From positions 27,316,001-27,380,000 of the forward strand of contig JBAIAC010000051.1 in NCBI GenBank assembly GCA_037349315.1: 64,000 nt of DNA, written 5' to 3'. Both the position numbers and the translations under genes were made by a program. Shown one piece after another: positions 1-64,000 of the stretch. The stretch is from Chelydra serpentina (taxonomy: Eukaryota; Chordata; Testudines; Chelydridae). Position 1 is the stretch's first letter. The number at the start of each line of letters is the position of its first letter. The notes under the pieces were generated by a model. The model worked only from the letters and a program-made list of their open reading frames with translations, had not been told where the DNA came from and searched no databases.

Positions 1-327
1 TGTAGTCTGTGTACTGGAGATGAGCCAGAGAGCGAAGAATTCAGAGTTAGATTTATCTCTTAACGCCTCCATCACCTTCCAGAGTTCAGGGCTGTTTGGG
101 TGCTACCATCCTGGATTCCCCACTGCAAGAGGCTGGGGGAATTCAGACCAATAGGTCAGGCTCGCTCATGTGTAGGCAAAACTTTCCCCTGGTTACTAAG
201 GACACCTTAGACTATGAAATCTGATAGACCGACAAGCTCATTTCCCTTTTCGCTTTCCACCATTGATGCTGTTGCTTGCAAGCTTTGCAGTGAGATTAGT
301 CCTGTCACTGTCCCCGTCTGTATCTAG

Positions 328-447
328 TAGGGTGACCAGATGTCCCGATTTTATAGGGACAGTCCCGATATTTGGGGCCTTTTCTTATATAGGCTCCTAT
401 TACCCCCGCACCCCCGTCCCAATATTTCACACTTGCTATCTGGCCTA
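328..447. mobile_element. hAT-type MITE with 8-bp target duplication
   Basis: A 120-bp non-coding element starts TAGGGTGACCAGATG and ends with the decayed inverted terminus TCTGGCCTA. The right end appears to have lost about four bases of the inverted repeat. It is flanked on both sides by the identical 8-mer GTATCTAG (320-327 and 448-455), the duplication length typical of hAT transposition. It lies in a SNTA1 intron and carries no ORF of its own. Confidence 0.75.
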
Positions 448-1829
448 GTATCTAGTCAGCGTCACTCTCAGGTCTTCGCACCACGGCTGCTGTTTGGGGA
501 CGCAGCCAGGGAATTAAGGTGGGCTAGGGTTTTGAAAGGGGACTAGTGATTTAACTGCCCAACTTTTGCCACGTCAAAGGGGCCTGATTCCCAGAAACTG
601 CTGAACACGCCCCCCCTGCCAGTCAGACCACTTACATGTAAAAAAATCAAAGTACGTCTCTGACATTTGTTAAAAGTGCCACTCATTTTACGGTTAGCGA
701 AACCCTCGCTCTTCATTAGGGATTCTGCATCTGGGGCCTAAACCATTGCTAAGGGTTGGCCATAAAGGTTCCTGGAATTTCAGTTCATGATTCCACATTT
801 CTGAAATCCAGCCAGATGGGTGACTTCAAGGGTGTGTGGGTGGGACAGAGGCAAGTGCCCCCCAGGGAGGAGGGCTCATGGGTACCAGGGGCCCGGAGCA
901 GTCAGCCCCTGTGTATCTCAGCAATACTCTAGCAACGTGGGTCTGGTGTGGAGAGAGAGACGTACATGGTGCTGCAGTGGCCTCTGCTGGCAAATGTCTC
1001 ATATTGCAGGGACAAGGAAAACAGGTGGCATCTGAGGCCATTCGAGGGGAGCCGCAGACCCGAGCGAGTGGGGAGCGTGTGCTTGAAGGGCTCTGCTCGC
1101 GTAGAGTTACAGTGCCGCACTGCATCCCGGGGAGACAGAGCCTGTGTGCACATCGCACACCCCCTGCGCTCTCTCCCAGCGGAGGGCAGCCGGGTATTGT
1201 TACAGACAAGTTTGCAATGTGGAATAGAAGGGACTGAAGGCCCTACCCCCGCAAGGCTTTTTAGGCCTCATGCCAAACCCACTCGCATGTGACTCGTATT
1301 TCATTCCTTCGCCGTACAAACCTCAGCCTACCCAGGTTGGTGCTGGATGGAACCAGGGTACAGAACCCCTGACACCAGCTCCAGCCGGGGCCGGTGGGAC
1401 TGGAGCTCAGCTGCTGGGCTGGCAGTCAAGACACCTGCATTTTCTCCCAGGCTCCGCCCCAGGCAGGGGGTAATGGGAGGTGGCGTTCATTGCCATGTGT
1501 GAAGTGCTTTGAGATCCTAGGTGGAAGGTGCTAGAGAAGGACAGGGGCACCGTGAACTGTCAGGAGTGAATCCAGGTTACGTTTCAGATTCCACCCAGTG
1601 TGAAGCGGAGCAAGGAAACCACCAGCATGAAGGTTGGAAAAACTCTGCCACCTTACAGAGAGTGTCTGTCCCTCTGGCTCCCGTGAGCGCAGTGTCTGAG
1701 CACCTGCCAGTCGGTCACATGGGCCCCCCTTACATTTATCAATGGGGAATCAAGGTGTAGCAGCCCAGTTCCTAACTCCCCTGGGAATCAGTGAAAATTA
1801 GGCACGTGAACACCTGTGAGGTTCTGGGC

Positions 1830-1920
1830 CAGAGGGATTAAGTGACTTGCCCAGGAAGCTGGTGGCAGAAAAGATCTCTTGCAACTCAGGTTAGCGCTCT
1901 AACCACTAGGCCATGCTTCC
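1830..1920 (-). mobile_element. MIR/CORE-type SINE fragment
   Basis: The segment contains the hallmark AAGTGACTTGCCCAGGAAGC, the inverted core of MIR-like SINEs, followed by a tract resembling an inverted tRNA-like B-box region (gcgctctaaccactaggcc). It is degenerate and intronic, just upstream of the SNTA1 exon at 2028. Confidence 0.5.
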
Positions 1921-2027
1921 TGGACAGGTGGTGGTGCTCTCTCTATTGCACTAGTGGACAGTGGTGCTGGGGGTTCTTTGTATGATTGCCAATTCAGGCT
2001 GACCAGTCTCCTGATCTCCCTGTGCAG

Positions 2028-2224
2028 GCTTGTGCACTCCGGCCCGTCCAAGGGCTCCCTCCTCTACGACTCGGAACTCTCCTTTGCCTTGCGGACGGGA
2101 ACCAAGAAGGGGGTGGAGACGCACCTGTTCAGCGTGGAGACGCACCGGGACCTGGCGATGTGGACGCGGATGCTGGTGGACGGCTGCCACAGCGCGGCCG
2201 AGTTCACGCAGGAAGTCTCAGCGG
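2028..2224 (+). CDS. SNTA1: SNTA1 (alpha-1-syntrophin), antepenultimate coding exon, PH2 C-terminal half
   Basis: This exon encodes the C-terminal part of the second PH domain of alpha-1-syntrophin, a cytoplasmic adaptor that links dystrophin complexes to channels, nNOS and signalling proteins at the membrane. It reads [37 protein letters not shown] and [10 protein letters not shown], which fit the alpha-1 paralogue better than my recollection of beta-1. The acceptor is a pyrimidine-rich tract ending tgtgcag at 2021-2027. The donor is GT at 2225-2226. The final base (G, 2224) joins CC of the next exon to make an Ala codon, so the phases agree. Upstream exons (PH1, PDZ) lie outside the window. 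Paralogue choice is from recalled family sequence; the splice sites are seen directly. Confidence 0.93.
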
Positions 2225-3388
2225 GTCAGGAACTGGGGAGGCTGTGGGAGGCGAGTGTCAGGAGGAGGGAGGGAGGCAAAGACTTGCCTGCAAGGGTCAG
2301 GCAGTGGACCCCCCAAAGGCAACGCTCTGCCCGTTCTCACAGTGATCCTCTCCTTGCCAGCAGCTGGGGCTCAGAGTGAGTCAGAGTCTCCCGAGTGAGT
2401 AGTGTGGGGCACGGGCCTCCCTGCATTGGAAATTGCTGGTGTCATGAATAGTGATATTCTGTGGGGTGAATGGGGTGCCAAATACCATAGCACAAGGGGC
2501 ATGGCCAGTGGGCAGCAAGCAGTGGGATACATGGCAATGGGTAGCCTGGTAGGGGGCGAGTGGGGGTATCTAGAGGAAGGGACACAGGAGCGGGAGTAAC
2601 ACCGAGTCTGGTGCTATAACACAGGAAATATTCGACTGCCAGGTGGGGAAGAGCCTGCCAGCTTCAGCTCGGGAGCTGGGCACTGTGCAGTGAGCGCCCA
2701 GCCCTATGTGGGCCTCCATGGCGAACCACAGGATGGCTTGCTGCCTGCCCTGCCCAGGTCTAATCAGAGACATGCAGACAATTCCTCCAGGCCCCCTGGT
2801 CTCTGAGAATCAAGCGCAGGCAAGGCTGCCCCAGGCTGAATCCAGCCACAGCCCAGCCCAACTGGGATTTGCTGGGGGAAGAAGATGGGATGTGAAAGTG
2901 TCCAGCTGACAAGGTGGCAAAGCAGCGCTCGGGACAGAGGCAAGAGAGAGCCCTGGAGAGGAGGCTGGCTGGGGTGGGCCCGTTTCAGAGTTGGCTCCTG
3001 CTGATGGAGTTGTAACTTTGCAACACATGGTGGGCCATGTCTGCTGCCTGGCTCCACGCAGGGCAATGGCGTTGGGCCACTCCCCACCAGTGGAGGCTCT
3101 CGGTTTCACCCCACACTTGGGGATCTTCAGTGATATCAGCTTCACTTTGCTCTGAGCTTTGGGGCTGTTTGCCCAGCTGGAAGCCAGTGGAGGACGATGT
3201 CCCATGTACCCTGCAGGGTCACATTTCACTTGGCTCTCAACACTGAGTGAGGTTCCGACTCCCAATGTGCCCTGTAATGAGTAGCAGCTCCAGGCCCTGC
3301 ACCCAGGGGGCTGCGGGAGCAGAGGAGACTTCAGGGGGAAAGTGAGCACTTAGCCTGAGTGATGCCATTCTGCCCTGGTCTCTTTCAG

Positions 3389-3576
3389 CCTGCACATGGA
3401 ATGGGCGGGACTGCACCTTGTCCATCCACATCGACAAGGGCTTCACCATCTTCACCATGGAGCCTGGCATCAGCAGGACCATCCTGCTGCAGCAGCCCTT
3501 CGAGAAGCTGCAGATGTCCTCTGATGACGGGGCCAAGATGCTCTACCTGGATTTCGGCAGCGCAGAGGGAGAGATT
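3389..3576 (+). CDS. SNTA1: SNTA1, penultimate coding exon, start of the syntrophin-unique region
   Basis: The exon continues SNTA1 in phase (shared Ala codon, then [18 protein letters not shown]). It contains the strongly conserved block [20 protein letters not shown] and ends EGEI just before a GTGCGT donor at 3577. The acceptor is tctctttcag ending at 3388. This part covers the end of PH2 and entry into the C-terminal syntrophin-unique (SU) region, which with PH2 forms the dystrophin/dystrobrevin-binding part in this family. There is no frameshift or stop, and the 62 whole codons plus the split codon fit the flanking exons exactly. Confidence 0.94.
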
Positions 3577-4201
3577 GTGCGTTGGCTTGGCGCTTTGCTT
3601 GCTTGCTGAGATTGCCTGCTGCATGCTCCCTCTGGGACCCCTAGGAGGAGGAGGTGGGGTGGGTACAGTGTGGGTCCTCTGACAAGGGGTCATGGGAATG
3701 TGGCTCCATCTCAGATGGCAGGCGCTGCTCAGGCAATAGGCAATGCAGGATTCTTGCATCCCTTTGAAGAAAAGATAAACCAGGCTGGTAGCATTCAGGG
3801 CTGTCAGTGCCTCCGCTGGGCAAGGAGTGCAGCACGAGGAGTAGGTACTGAGTGGGTTCGGGGACGGGATGGGTGGTCAGACCCGTACTATGTCTAGAAA
3901 GAGATGAAAGGAACGAGGAATGGATCCTGGGCTGGAGTTTTGTTCCTTTAAAACGTTGCTGTGTGGGTTCTGATGGTTCATTGCTGTGAAACGAGACAGG
4001 TGGTGTCATTTCCAGCCCAGCTGGGTGTGCACATGCGTGCTCCAAGCGAGTTAGCTCACTAACCATGGTAATGTAGCCATGGCAGGCCAAGTTCACTAGC
4101 CCAAGCGTCATCCTATCGGAGACCCCATGCATGCACTCGGGTGGCTCCCCACCCCGCTGCTGCAGCTACACTCCAGCTCACTCAGACCTCGTACCGGTGT
4201 G

Positions 4202-5014
4202 CAGGGCCGGTGCAAGGAAGTTTCGCGCTCTAGGTGAAACTTCCTTGCACCAGCCCTGCGCCCCCCCTTAATGCCGCCCCCCCCCCGCTAATGCTGCCCC
4301 CCCCAGCAGCAAACCACTCACCCCCGCGACAGCCTCCCCACCCACCCGCAGGCCGCGGCGGGGTGGGCTGGGCTCCTCCACTGCAGAGGGCTGGGCTCCC
4401 GGCCCTCCGCGGCCCCCCGCGGGCTGGGCTCTCTGCCGGGCCGAGGCGGGGCTCGGCTCCCCGTGGCTGGCAGCGGGGGCACTGGGCTCTGCTCCCCGCC
4501 AGCCTGGCTCCCCTCGCCCCCCCATGGCAGGGGCTGGGCTGGGCTCGGCTCCCTCCCCCCCGCGCCCGGGCTGCGCCCCCCGCGCTGGACTCATAGAATC
4601 ATAGAATCGCAGGGTTGGAAGGGACCTCAGGAGGTCATCTAGTCCAACCCCCTGCTCAAAGCAGGACCAATCCCCAATTTTTGCCCCAGATCCTTAAATG
4701 GCCCCCTCAAGGATTGAACTCACAACCCTGGGTTTAGCAGGCCAGTGCTCAAACCACTGAGCTATCCTTCCCCACTTCTATGATTCTATGACTCCCTGTG
4801 CCCGTGCCCAGCTGGGGCTGGGCTCCCCGCTCGCCAGCAGCACCCCACCAGTGCCCCCCCCAACGGCAACTCACCTAGCCTGGGGCAGGGGCAGCAGCTT
4901 CAGGGGAAACTGCGTTCCCAGCGGCATTTTGAAACGCCGCCGGGAGTCTCCGCCCCCTAGATGCTGGCGCCCTAGGCGACCGCCTAGGGTCGCCTAGTGG
5001 GCGCGCCGGCCCTG
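4202..5014. mobile_element. GC-rich non-autonomous hAT-like element in SNTA1 intron
   Basis: The termini are inverted CAGGGCCGG and CCGGCCCTG. The 8-bp flanks are CCGGTGTG (4194-4201) and CTGGTGTG (5015-5022), matching at 7 of 8, with the one difference at a CpG. Sub-terminal sequence is also partly inverted (gcgctctaggtgaaac near the left end, ctaggcgaccgcctag near the right). The interior is extremely C/G rich, so long spurious ORFs occur on both strands. A SINE sits inside at about 4592-4795. CAGGG ends plus an 8-bp duplication suggest the hAT superfamily. Confidence 0.7.
4592..4780 (-). mobile_element. tRNA-derived SINE with CR1-like 3' tail
   Basis: Read on the minus strand, it has a tRNA-like head with an A-box-like TAGCTCAGTGGTTTGAGCA and a B-box-like GGTTGTGAGTTCAATCC, then an unrelated body. 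Its 3' tail matches the CR1 terminus seen at 38927-39005 almost base for base. This fits the turtle pol III SINE class whose tails were acquired from CR1. It lies inside the GC-rich hAT-like element. Confidence 0.85.
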
Positions 5015-5022
5015 CTGGTGTG

Positions 5023-5085
5023 TCTGCCTCAGCTGGAAATCACACCTCTGGCTCCAGTGTAGATGTACCCACAGTGGTTTCAGAC
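5023..5085. mobile_element. Right-hand piece of a MITE split by the GC-rich element
   Basis: The sequence CAGCTGGAAATCACACCTC followed by CAGTGTAGATGTACCC resembles the end of the MITE relic at about 33310-33568 (GCTGGGAATCACAAGTCTCA, then CAGTGTAGACATGGCC). The sequence left of 4194 (from about 4040) reads like the other half of the same element, implying the 4202-5014 element jumped into an older MITE. Confidence 0.45.
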
Positions 5086-5166
5086 CCTTTCTTCCCACCC
5101 CACATTAATAGCCAATAGCAAGTGACACCAGCCAGCCCTGTTCACAGTCTCACCCAGAAGCTTCGA

Positions 5167-5727
<561 letters not shown>

Positions 5728-6585
5728 GGGCCTGGGAAGGATCCAGAGAGAGAATTCGAACCCCACGAGATCTATGCACTATGGCAATTCCCTCCTGGCC
5801 AACACCAAATGAAAGCCATTCAGACAAGATGCAAATGACTGGGTAACACAGCCACAGCCAAGGAAAACCACTCAATGTCCAGGATGCCTGACATAATCCC
5901 CGCCACTGCTGGGTCTGCCTCTTGCCAGCAACAAGGCAGAGCTCCCAGCCCGCTTGTAGTGGGTGTTCTCTGCAGCATCGCTCAAGAACTAACGACATTC
6001 CCACTTTGACAACAGCACTTGAAACAAGCTTGAAAAATACCCAGGCAAGACAAAACATCCCCCCAGATACACTGTCACTCTAGTGCCTTGTGAGATGATA
6101 TTTTCTGTACAAAGAATCAGTTTGTATCAATGTTTTATATTTATATAGCTCGGTTCTAAAGGCTCCCCATATTTTAAACCCCCTTTGTCATAAAAAGAAG
6201 CTGTAGATTAGATACTTAAACAAACATCTCTGTTCCCCAGAAGCCCATTTTGGAAACAACTGGTCTGGAGACCTGAGCCAACTTTGTATTCTTTTGACCG
6301 ATGTGAACTAGAGAGTATGAAGTATATTTGTTGATTTATTCCACTCTGTAACTAGTTAGAAGAGCCATAATTTAAACTCCCTTTCTATTCATTAGATTTG
6401 GATGGTTATTTTTCTTTTGCTAACTCCCAGCCCCTTGATAATTTTATTTTTGGTTTAATTTTTTGCGGCGGAGGGGCTATCAGGTAGGGAGCAGGAAAAC
6501 AATTTGTTTTATGAACCAAAAGTTCATGCATGAAAATCTTTTTTTTCTTTTGTGAAATAAACATCACAGACAATATTTGTTTCCT
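5728..6585 (+). other. SNTA1: SNTA1 3' UTR with AATAAA polyadenylation signal
   Basis: Non-coding sequence follows the TAG stop. The first convincing canonical polyadenylation signal is AATAAA at 6556-6561, so cleavage is expected roughly 15-30 bases later. The UTR is AT-rich toward its end, with long T runs near 6535-6550. The end position is an estimate. No other gene signal is seen before the repeats that begin near 7.0 kb. Confidence 0.6.
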
Positions 6586-7044
6586 GATTTATGCTGAGTA
6601 GTAGCAATTCTGTATTTCAAGTCTGATGCTTTGATTTAATTTTGCCAAAGGATGTCGTGAAAGGGAGCCAACAGGACTGTGAGGTTCTGACTGGAGAGGA
6701 TTGAAACAATAGGAGAGAGTTCTGCAATAATGTCATTGACTTTTTTCTATTGTGGTGTGGGAGGGGTGTCAGACTTTGAAATTCTAGCAATGTTCATCGA
6801 AATTGAAAATATTTCCGCTTGCTCTAGATCTGATAGGAAGAGAGATTTCAGCAGAGGGGACATTTCTGATTTTAACATAACTGGTGCTATTTAGGATTTG
6901 GGAAGAAGAATTAGTTGCTCTGATTATGTTGGAAGTGCTGTGCTCTGCTAATCTTCTTTCTCTCAGGCTTTGGCCCCATGGAGCTTGCCCAGACCTTTTC
7001 TTAATGGGCAAACGTGGGTTTTGTAATTAATAGTTGTAGCTCTA

Positions 7045-7152
7045 CTATCTTGGGCTGGCTTCCTGTCCAGTCTGCCAAGCCAAGCGGTGTTAGACGTGGC
7101 TGTCCTTGGATGGGAGACCCCTGGAGAGCACCTAAGTGGTGTTAGTGGCTCC
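7045..7152 (+). repeat. 5S rRNA-derived SINE fragment or 5S pseudogene
   Basis: The stretch TCCTTGGATGGGAGACCCCT closely matches the internal control region of vertebrate 5S rRNA (ACTTGGATGGGAGACCGCC), with weaker similarity on either side (gccaagccaagcggtg, gagcacctaagtggtg). The first half of 5S is poorly preserved, so it is not a functional gene. 5S-headed SINEs such as SINE3 and AmnSINE types exist in amniotes, and this is probably a relic of one. Confidence 0.55.
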
Positions 7153-7507
7153 TTACATGATGTCCTTGTCTCTGAACCAGTGGCTCATCATAGTTTTTGG
7201 GTGTGCTGAAGGCACTGTCTGTTGCCCCTGACAAGACAAGTGATTCACCTGACCAAAAAGGGGAAGAGCGTTTTTGTGCACCAGCAGGTGACAAAAGCCA
7301 ACAGGTAAGCCCCCAAAAAACAACCTTAACAGAGGGTTAGATGTTGTAGGGGGAAGGGGAAGTTTGGAGCATGGAAAATTACAATAGGGTAACAGGATCA
7401 ACAAGAGAGAAATCAATGGAGGAATCTGCTCAGCATCTTAGATGTTTATTCACAAATGCAAGGCATGTTGTAGGGAATAAACAGGAAGAACGGGAAGTAT
7501 TAGCACG

Positions 7508-8406
7508 TCAAGGCTGATTTCCCACTCTGGAACTTGGAGTACAGAAGGTGGGGGCCCGCAAGGATTCTAAAAATTAATACTGGCCACTCCAAGCTTGTAT
7601 TAAACTCCCAAGGTTACAGCTTCTCTCTGACCTTGGATGGGTAAATGCTGCCACCAACCAAGTGCAAAACAAAGCTCTTGGGACCCAGGAAGGCACAGTT
7701 GGGAATTCCTCCCTGTGGGGTACCCTCAAGCCCTTTCACACACACCCCCTCCTGGGAAGATCTGAGAAAGAAAACAGAGGAAATCAGCTGTTGCCACCAG
7801 CAAATTAAACAACATATGCACACCTCTTAGGACACAAAAATTAAATCCTGTTCTTAAAAAAAGTAAATTTTATTAAAAACAAAAAAAGAAGAAAATACAT
7901 TTGGAACTTAGGCTTTTTGCTAGATGTAAAAAGAACCACTTAGAAGGATTAAGCATCAAAATAACTTTTTTGAGGTCCAGTTTAAAGGTTACAAGCAAAA
8001 CAAAAGCATTTGGGGGTTAGCACAGAGGAGTCCACAAGCTAATAAGAAATAAAAGAAATAGCCCTAATCACGTCTTCCTAGACATTCTCTGATTTACTTA
8101 CATATCTGGGGTTTCAGATAGGTAGTTCTAGATATGATCTGATGATTTTCCATACCTGGCTTAAAGCTTCTTGTAGCTTTCTACTGCTCTGTGTCTCCTC
8201 TCTCCGGAGAACAACAACAGACAGACCAAAGGAAAGTTTTTTCCCAATTTTAAAAGTTCTAGCCCTCCCATTGGCTCTTTTGGTCAGGTGCCCACTCCCT
8301 TTACAGGTAAAGCAAGTAGAGAACAGCTACTAACAGGGATTTTATTGCTAACTGGCTGGCTGGGTGTCCATAAAGGAACTATACCACCCCCCCTTCATTT
8401 ATCACA
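7508..8406 (-). mobile_element. Solo LTR (endogenous-retrovirus type) inserted in CR1
   Basis: On the minus strand it begins TGTGATAAATGAAGG. It is flanked by GCACGT copies at 7503-7508 and 8407-8412 (5-6 bp target duplication; the exact edge is ambiguous by one base). Removing it restores the CR1 reading frame across the junction, which is strong proof of insertion. It carries AATAAA-like signals on the minus strand (AATAAAATTTAC near 7866) and no ORF. No second LTR or internal viral genes are present nearby. Confidence 0.8.
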
Positions 8407-8490
8407 GCACGTAAGCTAAATGATGACTTAATTGGCATCTGAGAGACTTGGTGGGATATTCTCATTACTGGAATATTGATATAGAGGGTC

Positions 8491-8946
8491 ATGGTAGGGG
8501 TCTACTACAGACCACCACATCAGGAAGAGAAGGTGACTGAGGCATTGATAAAACAAATCACAGAAATATCCAAAACACAAGACCTGGTTTCAATGGGGGA
8601 CTTTAACTACCCAGACATCTGGTTGAAAAGTAATATGACAAAACACAAATTTTCCAGTAAGTTCTTGGAATGTGTTGGGGACAAATTTTTGTTTCATAAA
8701 GTAGTGGAAGTAAGCAGGGGGGCAGCCATTTTAGACTTGATTCTGACCAGCAGGGAGGAATTGGTTGCAAATATGAAGGTGGAAGGCAATTTAGGTGAAA
8801 GTGATCATGAAATGATAGATTGGATGATTCTAAGGAAAGGAAGGCGTGAGAGCAGCAGAATACGGACAATGGAGTTCAAAAAAGCAGACTTTAACAAACT
8901 CAGAGAACTGGTAGGTAAGGTCCCCTGGGAAGAAAATCTAAGGTAA
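8491..8946 (+). pseudogene. CR1 ORF2 endonuclease-domain remnant
   Basis: A 151-codon open stretch from the CR1 relic contains [11 protein letters not shown], the DFNYPD metal-site motif and GESDHEMID with the catalytic His region. The LINE endonuclease nicks target DNA to prime reverse transcription. Here the domain lacks its N-terminus in the same frame, and the downstream linker is broken by stops after position 8946. It is a fragment and not expected to encode an active enzyme. Confidence 0.85.
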
Positions 8947-9362
8947 AAAGGAGTTCAGGGGAGCTGACTGTTTCTTGAGACAATATTAAAGGTACAACAG
9001 CAAACTATCCCGATGCAAAGGAAAGACGGGAAGAATAGTAAGACATCAATATGGCTCCATCGGGAGTTTTTTAATGACCTGAAAATCAAAAAGGAATCCT
9101 ACAAACAGTGGAAATGTGGACTAATTGCTACGGAGGTGTATAAAAGAACAGCACAAGCATGTTAGGACAAAATCAGAAAGGCTAAGGCACACAATGAGTT
9201 ACACCAAACTCAAGTTCTGAGCACCTGGGTCATTATGGATCTCAAAGCACTTTCTGCAAAAATAGGGGTGTAACCTCAGACAGGTCCAGTGCTAGGAATT
9301 ATATTCTGCCTCTAACTAGTCCTTTTGGTTTCAGTTGAAAAAGGTATTGTTCTCTTCCTGTC

Positions 9363-9668
9363 CTAAACAGTTTCGGGTTCTGTAGTTTCCACATCAGAGT
9401 GTTGCTCCTTTAAGACTTCAGAAATCATGCTCCTTGCCTCGTCTCTCTCAGATTTTGGAAGGCACTTCAGATTCTTAAACCTTGGGTCGAGTGCTGTAGC
9501 TATCTTTAGAAATCTCACGTTGGTACCTTCTTTGCGTTTTGTCAAATCTGCAGTGATAGTGTTCTTAACATGAATAACAAGTGCTGGGTCATCATCTGAG
9601 ACTGCTTTAACATGAAATATATGGCAGAATGTCAGTAAAACAGCAGGGGCCATAAAATTCTCCTCCAA
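9363..9668 (-). pseudogene. hAT transposase fragment (ZBED-like), inverted piece
   Basis: The translation has LLTFCHIFHVKAVSDDDPAL, KNTITADLTKRK and LKIATALDPRFKNL. The ALDPRFK block is typical of Ac-like/ZBED-type hAT transposases just before the C-terminal dimerisation region. It is about 100 codons, lacks the N-terminal BED finger and catalytic core, and ends abruptly. The dimerisation domain that should follow on this strand is instead on the opposite strand at 9809-9943, so the element carries an inversion. Confidence 0.75.
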
Positions 9669-9808
9669 GTTGTTCAGTCACAAATTTGATTAACATATTA
9701 CTTTTTTAATTAGCGTCATCAGCATGGAAGTATGTCCTCTGGAATAGTGGCTGAAGCATGAAGGGGCCTATGAATGTTTAGCATATCTGGAAAAAAAACA
9801 ACCTTGCA

Positions 9809-9943
9809 ATGCCAGTTACAACAGTGCCATGTGAACGCCTGTTCTCACTTTCAGGTGACATTGTAATTAAGAAGCATTCAACATTATCTCTTGCAAATGT
9901 AAACAAACTTGTTTGTCTTAGCAATTGGCTGCACAAGAAGTAG
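9809..9943 (+). pseudogene. hAT transposase C-terminal dimerisation region
   Basis: Forty-four codons and a stop read MPVTTVPCERLFSLSGDIVI and then NVNKLVCLSNWL, which matches the hAT dimerisation signature (P-x-S-E-R-x-F-S-x-x-G). Sequence upstream to about 9740 looks like the preceding region but is frameshifted around an A-run at 9791. It pairs with the minus-strand fragment at 9363-9668 as parts of one broken element. Confidence 0.75.
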
Positions 9944-10440
9944 GACTGAGTGGACTTCTAGGTGCTAAAGTTTTACATTGTTTTGTTTTTGAGTGCAGTT
10001 ATGTAACAAAAATAAATCATAGCATGAGTGAGTCTCCCCTGGTTGGAAAAACCCATATAGTTACACTTAATGTTTGAAAGGGGTAATGGGACATATAAAT
10101 GCTCTTACCTCCAGGCTGCCAGGTCAACTACAGGCCCAGTCAGTAGCAACTAGTGTTGTTGCTGTCAGATGATATCCAGTTGGTTATCCCATGTGGATGG
10201 ATGTGGTGGAATGAGTCAAGTCTCTAGTAGACACAACCACAATTGGCACTAACTGGCTCACTGGTAGGCAATGGCAGCAGAGAAGCCAAAAAATGAATGT
10301 GCCCAGGAGACTGAACTGCCCTTTCACAGCAAGCATTATTATTATTATTTATTGGGTGACACCAAGAGTGGGAGAAGCTTTCATTGCTTCTGCCCATGTT
10401 GTTCTGGTGCTGCAGCTATTTTGTGGCAATGAGTTCCATG
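9944..10440. other. No gene seen; short ATT microsatellite
   Basis: The stretch holds no ORF with family resemblance. A run of ATT repeats occurs at about 10329-10352, next to sequence (GGGTGACACCAAGAG) that may be the edge of an old SINE. Confidence 0.5.
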
Positions 10441-10444
10441 GGCT

Positions 10445-10570
10445 AATTATGATACATTATTACACCCATTTTATAGCTGCAAACTAAGGCCCCAGGAGAT
10501 TAAGCGACTTTCCCAGTGTCAAACAGTCAGCTGGGGCCATGAGTCCTGTGTCCCTTTCTCTCACCTCTAT
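10445..10570 (-). mobile_element. MIR-like SINE fragment
   Basis: The order CCCATTTTATAGCTGCAAAC, CCCCAGGAGATTAAGCGACT, then TTTCCCAGTGTCAAACAGTC is that of an inverted MIR core (usually cccattttacagatgag ... gtgacttgcccaaggtcac). It is heavily mutated. Confidence 0.6.
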
Positions 10571-11224
10571 TCCCAGATACAGAACACTCCATCTGAAAGG
10601 CAGGATGAAGACCCAGGGCCTGTACTTTGTCCTTGTAACTATTGTTTTCTTCTCTCTCAATAATCTAATGAAGACTGAAAAGCATGTTGTGGGGCACAAA
10701 TGCTGAATTATGAAATCATTCTTTGTGTGGGAAGGCAGCTAAAGGTTAATGACCCAGTAATTACAAAGACAAGACAAAATTGCTGACACATTGACCTCAG
10801 TAGTTGTTTCATTAAACAAAGTAAACAAACATTTGTACATTTCTGCAGTTTCCTGAAATTTCTATTATATTCTCTGTGGTTACACTTAGAATGTCTTGTA
10901 ACTCCTAATAAAAGACAAGGGTATTGGACCACCTGTCCAATCTCTTTTCCATCATAGGGTATTCAGGGCATGTTAGTGAGCATGGCAGAGTCAATGACAG
11001 ATAGCTAACAGGTAGCTGACCTGCACTGAAGAGTTGCTGCCTAACCCTTAGAATGGCACTGGCTCAGGAGAAAGGTCAGATTCCTGTCTTCCTATCTGGG
11101 GTGGAGGCAAGGACAAAAACAATTTATTGCAGGAAGGAAAAGTTCTGCTTCTAGTTTAAAAAAAAATTCAGAGGGGAAGAGTGTTTATTTTTTTATTTTA
11201 AAAATGTGTGTGGCGGGGAGAATT

Positions 11225-11390
11225 TGGTAATTTTTGGTTTTGAAAACTGATTTTTTAAATTTTGATTTTTCATCAATCCCTCCAAACTTTAGAAAGCAAA
11301 ATTTCTTTTTAAAAAAGGCCGCTTTTCAGCCAAAGAAAATTTCAGCAGAAGAATTTCAACCAGCTCTAACCTAAAGCTTTTCCTAGATGC
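11225..11390. repeat. A/T-rich foldback-type interspersed repeat fragment
   Basis: Sequence rich in TTTTTGGTTTTGAAAACTG and AAAATTTCAGCAGAAG, ending CAACCAGCTCTAACC, resembles the element at 19602-19985 that also ends in CAGCTCTA. It is probably a relic of the same non-autonomous family. Confidence 0.35.
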
Positions 11391-11792
11391 AAAGATGTTA
11401 AACCGGATAACTTAGCCCTGGTCTACACTACGAGTTTAGGTCAAATGTATTAGCGTTATATCAATTGATCCGTTCACCTGTCCACACGACTAAGACATTT
11501 ACATCAACTTCTAGGGCTCTTAAAATCGATTTCTCCACTCCACCCCCAACGAGGGGATTAGCGCTAAAATCGATATTGCCGAGTTGAATTAGGGTTAGTG
11601 CGGACGCAATTTGACGGTATTAGCCTCCTGGATCTATCCCACAGCGCACCATTTGACTGCTCTGGACAGCAGTCTGAGCTCGAATGCTCTGCCCAGGTAG
11701 ACAGGAAAAGCCCTGCGAACTTTTGAATTTCATTTCCTGTTTGGCCAGCGTGGTGAGCTGCAGGTGAGTGCAGATCTCATCAGCAGACCATG

Positions 11793-12333
11793 ATGGAGTC
11801 CCAGAACCGAAGATGAGCTCCAGCGTGGACCGAGCATGAGGTATGCGATCTGATCGCTGTATGGGGAGACGAAACCGTGGTAGCAGAACTACGGTCCAAA
11901 AGAAGAAATGCCAATACATATGTCAAAGTCTCCAAGGGCATGCAGGACAGAGGCTACAACAGGGACGCGCAACAGTGCCGCGTGAAAATTAAGGAGCTCA
12001 GGCAAGCCTACCAAAAAACCTGAGATGCAAACAGCCGCTCTGGGTCAGAGCCCCAGACATGCCGCTTCTATGACGAGCTGCATGCCATTCTCGGGGGTGC
12101 AGCCAGCACTAACCCACCCATGTTCTATGACTCCGTATGTGGATCATCAGAAACCACCGAGGAGCATTTTCGGGAAGAGGAAGATGATGATAATGATGCT
12201 GAAAATAGCGCACAGACACAGCAAGGAAGCAGAGAAGCCCTTTTCCCCGACAGCCAGGAACTCTTTGTCACCGTGGAGCCAGTACCCTACGAACCCACCC
12301 AAGGCGTGCTTGAAGGCGGAGAAGGGACCTCTG
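11793..12333 (+). pseudogene. Harbinger copy 1 Myb/SANT-like gene, exon 1 (two stops)
   Basis: From ATG at 11793 the frame reads MESQNRR, stop, APAWTEHEV then CDLIAVWGDE, RSKRRNANTYVKVSKGM, GYNRDAQQCRVKIKELRQAY and a second stop. A stretch rich in Asp/Glu follows. The Trp-containing helix pattern is the Myb/SANT-like DNA-binding domain that Harbinger elements encode to bring transposase to their termini. The exon ends at a GGTGAGTG donor (12334), homologous to the donor in copy 2. Both stops are TGA and could be CpG or point decay. Exons 1 and 2 total 996 bp, a multiple of three. Confidence 0.85.
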
Positions 12334-12414
12334 GTGAGTGTACCTCTGTTAAATTAATACATGTTTTATAAGCAAACGTGTTTAATAATTAATTCACGGC
12401 CAGTACAGCTACAG

Positions 12415-12680
12415 CTACTGGAAAAGTCAGTTAACATGTCCGGGGATGGAGCAGAAATCCTCTGGGGACATCTCCAGAAAGCTCTCCTGGATGTACTCCC
12501 AAAGCCTTTGCAAAAGGTTTCTGGGGAGGGCAGCCTTATCCTGTGCTCCGTGGTAACACACTCTACCACGCCAGGCCAGTAGCACGTAGTCTGGAATCAT
12601 TGCATTGCAAAGCATGGCGGCATTCAAGCAACATCTGTTCTTTATCTCTCTGTTATCCTCAGAAGAGTGATATCATTCAT
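12415..12680 (-). pseudogene. Harbinger copy 1 third ORF, broken
   Basis: It lies in the Myb intron on the opposite strand. The start reads MNDITLLRITER then a stop. After a deletion or frameshift the conserved block is NAAMLCNAMIPDYVLLAWRG, RVCYHGAQDKAALPRN and YIQESFLEMSPEDF. It aligns with copy 2's open ORF at 38635-38925 (AAMLCKAMIPEYLQLAWRG and so on). The terminal LFQ-stop corresponds to copy 2's LFE-stop. Family function is unknown. Confidence 0.8.
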
Positions 12681-12819
12681 GTTCACCTGGTTGAAATAGG
12701 GGAATTTTATTAAGGGTGCATTCAGAGGGGTCCGTCCCTGCTAGGCTGTTTGCCTGTGGCTGAACGGAAATCTTACCTGCTGTTACCGACGCGGTGGGGG
12801 GAGGGGGAACAGCAAACAT

Positions 12820-12853
12820 CTTGGATGTGTGTGTGTGTGTGGGGGGGGGGGGT
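12820..12853. repeat. GT microsatellite and G-run
   Basis: A (GT)n tract at about 12827-12840 runs directly into about twelve consecutive G bases ending at 12852. It lies within Harbinger copy 1 and has no coding role. Confidence 0.8.
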
Positions 12854-13225
12854 CGATTAGGTTCGCGCTGCACGTTAACCCGAAAACCGCCGCCCCTCCC
12901 TTTTCAATTGCCAACCCATTTTAAATGGCCAACCCAATGGCTGTTTGTTATGGGAAATGAGGGGGTTGCTGTTTGAAACCATTCCCACATGTTCTGAAGG
13001 TTAAAGAAGCCAATAGACTGTGGCTTACCATGGCTGCCTGCAAGCCGAATTCTGTTGCCCGCCGGCCTTGCTTGTGTGATCTCTCACACCAAACCGGCAG
13101 ACCCTCAATATAACAGGCAAAGTGCAACCTTGGACCAAATGCACATGTGCTATGTAATGTTTGGAGCATTGTTCTCTAATATGTGTCTTTTAAACTACTC
13201 CTCTCCCGTTTGTTTCCTCCCGCAG

Positions 13226-13680
13226 CTGTAAATGTTTCAACGCTCCCCCTTTCATCACCGTCCCAGAGGCTAGTGAAGATTAGAAGTGAAAAAAAAAGGA
13301 ATCGAGACGATATGTTCTCAGATCTCATGCAGTCCTCCCACAGTGAAACGGCCCAGCAGAATGCGTGGAGGCAGACAATGTTAGAATCCAGAAAGGAACA
13401 ATTTGATCGCGAGGAAAGTTGGCGGGCTGAAGACAGTAGGTGGCGTCAGCATTCTGAGAGAAGGCAGGATGCAATTCTGAGGCTACTGGAGGATCAAACA
13501 AAAATCCTCCGGCTTATGGCTGAGGAAAGGCATATGGTTGAGGAAAGGCCGCCTGAGCCCAGACCGCCGCTACAGCCCCTGTGTAACCAACAGCCCTCCT
13601 CCCCAAGTCCCATAACCTCATCACCTAGACACCCAAGAACGCGTTTGGGCGGCCTCCGTGCACCCAACCACTCAAGCTAA
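13226..13680 (+). pseudogene. Harbinger copy 1 Myb-like gene, exon 2
   Basis: After a CTCCCGCAG acceptor (ending 13225) the frame reads VNVSTLPLSSPSQRL, then SEKKRNRDDMFSDLMQ, a long charged helix (REESWRAEDSRWRQHSERRQ) and a Pro-rich tail to TAA at 13680. It aligns with copy 2 exon 2 through SPSQRL, KKRxRDDMFS(D/E)LM and the RWRQ region. The helical part probably serves in oligomerisation or transposase contact (inference). This exon is open although its partner exon is not. Confidence 0.85.
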
Positions 13681-13938
13681 GAGAACTGTCCAAGCAATAA
13701 AAGGCTGGCATTCAATAAGTTTTAAAGTGCTGTGTGTCCTTGTCCTTCCCTCATCCCCTCTTCCACCACCCATCCTGGTGCTTCCCTTCCTCCACCACCC
13801 ATCCCGGGCAACCTTTGCAGTTATCCCCCTATTTCCCCCTATTTCTTTGAATTAATAAAAAATGCATGATTTTTAAGCAACAATGACTTTATTTCCTCTG
13901 CAAGCGGTGACCGAGGGGGGGAGGGGAGGGCGGTTCGG

Positions 13939-14790
13939 TTACAGGGAAGTAGAGTGAATCATGGGGCAGGGCTTTTCATTAAGGGGAAAAAAACAGAACT
14001 TTCCCACAGCATCCTGGCCATTCATGAAACTGGTTTTCAAAGCTTCCCTGATGCGCAACGCACCCTGCTGTACTCTTGTAATCGCCCTGGTGTCTGGCTG
14101 CGCATAAGCAGCGGCCAGGTGATTTGCCTCAACCTCCCACCCCGCCATAAACGTCTCCTCCTTACTCTCACAGATATTGTGGAGCGCACAGCAAGCAGTA
14201 ATAATAATGGGAATATTGGTTTCGCTGAGGTCTAACCTAGTCAATAAACTGCGCCAGCGTGCCTTTAAACGTCCAAATGCACATTCCACCACCATTCTGC
14301 ACTTGCTCAGCCTATAGTTGAAAAGGTCCTGACTACAGTCCAGGCTTCCTGTGTATGGCTTCTATTAAGGGGTAGGCTGGGTCCCCAAGGATAACTATAG
14401 GCACCTCAACATCCCCAACGGTTATTTTGTGGTCTGGGAAGAAAGTTCCTTGCTGCAGCAGCTGAAACAGACCAGAGTTCCTGAAGATGCAAGCGTCATG
14501 TACCTTTCCCGGCCATCCCACGTTGATGTTGGTGAAACGTCCCTTGTGATCCACCAGTGCTTGCAGAACTATTGAAAAGTAACCCTTTCAGTTTATGTAC
14601 TCGCTGGCTTGGTGGTCCGGTGCCAAGATAGGGATATGGGTTCCATCTATCGCCCCACCACAGTTCGGGAACCCCATTGCTGAAAAGCCATCCACTATGA
14701 CCTGCACATTTCCCAGAGTCACAACCCTTGGTACCAGCAGCTCGGTGATCGCCTTGGCTACTTGCATCACAGCAATATGGCGCCCGTATG
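13939..14790 (-). pseudogene. Harbinger copy 1 transposase, N-terminally truncated and frameshifted
   Basis: The relic starts near AVMQVAKAITELLVPRVVTL and continues GFPNCGGAIDGTHIPIL, a stop after YIN, KGYFSIVLQALVDHKGRF, NVGWPGKVHDACIFRNSGLF and GDVEVPIVILGDPAYPL. It then shifts frame into KCRMVVECAFGRLKARWRSL. Thus the DDE_4-type elements (D in AIDGTH, D in KVHDA, E in VVECAFG) can all be traced across two frames. Roughly the first 165 residues present in copy 2 are missing. The GDPAYPL block at 14366-14386 is present here but absent from copy 2. Confidence 0.88.
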
Positions 14791-15291
14791 AAAAAAGGCG
14801 CGAAAGGATTTTTTGCTCCCCCCTCAGTTGCTTTCACAGAGGGAGGGGGGACTCCCCACTAGACCTCATGTCCAGGTGTACGCTGGAGACATACGGTCAT
14901 TGTGAGCTGAGCAGGCTCCATGCTTGCCGTAGCAAACCCGGAAACCCCGGAAAAAAGGCGTGAAAAAGGTTGCTTTCATGGTGGGAGGGAGGGAGGCAGG
15001 GGGGATGGCTTGACGACATGTACCCAGAACCACCAGCGACAATGTTTTCTGCCCCATCAGGCTTTGGGATCGCAACCCAGAATTCCAATGGACGGCGGAG
15101 ACTGCGGGAACTGTGGGATAGCTACCCGCAATGCAATGCTCCGAAAGTCGACGCTAGCTCCGATACTGTGGACACAGTCCGTCGACCTAATGGCCTTAAT
15201 GGTGACACACACAATCGATTCCATAACATTGGGATTTAAAAGATCGACTTCTATAACTTCGACCTAATTCCGTAGTGTAGACGTACCCTTA

Positions 15292-16420
15292 GAAATGCCA
15301 AGGAATCTGGACTGCACAGTAGGCCTTGACACTGCTGTAGCTAAAAGAGCACTAAGGAACTTTTAGCATGGCATGCTAGTGTGAGGTAGATTTCACAACC
15401 CAGCTTTCCGTGAACTAATTGTTCATCCAGACAAGCCTTTAAACTGTGATTCTTCTCTGGAAAGTGATGTTGTACAAATGGCATCCTGGGTTGTTTATTG
15501 CATCTCGCTTTCTTGATCAGATATCCTCAGTTGACACGCCAGAAGATTTGAGGGGGGAGTTTAAGTGCCAACCCCACAAATTTAACCTGGGATCTGAAAA
15601 TCAAGCTGGGTTCTTTCCTTCTCACCCACCATTTCTGGGATGTAAGAAAGATTAGGATTTTTACCTTTTAAAGTACCTAGAACATCAGGACTTGGCCCAT
15701 TGTGGCGTGATGGAGGAGAAAAGTTGGCTGCTTCACATTTTCTAAAGCTAGACTATGAACTGACTTCTCCAACAGAGAAGTGTTAGTGAAGCTTTTTTAT
15801 CATTCCTGTTGTTCCTGAGAGAAGCAAGTTGATTCTTTTATTTAAAGTATAGCTTTAAATAATAATAATGATAATGCTGCTTAATATGAAACATTATCGA
15901 TGCTTTACGTGGGTCACCATCCATTCAAAGATCTGAAAGTGCTTCACAAACACTCAAATTACAAACACAAGGGCAAGGCATGGTAATGTAAAAGTCTTCA
16001 TTGTCTTATTGATACTTAATGGCATGTCTATGCCCCGTTCCCCAAGCTTCAATATAAATGAGATTAATGCCCTGCACATGAGTGTAGGGACTGAGTCTTC
16101 TAGAAGAACATAAATGGTTAAATCTAGAAGACTAATATTCTGGCTGCAGACTGACTAATCCTTGCATAGCAGTTAATTAATAAAGAAGTCATAATTAGTT
16201 TTTTTTGTTTTTAATGTTCATGGTAACAGCTCATGTTTCCCATTATGTTGTATTAACCTGCCACAATGTGATACAAGTTGATGCAGTGGCACTAACACAT
16301 CGCAACAGGATCATTAGGATCATTGTCTAACCCACAATATACTCTAATATTTTAAGTTTAGTTTTAAAATGAAATGCCTGTTTTCCCAAGTCATTTGTAC
16401 ATGCAAAATGTTTGTGTTTG
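15292..16420. other. No gene seen
   Basis: Ordinary AT-rich sequence follows the Harbinger end. It includes fragments such as AAAGTGCTTCACAAACACTC that look like debris of old repeats. There are no ORFs of recognisable family. Confidence 0.5.
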
Positions 16421-16424
16421 CGTG

Positions 16425-16591
16425 TGTAACCCACACACCTTCTAGGTGTGGTGTTCTGTCCCATCTCGTGGCACCAAAGGGCGAGGAGCCGAGCTGAGCT
16501 GAGCCGAGTTAACCTGACCCTTATGGCTTGAGGCTCATGCATTAAACTTCCCAGATTTGATGCCAATGACCGGTGTCTTGTCAGTGTTACA
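16425..16591. repeat. Short element with TGTAAC...GTTACA ends
   Basis: The 167-bp segment begins TGTAACCCACACACC and ends GTGTTACA, so it has short inverted ends of LTR-like TG...CA form. No clear flanking duplication is seen. It could be a small LTR or MITE remnant. Confidence 0.3.
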
Positions 16592-16634
16592 CATGCTTAT
16601 CAATGTGAGGTAGCATTACTGGCCATACAGCTGT

Positions 16635-17645
16635 TTGGGTAAGAAGGCAACAGGTTGTGCTGAAAGGTGAATTATTGGACTGGAAGGAGGTTACTAGTAG
16701 AGTTCCTCAAGGATTACTTTTGGGACCAATCTTATTCAATATTTGTATTAATGACTTTGGCACAAAAAGTAGGAGTGTGCCAATAAAATTTGTTGATGAT
16801 ACAAAACTGTGAGGCATCATCAATACAGAGGAGGATTGGAACATTATACAGGAAGATCTGGATGACCTTGAAGACTAGAGTAACAGAAATGGGATGAAAT
16901 TCAATAGTACAAAGTGCAAGGATATGCAGTTAGGGTACAATAACAAGAATTTCTGCTACAAACTGGGGGCTCATCAGTTGGAAGCGACAGAGGAGGAGCG
17001 AGACCTGGGTGTGTGGGTCAATCATAGGATGATTATGAACCACCAATGTGATGTGTCTGTGAAAAAGGCAAATGTGATCCCAGGATGTGGTAGGCGAGGC
17101 ATTTCCAGTAGAGATAGAGAAGTACTAATGCCATTGGATAAGGCACTGGTAAGACCTCATTTGGAATACTTTGTACAGTTCTAGCCACGCATGTTCAACC
17201 AAGATGAATTTAAACTGGAACAGGTGCAGCGACGAACAACTAGGATGATCAGGGGAATGGAGGGCCTATCTTACGAGAGGAGATTGGAAGACCTTGGCTT
17301 GTTTAGTCTAGCACAAAGAAGGCTGAGAGGGGAATCTGATTGCTCTCTATAGCTACATTAAGGGGGTAAATAAGAGGGAGGGTGAAGAGCTATTTAAGCT
17401 AAAGGACAATGTTGGCACCAGAACAAATATATATAAACCGTCCATGAACAAATTCAGGGTATACATTAGAAGATTTCTAACCATCACAGTGATGAGACTC
17501 TGGAACAGCCTCCCTGTACGAGTTTTTTGGGGGAAAACAACTTTATTTTAAGAGAGAACTGGACACATTTGAGTGTGATTGTATGACAGGGTTGCTTGTG
17601 GATGATGGGGGCAGGGCTCAACAGCCCTGGGATTCACTTCTGGTT
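16635..17645 (+). mobile_element. CR1 LINE fragment, RT C-terminal region and 3' domain
   Basis: The plus strand reads VTSRVPQGLLLGPILFNICI, FVDDTKL, then MKFNSTKCKDMQLGYNNKNF, DLGVWVNHRMIMNHQCDVSV, GISSRDREVLMPLDKALVRP and HLEYFVQF. Frameshifted pieces follow ([20 protein letters not shown]). The RT catalytic FADD has become FVDD, and several stops interrupt the frame, so it is non-functional. Only the 3' part of ORF2 is present, as usual for 5'-truncated CR1 copies. Confidence 0.88.
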
Positions 17646-17649
17646 TATA

Positions 17650-18430
17650 TCTTATGTTCCTAAAGCTCATGCTTCAGAGCTTCAGCTGGCCACCGGAAGC
17701 GGTCAGGAAGGGATTTTTCTCCCCCAATGTATTCTGAGAGGGTTTTTTTAATCTCTTTCCTCTGAAGCATAAGGGATGGCCATGGCTGGAGATGGGACAC
17801 TGGGTGGGGTAGGCCAGGGCTCTGAGGTGGCACCAAGCATTCTCACTCTCAGGTGCTTGGCTGGCTGGTTCTTGTTCACACACTCAGGGTCTATCTGATT
17901 AGGGGGGAGGGATAGCTCAGTGGTTTGAGCATTGGCCTGCTAAACCCACGGTTGTGAGTTCAATCCTTAAGGGGACCATTTAGGGATTGGGGCAAAAATT
18001 GAGGATGGTCCTGCTTTGAGCAGGGGGTTAGACTAGATGACCTCCTAAGGTCCCTTCCAACCCTGATATTCTATGATCGCCATATGTGGAGTTGGAAAGG
18101 AATTTTCCTCCAGGTCAGATTGACAGTGGCTTTCGATGTTTTTTGCCTTCCTCTGAAGTGTGCGTGTGGTTTGCTTGCCAGGATTATCTGGGCATATCTC
18201 ACTTAATCAATTCCCTGCAATTGTGGGGGCCTTGGACACCGGTGCACCTTGGTCCCTCCTAGTCTCTGCCTGTGGCACAGAACAGTCTAGTCTCCTTTGG
18301 TCTCATTTTGGTTGTTAGGTTTAGTGTGCAGTTGGCTGGTGCTATTGATGGCCTGTGATACACAAGAGGTCAGACTATGATCTAGTGGGCCCTTCTGGGC
18401 TTAATCTGAATGATTCTATGATTCCTTAAC
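17650..18430 (+). repeat. Old repeat with CR1-like 3' end, split by a SINE
   Basis: The part before 17904 (GGAAGCGGTCAGGAAGGGAT) and the part after 18077 (GGAAAGGAATTTTCCTCCAG) read as one repeat interrupted by the SINE. The end, GGTCAGACTATGATCTAGTG then GATTCTATGATTC, has the CR1-type terminal signature. Exact class is not certain. Confidence 0.45.
17905..18077 (+). mobile_element. tRNA-derived SINE with CR1-like tail
   Basis: The head GATAGCTCAGTGGTTTGAGC (A box region) and GGTTGTGAGTTCAATCC (B box) is followed by the body (GGGATTGGGGCAAAAATTG) and the CR1-like tail ending ATTCTATGAT. It is the same family as 4592-4780 and 52712-52888. It is inserted in an older repeat. Confidence 0.88.
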
Positions 18431-19601
18431 CTGAGGTGGCATTATGGAACAATATACCTGTTAGATGCAGGGGGTTCTGTTGTTATGGGATGATCTAGTT
18501 ATATCAAATCCCAAACCAGAGTTGAGCTGTGAGTGCAAATATGACCATGTGCATCTGTAACTTTTCCAGCTTGGGTGGAACTCACATCTTTAGCAGTTGT
18601 ACAATCGTAGGTTGGAGTCCATGATGTGTTTCGTTACTAGGAAAAGTCCAGAGTTCAGAAGCGGGGACCTCAACTCAACCTTTCCTAAAGTTCAGGGTGA
18701 GTTCAGCTTTGAGGAGCTGCTTTGGGGCCATTGCAGAGTTAGTTTTAACGACAAAGTTCATTCAGATCAGGATCTAAATCTGAAATCGGCCAACACTAGG
18801 AGGGGGGAAGGAGTTGGATCGAGATGGATTCAAGCCCATGTCTCATTGGTACAGTGTTACAATCAATAAATGTGCACACCCAAGAGGTACCTGCATAAAG
18901 CAACTAAAGGTACTTCATTCTTCACAAAAGAAAACTGGAACTGTCATTTCTCAAAGAACGAACTGTCCAGAGGCAAAGTGACCTTGAGTGACCAAGACAA
19001 ACCTGAAGGAGGGATGCACAAGCTGCAAAAATAAAGTAATAAAAATGTAAACTATATAGGAATTATAAATTCTATCCCCTAAAGTCGTCATAGGTTTCCT
19101 GGGCAGAACAGATTATTGTGCCATATTGTGGACAAGAAATAGTACTTTTTGCAGGGGGCTTAAACAAGAAAATGAATATGATTTTGCTTTCCAGGTAAGC
19201 TGGCTGTGGAAGCATGTCATCTTTGTTTTATGGCATTTTCAATGCTTCCAGAAGGTATAGCAGGGAAACTTCCACAAATCCAGTATTCGGAACACAAGGC
19301 TAAGAAGAGAGAGACCTTCCAGGCCACGAGAAAAAGACACTGAAAGACGAGACAAACCTGTCAATGTAGAAATGCCACGCGAACACCTCTCCCTGCATAA
19401 TATAAGGTCACATAGCAAACACATATTCACCCCAGAGCCTCAAACTCTGTCATGAAATTCAGGCCAAAAAAAAAAGCGACTCTTCCAGAGGAGAAGGGAT
19501 GGAGAAAAAGAGAAACATGCTAAAGAGGAGGCAATTCCCTGAGTTTTGGAAATGTCTCCCATAAAATTTGGTTTGTTTCTGCCATGTGGAGGTACCCAGA
19601 G
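18431..19601. other. No gene seen
   Basis: Short ORFs here lack any family resemblance, codon conservation or splice context. The sequence looks like unique or anciently decayed intergenic DNA. Confidence 0.5.
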
Positions 19602-19985
19602 TAGAGCTGGGTTAATAACTGTTTTTTTCAGTTGGATGCCAGTTCTGAAAAGTAAAATAATACTAATTTGGAAAAATTAAATCATTTGGTTCAGGTTGAA
19701 CTGACTCTGCCATTTTTGGGAATATTCAGTGCATTGAAAAAGAAAATCTGTTTGGGGTCTGTTCCAGAGTGGGGAATTGACTTGGGTCATCCACATTCTA
19801 GGTGAGTGCCCTTACCACTGGGCTAACGGGTCATGGGGATGCAGCACTGGCACCAGCACCACCTCCACCTCCTCCAGCCATTTTGGGACTGGTCAAAATG
19901 TCAAAGTGACAAATAGTTTTGAGTCAACTGTAACTGCATTTTTCATTGAATAAATGATTCATCCAAAAAAGTTTGCTCAGCTCTA
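19602..19985. mobile_element. Non-autonomous foldback element
   Basis: The ends are TAGAGCTGG and, inverted, CAGCTCTA. Inside, A/T-rich arms alternate with a GC-rich middle (CAGCACTGGCACCAGC). It has no ORF. A clean flanking duplication was not found, so superfamily is open; hAT-like is plausible. Confidence 0.45.
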
Positions 19986-20039
19986 CCGAAAATTGGTAGG
20001 ACTAAGCACCAATCCCCTTGGGGAGCAGGAGTTACTGCC

Positions 20040-20840
20040 TAGGAACAAATGCTAAATTTAACAGTAAAGCAACACCTTTATCTGAGCAGGGGCCAGCCCT
20101 TGGGGATTCTCAGGGATGAGTCAAAGGAAGGAACTCCCATGAGTTGGTGACACATACACCCTTCACAGCAATAATACAATGTACCCAATCCCCATAGCTA
20201 CGAGCAAATGTTCTCTAACTTGACTAAGAGTCCAAGCGGCCCCCAGTGTCTGAGTCCCAGACAAAGGTCCTGTCTTGTCCCAACCCTTCTGCTGCTGGAG
20301 TGATGAGTCCTTGTTCCTGCCGTGTGCATGGGCTCTGGTCCCTATGGCTCCTGGGCTAATCTGGACATCCCAGCTGGGTCCAGGCTGCCCCCTGGGTCAG
20401 CATCTCAGCTGTGGACCCCAGCTGTGCTGCCACTCCAGCCACACACCCCAGAAAGCTGACTGCTCTCCATAGTGGTGGCAGCCTTTGCAGCCTTGCTCCT
20501 GTGCAGGTCCTTGGCCCAGAGCCAACCAGCCAATCCTCTCTCTCTATTCTGGAGTGACATTCCGCCCCTCCAATGGAAATCAGGTGGGCAGCCCCCGATC
20601 TCTTATTCTGGTTTGGAGAGATTCTCCTCCCCCTATTGGGGGGTGTCAGGTGATCTGCAGCCCATCTGCTGATGCTCTGTCCCCCACAATAGCAGGTGGG
20701 CTGGAGGGAAACCAGGAGGGACCTGCCCCTCCCTGCCCCAGCGAATCAGAGTGTTTCTGTGGAGGGGAGGGCTCTTTATAGCTTCACACCTCATCCCCCT
20801 ACATACAGCGTATTCAGGTGTGCAAGTACCATTAGTGGGT
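20040..20840. other. Unclassified repeat-like region, possibly an LTR
   Basis: The region is GC-rich with several short ORFs in overlapping frames, none with recognisable motifs. GGGCTCTTTATAGC at about 20768 resembles a TATA-like tract of an LTR, but ends and target duplications could not be set. Confidence 0.25.
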
Positions 20841-21004
20841 AAGGTGGTATTCTGATGTTTTCAGTGTGGTTCTCTGTAGATGAGTCAACTCACTGCTGGT
20901 GTGCCACCTTGTGGCTGGGCATGGCATAGCAGCTCTTTCCTCACAAGAGCACCTGCTGATGGTTGCTCCAGTCCCATGGTGGTTTGCCTCTTCCTGTGAC
21001 TCAG

Positions 21005-21450
21005 CCTTTATCTCAAAAAGGCTATATCAGAAGCAAAAGAGGTCCCAAGGAGGGCAATGAAAATGATTTGAGACCTACAAAGAATTCATAAGTGGTAAGA
21101 TTAAGAAGTTTAGAAAGTTGGTGAATAGGAGGGGACATGATAGAGGAATATAAAACAGTGAACAGTGCGGTGAATGTCAATCAGTTGCTCCTATTAATCT
21201 TCTCATAACACAAGAATGAGGGGACACACAATAAAATTGAAAGGCAGCACAATTAAAGCTGAAGAGAGGAAATAGTATTCCTACACAATGACTAATAGAC
21301 CTGGGGGACTCACTGCCACATGACAGTATTGGGGCAAAGGCTTTAAGGGTTTTTTAAAAAGGATTTATGTGTGTGTTTGTAACCAGGGAGATTCTTAGGC
21401 CCTGGTCACTGTTAAGATACTGAATGAGATAGACCATGTGTCTGACCAGT
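21005..21450 (+). mobile_element. CR1-like LINE 3' fragment
   Basis: Decayed reading includes GGGGACATGATAGAGGAATA (cf. GDMI-type helices), AATGAGGGGACACACAATAA and ATTGAAAGGCAGCAC. The order and spacing match the 3' portion of CR1/L3-type ORF2. No frame is open for long. Confidence 0.45.
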
Positions 21451-21716
21451 GTGGCAATTCCAGATTTTGAACTCACAATGTGGCCAGTATTTAAAGGAGA
21501 AACCAATGTTCAGAGAATTGATTCCAAGCTGGAAATGAGTTTGGGATGTTTCTGCACATGCACCCTGCTAATACTTTAGGATCGCCAGGATGTAAGGAAC
21601 ACTGCACTTGTCCTACATTGTGTTACCCTCACATTGTGGTGTGGGTGCTGCCCTCTTCATTTTAAGATAGAAGCCTAGCAGCAAATTAGAGGAGAAACAA
21701 GTGGACACACGTGAGA

Positions 21717-22984
21717 TGGGTTACCCCCGGGGTGCCACTTGGAACTGGGGTACCATTCAGCTCACCTGACCCACCAGCCTGGGCTCCCTTTACACTGTAT
21801 TGCTGAGGCAAGCCTGCCAAGCCCTTTCCCAGGCTTCAGACTGCACTTTACCAGCACACATACATACATACACCCAGCTGCAGCTACAAACACAGATGCT
21901 GAGATCAGCTCTGCATGGGAAGGCTCAGCTAAGGAACTGCCCAGTTACTCAAGTGCACCCGCCCCCCTGGAGTGTAAACCCAAAATTATACCATCTTGTG
22001 CTGCACAGAGAACCGTACAGTGTAAGCTCATGAAATTTGCCCTCTCTCTCAATGTGGAGAGGAATATACAGTTTTCTGCCTCAAGTAATGATTTCTACAC
22101 ACTGTTTTAGAGAAAACAAAACAAGTTTATTAACGACAAAAGATAGATTTTAAGTGATTATAAGGGATAGAGAGCAGATCAAAGCAGATTACCTAGCAAA
22201 TAAAACAAACTGCAATCTAAGCTTAATATACTAAAGAAATTGGTTATAAGTAGAAAATTCTAACCCTAAATGTTGTTTTAGGCAGTTTGCAGAGATTCTT
22301 GAGGGCAATCTCACTTGCTTGCAGCTTAATACTCCAGTTATTCCTTTCACAGGCTAGAAAACCCTCTAGCCTGGGTTCAGCCCTTCTCCCCTAGTTCAGT
22401 CTTTTGTTTCTCAGATGTTTTCCAGCCATCTTCTTGGGCAGGGAGTCAGTGAAGAATGAATCATGCAGATGTCACTCCCCTGCCTTAAATAGCTTTAGCA
22501 TATGGTGGGAACCCTTTGTCTCCCAATTTGATTCCCACACTAGTATTATGATGGAGTCTGGTACCAGGTGATTTGGTCACATGTCCCTGTAGGGCCACCA
22601 CAGCCATGACTCAGAGGCTGTTTGCAGCATCCCCAGGAAGGCTCCCAAGTGGGAGATCAGCATCTTCTAAGACCTACTGTTCTCCCTAATGGCCCTTCCC
22701 AACCAGCCATCTAGACTGATTGCATTCTGTCTAGTGATCGTTCCCCAGGTGTAAACAAATTTGTAATAGATGCATAGAGAATATTCCTAACTTCAGATAC
22801 TAAAATGATACATGCATACAAGTAGGATAATCATATTCAGTAAATCATACCCTTTCCAATGATACCTCACATGCCTTATCTTGCACAAAATACATAATTA
22901 TGCCATACTCACATCATAATAATATTACTATGAAAAATATGAGGTGAAATGCCACTGGACTCCTGCCCACATTCCCAGTCAACA
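21717..22984 (-). mobile_element. LTR-like element, minus orientation
   Basis: The right end is GTCAACA (TGTTGAC on the minus strand). The stretch AATGATACATGCATACAAG near 22804 matches the LTR at 27385-28514 (AATGATACATGCATACAAAC), showing that they are related families. AATAAA-like signals occur on the minus strand near 22125 (TTTATTAACG on the plus strand). The left edge is an estimate. No retroviral genes are seen. Confidence 0.55.
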
Positions 22985-24372
22985 TCCATGAAGGGACAGA
23001 TGGCAGGGTACCAAGATGGAGATTTCCATTAATGGGGGAAAGAAGGGGTGAGTTCCAACTCACATGTGCAAATGGATAATTCAGAGATGGTTTTATTTTG
23101 TTGTTAAGTGCCAGGTATCCTAATTAAATAAGTAAGGGTGCTCCTGAGGAGCAGTAGAAAATTGATTCTGCTCCTTCAACAATGTATGCTCTTTCCCCTT
23201 GACTGACGCAAACCTTTGGTTAGTGGTTGTCATGGCAATACCATTTCTGTGCTCAGAAAAACTATTAGCTGATGTTGATTTTGCAGCATCCCTCTAAACA
23301 GAATAATAATAATAACCCATGGTATTGTTTTTCTGTTTACAAAATGTATCCAAAAATGATCGGTACTCTGCACTTTCAGAATGCCTGCGCTGTGCACTGA
23401 CTTTAATGTATACACACTGAAAGACATTTTCGCCAACAAAATCATTTTCTTTCCAGACATGTAGCCTGATATTACTATACTCAGGTAAGTATTGGTCTGG
23501 GAGAGTGTCTGTTTCCCCCTAATGTCTATCATTAGATTAATCTGTCATTCGGCCTGGAATAAAACCAGCCACACATACACAGCTGGGAGAGCTTGAAATG
23601 CACCATGGGTGGTGGTCTATCTCCCAAGCTAAGCTAAGGTCAGGTCTGGTAAATGGGAGACTCCTAAGGAAGGCTCAGTATGCTACAGGAAGAGATGTTG
23701 ATCATTCTGGAGGGCAGTTTGTTCATAGAATTGATGTTGAATCTGGGATCTAGTGAGGTTCTGGAGGGGTTGGGTTTTAGATACATCAGTACACACCAGA
23801 TAAATCAGGCAGTAAATAAGGCTGAGATGCGAAAAGGGTCAGTGCAAGGAGTCTTTGCTTATATAAGGGTGAGGAGATGTTGGTGGGTCAGCAAACACCC
23901 AACAGAGGCCCAATAAAAGAGCCAGGGCTGCGTTAATGCCTTTGATGTTACAAACAATGCCCCAGAGCAGCAAAACTTCTGAGTTATTCACTAGAATCTC
24001 ATAAAGGCCCCTCTTATCCCTCTTCAGTGCAGAGTGGCTGCAGGGCACTAGTGAATCAGTCCCAAAGATACCTCGACACCTTAAGAGCCTAATTTGGACA
24101 TTCAAGTGTTGTTCATTGATTCCTGTTGGTCCTTTTTCAAGTGCTGGGCTCGTGTGGGTGGGTGCGCGTGTGCTCCATGCATTTGGAACGGGAAGATTTT
24201 TCAATAGCAGTGCCCATCGGTCTGTGCCAGTGCTCTTCCCCTCCTTGTGTTCTGAACTGAGGGGATAAGGGGTGGCATGGACCAACCACCTCTCCAGTTC
24301 CTTTCTACCGCTCACGGTCTGGGACAGAACCCTTCTGTGTCTGTAGCCTTTCCAGAACCCTTCTGTGTCTGT
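22985..24372. other. No gene seen; one long minus-strand ORF judged spurious
   Basis: A 192-codon open frame on the minus strand (23839-24417) overlaps a direct repeat of CCAGAACCCTTCTGTGTCTG at about 24294-24375 and an LTR fragment. It has low-complexity, family-less content. An AT-rich tract with AATAATAATAAT occurs at about 23302. Confidence 0.45.
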
Positions 24373-24500
24373 AGTCTCCCTGCCCAAGAAGATGGCTGGA
24401 AAACACCTGAGAAACAAAAGACTGAACTAGGGGAGAAGGGCTGAACCCAGGGTAGAGGGTTTTCTAGCCTGTGAAAGGAATAACTGGAGTTTTAAGCTTT
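24373..24500 (+). mobile_element. LTR fragment, inverted relative to 21717-22984
   Basis: About 125 bp (CTGCCCAAGAAGATGGCTGG through GAAAGGAATAACTGGAG) is the reverse complement of 22330-22460 inside the LTR at 21717-22984, nearly base for base. It is a truncated copy of the same family in the other orientation. Confidence 0.75.
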
Positions 24501-24989
24501 CCAGGGTTCCCGCTCAATCTTCAGCTCTGTAAATAATTTGTAAATAGTTATTTTTAGAGAGCTGATTTGGGGTGTCGTCCCCCAGACCCCCCACTATTTG
24601 TGGCACCTAGCATGCCCAAAGTTCCAGGCTTAGAGACCTGTCTGGCCTGCCCCTGGGTCTTCCCAGTGACTGACCCTTACAAGAGCTGCCTTTGATCCCT
24701 CAGGGAAGCACACATCCCTTTGTGGTGTGACATCTGCCACTCCTTTCCCCCCGCTTACCAGATAGTCTCAGGTGTTCAGACTCTGTCGACACTTCATGGA
24801 GCTCTCCAAGAGGCCCCATTTGGGCCCTGGGCCCTCCCACTCCCCACCTACTCAATCTGAGCCTCCAGGTAATGCCCCTTCAGCGCCCTTTCAGCCCTCT
24901 CCCAGACCACTCTCCCCATCTCTCTTCCAGGACCTTCTCATGAGAGGATTCTCATAAAAGCGTTGGACTCTCTACTCCAGCTTGGGGCA

Positions 24990-26180
24990 ATACAGCTTGT
25001 AACCCCTCTGTATTTGGGCTTTTACTCCAAATATTTCCTCATCCCCAAGAAAAAGGTGGGGTAGAGATCTATCCCGGACCTTACACAACTAAACGTCTTT
25101 TTACGTCGTTCAAGATTCAGGTTGACCACCCTGGTCTCAGTAATCCCCTCCCTGAATGAAGATGACAGGTTCACACACCTAAATTTGAAGGCTGCTTATT
25201 TCCATATAGTCATTCACCTAGCACACCCGAGATTTCTATACTTCACGGTGGGCCCAGAGCACTTTCAATAGAGCGTGTTCCCCTTTGGCTCTCTACTGCC
25301 TATCACAAAGATACTGTCCGTGGTAGCAATGTATCTCCACAGAGAGGGGAGCCCCATAGTTCCCTGACTAGACCTTTGGCTGCTCATAGGACAGTCGTAT
25401 CAGGAAGTACATGCAGCAGTCACCTCCTCACTTGACCTCTTTCATGCTTTGGGATTTAGGTAAATTCAGAAGAATCCACTTTAATCCCAACAGAAGTTAT
25501 AGAATTTATTGGCATGAATCTGAGCTTGATCAAGGCAAGAGCCTACTTACCTCAGGACAGAATCCTTGCTGTGACGGACCTTTTCACCCAGCTTCAACTC
25601 AGCCCTCAGATGACAGTCCAGTACTGCTTGGTTCTACTTGGTCATAGGGCCATGTTCACCTATGTAACCCCCTTCACATCTTTGGTACCTCCAAGCCTGG
25701 TTGTAGACTGTCTGTGCCCCTAGCAGGGACTCCCTGGAAAAATGAGTCCCTCTTCCCCAGAAAGTCCGGACATAGCTCCCCTGGTGGGAGACCAGAGAGA
25801 AAGTCTGTATGAGGGTTCCCTTTGTTCCCACCCCACCTACAAAGACACTCATTACTGATGTCTCCTTGTTGGGAGAGGGAGCGCACCCAGGCAGCTCAGG
25901 GTTCCTGGTCCCCACAGGAGTCCAAGCTGCATATCAATCTTCTTGAGCTTCAGATGCATGCAAGATGTTCTTACCCCTTATTTTGTCCATGTATGTCCAG
26001 GTCAGATTACTGTCTATTACATAAACAAATGGGAGAGCAAAATCCACGCCACTCTTCAGGGAAGCAATCCAGCTCTGGAACCAGTGCACCCAGCATCAGA
26101 TTACCCGCTTGTCAGTATATATTCCAGGAGAAAAGAACTCCCTAGAGGACAGCCTCAGCAGACATTTCCACAGAGATCAT
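24990..26180 (+). pseudogene. DIRS-like reverse transcriptase/RNase H relic
   Basis: Across several frames the order is RT fingers (LNVFLRRSRFRL), palm (LNLKAAYFHIVIHLAHPRF), the PFGS turn and a degraded catalytic segment (PIVP, stop, LDLWLL where YLDDWLL is expected). RNase H-type pieces follow (FIGMNLSLIKARAYLPQDRI; HINLLELQMHARCSY; YINKWE) and the end IPGEKNSLEDSLSRHF. The catalytic YxDD is not preserved. It is a relic only. Confidence 0.7.
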
Positions 26181-26728
26181 GATGGGAGCTCCATTCTTCA
26201 GTACTGCAGTACATCTTTCATCAATGGGGCTTCCCATCCTGGGACCTCTCCACAACCCAGGGAAACAAGAAGTGGCTTATTACTCATAGACTCATAGACT
26301 CATAGACTTTAAGGTCAGAAGGGACTATTATGATCATCTAGTCTGACCTCCTGCACAATGCAGGCCACAGAATCTCACCCACCCACTCCTGCAATAATCC
26401 TCTCACCTATGTCTCAGCTACTGAAGTCCTCAAATCATGGTTTAAAGACTTCAAGATGCAGAGAATTCTCCAGTAAGTGACCTGTGCCCCATGCTGCAGA
26501 GGAAGGCGAAAAACCTCCAGGGCCTCTGCCGATCTACCCTGGAGAACAATTCCTTCTCGACCCCAAATATGGTGATCAGCTGAACCCTGAGCATGTGGGC
26601 AAGACTCACCAGCCAGACACCCAGGAAAAAGTTCTCTGTAGTAACTTCTAACATCCCATCATTGACCATTGGTCCTATTTACCACTGATGGCAATTAATT
26701 GACCTTTGACTAAGATCATGTTATCCCA

Positions 26729-27343
26729 TCAGACCATCCCCTCCAGAAACTTATCTAGTTTAATCTTGAAGCTAGATAGGTCTTTTGCCCCCACTGCTTC
26801 CCTTGGAAGTCTGTTCCAGAACTTCACTCCTCTGATGGCTAGAAACCTTCGTCTAATTTCAAGTCTAAACTTCCTGATGGCCAGTTTATATCCATTTGTT
26901 CTTGTGTCCACATTGGTACTGAGCTGAAATAATTCCTCTCCCTCCCTGGTATTTATCCCTCTGATATATTTAAAGAGAGTAATCATATCTCCCCTCAGCC
27001 TTCTTTTGGTTAAGGTAAACAAACCAAGCTCCTTGAGTCGCTTTTCATACGACAGGTTTTCCATTCCTCGGATCATCCTAGTGGCCCTTCTTTGTACCTG
27101 TTCCAGTTTGAATTCATCCTTCTTAAACATGGGAGACCAGAACTGCACACAGTATTCCAAATGAGGTCTCACCAATGCCTTGTATAACAGTGCTAACACC
27201 TCCTTATCTCTACTAGAAATACCTCGCCTAATGCATCCCAAGACCGCATTAGCTTTGTTCACGGCCATATCACATTGGTGACTCATAGTCATCCTGTGAT
27301 CAACCAGGACTCCGAGGTCCTTCTTCTCTTCCATTACTTCCAA
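26729..27343 (-). pseudogene. CR1 ORF2 C-terminal segment
   Basis: This is a 204-codon open segment of the nested CR1: [80 protein letters not shown] and NTREGEELFQLSTNVDTRTN. It is the thumb/connector and C-terminal part of the CR1 reverse transcriptase protein. Upstream continuity was broken by the LTR at 27385-28514. Confidence 0.9.
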
Positions 27344-27384
27344 CTGATGTGTCCCCAGCTTATAACTAAAATTCTTGTTATTAT

Positions 27385-28514
27385 TGGGGCCACAGAGACC
27401 TGCTTGGTGCTGCCACCTGGTGTGCCAAGGCTACCTCTGCCCCTGCTTCCAGGCCTTTTCCAGCTTGGGACTCCCGAATCCTGTCTGTTTTGAGCCAGAT
27501 TCCACTGATCTGCTGCAAACACAGACCCAGGTCCGAACCAAGTCCACTCACCACTGTAAGGCCCCTGGAAGCGCTCTTGCCTTTGACACCCAGCTGCTCA
27601 ACTCCAAAGAGGTTCAAACCCTTAATGAATCTGTTTTACCCTGTATAAAGCTTATACAGGGTAAACTCATAAATAGTTCGCCTTCTATTTCAAAGATAGA
27701 AAGATATGCACAGCTATTTGCCTTCCCAGGTAATAACTCATACTCCAGGAAACTTAATGAGTAAAAAGTGATTTTAATAAGTACAGCAAGTAGGATTTAA
27801 GTGATGTCAAGTAATGACAGCCAGAAAAAAGCGAATTACTAAGTAAAATAAAATAAAACACGCACGTCTATGTCTATTCAAAGTTAACACAGATAAAAGC
27901 CTCACCAGATTCGGATATTTTCCTTTTTACAGGCTGTAGAACTAGCCTGGGTCCAGCAGTCGCTCACACCCCCTAGTGTCTTTGTCCTTTGTTCAGTTCC
28001 CCTCAGGAATGTCCTTGGGGGGGTGGAGAGCCTCTCCCTTTAGCCAGCTGAAGACAAAATGGAAGGGTCTCCCCCGGGCTTTTATAGTCTTTTCCCCCTC
28101 CCTGTGTAACATCCTGTTACCATGGAGTTTTGGGATCACCTGGGCAAGTCACCTGTCCATGCACCCTTCGGCAACCAGCCTAACCAGTTGCGTTCCAGAC
28201 CCGGCCCCAATGTGGATTGGGGTCTGCAACGTCTTTTGTCTGTTAAGTGCTCGTACTTAACAGGCACATCCTTTGCTCCAAAGATGATCCCATGCACTTA
28301 TAAAGGCTATGTACAAAACCAGCAAATATAAAACCAATCTTCATAACTCCAACTACAACAATGATACATGCATACAAACAGGAGGAATACATTCAGTAGG
28401 TCATAACTTTCACAGAGATATGTTACATGGCACATGTAGCATAAAACATATTCTAGTTACATATATACATTTATAAGCATCTCCCCATAAAGTTTTATGG
28501 GGAACACCGTCACA
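27385..28514 (-). mobile_element. Solo LTR (endogenous-retrovirus type) inside the CR1
   Basis: On the minus strand it begins TGTGACGGTGTTCCCC and ends near GTGGCCCCA. Excising it rejoins the CR1 protein at KVMHLGI / NKNFSYKLG, so it is a true insertion. AATAAAA-like signals lie on its minus strand near 27773. No clear 5-bp flanking duplication was resolved because of the local TTATTATT repeat. There are no internal viral genes. Confidence 0.82.
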
Positions 28515-28517
28515 AAT

Positions 28518-29175
28518 CCCTAAATGCATAACCTTACACTTCTCACTATTAAATTTCATCCTATTACTATTACTCCAGTTTACAAGGTCATCCAGATCTT
28601 CCTGTATGATATCCCGATCCTTTTCTGAATTGGCAATACCTCCCAACTTTGTGTCATCCGCAAACTTTATTAGCACACTCCCACTTTTGCTGCCGAGGTC
28701 AGTAATAAATAGATTAAATGAAATTGGTCCCCAAACTGAACCTTGAGGAACTCCACTAGTAACCTCCCTCCAACCTGACAGTTCACCCTTCAGCATGACC
28801 CCCTGTAGTCTCCCCTTTAACCAGTTCCTTATCCACCTCTCAATTTTCATATTGATCCCCATCTTTTCCAATTTAACCAATAATTCCTCATGTGCTACTG
28901 TATCAAGTGCCTTACTGAAATCGAGGTAGATTAGATCCACTGCGTTTCCTTTATCTAAAAAATCTGTTACTTTCTCAAAGAAGGAGATCAGGTTGGTTTG
29001 GCACGATCTACCTTTTGTAAAACCATGTTGTAATTTGTCCCAATTGCCATTGACCTCAATGTCCTTAACTACTTTCTCCTTCAAAAAATTTTCCAGGACC
29101 TTGCATACTACAGATGTCAAACTAACAGGCCTGTAGTTACCCGGGTCACTTTTTTTCCCTTTCTTAAAAATAGGA
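28518..29175 (-). pseudogene. CR1 ORF2 reverse transcriptase segment
   Basis: The RT palm and fingers are largely intact: [60 protein letters not shown], and [20 protein letters not shown] with the catalytic FADD. The open frame runs past the true CR1 sequence into the LTR (tail after KVMHLGI is LTR-derived). The missing N-terminal endonuclease makes it non-autonomous. Confidence 0.9.
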
Positions 29176-29299
29176 AGTTGGAACTATATTTACTTTTGAG
29201 CCACCCAGGGCCTCAACTCCAAGGAACACCTTCCTAGTGCAATCGTCGGACCCACTGATGTACATCTTCCCTCCCATTCCTCTGCTACCTCGTATCCTC

Positions 29300-30430
29300 A
29301 GGAAAATCAAGCTGCACAGGGTCACAGTGATCCTGATAGCTTCTTACTGGCCACAACAAATTTGATTCACCACTATCCCATCCATTCACCCACAACCATT
29401 CGCAGACATACTGTCTCAGAACAGGGGCAGGATCAACCACCCCAACCTAGCATCTCTACATGTGGTGTGGATTTTTTGGGTGGACAATGAGCTGAGAGAG
29501 ATCATGCTCAGAGGATGTCCAAGCCATCCTGAACAATAGCAGGAGACCCTCTACAAGGAAGTGGAATCCAGTCTCTATGTGGGGTCAGCAGTGCCAGTTA
29601 CTTCCCAAAGAGCCTGCAACCCCTCTTCTCCTGGACCATCTTTTCTCTTTGAATACATTGCATTCATCCATCAGTCCCCTATGGGTACATTTGCCAGCTA
29701 TCAATGCCTTTCATCCCCCCATGGAGAACTGCTCAGTTTTCACCCATCCCACCACTGTGATGTTCTTAAAGGGCATTATCAAGACATTCCCTCTGGTATC
29801 TAAACCTGCTCCTACCTGGTATGTGAACCTTGCCCTTTGTACACTTAAGAACCCACCATTCGAGCCCTTGATTTCCTGCTCCCTCTTGCACCTATCTTTG
29901 AAGGTGGCCTTCCTGACAGAAATCACCTCCGCTAGGAGAGTGGGTGAACTCAGGACCCTTATGGAGGAGTCATATGGTTTTTCAGAGAGATGCCCAAAGC
30001 CTCACCATAACAGAGAGAACAGAAAGCTCCACTCATTGGATGTACAAAGGGCTCTAGCCCATTCAACTTGTACAGGACAAGACTCTTTTGGAAGTCTCCA
30101 AGGTTAGTCATCTCCATCTCTGAAAGGATGAATAAGGAAGCCATCTCTTCCCAAAGACTCTTTCACTGGATTTTCAGCTGCATCCTCCTTTGTTACAGAC
30201 GTACGGAAGCCCCTCCTCCTCAGACTGTCAGGGCTCATTCAAGCAGAGCTCAAGCAGCCTCAGTGACTTCTCTACAAGGAATTCCCCTCTCTGAGATTTG
30301 TAGGGAAGCATCTTGGAGTTCCATTCACACTCCCATTAGGCATTATGCCAGTGCCTTAATTCTGGCTTCTGTTGAGTTTGCAGCCTTCAGTTCAGAGATC
30401 CTGCTCAAATCACCTCTTGATTTGCAGTAG
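29300..30430 (+). pseudogene. DIRS-like tyrosine recombinase relic
   Basis: After the CR1 insertion the frame resumes with LRKIKLHRVTVILIASYWPQ (the RNase H to recombinase linker found in DIRS). Then comes VNLALCTLKNPPFEPLISCS, LSLKVAFLTEITSARRVGEL and, near 30300, IPLSEICREASWSS with a downstream FAAFSSEILL-like tail. Vertebrate DIRS recombinases end with H-x-x-R and a Tyr. Here the frame is interrupted and the catalytic tetrad is not all traceable. Best open segment: 29577-30107. Confidence 0.65.
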
Positions 30431-30649
30431 AGCGGGAACTGGAGATGTGGTTGGTCCTCCCCACTCCTTATACCTTGGAGTCAGAGCCTGAGGAGGAGGC
30501 GGGGGAGGGGGGGTTGCAGGCCAGCAGGCACAGCTATTGAGAAATCTTCCAGCCTGGACACATGTAGTGACTGCACACCCTCAGTGAATGCCCATAGGGA
30601 CCACACAGTTCAAAGAACTCCACTTACACAGTAAGTAATCTTCTTTGCC

Positions 30650-31400
30650 AATGATGCTGTCCAAAAGGGGAAGCTACTCAGATCCAGACCAGATTGTGCG
30701 GGGAGGCCTGAGCCCCAGACCAGAAGAAGAAGAGAAGCAGACAGCCCCGGTTCTCCAGGCAGCTGCCACTTACCTCATGCCAATGCCCAGCACCTGGAAA
30801 CACTACAAGTAGCACAGAACACACTCTCTCGCCTCATTAAGCACAGAATCCAGCTAGAACAAACATCTAAATGTTTCCCTTGAACTTCCAGCTCAGACTT
30901 CTTTGGTGAGCAGCCTGCAAAGCTGTAATTCAAACCCCAGCAGTTTGCAAGAGAAAAGATAACTCACCAACCTGAGCCCTTCTAGCGCAAGAGGCAAATG
31001 CTGGAATAACTGACCAGTAAGGTTAGTAGGGCACTGCACGACCTTTGACTAGCACAGTCAGTCTGTTAACCCTCTAGCTGACAATGCCTCTGTTTGAATG
31101 AATCTGTGCCGTCACCCATAGCCAGCAGCCCAGTAGAGTTTTCAATATGAAGTGTGAGCCCCCTTTGTGCACTGTGGTGTGATGTGATCTGACCTTCAGA
31201 TTTATTGCTGTTCAGTGGGCAGGAATAAAAATACAGTCTCATGTGCTGTGTGGGTGGAGTCCTCTCCTTGGGCTTAGTACCACAAACTCTAATCAATGTG
31301 GACTTTCCTCTAGACAAGCTGCTCTGGATCCTACTTTTCAAAAGGTTAGCAAAGGCTTTGTTTAGCTTGATTCTTCAAGAGACCTCCAGCCCTTAAAATC
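30650..31400. other. No gene seen
   Basis: Intergenic sequence without recognisable ORFs or repeat ends. It follows the 3' end of the DIRS element. Confidence 0.45.
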
Positions 31401-31404
31401 CACA

Positions 31405-31570
31405 TGTCAGTGTTATTGTGCCCATTTTACAGATGAAGGAGCTTAAACAGAGAGGTTATGAATTCCTCAAAGTCACACAGGAAATTGGTAGAAGAGATGA
31501 TAATAGAATGCAGCTCTCCTGATACCGGGCCTGTCCTTTAGTCATAAGACCATCCTAGCTCTTTCTAGGT
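31405..31570 (-). mobile_element. MIR-like SINE
   Basis: GTGCCCATTTTACAGATGAA, then CTCAAAGTCACACAGGAAAT, then GAATGCAGCTCTCCTGATAC follow the inverted MIR order (3' tail, core, 5' tRNA-related part). Reading from 31418 to 31540 shows moderate similarity. Confidence 0.7.
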
Positions 31571-32522
31571 AACATGTAACGGTGACAGATCCCTTAGCAA
31601 CACCCCTGGATATAACAGTCACTAGCTAACACCCTGCGTGCCATACATAATTAAATAATGAAAGCAGTCCTGTGAAGTTTTAAGTGTCTGCAGTGGTTGT
31701 GAAGATTTTACCATGTTCCTTGGGAGAATACTCTTTACTTGAATAAATCTAATTGTTAAGGTTTTTCCTTAATACTCCTCTTAAATATTCATTAACTCCA
31801 TTTCAGCAATTAATTTTCTCCATACTCAAAATGCAAACATATTTTCAGTCAGAAGAACTGTTATTTTTTACCACAAGGAAAATAGAATAAAAGTAAGGTC
31901 TCCAGGAAAGAGCACAGTGGGTATCTCCCTTCAGTCTGCATCAACTCTGAGTGCATGATGGCTGCTGAACTTTGAACAAGTCTCTTAGAAATGGACACAG
32001 AAAACAAAAGACAATGGTGCTTTATAGCAACAACCACCACGGTCCCATTTCCCTGAGCGGCACCCCTTTCTACCATTACCAGAGACAACAAAGCTCTGTG
32101 AACAGCCCAATTCCTGATGTAACTACATTAAATTCTGTGAAGTTATCCCAAGGGTAAATTTGGCCCAATGGCTCCAAATTGCTCCGTGTAGAATGTTACC
32201 TACAGCCATCAGCGTGAGTGGTTTTTCATACTTCTGCATGTCAGGCTTTAAGGCCTACAAAGAGGAACCCAAAGACAAGATGGCACTTGAGAAGCGAATA
32301 CACTGGACATGGCCCTTGAGAGGGTGTCAGTCCTGCCAGCCTGTCAAGCCTCCATGACTGATGGCAGCAGCAGCAATCTTATTTCATGATGAATAGGATC
32401 CTCCATTTTGTTACAAATAAATGTCAAATTTCCCCCCTCCCTCCCTTCCCCCCATGACTGGAGTGGTGTAAATGGGCCACTTCACCTTGAATGGTCCCTT
32501 GAAATATGTGTTAACTATTTAT

Positions 32523-32896
32523 CAGAGGGGTAGCCATGTTAGTCTGTATCCACAAAAACAACAAGGAGTCCGGTGGCACCTTAAAGGTTAACAGATTTAT
32601 TTGGGGATAAGCTTTTGTGGGTAAAAACCCACTTCTTCAGATGCAGGGAGTGAAAATTACAGAAGCAGGCATAAATATACTGACCCATGGTATTGACACC
32701 TCCACCCTGATTGTATTGGCCCTGTCAACACTGGTTCTCCACTTGTATGGTAACTCCCTTCTCTTCGTGTGTCAGTATATTTATGCCTGCATCTGTAATT
32801 TTCACCCCATGCATCTGAAGAAGTGGGTTTTTTACCCATGAAAGCTTATGCCCAAATAAATCTGTAAGTCTTTAAGGTGCCACCGGACTCCTTGTT
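32523..32896. mobile_element. Inverted-repeat retroelement fragment with 13-bp target duplication
   Basis: Two arms of about 128 bp (32557-32684 and 32771-32896) are imperfect reverse complements, separated by an 86-bp spacer. The left side has 34 extra bases (CAGAGGGGTAGCCATG...). Both flanks are GTTAACTATTTAT (32510-32522 and 32897-32909), identical over 13 bases, so the whole structure inserted as one unit. Each arm holds AAGTGGGTTTTTACCCA-type hairpins. A long variable duplication suggests target-primed retrotransposition (LINE- or Penelope-like). The family is not certain. Confidence 0.7.
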
Positions 32897-32949
32897 GTTA
32901 ACTATTTATGTTAAACAAACTGTTCCACCTGGTATTTAACTGTGACACT

Positions 32950-33065
32950 CTGAGTATTCTTCCCAGACCTGAAGAAGAGCTCGGAGTGGCTTGAAAGCTT
33001 GTCTCTCTCAGAAATAGAAGTTGGCCCAATAAAAGATATTACCTCACCCACCTTGTCTTTCAAAT
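32950..33065 (+). repeat. Interspersed repeat related in layout to the inverted arms
   Basis: The sequence CCAGACCTGAAGAAGAGCTC then TTGAAAGCTTGTCTCTCTC and GTTGGCCCAATAAAAGATAT resembles the layout of the arms at 32523-32896 (CTGAAGAAG, hairpin, GAAAGCTT, AATAAA). It may be a related repeat tail. Class unknown. Confidence 0.45.
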
Positions 33066-33309
33066 TTCCAGGAAGTCCTGCAATATGGATTTGCAGAAAA
33101 AAAAAAGTTACTGTTGAATCAATACAAGAAGTAATTTAGAAACAGATGGTGTATTTTTTTGTGATCAGAAGGATGTCTGCACAAGGAAACATATGATTAC
33201 TGTAATTTGGCTTCCCATTACAGTCCTACTGCCATTACTCTTTAGGCTTTATTTCAATAAAAGATGGACCCATTCCCAATTCAGAGCAGATTTCCGATTC
33301 ATCTTTGAG

Positions 33310-33568
33310 CCCACAAGCTGCACACGTTCACAGGCACAGGGTAGCTGTGCTGGAGCTACCATGCTACAAATAGCAGTGTGGGCGAGTGGCAGTTTGGGTG
33401 AGCCACCCAAGCATAATCCTGGCCGAGACCCTCAGGCAGCTAGGCCAAACCATCACCTGTGTCGCCACGGCCACACTGCTAGTTTTAGCTTGAGAAGAGC
33501 TAGGCATGTGCACTGCTACTCGAGCTGGGAATCACAAGTCTCAGCTGCAGTGTAGACATGGCCTAGGT
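33310..33568. mobile_element. MITE relic with CAGTGTAGACATGGCC end
   Basis: The right end AGCTGCAGTGTAGACATGGC is the same terminal motif found in other MITEs of the window. The arms GGTAGCTGTGCTGGAGCTAC and TAGTTTTAGCTTGAGAAGAG around a middle containing GGGTGAGCCACCC show a decayed foldback. No ORF. Confidence 0.45.
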
Positions 33569-34104
33569 GGCGGAGGCTTCCTGACCTTCCTGACGTGTGC
33601 CCATGAAAGTGAATGCAGGCTCAGTCAGAGCTTCCAGGCCATGGGAAAGACAGGTCAGTTTTGTGGAGAGCAGATATTTGCTTCTTTGGTATTACATGTA
33701 GGATGATTTTATTTTATTTTATTCTTTTCCCTTTGCATCTTCCCATTTTATTTTAAGGCTTTTTTTAAAAAAATGTTGGTTTTGACACGTTGTTTGGATA
33801 CGATTTACAGCCTCCATCCTTGCGCCGACATCCAGTGTTTTATAGAGTGCTTTGCACACAAGTGCATCTTGAAAGGGCGCTGTAAATTAGACTGTCACAT
33901 CGGCCTCTTATTTCTTTAAAACATCAGAGAGTTTCTAGGCTCTTCATTGTGTTAATTAACTTGCATGGAAATGGAAGCTATAAAGGACGGACATCCACCC
34001 GTGCCCCCTGCAGTCAATCCCTTCCCCACATCCAACCCCAACCTTGCACAGGGGAACTGCTTTAGTTCTGCCCCACCAGAAGCTCTCTCTGCATTTGCCT
34101 CTAC

Positions 34105-34200
34105 TTGAATTGCCCAAGGTCTGACAGTAACTCTTTAGCAGAGGCAACAATAGAATTCAGATCTCCTGATTCCCAGTCCTATGCCTTAACAATCCATTCC
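34105..34200 (-). mobile_element. MIR-like SINE fragment
   Basis: TTGAATTGCCCAAGGTCTGA followed by AGATCTCCTGATTCCCAGTC is the inverted MIR core and upstream region. Short and decayed. Confidence 0.55.
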
Positions 34201-35094
34201 CCCCCACTGTCAGGAATGGCCCTGCCCCCTTTGGCTGCTAACAGCTCAGCTGTGTAAAGTGCTTGGAGAGCTATGGATGAAAAGCTAGGTGCTTAAGATT
34301 AGCGTTATCGATGCATAGTCGGGCATAGGGGCACCAGTTTAATAATACTGCGTAGGGCCCCATAAATCCTAAGGACGGCCCTGCCTAAGTGACATCAGTT
34401 AAGCCATAAAAATGCACATTTCTACTGGAATAAGAGTGTCCATACAGGGGTTATACTGGTACGATGATAGCAGTTTAAACGCACATCTTAGCTTATACTA
34501 GAAATACTTTCCTGTGCAGACAAGGCCTTAGAATGCAGCTACATTTGAGAGTTTAGCTTTTCTTATTTCCAGGAACTTCGCTGAAATTGGTTTTTTGACC
34601 CTAGCCTGAGTTCCATGTTGTAACAAAACCCGATGAGTTCTGTGTGCTGTCCATGTCCATTACAAAAATCCCAACCATGTGACAATGGGAACATATCACA
34701 GCGTTTGTTTCTTCTAAGGGTATGTCTACACTACGAGAGTAGTTCAATTTTTCTTAAACCAAACTTGTGAAACCGATATTACAAAGTCGAGCGTGCGAAT
34801 CCACACCAAGGACATTAATTCGAATTTGTGAGTCCACGGTAACGGGGCAAGCGTCGACATTGCAAGCGGTGCACTGTGGGTAGCTATCCCACAGTTCCCG
34901 CAGTCCCCGGTGCCCACTGGACTTCTGGGTGTAGCCCCCAGTACCTTCTGTGGCCAAAAATGTGTCAAGGGTGGTTTGGGTAAATGTCGTCATTCGACCC
35001 ACACTCCCGCCCTTCCTCCGTGAAAGCGCCGGCGGGCAATTAATTCGCGCCCTTTTCTGGTGATTAACAGCGCGGACGCCACAGGACAGCGAGC

Positions 35095-36318
35095 ATGGAG
35101 CCCTCCGCGATTATCGCTGCTGTTCTGTCCGTTGTCAACACCTCGCACCTTATCGTCCACCTTTTCCAGAGGCAGATGCTGAGAAATAGGGTGAGGAGGC
35201 AACAGAAGCTCCGAGAGGACATGAACTCTGAGAGGGGCACAGACCTCTCGCAAAGCACGGGACCCCGGACCCTAGACATTATGGTGGCAATGGGTCACGT
35301 TGATCCTGTGGAATGGCGATTCTGGGCAAGGGAAACAAGCACTGACTGGTGGGACCGCGTAGTGCTGCAGGTCTGGGATGAATCCCAGTGGCTGCGAAAC
35401 TTTCGGCTGCGTAAGGGCACTTTCCTGGAACTTTGTGAGTTGCTGTCCCCTGCCCTGAAGCGCCAAGACACCCGAATGAAAGCTGCCTTGACTATCCAGA
35501 AGCGAGTGGCCATAGACCTGTGGAAGCTTGCAATGCCTGACAGCTACCGGTCAGTTGCGAATCACTTTGGAGTGGGCAAATCTACCGTGGGGGTTGCTGT
35601 GATGCAAGTTGCCCATGCAATCATTGACCTGCTGCTCTCAAAGGTAGTGACCCTTGGAGACGTGCAGGTGATCATAGATGGCTTTTCTGCTATGGGATTC
35701 CCAAACTGTGGCGGGGCTATTGATGGGACACACATCCCTATCCTGGGACTGGACCACCAGGGCAGCCAGTACATTAACCGAAAGGGCTATTTTTCTATGG
35801 TGCTGCAAGCACTAGTGGACCATAAAGGACGTTTTACCAACATCAACGTCGGATGGCCGGGCAAGGTTCATGATGCTCGTGTTTTCAAAAACTCTGGTCT
35901 GTTTAGACGGCTGCAGGAGGGTATTTACTTCCCGGACCACAAAATAAGTGTTGGGGATGTGGAGATGCCTATAGCCCTGGACACTGAAAAGGAGCTCTTC
36001 AACTACAGGCTGAGCAAGTGCAGAATGGTTGTGGAGTGTGCTTTTGGCCATCTCAAAGGAAGATGGAGAAGCTTACTTACTCGCTCCGATCTCAGCCAAA
36101 CAAATATCCCCATTGTGATTGCAGTGTGCTGTGTGCTCCACAATCTCTGTGAGAGCAAGGGGGAGACGTTTATGGCGGGGTGGGAGGTTGAGGCAAATCG
36201 CTTGGCTGCTGATTACGCACAGCCGGACACCCGGGCGATTAGAAGATCCCAGCGGGATGCGCTGCGCATCCGGGAAGCTTTGAAAGCTAGCTTCCAGACT
36301 GACCAGGGTAACCAGTGA
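35095..36318 (+). CDS. Harbinger transposase (HARBI1-like DDE nuclease), open, missing one conserved block
   Basis: This 407-residue protein has a basic N-terminus, a helix-turn-helix-like segment about 150-172 (YRSVANHFGVGKSTVGVAVM) and a DDE_4-type nuclease domain. The apparent triad is Asp210 (GGAIDGTHIPIL), Asp260 (GWPGKVHDARVF) and Glu314 (MVVECAFGHLKG). It would cut the element at its termini with the Myb-like partner. The start ATG has a good context (GAGCATGG) and no other Met lies upstream in frame near it. Oddity: after Pro292-Ile293 the text jumps to ALDTEKELFNYRL, whereas copy 1 has VILGDPAYPL and about ten more residues here. An in-frame deletion of roughly 20 residues therefore likely inactivates the enzyme. 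Confidence 0.92.
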   Translation: MEPSAIIAAVLSVVNTSHLIVHLFQRQMLRNRVRRQQKLREDMNSERGTDLSQSTGPRTLDIMVAMGHVDPVEWRFWARETSTDWWDRVVLQVWDESQWLRNFRLRKGTFLELCELLSPALKRQDTRMKAALTIQKRVAIDLWKLAMPDSYRSVANHFGVGKSTVGVAVMQVAHAIIDLLLSKVVTLGDVQVIIDGFSAMGFPNCGGAIDGTHIPILGLDHQGSQYINRKGYFSMVLQALVDHKGRFTNINVGWPGKVHDARVFKNSGLFRRLQEGIYFPDHKISVGDVEMPIALDTEKELFNYRLSKCRMVVECAFGHLKGRWRSLLTRSDLSQTNIPIVIAVCCVLHNLCESKGETFMAGWEVEANRLAADYAQPDTRAIRRSQRDALRIREALKASFQTDQGNQ

Positions 36319-37077
36319 CTGTTACGCTTGTTTAAACAGAAGCTGAACCTGCCCCCATTTCTTTATCCAGTTACTGTTGCCTATCCTCTCCAATTACCAA
36401 CCCCCTTTACCCCCTTCATTCAACGCTTTAAAAGTACAATAAAGGAAACATTGTTTATTAAAACCGTTTTCTTTATTAATGATTTCTCGGTTAAGGGTTT
36501 AACCTGGGGCGCATACTGCGGTTGGGGAGCGGGTGCAGTGATGGAAAGGACGCTTCCAAACTCGGGGAATGACAGGCTCCTGCTCCCAGAGCAGTCCGCA
36601 GTGCTGGACTGCTTGTTTCAAGGGAGCCTGCAACCGCTCCTGTTCGCAACTCTGTGAGGGGGGGCCTGTGTGACTTTTTGGCCATGGATTGTGGCCACAG
36701 ATCCCCTGCTGCATGGATCTGTCATGCAGGCTATTGGCCGCAAAAGATCTGCAGCCACCCTCCCCCACCAGAAAGTCACAGAGCCCCCCCCACAGAGAAC
36801 ATGAAAACCCCCATCCCAGAATGACAAGTGTGCCTAGTGAATTCAATGTGAGTGTTTTTTTCTGTTGAACCTTTCCCCCTGTCTGTACCCTGGTACAGGC
36901 GCCTGTCGTCTCAAATTACAAACCCCCTTGCCCCCTCCCCCCAAATCAAACCGTCCTGTGAAAGAAAGTAAAGGAACAGCACTGTACAAACATTTTTATT
37001 AAGGGGAGCATAGTTTTGAGATGAAACTTGGACGGGGACTGGGGTGGGGTGCGGTTGGAGGGAAGGAAAGAACCCAT
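36319..37077. other. Spacer between convergent Harbinger genes with poly(A) signals and hairpin
   Basis: AATAAA at 36440-36445 can serve the transposase, and TTTTTATTA at 36988-36996 can serve the minus-strand Myb-like gene. An imperfect long hairpin lies at about 36657-36796: GGGGGCCTGTGTGACTTT against AGAAAGTCACAGAGCCCCC. No protein-coding signal. Confidence 0.6.
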
Positions 37078-37559
37078 CTAAATTTTTGGGAATGAGAGCC
37101 TTCTGCTACTGGAGCAGTCCGCAGGGGTGGGGTGATTGTTTCCATGGCCCCTGCCTCCCCTCGTTCCAGTGACTTTGGGTGAGGGGGGGATTGGACTTTG
37201 TGGCGGAGGAGGGCGGTTGGAAATAACATACAGAGGGGCTCTTTCCTCCTGTCTCCGGTCCTGGAGAACGTCTACCAGGCGCCGGAGCGTGTCCGTTTGC
37301 TCCCTCATTAGTCCCAGCAGCGTTTGAGTCACCTGCTGGTCTTCCTGCCGCCACCTGTCCTCACGAGCTTCAGCCCTCTGCTCCCGTTCGCTGACTGCTG
37401 GCTCGGACCTTGAGACATCCTCTCTCCGCTGTGCCGCCTCCTTTCGGGAACAGACCATCAGTTCGGAAAACATGTCATCCCGGGTTCTTTTTTTGCGCCG
37501 CCTGATCAGCGCAAGTCTCTGGGAGGGTGATCCACGGGTAGGGCAGGAGACACTCGCAG
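37078..37559 (-). CDS. Harbinger Myb-like protein, exon 2
   Basis: The acceptor TCCCATCCCACAG ends at 37560. The exon reads AASVSCPTRGSPSQRLALIR, RRKKRTRDDMFSELMVCSRK, a long charged helix (SEREQRAEAREDRWRQEDQQ), LLGLMREQTDTLRRLVDVLQ and a Pro/Ser-rich tail to the stop. The KKRTRDDMF basic block is a likely nuclear-localisation signal, and the helix is a likely coiled coil (inference). It aligns with copy 1 exon 2. The intron (37560-41405) has been enlarged by the minisatellite and CR1. Confidence 0.87.
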
Positions 37560-37894
37560 CTGTGGGATGGGAGAAAGGGAGTGAATTCCTCAGAAAGATA
37601 CATTTTCCCGAACAATGCCTATACTCTTTCCCTGTGAATAAGACCATGCACACTACCTATCACATGTGCACGTACTACAAGGTCGAATATTATGTCTTTA
37701 TACTGAGTGCCTGGGGTCCTGGTGTGCAGATCACACAAGCGGTTCTGGACACTGGAAATCGGCTCTCTGGAGACCATGGTAAGCCGTTGCCATTGGACTG
37801 CTGAGAGCTTACTTCACAGCAGTGCTCTACTCCCATGTTTCAAGCACAGTTCCTAGCGGTGACCAGTTCCTGCTGTTCCCAAAACCGCTCATCT

Positions 37895-38520
37895 ACAATG
37901 GCTCGCCTACCCGCCACCCCCGCAACGCGCAGCCGTTCCCGGGAATTGTCCCTGCCCGTGAACCGCTCTGTTTGAACGGCTCGCCTACCCTTTCCCCCAC
38001 TCCGCGTGGCCGGTCCCGGGAAATGTACGTGCCCGCGAACCGCTCTGTTTGAATGGCTCGCCTACCCGCCACCCCCCCAACGCGCAGCCGTTCCCGGGAA
38101 ATGTCCCTGCCCGCGAACCGCTCTGTTTGAACGGCTCGCCTACCCTTTCCCCCCCTCTGCGTGGCCGGTCCCGGGAAATGTACGTGCCCGCGAACCACTC
38201 TGTTTGAATGGCTCGCCTACCCTTTCCCTCCCTCCGCGCGGCCAGTCCCGGGAAATGTACTTGCCCGCGAACCGCTCTGTTTGAACGGCTCTCCTACCCT
38301 TTTTCCCCCTCCGCGTGGCCGGTCCCGGCAAATGTACATGCCTGCGAACCACTCTGTTTGAACGACTCGCCTACCCTTTCCCCCCCTCCGCATGGCCGGT
38401 CCCGGGAAATGTACGTGCACGTGAACCGCTCTGTTTGAACGGCTCGTGTACCATTTACAACCCTCCGCGTGGCCGGTCCCGGGAACTCTCCCTGCCTGCG
38501 CACCGCTAAGTTTCAATGGT
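37895..38520. repeat. 77-bp minisatellite in the Harbinger Myb intron
   Basis: About eight units recur every 77-78 bp; the landmark TTTGAA occurs at 37971, 38048, 38126, 38203, 38280, 38357, 38434 and (as TTTCAA) 38511. Units contain CTCGCCTACCC, CCGGTCCCGGGAAATGTACG and GAACCGCTCTGTTTGAACGG. Two variants alternate at the left (cgcaacgcgcagccgttccc type versus ccgcgtggccggtcccggg type), then the second dominates. The array is absent at the matching place of copy 1 and lies just upstream of the third ORF. Confidence 0.92.
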
Positions 38521-38634
38521 TAGCATCCCAGCTCCCGCCCCCACGCGTGGCTGGAAACCGCCGGGTGTCATTCTTTAAAGGAAAAATCAAGAAGTCACTA
38601 TACTAAAAAAAACACTCATTCAAACCAGGGCACC

Positions 38635-38925
38635 ATGACTGATATCACTCTGATGAGGATTATGGAGACAGACAAAGACCGCATGTTGCGTGAATGCCAG
38701 CAAACCTCGGGGACGTATGCCGCCATGCTATGCAAGGCAATGATACCAGAGTACCTGCAGCTTGCATGGCGCGGAAAAGTATCCTACCATGGAGGAGACA
38801 ATAAGGCCGCTCTCCCTGGGAACCTGATGCAAAAGCTTTCACTGTACCTCCAGGAGAGCTTCGCGGAGATCTCCGATGGGGAATCCTCCTCTATCCCCAT
38901 ACATATTGACAGACTTTTCGAGTAG
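38635..38925 (+). CDS. Harbinger third ORF, small protein of unknown function
   Basis: A 96-codon ORF starts in a good context (CACCATGA) and ends with TAG at 38923. It reads MTDITLMRIMETDKDRMLRE, TYAAMLCKAMIPEYLQLAWR, KVSYHGGDNKAALPGNLMQK and LYLQESFAEISDGESSSIPI. It is nested antisense in the Myb gene's intron. Copy 1 carries the broken homologue in the same place and orientation. Among the aligned codons at least a dozen differ only synonymously (for example cta/ctt, ata/att, cgc/cgt, gga/ggt, gta/gtg, cat/cac), which suggests that it encoded a selected protein. I do not recognise the family. Small, helical and Met/Leu-rich, it may be a regulator or accessory factor (speculative). Confidence 0.72.
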   Translation: MTDITLMRIMETDKDRMLRECQQTSGTYAAMLCKAMIPEYLQLAWRGKVSYHGGDNKAALPGNLMQKLSLYLQESFAEISDGESSSIPIHIDRLFE

Positions 38926-41305
38926 TTCATAGAATCATAGAATCTCAGGGTTGGAAGGGACCTCAGGAGGTCATCTAGTCCAACCCCCTGCTCAAAGCAG
39001 GACCAACCCCAACTAAATCATCCCAGCCAGGGCTTTGTCAAGCCTGACCTTAAAAACCTCTAAGGAAGGAGATTCCACCACCTCCCTAGGTAACCCATTC
39101 CAGTGCTTCACCACCCTACTAGTGAAAAAGTTTTTCCTAATATCCAACCTAAACCTCCCCCTCTGCAACTTGAGACCATTACTCCTTGTTCTGTCATCTT
39201 CTCCCACTGAGAACAGTCTAGATCCATCCTCTTTGGAACCCCTTTTCAGGTAGTTGAAAGCAGCTATCAAATCCCCCCTCACTCTTCTCTTCTGCAGGCT
39301 AAACAATCCCAGTTCCCTCAGCCTCTCCTCATAAGTCATGTGCTCCAGTTCCCTAATCATTTTTGTTGCCCTCCACTGGACTCTTTCCAATCTATCCACA
39401 TCCTTCTTGTAGTGTGGGCCCCAAAACTGGACACAGTACTCCAAATGAGGCCTCACCAGTGCCGAATAGAGGGGAATGATCACGTCCCTCGATCTGCTGG
39501 AAATGCCCCTACTTATACAACCCAAAATGCCATTAGCCTTCTTGGCAACAAGGGCACACTGTTGACTCATATTCAGCTTTTCATCCACTGTAACCCCTAG
39601 GTCCTTTTTTGCAGAACTGCTGCCCAGCCATTCGGTCCCTAGTCTGTAGCAGTGCATGAGATTCTTCCGTCCTAAGTGCAGGGCTCTGCACTTGTCTTTG
39701 TTGAACCTCATCAGATTTCTTTTGGCCCTATCCTCTAATTTGTCTAGGTCCTTCTGTACCCTATCCCTACCCTCCAGCATATCAACCACTCCTCCCAGTT
39801 TAGTGTCATCTGCAAACTTGCTAAGGGTGCAGTCCACACCATCCTCCAGATCGTTAATGAAGATATTGAACAAAACCGGCCCCAGCACCGACCCTTGGGG
39901 CACTCCACTTGATACCGGCTGCCAACTAGATATGGAACCATTGATCACTACCCGTTGAGCCCGACCATCTAGCCAGTTTTCTATCCACATTACCGTCCAT
40001 TCATCCAGCCCATATTTCTTTAACTTGCTGGCAAGAATACTGTGGGAGACTGTATCAAAAGCTTTGCTAAAGTCAAGAAATAGCACATCCACTGCTTTCC
40101 CCTCATCCACAGAGCCAGTTATCTCATCATAGAAGGCAATTAGGTTAGTCAGGCATGACTTGCCCTTGGTGAATCCATGCTGACTGTTCCTGATCACTTT
40201 CCCCTCCTTTAAGTGGTTCAGAATTGATTCCTTGAGGACCTGTTCCATGATTTTTCCAGGGACTGAGGTGAGACTGACTGGCCTGTAGTTCCCCGGATCT
40301 TCCTTCTTCCCTTTTTTAAGGATGGGCACTACATTAGCTTTTTTCCAGTCATCCGGGACCTCCCCCGATTGCCATGATTTTTCAAAGATAATGGCCAATG
40401 GCTCTGCAATCTCATCGGCCAACTCCTTTAGCACCCTCGGATGCAGTGCATCCGGCCCCATGGACTTGTGCTCATCCAGATTTTCTAAATAGTCCCGAAC
40501 TATTTCTTCCTCCACAGAGGGCTGGTCACCTCCTCCCCATACCGTGCTGCGGAGTGCAACTGTCTGGGAGCTGACCTTGTCTGTGAAGACAGAGGCAAAA
40601 AAAGCATTGAGTACACTAGCTTTCTCCACATCCTCTGTCACTAGGTTCCCTTCCTCATTCAGCAAGGGGCCCACACTTTCCTTGACTTTCTTCTTGTTGC
40701 TAACATACCTGAAGAAACCCTTCTTGTTACTCCTAACATCTCCAGCTACCTGCAACTCCAAGTGTGATTTGGCCTTCCTAATTTCACTCCTGCATGCCTG
40801 AGCAATACTTTTATACTCCTCCCTGGTCATTTGTCCAATATTCCACTTCTTGTAAGCTGCTTTTTTGTGTTTAAGACGAGCAAGGATTTCACTGTTAAGC
40901 CAAGCTGGTCGCCTGCCATATTTGCTTTTCTTTCTACACATCGGGATGGTTTGTTCCTGCAACCTCAATAAGGATTCTTTAAAATACAGCCAACTTTCCT
41001 CGACTCCTTTCCCCGTCATGTTATTCTCCCAGGGGACCTTGCCCATCAGTTCCCTGAGGGAGTCGAAGTCTGCTTTTCTGAAGTCCAGGGTCTCTGTTCT
41101 ACTGCTCTCCTTTCTTCCTTGTGTCAGGATCCTGAACTCGACCATCTCATGGTCACTGCCTCCCAGGTTCCCATCCACTATTGCTTCCTCTACTATTTCT
41201 TCCCTGTTTGTGAGCAGCAGGTCAAGAAGAGCTTTTCCCCTAGTTGGTTCCTCCAGCACTTGCACCAGGAAATTGTCCCCTACACTTTCCAAAAACTTCC
41301 TGGGA
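38926..41305 (-). mobile_element. CR1 LINE, 5'-truncated, young, inserted in Harbinger copy 2
   Basis: The 3' end is at the left, starting one base after the third ORF's stop codon, with the tail TTCATAGAATCATAGAATC. The 5' side breaks within the endonuclease domain near 41305 (reads [14 protein letters not shown]). The uninterrupted ORF of more than 750 codons and matching terminal sequence show a recent insertion. It contributes nothing to Harbinger function but enlarges the Myb intron by about 2.4 kb. Confidence 0.95.
39013..41292 (-). CDS. CR1 ORF2 (endonuclease C-terminus plus full reverse transcriptase)
   Basis: A 759-codon open frame without stops; the protein proper begins upstream, truncated, so the first codon (TTG) is not a real start. 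It contains [20 protein letters not shown] and GGSDHEM (endonuclease), [69 protein letters not shown] (about 405-424), [20 protein letters not shown] and the catalytic FADD at about 493-496. C-terminal [20 protein letters not shown] and [10 protein letters not shown] complete it. The RT is apparently intact. Without the N-terminal endonuclease and 5' UTR the copy cannot mobilise itself. Confidence 0.92.
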
Positions 41306-41405
41306 ACGACTCAAAACGAAAGCGCCTATGGCAAATTAAGCAATAAAAACACATTGCTAACACACCATGCCTATTCTATTCCAAATAAATGTTTAAAACA
41401 CTGAC

Positions 41406-41955
41406 CTGCTGATCCTTCGCCTGGTTCCTGGTCCGGGATGCTGCCTTGGGAGGGTTCGTAGGGGATCTCAGTGAGGGTGATGAACAGATCCTGGCTGTCG
41501 GGGAAATCAGCAGTGAAAGCGCTGTCGACTGCCTCGTCCTCCTCCTCTCCTTCCTCTTCTTCACCGTCCGCAAAAACTTCAGACGACGTGGCCGTAGATA
41601 AGACCCCGTCGTTGGAGTCCACGGACACTGGTGGGGTAGTGGTGGCAGCACCACCGAGCATAGCATGCAGTGCCTCGTAAAAACGGCATGTGTGTGGCTG
41701 TGATCTGGAGCGTCCGTTGGACTCTTTGGTCTTCTGATACGCCTGTCGCAGCTCCTTGTTTTTCACGCGGCACTGCGTTGCATCCCGGCTGTATCCTCTC
41801 TCCGTCATGGCTTTTGAGATCTTCTTGTAGATCTTCGCATTCCGTCTTTTCGATCGCATCTCCGAAAGCACGGACTCATCGCCCCACACAGCAATGAGAT
41901 CCAAGACTTCCCGATCAGTCCATGCTGGGGCCCTCTTTCTATTCTGCGATTGCAT
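41406..41955 (-). CDS. Harbinger Myb/SANT-like DNA-binding protein, exon 1
   Basis: From ATG at 41955 it reads MQSQNRKRAPAWTDREVLDL, IAVWGDESVLSEMRSKRRNA, YKKISKAMTERGYSRDATQC and RVKNKELRQAYQKTK. This is a Myb/SANT-like trihelix domain over about residues 8-85 that should bind the element's sub-terminal sites and import transposase into the nucleus. A Glu-rich stretch (GEEEEGEEEDEAV) follows. The donor is GTCAGT at 41405, and the split codon joins exon 2 to give Ala. The frame is open upstream to 42063, but the Met at 41955 is the one matching copy 1. Exons 1 and 2 make 343 codons. Confidence 0.88.
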
Positions 41956-42374
41956 GGTCACCTCTGCTGGAGAGCTCTGCATCGTTGCCAGTGCTGCTGA
42001 GCTCGCCACAATGTCCAAACAGGAAATGAGATTCAAACTGGCCAGACAGGAAAAGGAATTCACATTTTCCCGGGGCTTTTCCTGAGTGGCAGGTCAGAGC
42101 ATCTGACCACGGATTGCTGTCCAAAGCGTCCACTGAGTGGTGCACTGTGGGATAGCTCCCGGAGCTATTAGCGTCGAATACCGTCCACAGTAACATGAAT
42201 TTGAATGGCCATGTCGAATTTAGCGCTACTCCCCTCGTCGGGGAGGAGTACAGAAATCGAATTAAAGAGTCATTTATGTTGAAATAAATAGCTTCGTAAT
42301 GTGGACGGGTGCAGGGTAAAATCGAGTTAACGCTGCTAAATTCGACATAAAGTCCTAGTGTAGACCAGGCCTAA

Positions 42375-44865
42375 CACTGAACAAGGAACTTCACTGGAAA
42401 CAAGGGAAACTGTTATTCCTAAAGCAGCTCTGTCTCTTGCCCTGCTTCATAGCAGAGCTTCTTGTGCCACAAACCTTCCCTGGCCCCTTTCCTGTCTCAC
42501 TTCAGCTACAGTTTTAAAAAAATAGTGCACATATCCTCATACTCTTCAAAGGGGGTAATTGTTCAATTATTTCTTATGTACTGCTGGATTTTCAGCAAAT
42601 GTCTTGAAATGTTTCTGGGGCAGCCTACGCCAGACCTCTCTATCACTAATGCTCTGATCTTTACCTGCAGCTGGAAATCAGCTCTGAGCTTACCTGTACA
42701 GGTATCCTCTTCTGCAGATGTCATCAGCTTCCAACAGCCCCAATACTCTCCCTTCTCCCTTCACATGGGCAGGAATCAGGCTGTGCATCCAGCACAATCC
42801 ATGGCAGGCTTTCCAGAGAACTACACTCAGCAGGTTTGACAGCTTAGTCCATTTCCTCCTTTCCGAAGAATGGACCGTTTTTAGAGCCTGCAGGTGCCCT
42901 GAAATGACATCACATAGTTGGATGCACGAATTGGCCACAGCTGTGTGATGGCACCAGTACAGAGTAACCTCTGGAAATGGTTATAATCCCATTTAGTGAC
43001 CTCACAGTGCAGCTGTTTGGGAGGCAGGTAGGAATACTTGCTCACTGGGGCTTGTATTACTCTGGGCACTTTTATGGCACTAGTCATAATTTTTTTAAAA
43101 GCCACTTTAAAATAAATATGACAAACCTGGCTTGTATAACTGCAATAGTGGTAATGGGCTCCGAATAAAAAACAGGTTTCCTAAATCAAGTCCATTCAGT
43201 GCAACTGTAATTTTATTTGGCCACAGTGAATAGCAAGCTCAGGTAAAATGGATTTTACAGGCTGTGTGAGTGCGAGGAGGAATGTTGGCAGATGGGAGGG
43301 AAAGGGAATAAGGACCAGATCCCGCAACACATGCAGATCCCCATAGGAAGTCAGCAATATCAGGTCCTAACGGTGACTTAAATGGAGGAGCTGCCAAGCT
43401 TCCACCCAAATACTTAACAATGGCCCAAGCTGTGTGTATACAGAGACTTCTGTACAGGATGGCGAATGCCCAGTGACAGTACCAGCTACCTGTGCTCTCC
43501 CCCCTGCGCTGGTAGAACTGGCTTGAGGGAAAGTCACCAAAACTCAAACCCTGGGGCTCTGCCCTTGACTTTTGATTCTCTTCAAATATGTGATTGCAAC
43601 TGACACACGGCATTGGTGGGTTGAGTGTGAGGAGGGCTAGGCCCTGAGCGGCTGCTAATTGATATCTACCGTGATAAGAATGAGAGCAGGGCAGGGAACC
43701 AACTGGTACTAGAGAGGGCCCCAGGCTGCAGAGTCCAGATCTGGGGCTGTGCTTTGCCAAAGCCCGGAGGTGCTGAGATCCAGAGCGAAGGGATGGACGG
43801 ATAGCCGCTCAGTTAGCATCCAGACGGTGACCCTGACCGAGCCAAATCCCCCACGGTGAAAGTCTTCGAGGACCGAATCCAGCCTCGCTCACAGACCTTG
43901 ACTTGGCACTAAGGAGTATTAAATGCTAGTTGTGTGCTTGGTGCTGGGCGCGACATAGTGGGAAATGTGGTTCCTGCCTCGAGGAGCTGCCAATCTAAAC
44001 ATACCCAAAGGGCATAGTTCCCGCCTGTGTAGAGAGCCAGCACAAGGCCATGTGTTGCTGAAGCCCATTGGCTTCTCCTGGGTCTGGCACAGGGCGAATG
44101 TCACCCCAAACACATGGGGAGACCAAAGGAAGATTTGACCTTAAGGCATCTTTCATTATGTCTGTAACCCAGTGACTACTCTCTCAGCTTGCCTAGAGCC
44201 TTGGCCCTGTAGAGGGCCTGGAAGGCTACACATTGACTGCGTGGGCTTTGGCTTAGCCTCCAGTGCTGACTGCTCACTGACCCTGCTTATAATTGTGCCA
44301 TTGTGGCTGAGAGTGCGTTTATTCATGTGGCTCGTGCCAGACAGGAGAAAGGACCTATGCCTCTCTGCCTTGTTCACTCCCCAGCTACAGGTGAGTGCAA
44401 AGCTGCCCTCCCTCTCTCCCTTCCTTCCTCGGCTGTTGTTCCGCCATTTCACCAGCGTCCTGTCGCTGGTTTGAGTGCTGGAGTTATAGAGAGATGTTTA
44501 TGAAAGATGTGATTTGGAGACACTCCCTCATAAGGGACTGTGTTGTGAGTGTGGGAATTTGGAAATGTACCCTGGAGGCAAAACTTTTATGCCCTTCTCA
44601 ATCCCTGCTTTATATAATGAACCCCAAGATCATTACATGAGTGTGCTTTGGATGACAGATGTTATGCGAAATAAGAGCCCGATCCTCCAGATACTTCCTG
44701 CCACTGTTGTGTTTACTCCCATGGGTAACCCTATTGACGCCAACAGGAAGCCTTCCAGTACTGAACACTATGCTCAGGAGCAAGTGCTTGCAGGACTGGG
44801 CCCTACAGGTATTACTAATGTTATTTCACATTTATATTGCAGCAGATTGGCTCCCATTTTTCTAT
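42375..44865. other. No gene seen
   Basis: Ordinary intergenic sequence. ORFs here (longest 173 codons on the minus strand at 43239-43760) show no motif, splice pattern or homology that I can recognise. Near 43935-43995 GGTGCTGGGCGCGACATAGT resembles a scrap of an old amniote repeat. Confidence 0.5.
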
Positions 44866-44874
44866 TATTAATTG

Positions 44875-44985
44875 TTAATATCATTATTACCACAGTACCT
44901 AGGAGCCCTAATCATGCACCAGGACCCCATTGTGCAAGGCACTGTGCTCATACCAAACAAAATGGGGTCACTGCCCCATAGAGCT
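44875..44985 (+). repeat. Old SINE-like repeat fragment
   Basis: TACCTAGGAGCCCTAATCAT, GCACCAGGACCCCATTGTGC, AAGGCACTGTGC and GTCACTGCCCCATAGAGCTT form the ordered landmarks of a widespread amniote repeat. The same family appears at about 62570-62640 just before the LTR there. Confidence 0.5.
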
Positions 44986-45089
44986 TACCTTATGGCTGTA
45001 ATGGCTGCCACAAAGGCTTATCAGTGCATGCTGAGCCTGGGACCATTGTCACCAGAAGCACAGGCCTCTCGCCATCTCTTGAGCTAAAG

Positions 45090-47590
45090 GAGCATCTCTG
45101 TTAGCTGGTAGCAGTAGCCCGTGGTGGTGTTAGGCGCCTGAAATCCATGCAGTTACAGGGGGCCCCAAGGCCCTGAGGGGGCCCCTGAAAGCCAGATCTG
45201 GCCTGAAGGATCTTCTGTTCAGCCCACTGGGTGTCAGCTTCTCTGTCCTGGCCCCTGCTGGGGTCTCTGCTGCAAGAACAGCCCCAATCCCCATCTCCAG
45301 CTTCATCCTGGGCTCCCAGAGGCTTCATCACCTGTGCTCCCCTGCCCAGTGACGACTGCAGTATTCCCACACTGACCCGTGAGCAGCACCCTTCCACCTC
45401 CTCAGCGGATGCTCTGCAGCCATGAGGGAAAGGGAGGATACCTGGCAGTCAGAGAGCACAAGGGCCAGAGCAGCCAGGAGGCCGGGGCCAGCTGGAGACG
45501 GGTAGCAGGGCCACCTTTACAGTGGAGCCAGCCCCAGTTGGAAGCAGGAGGGAACAGCTGATGCTCGGCAGGACAAATGGAAGGATCTCACCAGCAGTCT
45601 CAGGCTCCTGTGCTCACCTGCCTGATGGCCCTTTTCCTTCCCCTTAGAGCATCCTCTGAACCAGCAGGTGCTGGTGCCAGCCGCAAGTGGGGATGCTCAG
45701 AGGCAGGTCAGTGCAGGGATGCTGCAGCCCAGGTCTGGGCAGAGGAGCTCAAGGGCTGCAGCTGCTGGGAACCTAGGTGGGGATGAAGCCAGAGCAAAGT
45801 AGTGGGGCCGGACAATGGAGCCCCTACGTGGGAGTGGGAGCCAGGCACGGGCAAGGGGAGGCAGGGACAGGATGGACTCTGGATGAATTCATTCCCTGCT
45901 TCACTTGGCCTCTCCCAGCTCCCCCACTGCACCCATCTTCCTCCCAGTCCCAACTCCGCCCACTCAAGCAGTAGACAGAGGGGCCCTGGACCCGAGCTTT
46001 GCAGCGCCCACCCCACCCCCTCCACCCCCGAACAAACAGTGCCACTGGCAACAGCAGGCTCTTATCCTCTGTGTGGCATAGACACTAGCTAGGGACAGCA
46101 CACTTAGCTAGTGTGTGTCACCGCCTCCTGCCAGAGAGAGCCCGTGCCAAGTGTCTGAGATCCACAGGTATTGTTCTGTGTTCTTCCACGGAGCGGGGAT
46201 GATGACACCATGACGTGGTCCCATGTTCTGGACAAGGGGCTACTTCATCATCATCACGTCCTGATGAAAGGGCACAGACAATGTGCACTAACTAGCACGA
46301 GTTGGTTTGGGATGTTGACAGAAAACGTCTCTGTGGTTGTGTAAGTGAGTTGATCTGTTGATCTACTCTGAAGAGCTGCATCTGTGCAGCTGGCTGCCAG
46401 GCCTTGGAGAAGCCAACCTGTGGCAAATGAAGAGGTGGTTCCCAGAGCCGGCAGTGGGACTGAGAGGGGCTAATCACTCCCAAGGGCTTATCATTGCTAT
46501 GACAGCTGGTAAAGTCTAGATCGCTGCAGCAGCAAAGCCATGTGCTGGGAACCTCCTCTTGCAGTGACTTTGATGAGGTTTATTGCACGTAGTTGTACAG
46601 CGTTAAATCTAAATAAAGTGCTTGGGCTGTGTATATCCCAGATGCAGCTGCAAAGATTCAGGGACCAGCCCTCAGTTCTGGGTATTTAGTGGTTTGTTTA
46701 GTGAGCTATAAAGTGTCAGTTTCCAATTGCAAGGTTGCTGTGTACCATTCCACAAAATTATAACCAGACAGGGCATAAAAAAATCCATCCCTTCAAAATA
46801 TGGGGAGCCTGCAAATAGCCCCAAATGAACGAACCAGTGAATAAACGAGGATCAGAAATGAAGAGAGAGAGAGAGAGAGAGACAATGAAAAGACTGATAA
46901 CGTTGTCCTGAGCTGTTTGCTTACTCATTGGCAGAATGGTATTTCCCTAGCAATATCACTTGTACTTTTCATTAGTCATTTGTGACCTTTTACTTCCATA
47001 ATCAAACAAGACAACCTAACACTTAAATCTGAGCATTTAGGTTTGACATTTACAATTGGTTCTCAAGTTAGAGAGACCAAATGAAAATTCCCTAGCAGAC
47101 AGCATGCTATGGGGAAGGGTGAATCAAATAATTCATTTGCTGAATAACATGCGTGTCAGCCCTATTCAGCCGTCTGGATCTGACTGAATAATATCAGCTG
47201 GTATTTGTACTATAGTGGTTGTCATTAAAAAGTCAATATTCATCTGGAGTTACTACTGCACAGAGGTATCTGAGATCCGAGAGACATTTCCTATTTTGTG
47301 TACAGGGAAACTGTATTTGGTATTTGATTAAAGTAAAGCACAGTAGATATTATCGGGGAGATAGCATTGTGCCAGTAACTAGAGAAAAAGTTTTGTTAAA
47401 CACAAAAGGCTTGATTTAGCAGCAGTGACATTCTTTCTGTTTCAGTATAGAGTGAGTTCAAACCCCAACACATTGATAGCTCAGATAGTTATATTATTAA
47501 TATGTAATCATTAACACATTTATCCTCACACTGTATCCGTTTCAGTTGCAAGCCTATGCAAATTACTTGCATTCATCCTGGCAAGTAGGG
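45090..47590. other. No gene seen; GC-rich stretch and GA microsatellite
   Basis: From 45.1 to 46.1 kb the sequence is GC-rich and several overlapping ORFs on both strands are open, without family resemblance. A (GA)n microsatellite lies at about 46862-46882. The remainder is AT-rich and featureless. Confidence 0.5.
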
Positions 47591-47609
47591 AGATGCTATT
47601 ATCCCTATT

Positions 47610-47890
47610 TCACAGATGAGAAACTGAGGCACAGGGAGACCGGGGCCAGATTTTAAAGGTATTTCAGTACCTGAAGATGCAGGGAGGTGCCTAGTGGGGT
47701 TTCATTTAGGCACCTAACAACTCCCATTGATTCCAAGGAGAGTTAGTCCCCAAGATGCTTTAGAAAATCCCACTGGATGCCTAGCTGCATCTTTGGCTAC
47801 CTAAACAGTTTTACAAGCCTGCTCTGTGTGACTTGCCCAAGGTCACACAGGATGGCTATGGCAGAGAAACACTTGAACCCTAGTTTCCAG
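47610..47890 (-). mobile_element. MIR-like SINE split by a small foldback element
   Basis: TTTCACAGATGAGAAACTGA GGCACAGGGAGAC is the start of an inverted MIR and TGTGACTTGCCCAAGGTCAC ACAGGATGG its core. Between them about 175 bp (GGGGCCAGATTTTAAAGGTA to CTACCTAAACAGTTTTACAA) is unrelated, with inverted motifs such as ATTTAGGCACCTAAC. That pattern indicates a MITE-like insertion into the SINE. Confidence 0.6.
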
Positions 47891-48344
47891 AGGCCAGGTA
47901 CCCAATCTTAACCACAAGGCTGTTGTTGAGCACAGGACTACTGGAAATGTCAGCCTTTACATAGAGCACATCATAAAATTGCTCCTGTCTGCTCATGGAC
48001 ACTAATGATACCATCGCAGTTTTGGAAGGAATAGGTGTGTTAATGCTGATTTCTTGGGAGCTGCTCAGATGCATGGTGATGGGCATAATAGAAGGTCATC
48101 ACCAGAATAAAATATTGCATAGAAATTCCAAGTCGGTAATCACATTGTGCTTCTACTGATTCCTTCAGCATTTCAATTGGATACAGGAGTCTGATTCACT
48201 TCCTGTCCTAAAATGTTGCATTGTGTTGCTGTGCATTGTTGAGTTGCATCCAAAACTCTCTCATCCCAGAGGTGGCCGCATTTCAGTAGCAGATAAAGAG
48301 GCTCCTGTGTGCTAAACTTAAAATTCCCATGCACAAACTTTGTT

Positions 48345-48398
48345 AATTTAAAGCTGCAAAGAACAAGTCAAGTCAATTTAAAGCTGCAAAGAACAAGT
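48345..48398. repeat. Short tandem duplication, period 30 bp
   Basis: AATTTAAAGCTGCAAAGAAC AAGT occurs twice, at 48345-48368 and 48375-48398. The two copies are identical, which suggests a recent local duplication. No coding relevance. Confidence 0.85.
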
Positions 48399-48399
48399 T

Positions 48400-49865
48400 A
48401 TCCCTTGCCATTACACATCCCGTATTATCACATTGCACACAATAACATTTAAAATAAAGAAAAAAACAATTGAAAGCTGAGATTACACTCAGTTCTAACA
48501 ACATCTGTAACACCCAGTTCACACAAATGAGCTTAAACAGCAAAATTCTCACTGACCACCCTCTGCATAATCTTTACTCTGCCCCTGGAGTTCTGTCATT
48601 ATTATTAGCAGCCTTCATAATGTTAAATTTTGGAGAAATGAGTACATTTCTATATTTAAAACATGTGACTGCTGGCAGCAGTTGTTATAGCCATATTTGC
48701 TCTGTATTACTACTAAGTGTGATGGTCAGTTACAGCACTAATTATTGCTGTTCTAATGTAAGGGACATAATTTTACGATCTTGCATATGATTTAGGATTA
48801 GCATTTGTTCATGCAACAGTTTTGTGTCTAGCAGCATTTTCCTAAGTAGAGGTACATGGAATTATTTTGCTCAGAGGGATAAAATTGCTGTCTGTATAAT
48901 ATTCCTATAGTCTTGAATTGGTGTGGTTGCATTGCTTTTTAGGATTGTTTATGGTGGTACAAAAGGCCAGGCTTTATAAAATATTAGTATAAAGAAGACG
49001 AAAACATTAAAATGTGTATGTACAGCTATGAAACAGGGTTATGCCATGGCTTTACAGTTTGCAGTAGTGTTCCCACAAAGTTTGAACCTACAAAAGGGAC
49101 CACGGGCGCACATGTGGGTACATCTCTCCCAGCTGAGTGTCTTTAGGTGCAAACAGGTAGTTAAAAGGTCAAGTTTTCATATTTTGCACTCACCGTCAAA
49201 TTACTGGTGCAAATTGCACCCAAAAAAGGGAGAGCTCCCAGCTGAAACTAGACTTATCATTATAGGAGCATCTGCAAACCCAAGCTCACTCTAGAATTGA
49301 CCACCCCTGCCTGGAATTGTTTGCAACACTAAGGGAAAGTTGCATATAACAAAATCCAACACAAACTGGGTGCCATTGAAAAACATCCCCACAGCACAAT
49401 ATTTGGAGTATTTCCAATACTGAGAGTACAAAATGCCTCAGTTATTGCAGTAAACCTAGCTACTACAGCCAATTAATTAGTACCCACTGGACTGTCACTT
49501 TCCTCCTTCTTCCTCTGTTTATGACAAATATTTGTTTCCTTTCTTTCGCCTTCCCCTTATTGTGCCTGTCTGCTGATGTATTAGACTCCTAGCTTCCATC
49601 TCATGTGTGTGACATCTCCATGGCAACAGATTGTGATGTGAAATTGCATGGGTAACACAAGAAATGAGTCATGAATAACCCTTTTCTCCCCTCTATATTA
49701 AAGGCAAATCAAATTTTTGGTGAAATATGTTTTAATGTGTGACATTGTCAAGGAGATTGTGATGAGACAGTGTAGCACCGTGCATATAATATAGAGACTT
49801 TCTGGCAAATCAGCTGGTGGAAGTGCAGCTTTTATTTGGAATGGAAATAAAAACATTTTTCATAT
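48400..49865. other. No gene seen
   Basis: AT-rich intergenic sequence. The 106-codon ORF at 48470-48790 is rich in Leu/Ser and has no recognisable family or splice context. Confidence 0.45.
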
Positions 49866-49867
49866 TG

Positions 49868-50060
49868 GCGGGAGTATGGTCTAGTGGTCACAGTAGGGGA
49901 CTAGGATTCAGGATTTCTGGGGTTTACTCCTGGCTCTTTCACTGACTGGCTGTGCCTCAGTTTCCTCCTCTGTCCATGGAGGATGTAGTGTTGACACGCC
50001 TCACAGCGCTGCTGGCTGAGAAGTATAATGAGTTGTTTGTTAAGCACCGTACAGTTCTGT
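49868..50060 (+). mobile_element. MIR-like SINE
   Basis: GAGTATGGTCTAGTGGTCAC is a tRNA-like A-box region, GGTTTACTCCTGGCTCTTTC the B-box side, and GTGCCTCAGTTTCCTCCTCT the MIR core 3' part. The order is that of a plus-strand MIR. Confidence 0.7.
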
Positions 50061-50297
50061 TCCTATTGTGAGTAGAGAACGTCTCCAGGCTTTGGTGTGT
50101 TATCCCTCTCTCTATAACAAGTTGAACCTAAATCCTGAATTTGAGCAGCCCTGATCTTCAGAGGGAATGGCAGAGCTGTAGCTAACTCTTATGGGTCAGG
50201 CCCATTTCTAATTATTCAGATTCCAGCAAGGTAGTCAGGCCCTTCTCCCAACCCCCATCCCTCCAGAAGCCTTCCCCAGTAGAGCAAACCCTCCTAG

Positions 50298-52560
50298 GTG
50301 TGGAGCATGCAGCAGTTGTTCCAAAAGGTTTGGATGAATATCCTGAACTTCCCCAATCTGGACTGGTTTGACAACAACAACATTGAGATCACAGCCCTTT
50401 TGGACCAGAAGAGAAAAGCATTCTGCGACTGGCAAAACCATCCATCATGCAGTCAGAAGCAGAGCTCTTTCCATCAGCTCAAAGCTGAGGTTCAAAGGAG
50501 GATCCAAGAAATCAAAAACAAATGGTGGGAGGACAAAGCAAAAGAAACACAAGCATTTGCTGACAGACATGATATGCAGAGCTTTTTTTTTGTGAGACAA
50601 AGACCCTGTACAGACCAAGCTCACGTGGCCTCACACCTCTGAGATCCGAAGATGGTAGTACCCTTCTTTAAGATAATGAAGCCATCAAAGAGCGCTGGAA
50701 GGAACACTGCCAAAAACTTCTAAATCGAGACTCGACTGTGACTGACAACACCATCGACTCCATCCCTCAGCACCCAATCTGGGAAACTCTTGCCAACCCA
50801 CCAACACCTGAGGAGGTCCTCAAAGCAATTAAACAAATGAAGAACAATAAAGCACCAGGTCCTGATGGCATACCAGCCGAAGTACGGAACGTTGGGGGAG
50901 AAACACTGACTAACAAGCTTCATTTGCTTCTCCTCAAAATCTGGCACACCAAAGAAATCCCCTCTGACTTACGTAATGCTAACATTGTCATCATTTTCAG
51001 GGCCGACTGTGGCAACTATCGAGGCATTGCCCTCCTCTCCATCACTGGGAAGATTCTTGCTAGAATCTTACTGAATAGCCTGCTCCCTTTTGCAGAGGAA
51101 GTACTCCCAGAGTCCCAGTGCAGCTTCAGACCATGATGCGACACCACCGACATGATTTTCGCAGCCAGGCAGATCCAGGAAAAATGTCAAGAACACCAGG
51201 AGCTATATATGGCCTTAATCGATCTGACCAAAGCCTTTGACTCTGTCAACCGTGAGGCTCTGTGAAAAATCATGTCAAAGTTTGGCTACTCAAGTAAATT
51301 TATCACCAATGTAAGACTCCTCCATGACCAGATGACTGTGTCCATCCTGTGCAGTGGCTCTACCTCTGAGACCTCTGTCATCTGAACTGGCATAAAACAA
51401 GGTTGTGTATCGGCACCCAGCCTTTTTTTAGCAACTATGAAAATGTTAACCCAAGGCCATCTACCACAGGGCATTGGCATCCAATATCGGCCTGATGGCA
51501 ACGTCTTCAACCTTTCTCGTCTCCATGCCAGGACTAAAGTAATATCAGCAACAATAACCAAACTCCAGTATGCAGATGATTGTTCTGTAGTTGCACACTC
51601 AAAGGAGGATCTACAAATAGCCCTTAATTGCTTCTCTGAAGATTACAAAAGCCTAGGGCTAACTCTGAACATCAGCAAAACAGAAGTTCTCCACCAGCCA
51701 ACTCCTGGTCAAACATCAGACCAAGCAAAGAAGATCTACACTGACAGAGAAGAACTGGAAAATGTAGAATACTTTCCCTACCTTGGCAGCCATCTCTCAC
51801 AGGGGGCAAACATAAACGTCACAATTCAGCACAGAATCCTCTGTGCCAGCCTTGCATTTGGCAGACTGTCTTTCCGGGTGTTCAATAATCACATCAGAAC
51901 ACACACTAGACTTTTAGTTTAGAAAGCGATGGTAATCCCAACTCTCCTCTATGGCTGCGAGACTTGGGTGACCTATAGAAAACACCTGAAAAACCTGGCA
52001 CGCCAGCACCAGCACTTTCTTCAGAAGATCCTCAGCATAAGGTGGGAGGATTGCCACACTAATGTCAGTGTCCTCACAGAGGCCAACATCTCCTGTGTTG
52101 AAGCCCTGATTATCCAGTACGAGCTGAGGTGGAGTGGGCACTGTGTGCGCATGCCTGATGTATGCTTACCAAAACAACTGCTGTATGCCCAACTCTACAA
52201 AGGAAAAAGGAAATGGGGAGGACAAAAGAAACACTTCAAGAAAAATATCAAGAGATGGGGCATCAACACCACACACTGGGAGACAGCAGCCCAGGTCAGG
52301 GATAACTGGTGAAGACTTGTCAGAGAAGGAGCGTCCACTTTTGTGGAAAATCGCCTTGCCCTGGTCACAGAAAAATGCCAGAAAAGAAAGGACAGACAAC
52401 TGTCATGTAGTAATCATGGCCCCGCCCTGACTTCTAACACCACCTGCAATGCCTGCCACCGAGCCTGCAGCTCAAGGGTCGGACTCCTTAGTTACCAAAG
52501 GACCCATACAAAATAAAACCTGTCAAAGAGATCATCCTCGACCTTGAGGGATTGCCGATG
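50298..52560 (+). mobile_element. RTE-like non-LTR retrotransposon relic
   Basis: The plus strand reads ITALLDQKRKAFCDWQNHPS, AIKQMKNNKAPGPDGIPAEV, NYRGIALLSITGKILARILL, a stop where RRG is expected, QELYMALIDLTKAFDSVNRE, TGIKQGCVSAPSLFL, LQYADDCSVVAHSKEDLQ, then LYGCETWVTYRKHLKNLARQ and LRWSGHCVRMPDVCLPKQLL. A Cys/His end (CNACHRACSSRVGLLSYQRT) follows. These match the RTE/HmRTE-like clade rather than CR1. Stops are mostly TGA and TAG replacements. The upstream endonuclease is not seen. Confidence 0.85.
50738..51922 (+). pseudogene. RTE-like reverse transcriptase, interrupted
   Basis: The RT domain runs from TDNTIDSIPQHPIWETLANP, through the fingers (APGPDGIPAEVRNVGGETLT) and palm A (MALIDLTKAFDSVN), to YADD at 51569-51580, which is preserved. 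At least three in-frame stops (near 51136, 51265 and 51384) break it. The frame is otherwise largely single, so decay is by point mutation rather than by many indels. Confidence 0.85.
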
Positions 52561-52711
52561 ACTCTCACTGTTAAAAATGTACACCTTGTTTCCGGTCTGA
52601 ATTTGTCTAGCTTCAGCATCTAGCCACTGCACTGGGTTAGACCTTTCTCTGCTAGACTGAAGAGTCCATTATTAAATATTTGTTCCCTATGTAGGTGCTT
52701 ACAGACTGTGA

Positions 52712-52888
52712 TAACAGAATATCAGGGTTGGAAGGGACCTTAGAAGGTCATCTAGTCCAACCCCCTGGCTCAAAGCAGGACCATCCCCAATTTTTGCCCC
52801 AGATCCCTAAATGGCCCCCTCAAGGATTGAACTCACAACCCTGGGTTTAGCAGGCCAATGCTCAAACCACTGAGCTATCCCTCTCCCC
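52712..52888 (-). mobile_element. tRNA-derived SINE with CR1-like tail
   Basis: Minus-strand copy with the inverted tail AATATCAGGGTTGGAAGGGA, CATCTAGTCCAACCCCCTGG, body CCCAATTTTTGCCCCAGATC, and B-box/A-box complements GGATTGAACTCACAACC and CAAACCACTGAGCTATCC. It is the same family as 4592-4780 and 17905-18077. Confidence 0.88.
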
Positions 52889-52980
52889 CTGTTAACTGTC
52901 TCTTTGTTGAACTGAATAGACGTTTAAATTGCCCAGCCATGGACTTCTGCTGGAGAGAATGCAGTAGAACTGGAGATTTT

Positions 52981-53046
52981 GGCCCAGATCCCCAGAGGTT
53001 TTTCAAATTTAGGTGTCTAACCTAAATACCTTTGACGATCTGGGCC
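52981..53046. repeat. Short foldback with GGCCCAGATC / GATCTGGGCC ends
   Basis: The 66-bp segment has perfect 10-bp inverted ends and further internal pairing (TTTAGGTGTCTAA against TTAGGT). A related half-copy (AAATACCTTTAAGGATCTGG) lies at about 63746-63768. No ORF. Confidence 0.6.
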
Positions 53047-53059
53047 TTTGACCATATGC

Positions 53060-56000
53060 TCTGCTTTTGTTCCACAGTGAAAAGGTACATTTCCAATTCA
53101 ATCTAACACTACGATTGGGTTTTCTGAAGTAATGAAAACACCCTTTCCCACCTTTTACAACATGTATTATTTGATACCAGAGTGATTATAGATACTGAAT
53201 GGAAATCTTCCAGCAACATCACTATTAATAAATGGTTTAATAAATCATTGTATCTCCTCTCCACTGACTATCTTAAATGGATACCAGTTTTCATTACATA
53301 CACAGCTTTAATATAAGCCATTAAATCACTCAATTTTGCACCTCACCAGTATAATTGCACACTGTTCTCTTTTTTCATTTTTTTCACTGTTAGTCATTTT
53401 TTCTTTAATGTGGTCATTGTATATTTGTATCTTCTGTATTCTTTGGAATGTTTTGGGATCTTTCTGTATTACTCCACTTTGGCTGATTTTATACCTGCAC
53501 CTATTTCCAATTAAAAAACAAGCAAACCAATGGAAGAAATACCCATCTAAAGAATCTGGCAAGTAACAAGCCAGACTGACCCAGACTGGACTCTATGGAA
53601 ATGACCCAGAGGATAAAGACTATCCCATCTTACTTGACAGAAAATAAAGAAGCAACTGATATGGACACATTAAAAATAGCTCTAAGAAAGACTGCAGTTC
53701 ATTAAAAACCCAGCAATCAGTAAATTCAGACAAAAGCTGAGAGATGTGGTATCTGGGGTGTATTGAGAATGGTGCTAAAATTTAGGCTATCACTTTAACT
53801 TGTAAGGGGTTTGCTGTTCCTCCTTGTAGACTAGGGAGCTCTGTAGGGAAGCACATGATCTGGGACTCTGGCAATCAATCTGCAAATAGCCAGCCTAGAA
53901 CAAGGTGAGGTGAGTTGTGCCTTTTTGCCTTAGGGAGCAGCCTGTTTTGTCTCTACCTGCTCTGGGGTTCTCAAGTGTGTTATCATTCTGAATTCTAAGA
54001 GATAAAGTAGTGTTACATTGCAATCTCCCAGCAAGAGTATTTTAGATTTTTATCTAACTTCTTGGTATGTATGCCCTGAACATAATTGTATCACTCTTCC
54101 AGAAACAAAGGTCTTACATATTGGAAAGTCTAAAGAAACTATAACAGTAAAACTGCATTGTGAAAATGTGCAAAGCATGTCATGTGCATGGGTATCCCCT
54201 TTCCTTAGTCGAGGGACACAGAAATAATGGCATGCAAGTGTGCTACAGTCATACTGGTGGCAGAGGTTATTCCACTGGATTAGGCACAAGCAGAACAGTC
54301 AGCGCACTTGTTATCAGACTGTCCCTGCAATTGCTGGTATAACAGTGACAGACTCACTGCCGGTAGGACGTATTACATTTCTTCTCATGCTGCACAAGGA
54401 CGAGATTGACAATGGACTAACAGACTCTAGGTTCATCTTAACAAAATTAACCCCACAAAGAAGAGACAGTGGACTAGACCAACATCCTGGTGAATGACAC
54501 TTAATGTTATATGCTCAAGTTACAAGAAAAGGAATTCAGCTTCCAATGGAGAAATCAGAGTCTGAGGTCTCCAGGTGAGTGGAAGGAAACCTAATCCTTG
54601 GCAGATATAATATCATGAACCAGAGAGCAGTGTCCTTGCTTTTGGAGTCTCAGTTCCCAGGATGCTTTTCTTTGCAGGGAACTCAAGTGATCCACGGAGG
54701 TGCTGGGCAAGCTTGAAAAAAGCCACAGTGGCCCAAATAAAACCCTGGGCCACTGGCCATTACTTCAGTGGGGCCATGGGCTGCTATAATTTCTCTGTAG
54801 TAATGCACCTTCCTCCTAAGCACCTGTGGCTGCTCTTCCTAAGGAGGCAGCCTTCCGGACAGGACTGGCTCCAAGTGTCCCCTGCAGACTCTCCCATTAA
54901 CCTCACTTACTGACAGTCTCATTCATATCTCAGGCACGTTAGCAACCACGAATGCTAGCAATGTACAGATGCTGACCAGCCTCCCACCGTCTTCACGAGC
55001 CAGGCCACATTATCAGTCACCATGATGAGCTAGCCAGCCTGCGGACTCTGACAGGAGCAGCATCTCTGGTGGATAGTGTCAGGCTGGCAACAAGAGCCTC
55101 AATCATGCCTCTCGACCTGCACGGAAAATCCTCACATGGGTTTCTGGTTCTGAATCAGCAGCTCCCAGGTTCCCCCAGAGGGGCGCAATTCACAGACTCC
55201 CCACCTCCTTGTCCAGGGGCACAATGCGATCCATTGCTTGACTCTCTGCAGCTCCTGCTTGGAGTAAGTGGACCCAGCAGCTGAGAGGTCCAGCCAGGCC
55301 ACATCACTGAGGTGCAGAGAGGTGTCTCCCTCACCAACACTACTGGGGCAAAAATCCACCCAGTGTTCAGCATTGCAAAGTTCTCCAACTCCCTGCTAAT
55401 TCCCCATGCCCCTCCTGCCCTATTTACTGTCTCCCTTGCCTTGGCAGAGATCCAGGCCACCTAGCGGCATCCTTGGAATTAGTGCTCCTCCACAGAACAA
55501 GCGCATGCCGGTTCAAACAGAACGCACATTCTTTCCCCTGGGCTGTCCTTGATGTTAACCCAAGTCTCCTGTGGGTACAGAATACAGCTGGCCATCTCGG
55601 GCATTGTGCAGGTTGTTGTGAGCACATAGCCACTGTACTGCACTTTGTTTCTGGGTGCTGGTGTGAAGCTTTAAGCCCCCAAATTATATGTAACCAGAGA
55701 AACACCTCTCGCTCTACCCATGCCATGGCAATGACAAACAGTTAGGATGCCTGACACTGTTGTTAAACCCTCCGGCTGAGATTTCTAAGGGATTTGGCTG
55801 TCCGGATCCCATTCATTTTAGTGGGAAGTGAGTGTCCAAAACTCTTAGCTGGCTTGAAAAATCTCAGCATGCATGGGCTGCCTCAGTTGTCTGAAGCCCA
55901 CATTAGGAATAGGCTCATCATAGGCGTCTGCTAGATGCTAAGTCTAGCAAGCTGCTTATCACAGTGTAAGTGGTTTTCATTTGTTTCAGGCTCTGTCTGA

Positions 56001-56065
56001 TTTTTATTATGTGTCTGTTGTTATTTCTGGCACTAGGGCAGTGTTTTCTTGTTAAAACCATCCAT
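53060..56065. other. No gene seen
   Basis: Mostly AT-rich, apparently unique intergenic sequence. Short ORFs (60-101 codons) on both strands show no recognisable family. Around 55770-55870 the words GGGATTTGGCTGTCCGGATC suggest a scrap of an interspersed repeat. Confidence 0.5.
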
Positions 56066-56074
56066 GGTGCATTG

Positions 56075-56280
56075 GATAAAGTGATAGACAGGGAGTCGAG
56101 GAAACTGGCCCCTATGCCCAGTTCTGCCACTCACTAACTGGGTGACCTTGGGCAAGTCCCTGCCTTGCTCTGTGCCTCAGTTTCCCCATCTATAAAATGG
56201 GGATAATGCTACAAACTCCCTCTGCAATGTTCTTTTGTGCTATGAATTTTGGTGCTGTATAAATGAAAAATATTATTATA
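56075..56280 (+). mobile_element. MIR-like SINE, well preserved core
   Basis: GCCACTCACTAACTGGGTGA CCTTGGGCAAGTCCCTGCC, then CTCTGTGCCTCAGTTTCCCC ATCTATAAAATGGGGATAAT, is the most canonical MIR core in the window, on the plus strand, followed by an AT-rich tail. Confidence 0.85.
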
Positions 56281-56289
56281 ACTATTTTA

Positions 56290-59130
56290 GTTTATTATTT
56301 TGGATAGCTTTCTGGAATGTATTGTGTATGTGTGTGTGTTTTACATGTGTAAATTAGCACCTCGCTGCTACAGAAGAAGGCTCTGTAGAAATGCTAACAT
56401 AAATAAATAAAATGAAATAAATATATCCATTTAATTTCTCTCTGTGTGGTTTAAAAGAGATTTGGTTTAAAGAGGCTCTGGAACGGAGGACAGCTGAATT
56501 GACAACCAGAAGAGAGAGAGGTTTACTCTACAGCAAGAGTATGCAAACCACATAAAATTGGGATTTGTTTTATAATACTCATTGAAAAGTTCTGAAACCC
56601 AGAGATGAAATTTGATGTATAATATGGAGAGCTACAGATGAGACCCTTTCACAATTTCTGTGTTTTTGTTATACTGTATATTACCAGTGCTGCATGGCTG
56701 ACTTCTTCTAAAAACTCCTTCTAAAAGCAGCAGGATATTGCTGTAGCAATGATGTGTCTGTGTACAATATAATAAATGACTTGTTTCCAATGATGATAAT
56801 ACAAATAAATACCAAATTTAAAAGAAAAACAACCCCACAGATCACGAAAAATAGCAGAATTTAAAACATCCAGAAAGCTCTTGCTCCAGCAAAGGGCACG
56901 TAACCATGGCGACAGGTGGCCTCACTGTCACGATAATAAAAAAATATATTATTCGAGGGGAGCTCTTAAAAGGGAAATATACATTTCACTGAGGTGTGTG
57001 ATGAAATATAGGCAGCGGACTGGAGAATGCTATGGAGGGGGCAGGAAAGCAAGCCCAGCCATCCTTCAAACTGGAACAGGTACTGAGGGGCAATTTGTTT
57101 CTTCAGAGGCTGTTGGGGATGTTTAAAACGGAATCAAGCATGGCCACACAGTGGAGATGAGTACGGGCCAGCAGCTGCTGGGCTGAAACAGAGAGACCAG
57201 TCTCGTTTAACCCCTTGTTGTCCCGTACCTGACCAGACTGTGGTTGGCCCACAAAGGGCCCAAAGGAGCCTTCTTTTTGCAGCCGGACAAATCACTGCCA
57301 GGATTGCTCTAGGCAGGCACCACTGGCAGCAGCAACAATGAGCCAACATGGGTGGTGTGGTGAGACCTGACCTTATGCCAGGCAGCTGAGCTGGATTTGG
57401 GGGATAACATGCTGTAGAAGGGGGGCAGAGCTGCCTATGCTGAGTCTTCCCAAGGCCCCCTGCAGTCCCATGTAATTTATCACAGGGCTTGGCATAAAGC
57501 CGGACTCTGTTCCTATGCAGCTCCTGCCACTAATACCAGGTAGAAACAGACCATGATAGGAATATGTAAGCTGGGGGCTGAGCACTTATTGCCATGGCTG
57601 CGGAGGAGATAGAAAAGCCTTTTTTCTTTAGGAAAAATGTCCTTGCACCTAAGCTGAAATTTTTAGTGGGAAATCCTGGGAGCAGTGACTCTGAAAAAGG
57701 TTTGGGGGTTTGCTCCCCGGGCGATGCTGAGGCCAAAGGGCTGTCAGGATAGAGAACAGCTCTGCCTTACATGATTAATAACTATTAATCTCTCCTGGCC
57801 CTCAAAAAAATTAGAAAAGTGCTCCACCTCTGTTTATCCCAAAACAGCATCCACCTAGGAAGTAAATACAATAAGAAAAGGGTTCATTTCATGAGACACA
57901 TTGTCTAAAGACAGACAGATCGGCCGAGGTTGGGAGTTCATGTCCCCAAGAACAGAAATTACAATGACTAAATGAGATTATTGTTAATCACCTAGGCAAG
58001 AATCACTTATAATCTGCATATGCATAAATCCCCTTTCTCCGTCCCAACATAGCTAAAATGAACTCAAAAAAATTACCAGGTAAGGATAATGCTCTGCTTT
58101 CGTATGCAAAGTGGCCCATTGCACATTGTGAGTGGATCAAGAGACAGGGTGGAGAATCTGCAAGTTTATCAAACTAGAAATAACTTACTGTGAGACTGAT
58201 AATCAATTAGAGTGAACTGCCTGTTACCCCAAGAAATCCAAACTACATGTATTCATCACAAATTATAAACTATACATTAGCGTTTCTTGAAAAATCAAAT
58301 ATATAATTGATAATCTGTTTTGCCTCATCAATATGTCTTCCACCAAAATTAAAAGCTGCATGGTTGCTTGCCTTGTGACTCAAATCTACTTCTCTCTATA
58401 TATGGATAGTGTCTCTTGTTCTGTTGCAAACCCCAAATAACATGAAATTCCTATGTGCAATCAAAGAATCTCTGAAGTATGTCCATCAAATTTAGAAGAT
58501 TATAAGAGATTTTGTTGGTTTTCATTGTAAATAATTGTGGCATTCTAAAAGTACTAAGAATTGTATGGTCCATGGAAGAAGGCATCTTGAAAGATATAAA
58601 CAAAGATATAACTTGGATTATTAAAATAAATTGCTTAAAAAGGGGGAAATTCCAATTAATAATGTGGGCTAATATTGAAATACAGTCCTTGAAATGAATC
58701 AAACATAAAAAGTCTCCAGTAAGAAAAAGGATTGAAAATATTTTTATACACCATCGTAACAGATTTCATCGGAAAGGTTGCATTTCCCTGTCTTTTCTTT
58801 AATATAAGAGACTGGTTAAGTCTCCACTCTCTAGTCAGAAAGTAACCGTATTTTAGATCTTAACCAGTGCATACATTAATGTATAGGTCCAAGCAAACTG
58901 GCCTAAGAGAGAGAGATTTAAAATAATAACTTTAAGCAATTGCTTTTGACATTCTAAACTTGTCCCTTTTGGACTAATCCATTCCAATAGCAGGGACCAT
59001 TCTCTTAAAAGTGCCTTAAAGACAAGTGCATGCTTGGAAGTGTGATCAATATGTTAGGTACTAAACATTAGATAAATGATGTCATAATAAATGTAATAAG
59101 AATTCGTAGTGATTTGCAATGTTCTTGGTA
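56290..59130. other. No gene seen
   Basis: AT-rich sequence including a (TG)n tract near 56325-56340 and AAATAAATAAAAT-type runs near 56399-56420. No ORF resembles a known family. Confidence 0.5.
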
Positions 59131-59145
59131 TAGCTTGGTGTAGTC

Positions 59146-59349
59146 CAGGCATCGGCAACCTTCGGCACGCGGCTCGGCAGGGTAAGCCCCCTGGAAGGCC
59201 GGGCTGGTTTGGTTACTCACCACGTCCACCGGTTCGGCCGATCGCGGCTTCCACTGGCCGAACCAGCAGATGCGGCGAGTAAACAAACTGGCCCGGCCCG
59301 CCAGGGAGCTTACCCTGGCGAGCCGCGTGCTGAAAGTTGCTGATGCCTG
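59146..59349. mobile_element. hAT-type MITE with perfect 8-bp target duplication
   Basis: The ends are CAGGCATCGGCAACCTTC and, inverted, CAGGCATCAGCAACTTTC. Sub-terminal arms (GGTAAGCCCCCTGG and AGGGAGCTTACCCTGG) also pair. Both flanks are GTGTAGTC (59138-59145 and 59350-59357), an exact 8-bp duplication. GC-rich interior with no ORF. It is probably a short internally deleted member of a hAT family. Confidence 0.9.
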
Positions 59350-59689
59350 GTGTAGTCTGTGACAACTGCTTGCAAGTCTGTATTGTGTGTTTAGTACATG
59401 TCTAGAACTGTGGTTGTGTCTTACACTAGATTAAAGAACAGGTGATTGCATACTGATGTGCTTCTAGGTGAATCAATACATTGTTTATTAGGTAAGTATC
59501 CTGATTTGAGAAATACTGCTCAAGTTAACAGTTAACCTGAAAAGAATCTAGCAATAAAATGAGTAAACTAACACTCCCTGGATTCAATAAAAAGGGATTA
59601 TTTTATTAGATTCCATTCTAATATTGGCTAACACTTATCCAATTGGCAAATCTAGTTTGTTATATTTCAGTTTTAAAATCTAACTGGGA

Positions 59690-60325
59690 TGTGACCCCTT
59701 TTCATCCTTACAGGGCTTATGTGATCCTTGGATGCATAAACAGGGGAATCTTGAGTAGGAGTGGAGAGATTATTTTACCTCTATATTTAGCACTGGTACA
59801 ACCCTTGCTCGAAAGCTGTGTCGGGTTCTGGTGGCAACAATTCAAGAATATTAATAAATTGGCGAGGGTACAGAGACGAGCCATGAGACCAGTTAAAGGA
59901 TTAGAAAAGATTCCTTATAGTGATAGCCTCAAGATGCTCAATCTATTTAGTTTAACAAAAAGAAGGTTAGGGGAGTGACTTGATCACAGTCTGTAAGTAC
60001 CTACTTGGGGAACAAATATTTGATAATGGGCTCTTAAGTGTAGCAGAAAAAGGTATAAAATGCTCCACTGGCTGGAAATTGAAGCTAGACTGGAAATGAA
60101 ATAAGGCAGACCTTTTTTAGTGTGGGTAATTAACCACTGGAACTATGTACCAAGGGTCGTGGTGGATTCTCCATCATTGACTATTTTTAAATCAAGATTG
60201 GATGGCTTTTCTAAAAGATCTGCTCTGGGAATGATTTTGGGGCAGTTCTCTGACCTGTGTAGAAGGTCAGACTAGATGAACACAATGGTCCGTTCTGGGC
60301 TTGGAGTCTATGGCTTTATGAAATC
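59690..60325 (+). mobile_element. CR1-like LINE 3' relic
   Basis: AYVILGCINRGILSRSGEII, LPLYLALVQPLLESCVGFWW, ARVQRRAMRPVKGLEKIPYS and LNLFSLTKRRLGE are the CR1 C-terminal protein region. The element ends with AGAAGGTCAGACTAGATGAA then GGTCCGTTCTGGGCTTGGAG, a CR1-type 3' tail. Frameshifts follow the LGE codons. Confidence 0.82.
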
Positions 60326-61199
60326 AGTGAATACAATAAGAATGCACACTGTGCATTTATTGCCAGTGTCTCTCTCTGCCCTCCTTGTGGCCAGCCATTC
60401 AACTCCAGTAAAGCCAGGAGCTGGCTGGAAAGTGATAAGTGCAGCATATCATCTAAGAAGTTTAGCAATAGTTTCCTATAAGTAAATGTACAGCTGATGA
60501 CATGCCCAGTGGCTCTGTTATTTTCAGGAGCGCTCTCTCTCTCTGGGGATTGTGGGACTTTCTGAGAGTGAGGCTGTGTTTGGTGTGTGCTGTAGCTGAC
60601 CCTCAGCTTGTGGTTGGTTTGCTTTGTTACTGTTCTGTTCTGTGTATGTTCTCATACCACACTCATCGCCATCGTATCTGAGCCCTTCCCAGTCATTCAC
60701 TGAATGACATGACTAACTTCTGCAATGTGTTGTTTGTTCTCTCATCCTCTACCCACGGAGAGAAGCATGTGTAGTGGAGTGTCTGCTTTTGGTGGGTTTT
60801 TAAAAATATATCCATGCTGGGACGTGTTTGTGTTAGAAAATGTAGGTCAATGAAATGTGCTTTGCACTTCGAGTGGAAGAGGGTGAGGTTTGTGATGGTC
60901 CTTAGTCCTGGGTGGTGGTGGTTCCCCTTCCCACCTTTTCCTAGCAGGAAGTGGTGGTCACTATGGGGTGCAATTCAAAAGGGTTCAGACTGAGAGGTCA
61001 GTGTGTGCCTGCTGTCCCCTGCTCAGTGGAGAACATGTAGCTGAGTAGAGGTCAGATTACTGGCTGTGTTAATATATAATCTGGCTCTTGCAGGAGAAAA
61101 TCTCAAGTGATTTTCCTGGCCCAGAAGCTGTTTGTGACTCACTGGTTCAGGCGGGTTCTGCGTCAAAATTTCTCTTCATGCTGATCTGATGCCAGGTTT

Positions 61200-61484
61200 A
61201 TGTGGTTTTTAAATAATCCTGAGCATCTCTTGAATCTGGTTCTGAAGCACCATATAGATGGGATGGATTATACAGCGTTTGCCACCATGGAAGGTATCAT
61301 ATGGTTCTTGTGTGGTGAGCTGGGTCACCTGAAGGGATCTTGCCCATGCACTGCTGAATCAGAGGACTCTGGTAAGAATACCGGGCCAGAGGATAGAGGG
61401 AAGGGGGCTAGGACATCATGGGGCCAGCAGCAAATAGTATCCATGTCTGCACTGCTGGGATCTGCATCACCCCCCATCACCTAG
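61200..61484 (+). pseudogene. Possible retroelement ORF1/gag zinc-knuckle relic
   Basis: The frame contains WFLCGELGHLKGSCP, which fits the C-x2-C-x4-H-x4-C zinc knuckle except that the first Cys is Trp. Charged, Ser/Gly-rich sequence follows, as in gag or LINE ORF1 tails. Other parts do not match anything I recognise. It may be part of a larger decayed element running to about 62070. Confidence 0.3.
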
Positions 61485-62520
61485 CTGGGCTTCTCTTGTT
61501 CAGGGGTCAGCCCCCCCGCCGGAGCACCCCTTTGTTGTGACCCCATTACCTGTGCTTGGACAGAAGCAAGTCCTGATCCTCCTTGTGGAGCAGGTGGAGA
61601 CAGATGCTGGAGCTGGGGTGAGCTGGATCTACCTGGGACTGTTTTTAAAAGGTCCAAGACCCTGGAGGCCCCTGAGCTGCCAGCTATGGCTGAGGCTGGA
61701 GACACACAGGACTCTGGAGAACAGGATTGTGCCATGCTAGGCAGTAGCTCATGCCTGGGGCTCCCAGTGCTGCCCCGTTTCCCCCGGGTGTAGTGACACC
61801 AAGTCTCAGCCCAAGGCTGCCCTGTCCCTGGCTCCTGAGAGGTCAGTCAGGATTGATGTGCTGGATGCTTGCCCAACGGTCGCCCTCAGGAGGAAGAAGG
61901 ATGTTGCAGCAGGAGTCCAATGTTCTGCTGAGCTGGTAGAGTCTGAGCGGAGTGTAGGGGAGGATGATGACCTCTCTGAGAGAGAGCCAGGCAACATATT
62001 TCAGGGGAATGGTTTATTTGCTGGAAGTGTCACTTCAGTCAGCCCCAAAGTATTAGTGAATTTGAGCTGATGAGTTTCAGCCAGCTCCAGAAAACCACGT
62101 ATGCCTGGCCTAGCTCACTGATCACGACAATGGCCTGAGAGATGGGAAGACCAACATTTGAAATCCCACTCTAGAGCAGGGACTTTTACCCCCTATGTAA
62201 GATCCTCACGATCTCCTGAGAGGTTCCGACCCTCAGTTTGAGAACCCCTGTTTTAGCATAACCAATCTTCTAGCAAAAAACAAGAGATTGGCAAGAAAAC
62301 TGGAGTTTACCCAAAATTTTAAGTATGTTAGGATGAATCCTGCCTTCACACATACAAAATTAAAATCATTGAGGCTCAGGCAGGAGATTTAGACCCTTTT
62401 CTGAAATCTTGAGCCCTGATTGATTATGAAACCATCATATCTAATTGGGCCCCTGGAATTTAGATTTTCCTCAGAGATACATCCTCTGTTTGCAGTCTCT
62501 GTCTCTCTCTTTCTCATTAG

Positions 62521-62560
62521 TTATTATTATTAATTATTATTATTATTAAATATTAACATT
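62521..62560. repeat. ATT microsatellite
   Basis: An interrupted (TTA)n tract adjoins the old SINE-like repeat whose landmarks (TATTACAATAGGACCAGAAG, GTGTGAGGCACTGGATAAAC) run to the LTR at 62643. Confidence 0.8.
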
Positions 62561-62642
62561 ATTGAATATTTGTATTACAATAGGACCAGAAGACTCCAAT
62601 CACTGTGTGAGGCACTGGATAAACACATACTATTTAGGCACC

Positions 62643-63703
62643 TGTGACCAGGGTCCCAGCAGGACCCAGGATTGCTCAGCTAGGGAAAACTGCAAAGAAT
62701 GGGGCAGCCAATCCCCAAAACTGGTGCTTATTCTAATACTTAGATTCACCAAGCCAACAACAAAACAGCTTCCACAATGCCTTACTGGTTACCCAGAAAC
62801 CAAGAGCACAGCTCCCTTAAAGCAACCCAACCTTGGGCTCCTTCCCAGACAGCCAAGTCAAATATGGTGAGGATGACTGAAAATCTTATTCATCCTATAA
62901 AAAGTTCTACCAATACCAAAGGATCGGACACATTACCTCCCCATTCAATGAATATTTCAGATCTTACCCAAATACACACTTACAGCTAATTCTTATAAAC
63001 TAAACTAAAATGTATTAAAAAAAGAAAAGAGAGAGAGAGCGCATATTAGTTAAAAGATCATTATACATACAAACATGAATAGAGTTCTTAGGTCAATTTC
63101 ATTGTAGAGATGGTGAGGAGTTGAAAATAGTCTTTCAGAATTAGTCCATAGATTCACTCCAATGTCCAATATCAGGATGATCCAGGATGGAGCTGGAGAC
63201 CTCAGTTTTGTGGCTCAAGCTTCCCCCGATGAAGCATAAGCAGATTTGAGATGAAAGGATCAGGTCCCAAGAGTCTTTTATAGAGATTACTGGCAGGATA
63301 TGATAGCTTCTTGACAGCATGCAGTCCTTGGGTGAACAATAGGCAATTATCCTACTATTGAAGTAGACCTATTTCCTAAGCATCACTTGGTAATTAGCTA
63401 CATGGATTAACATAAGGCATTTGCCTATCTCCTGCTATTTGCAGGTGATTTGCCACAAACTTTTAAGAGAAGTTAAGACAGTGATATCACTACATTTGCA
63501 GCTCATTTAAATGTTAACATCTTCTTTTGATCTCCAAATTAACAGAATAGAGTGATAGACAAGAGCTGTTTGGTTATGTTGCCAACCTCTAACAATATAT
63601 GTGTAAACACACAAAACCACAACCATTATCTATATGTCTCTAAAGGTTGAATCTGGGTCAATTAGCCTGCTAGTTGTGTAACCCTTTCTAGCCCCGTGTC
63701 ACA
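62643..63703 (-). mobile_element. Solo LTR (endogenous-retrovirus type)
   Basis: On the minus strand it begins TGTGACACGGGGCTAGAAAG and ends CCCTGGTCACA, so both ends share TGTGA-type inverted termini. The flanks are GCACC (62638-62642) and GCACG (63704-63708), a 5-bp duplication matching at 4 of 5. Internal AATACATTTT-type signals lie on the minus strand near 63010. No viral ORFs are attached. Confidence 0.8.
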
Positions 63704-64000
63704 GCACGTAATTCCCATAGATTTCAATAGAAATTAGGCACTTAAATACCTTTAAGGATCTGGGCCAAAGTAGGTGACAGCCTCTCTCTGTCTCCCACAC
63801 GTTCTCTTCTCTCACCCTCTATGTGTTCCCCCCATCTCTCTTTTGAATGTGCAGTTTTTAACCGTTACACTATGAAAGCTAGAATTCAACATTCCCAAAG
63901 ATGGCACCGGACCCCTCACACACTGTGTTCACAGAGCTCTTCAGATGTGCTGAGGCCAATCCAGAAACCCCATGAGCACTCCCATCCCATGAAAGGCAGG
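63704..64000. other. No gene seen
   Basis: Contains a scrap of the foldback family (AAATACCTTTAAGGATCTGG at about 63746) and otherwise unique sequence up to the window edge. Confidence 0.45.

Follow-up and report, generated by a model that had tools for sequence, protein, structure and literature searches.

A predicted BEN-like exon on the transposase strand within the Myb intron of a turtle DNA transposon

Two open reading frames per element are typical in the excerpts available of a PHIS survey (PMC4482050) and of a teleost survey (PMC9179366). The excerpted PHIS survey gives TWA as the target of PIF/Harbinger elements and describes NuwaII, a member of the PHIS superfamily reported in one turtle, with the target C/TNA/G and a 3-bp duplication (PMC4482050). 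No third protein was found in excerpts of the open-licence literature on NuwaII, turtle Myb elements and extra ORFs, where the phrase 'third ORF' that was found refers to an LTR element. Excerpts of the same kind of literature on the BEN domain combined with transposon, transposase or Harbinger yielded no BEN-carrying transposon; for Harbinger they contain the domain only in a reference and in a table entry.

BEN domains occur in chromatin factors and in some viral proteins. The BEN isoform of mod(mdg4) in Drosophila obtains its BEN domain from an alternative 3' exon. The Drosophila P element makes from one pre-mRNA either transposase or, by different splicing, a truncated regulator; we know of no BEN domain in this element.

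The transposon described here, from the turtle Chelydra serpentina, contains a further coding sequence, ORF3, which we consider likely to be a conserved 3' terminal BEN-like exon, located on the transposase strand within the Myb intron.

The element and its target sites

The window, i.e. the whole stretch of 64,000 nucleotides that was analysed, contains two copies of the element. Copy 2 (34718..42371; 7.65 kb including a CR1 insertion) has TAA on both flanks, and copy 1 (11415..15288), which belongs to family B and has the opposite orientation, has TTA on both flanks. In both copies the Myb-like and transposase genes are convergent and ORF3 lies within the Myb intron on the transposase strand, in agreement with the nested antisense position given in the preliminary description. 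The intron extends over approximately 37560-41405 in copy 2 and 12334-13225 in copy 1, with splice signals identified by eye.

In copy 2 the transposase ORF (35095..36318, plus strand; 407 aa; Pfam DDE_Tnp_4 2.5e-29) is open. The enzyme is probably inactive because it lacks 20 of the 427 residues found in copy L012 and the gap falls in the DDE domain. The Myb-like gene consists of exon 1 (41406..42063, minus strand, start not refined; Pfam Myb_DNA-bind_4 4.5e-21) and exon 2 (37078..37559, minus strand), recognised by its acceptor and ORF. A CpG-rich minisatellite with units of ~78 bp and a length that varies among copies is found just upstream of ORF3 (37883..38554) and could possibly act as a promoter or binding site. 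Directly after the ORF3 stop there is a CR1 retrotransposon (38928..41301, bounds approximate), which has displaced the AATAAA poly(A) signal assigned to ORF3 downstream to 41342..41347 (plus strand). The CR1 is absent at this position from all 20 long copies, and the next intron piece begins 6 nt past the stop. It contains a long open frame of its own (39013-41292, minus strand, 759 codons).

The name Harbinger used in the preliminary description is justified as far as the pair of a DDE transposase and a Myb/SANT protein (Pfam) is concerned, but not in the strict PIF/Harbinger sense, as its targets, like those of NuwaII, are of the type TNA and not only TWA. Identical TNA was found on both sides in 16 of the 19 long copies counted (20 without L015; L023 and L024 represent one duplicated segment), distributed as TAA in nine, TCA in three, TTA in three and TGA in one. 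The full CTNAG was present in 12 of these 16 copies, and the flanks were unmatched in L014, L017 and L022, all with both ends. L023 and L024 are situated ~20 kb apart on contig C34 and are apparently one element duplicated together with its flanks. Judged by its target sites, the element fits NuwaII better than strict PIF/Harbinger, since TCA (3/16) and TGA (1/16) fall outside the TWA restriction.

Distribution of ORF3 and selection on its protein

ORF3 belongs to the regular make-up of this turtle DNA transposon, which is abundant. The DNA search with ORF3 in the 2.28-Gb genome gave 2413 candidates, of which the best 40, window copy included, matched all 291 nt at 97-100% identity. In 20 of 20 long copies (4.8-kb flanks) the parts follow one another in a single order, transposase, Myb exon 2, ORF3, Myb exon 1, and in the copies examined ORF3 has the nested antisense position described for the two window copies. 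In the upstream stretches of families B-D the transposase was matched in seven of eight and Myb exon 2 in six of eight; L076 had neither and L075 was missing Myb exon 2. The 21 profile relatives of ORF3 include 12 with a species name, all of which are turtles. One truncated element of another family, with pieces of ORF3 and Myb exon 1 (L015:6020-6727), abuts a family A element.

The families differ in how often the frame is closed. Of the 39 non-window copies of family A, ranked by DNA similarity, 36 have an open ORF3, while in the older family B (40 scored matches, 39 of them non-window) the full 96-codon frame is kept in only eight of the 20 copies fetched, the others being closed by decay or start loss; these shares come from a ranking by similarity to ORF3, in which young copies are over-represented. 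That the ORF would be absent or closed in most full-length members is not borne out, the frame being open in most of the family A copies though not of the family B copies. Since family A is young, with ~3 differences per copy, its open frames are weak evidence alone. Among the best 150 of 13091 candidates, a sample biased to young copies, 147 had no stop. Six of the 20 long copies have the longer transposase frame open when a start codon is not required; in L014 that codon is altered. Family C and the older, mixed group D were reached via profile relatives; the eight and 12 copies fetched were picked from rows without stops, and their openness is no evidence.

In the window, the frame of copy 2 was confirmed as open (38635..38925, plus strand, ATG to TAG, 96 aa); its annotation as a 96-codon BEN-like coding sequence is based on the open frame, selection, fold and profile. 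Its counterpart in copy 1 (12415..12680, minus strand) is broken, as had been described, and comparison with copy 2 reveals two frame-shifting gaps (2 nt and, by manual count, 23 nt) and a stop just before the end. At least 12 purely synonymous codon differences had been claimed between the copies, and 14 synonymous-only and 26 non-synonymous differences were found in the 67 codons compared. By itself the comparison of these two copies gives a modest result (P 0.05 for identical residues and P 0.017 for the excess at third positions). The dN/dS ratio between the window copies was ~0.47 for ORF3 (0.40 over the cleanly aligned part), ~0.17 for the transposase, ~0.15 for Myb exon 1 and ~0.34 for Myb exon 2, so that ORF3 seems under less constraint than the transposase when only this pair is considered.

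The comparison between families shows that ORF3 is protein-coding and under purifying selection. The majority sequences of A and B, the latter built from the 11 full-length rows of 21, differ at 65 nt (17, 14 and 34 by codon position) with an NG86 omega of 0.27 and shuffle P values of 0.00015 and 0.0001 in two runs. The corresponding values are 0.38 and P 0.007 for A-C, and 0.29 and P 0.002 for B-C. Families A, B and C compared with seven group D copies gave an omega of 0.25-0.34, with L058, L059, L061, L067 and L068 of this group left out of the table. Single copies within group D ranged from 0.32 to 1.01, which is expected because much of the difference is single-copy decay. Counts within families repeat shared changes. 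Among the six reading frames, that of ORF3 shows the greatest synonymous excess, and it is stop-free in both the A and the B majority sequence. The past selection at protein level, proposed from two copies, is upheld by a between-family dN/dS of 0.25-0.38, which is not near 1.

Predicted fold and exon signals

The product of ORF3, whose fold had not been recognised in the preliminary description, looks like a BEN domain in the predicted structure. The model shows the five-helix BEN fold, with a short helix 5 (residues 87-95), and the eleven top-ranked structure entries are all BEN. With hhalign the ORF3 profile scored 30.3 against turtle BEN domains (probability 66%, P 5.6e-5), a score reached by none of 150 shuffles, and the reversed control gave 9.8. 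The BEN profile comprised six of the nine fetched BEN stretches, the partial L080-L082 being left out. Against the four BEND3-like repeats alone the score was 25.4 (probability 29%) and against the two other BEN exons alone 11.9, which is no signal. The structure match and the profile thus point to a BEN-like domain to which Pfam BEN (PF10523) barely responds: the cut-off was not passed, the best result being one of 21 members at E 0.19 and none for the window protein. Profile searches of PDB with ORF3 gave no BEN match, and the 15 BEN matches in the genome-wide family search did not include any of the fetched ORF3 loci. The window ORF3 protein alone had no match in Pfam, in the protein database or among viral and prokaryote contigs, and only chance matches in PDB; relatives were reached only via a profile of several families.

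Judging from its flanking signals, ORF3 is probably a 3' terminal coding exon rather than a gene. An AG directly before ORF3 was found in all 57 copies audited (A 20, B 21, C 8 and D 8); L058, L059, L061 and L067 were left out of this tally, and of these L059 and L061 do show TAG. In copy 2 the putative acceptor AG is at 38627-38628 and is followed by six exon nucleotides, GGCACC, before the ATG (38627..38634, plus strand), in phase 0 with ORF3. With a slash for the splice boundary, the printed copies of families A-C read CAG/GGCACCATG, CAG/GTGACCATG and CAG/GTCACCATG at the ORF3 start, and the acceptor type of group D is TTTCCCCTAG/GTGACCCTATGTGAT. The ATG is missing in 12 of 12 group D copies, and in ten of them the frame is closed by the TAG of the acceptor itself, so that a frame of the D type requires an upstream exon in phase 0. 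L058 and L067 constitute a D-like variant in which the acceptor context differs (TTTTCCACAG) and the start is of the VILA type, as in P0005 of Chelonia. At the other end, AATAAA or ATTAAA occurs within 150 nt past the stop or the matched stretch in 20/20 copies of A, 19/21 of B, 7/8 of C and 5/8 of D, and the poly(A) signal of ORF3 precedes Myb exon 1. The term exon is preferred because group D has no start codon and the frame opens at a conserved acceptor. Of the 'third gene' first proposed, the third coding sequence in a two-gene transposon remains, but probably not as a stand-alone gene.

Splice partners were sought in gene models of other turtles among the 21 profile relatives; these are models made by others, and the junctions in them are to be taken as predicted. 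In P0009 (Malaclemys, isoform X2) an N-terminal piece of the transposase ending DRIVLQ is joined to V-STNDITLL, at the same boundary as a candidate phase 0 donor inside the transposase ORF of copy 2 (CAG/GTCTGG at 35371..35372, plus strand, VVLQ/V). This donor is weak and absent from some family members, with GT in seven of ten copies compared. P0011 (Lepidochelys, partial) has the DDE domain joined to ORF3 with additional upstream residues, and bypasses the acceptor corresponding to 38628. In P0014 (Chelonia) the transposase-like HFWAQETSTDW is found ahead of ORF3. P0007 and P0008 are isoforms of Rab-3C (RAB3C) and CDK6 that terminate in ORF3, and P0021 begins at the ORF3 ATG and continues into a SPRY-type protein (RFP-like zinc finger protein). 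These Rab-3C, CDK6 and RFP-like zinc finger models with pieces of ORF3 are candidate host-gene exonisations. No conserved strong donor was found in the transposase ORF, VLQ/V and GWPGK/V both being weak. The 35371 donor, weak and not universal, thus marks no more than a candidate for the upstream partner exon of the transposon itself.

Proposed expression and relation to known systems

The terminal exon reading draws on exon signals, phase, selection and fold likeness. From these we infer that in C. serpentina a transcript starting on the transposase side may be spliced into ORF3, skipping the catalytic region together with Myb exon 2, which is antisense to it. The transcript of this strand would then have two fates, being translated to transposase when unspliced and to a BEN-bearing protein, ending before Myb exon 1, when spliced. 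The product would consist of an upstream segment, probably an N-terminal piece of the transposase or a short leader, and the BEN domain; in families A-C a Kozak-like ATG could alternatively yield the BEN domain alone. As to function, we tentatively suggest, at somewhat less than even confidence, that the product serves to regulate its own element, by binding partners or the element's DNA and chromatin, and does not take part in catalysis. It is also possible, though rather doubtful, that alternative splicing gives a transposase N-terminal plus BEN protein regulating its own mobility, and that the BEN exon has been seeded through turtle genomes, where CDK6 and RAB3C splice into it.

A stand-alone third gene, with its promoter in the CpG-rich minisatellite, its start at the ATG at 38635 and a 96-aa BEN-like protein acting alone, would agree with the ACCATG context in the printed A, B and C copies, the identical length of 96 codons in three families, the poly(A) signal, the CpG-rich tandem repeats immediately upstream and the start of model P0021 at the ORF3 ATG. 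We regard it as unlikely, as the ATG is missing in all 12 group D copies fetched, in ten of which the frame opens at the acceptor, and as the acceptor AG is retained in families A-C too. Two host gene models, RAB3C and CDK6, terminate in ORF3 and could indicate a gene-trap exon that captures and ends host transcripts, with any role in the transposon being secondary. Selection at residue level across families would be needless for a mere trap, however, and the host fusions are models and not expression data, which makes this explanation very improbable. An ORF3 that is open by chance, either as a conserved non-coding stretch or because the family is too young for frame-closing mutations, would agree with the youth of family A. 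This can practically be dismissed in view of the between-family omega (0.25-0.38), the A-B shuffle P of ~1e-4, and an ORF3 frame that ranks highest of six in synonymous excess and is uninterrupted in both majority sequences, A and B.

If the terminal exon reading is true, a selected, transposon-borne BEN exon would be a third component of PHIS transposons and a natural supply of BEN exons for host genes, and the question arises of BEN domain movement between hosts and mobile DNA. The resemblance of the proposed splicing to that of the Drosophila P element is an analogy only. With mod(mdg4) the putative arrangement would share a BEN domain provided by an alternative 3' exon, but mod(mdg4) is a host gene and ORF3 is located in a transposon. 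In predicted helical layout and core pattern ORF3 resembles BEND3, BANP, NACC1 and BEND6, being closest to the BEND3 repeats; structural alignments give an identity of 12-18% with the chains of BEND3 and BANP and of 8-11% with those of NACC1 and BEND6. It differs from BEN proteins in being transposon-borne and in its short C-terminal helix 5, the helix that reads DNA in BEN according to the excerpted text of PMC11472053. With PIF/Harbinger the element shares the pair of transposase and Myb-like gene, as described in the excerpts of PMC4482050 and PMC9179366, but it has TCA and TGA targets besides TWA. With NuwaII, as excerpted from PMC4482050, it shares the DDE transposase and Myb/SANT protein, the TNA target and termini starting with GG. 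Most members are given two ORFs in that source, whereas here a third, BEN-like putative exon lies antisense in the Myb intron.
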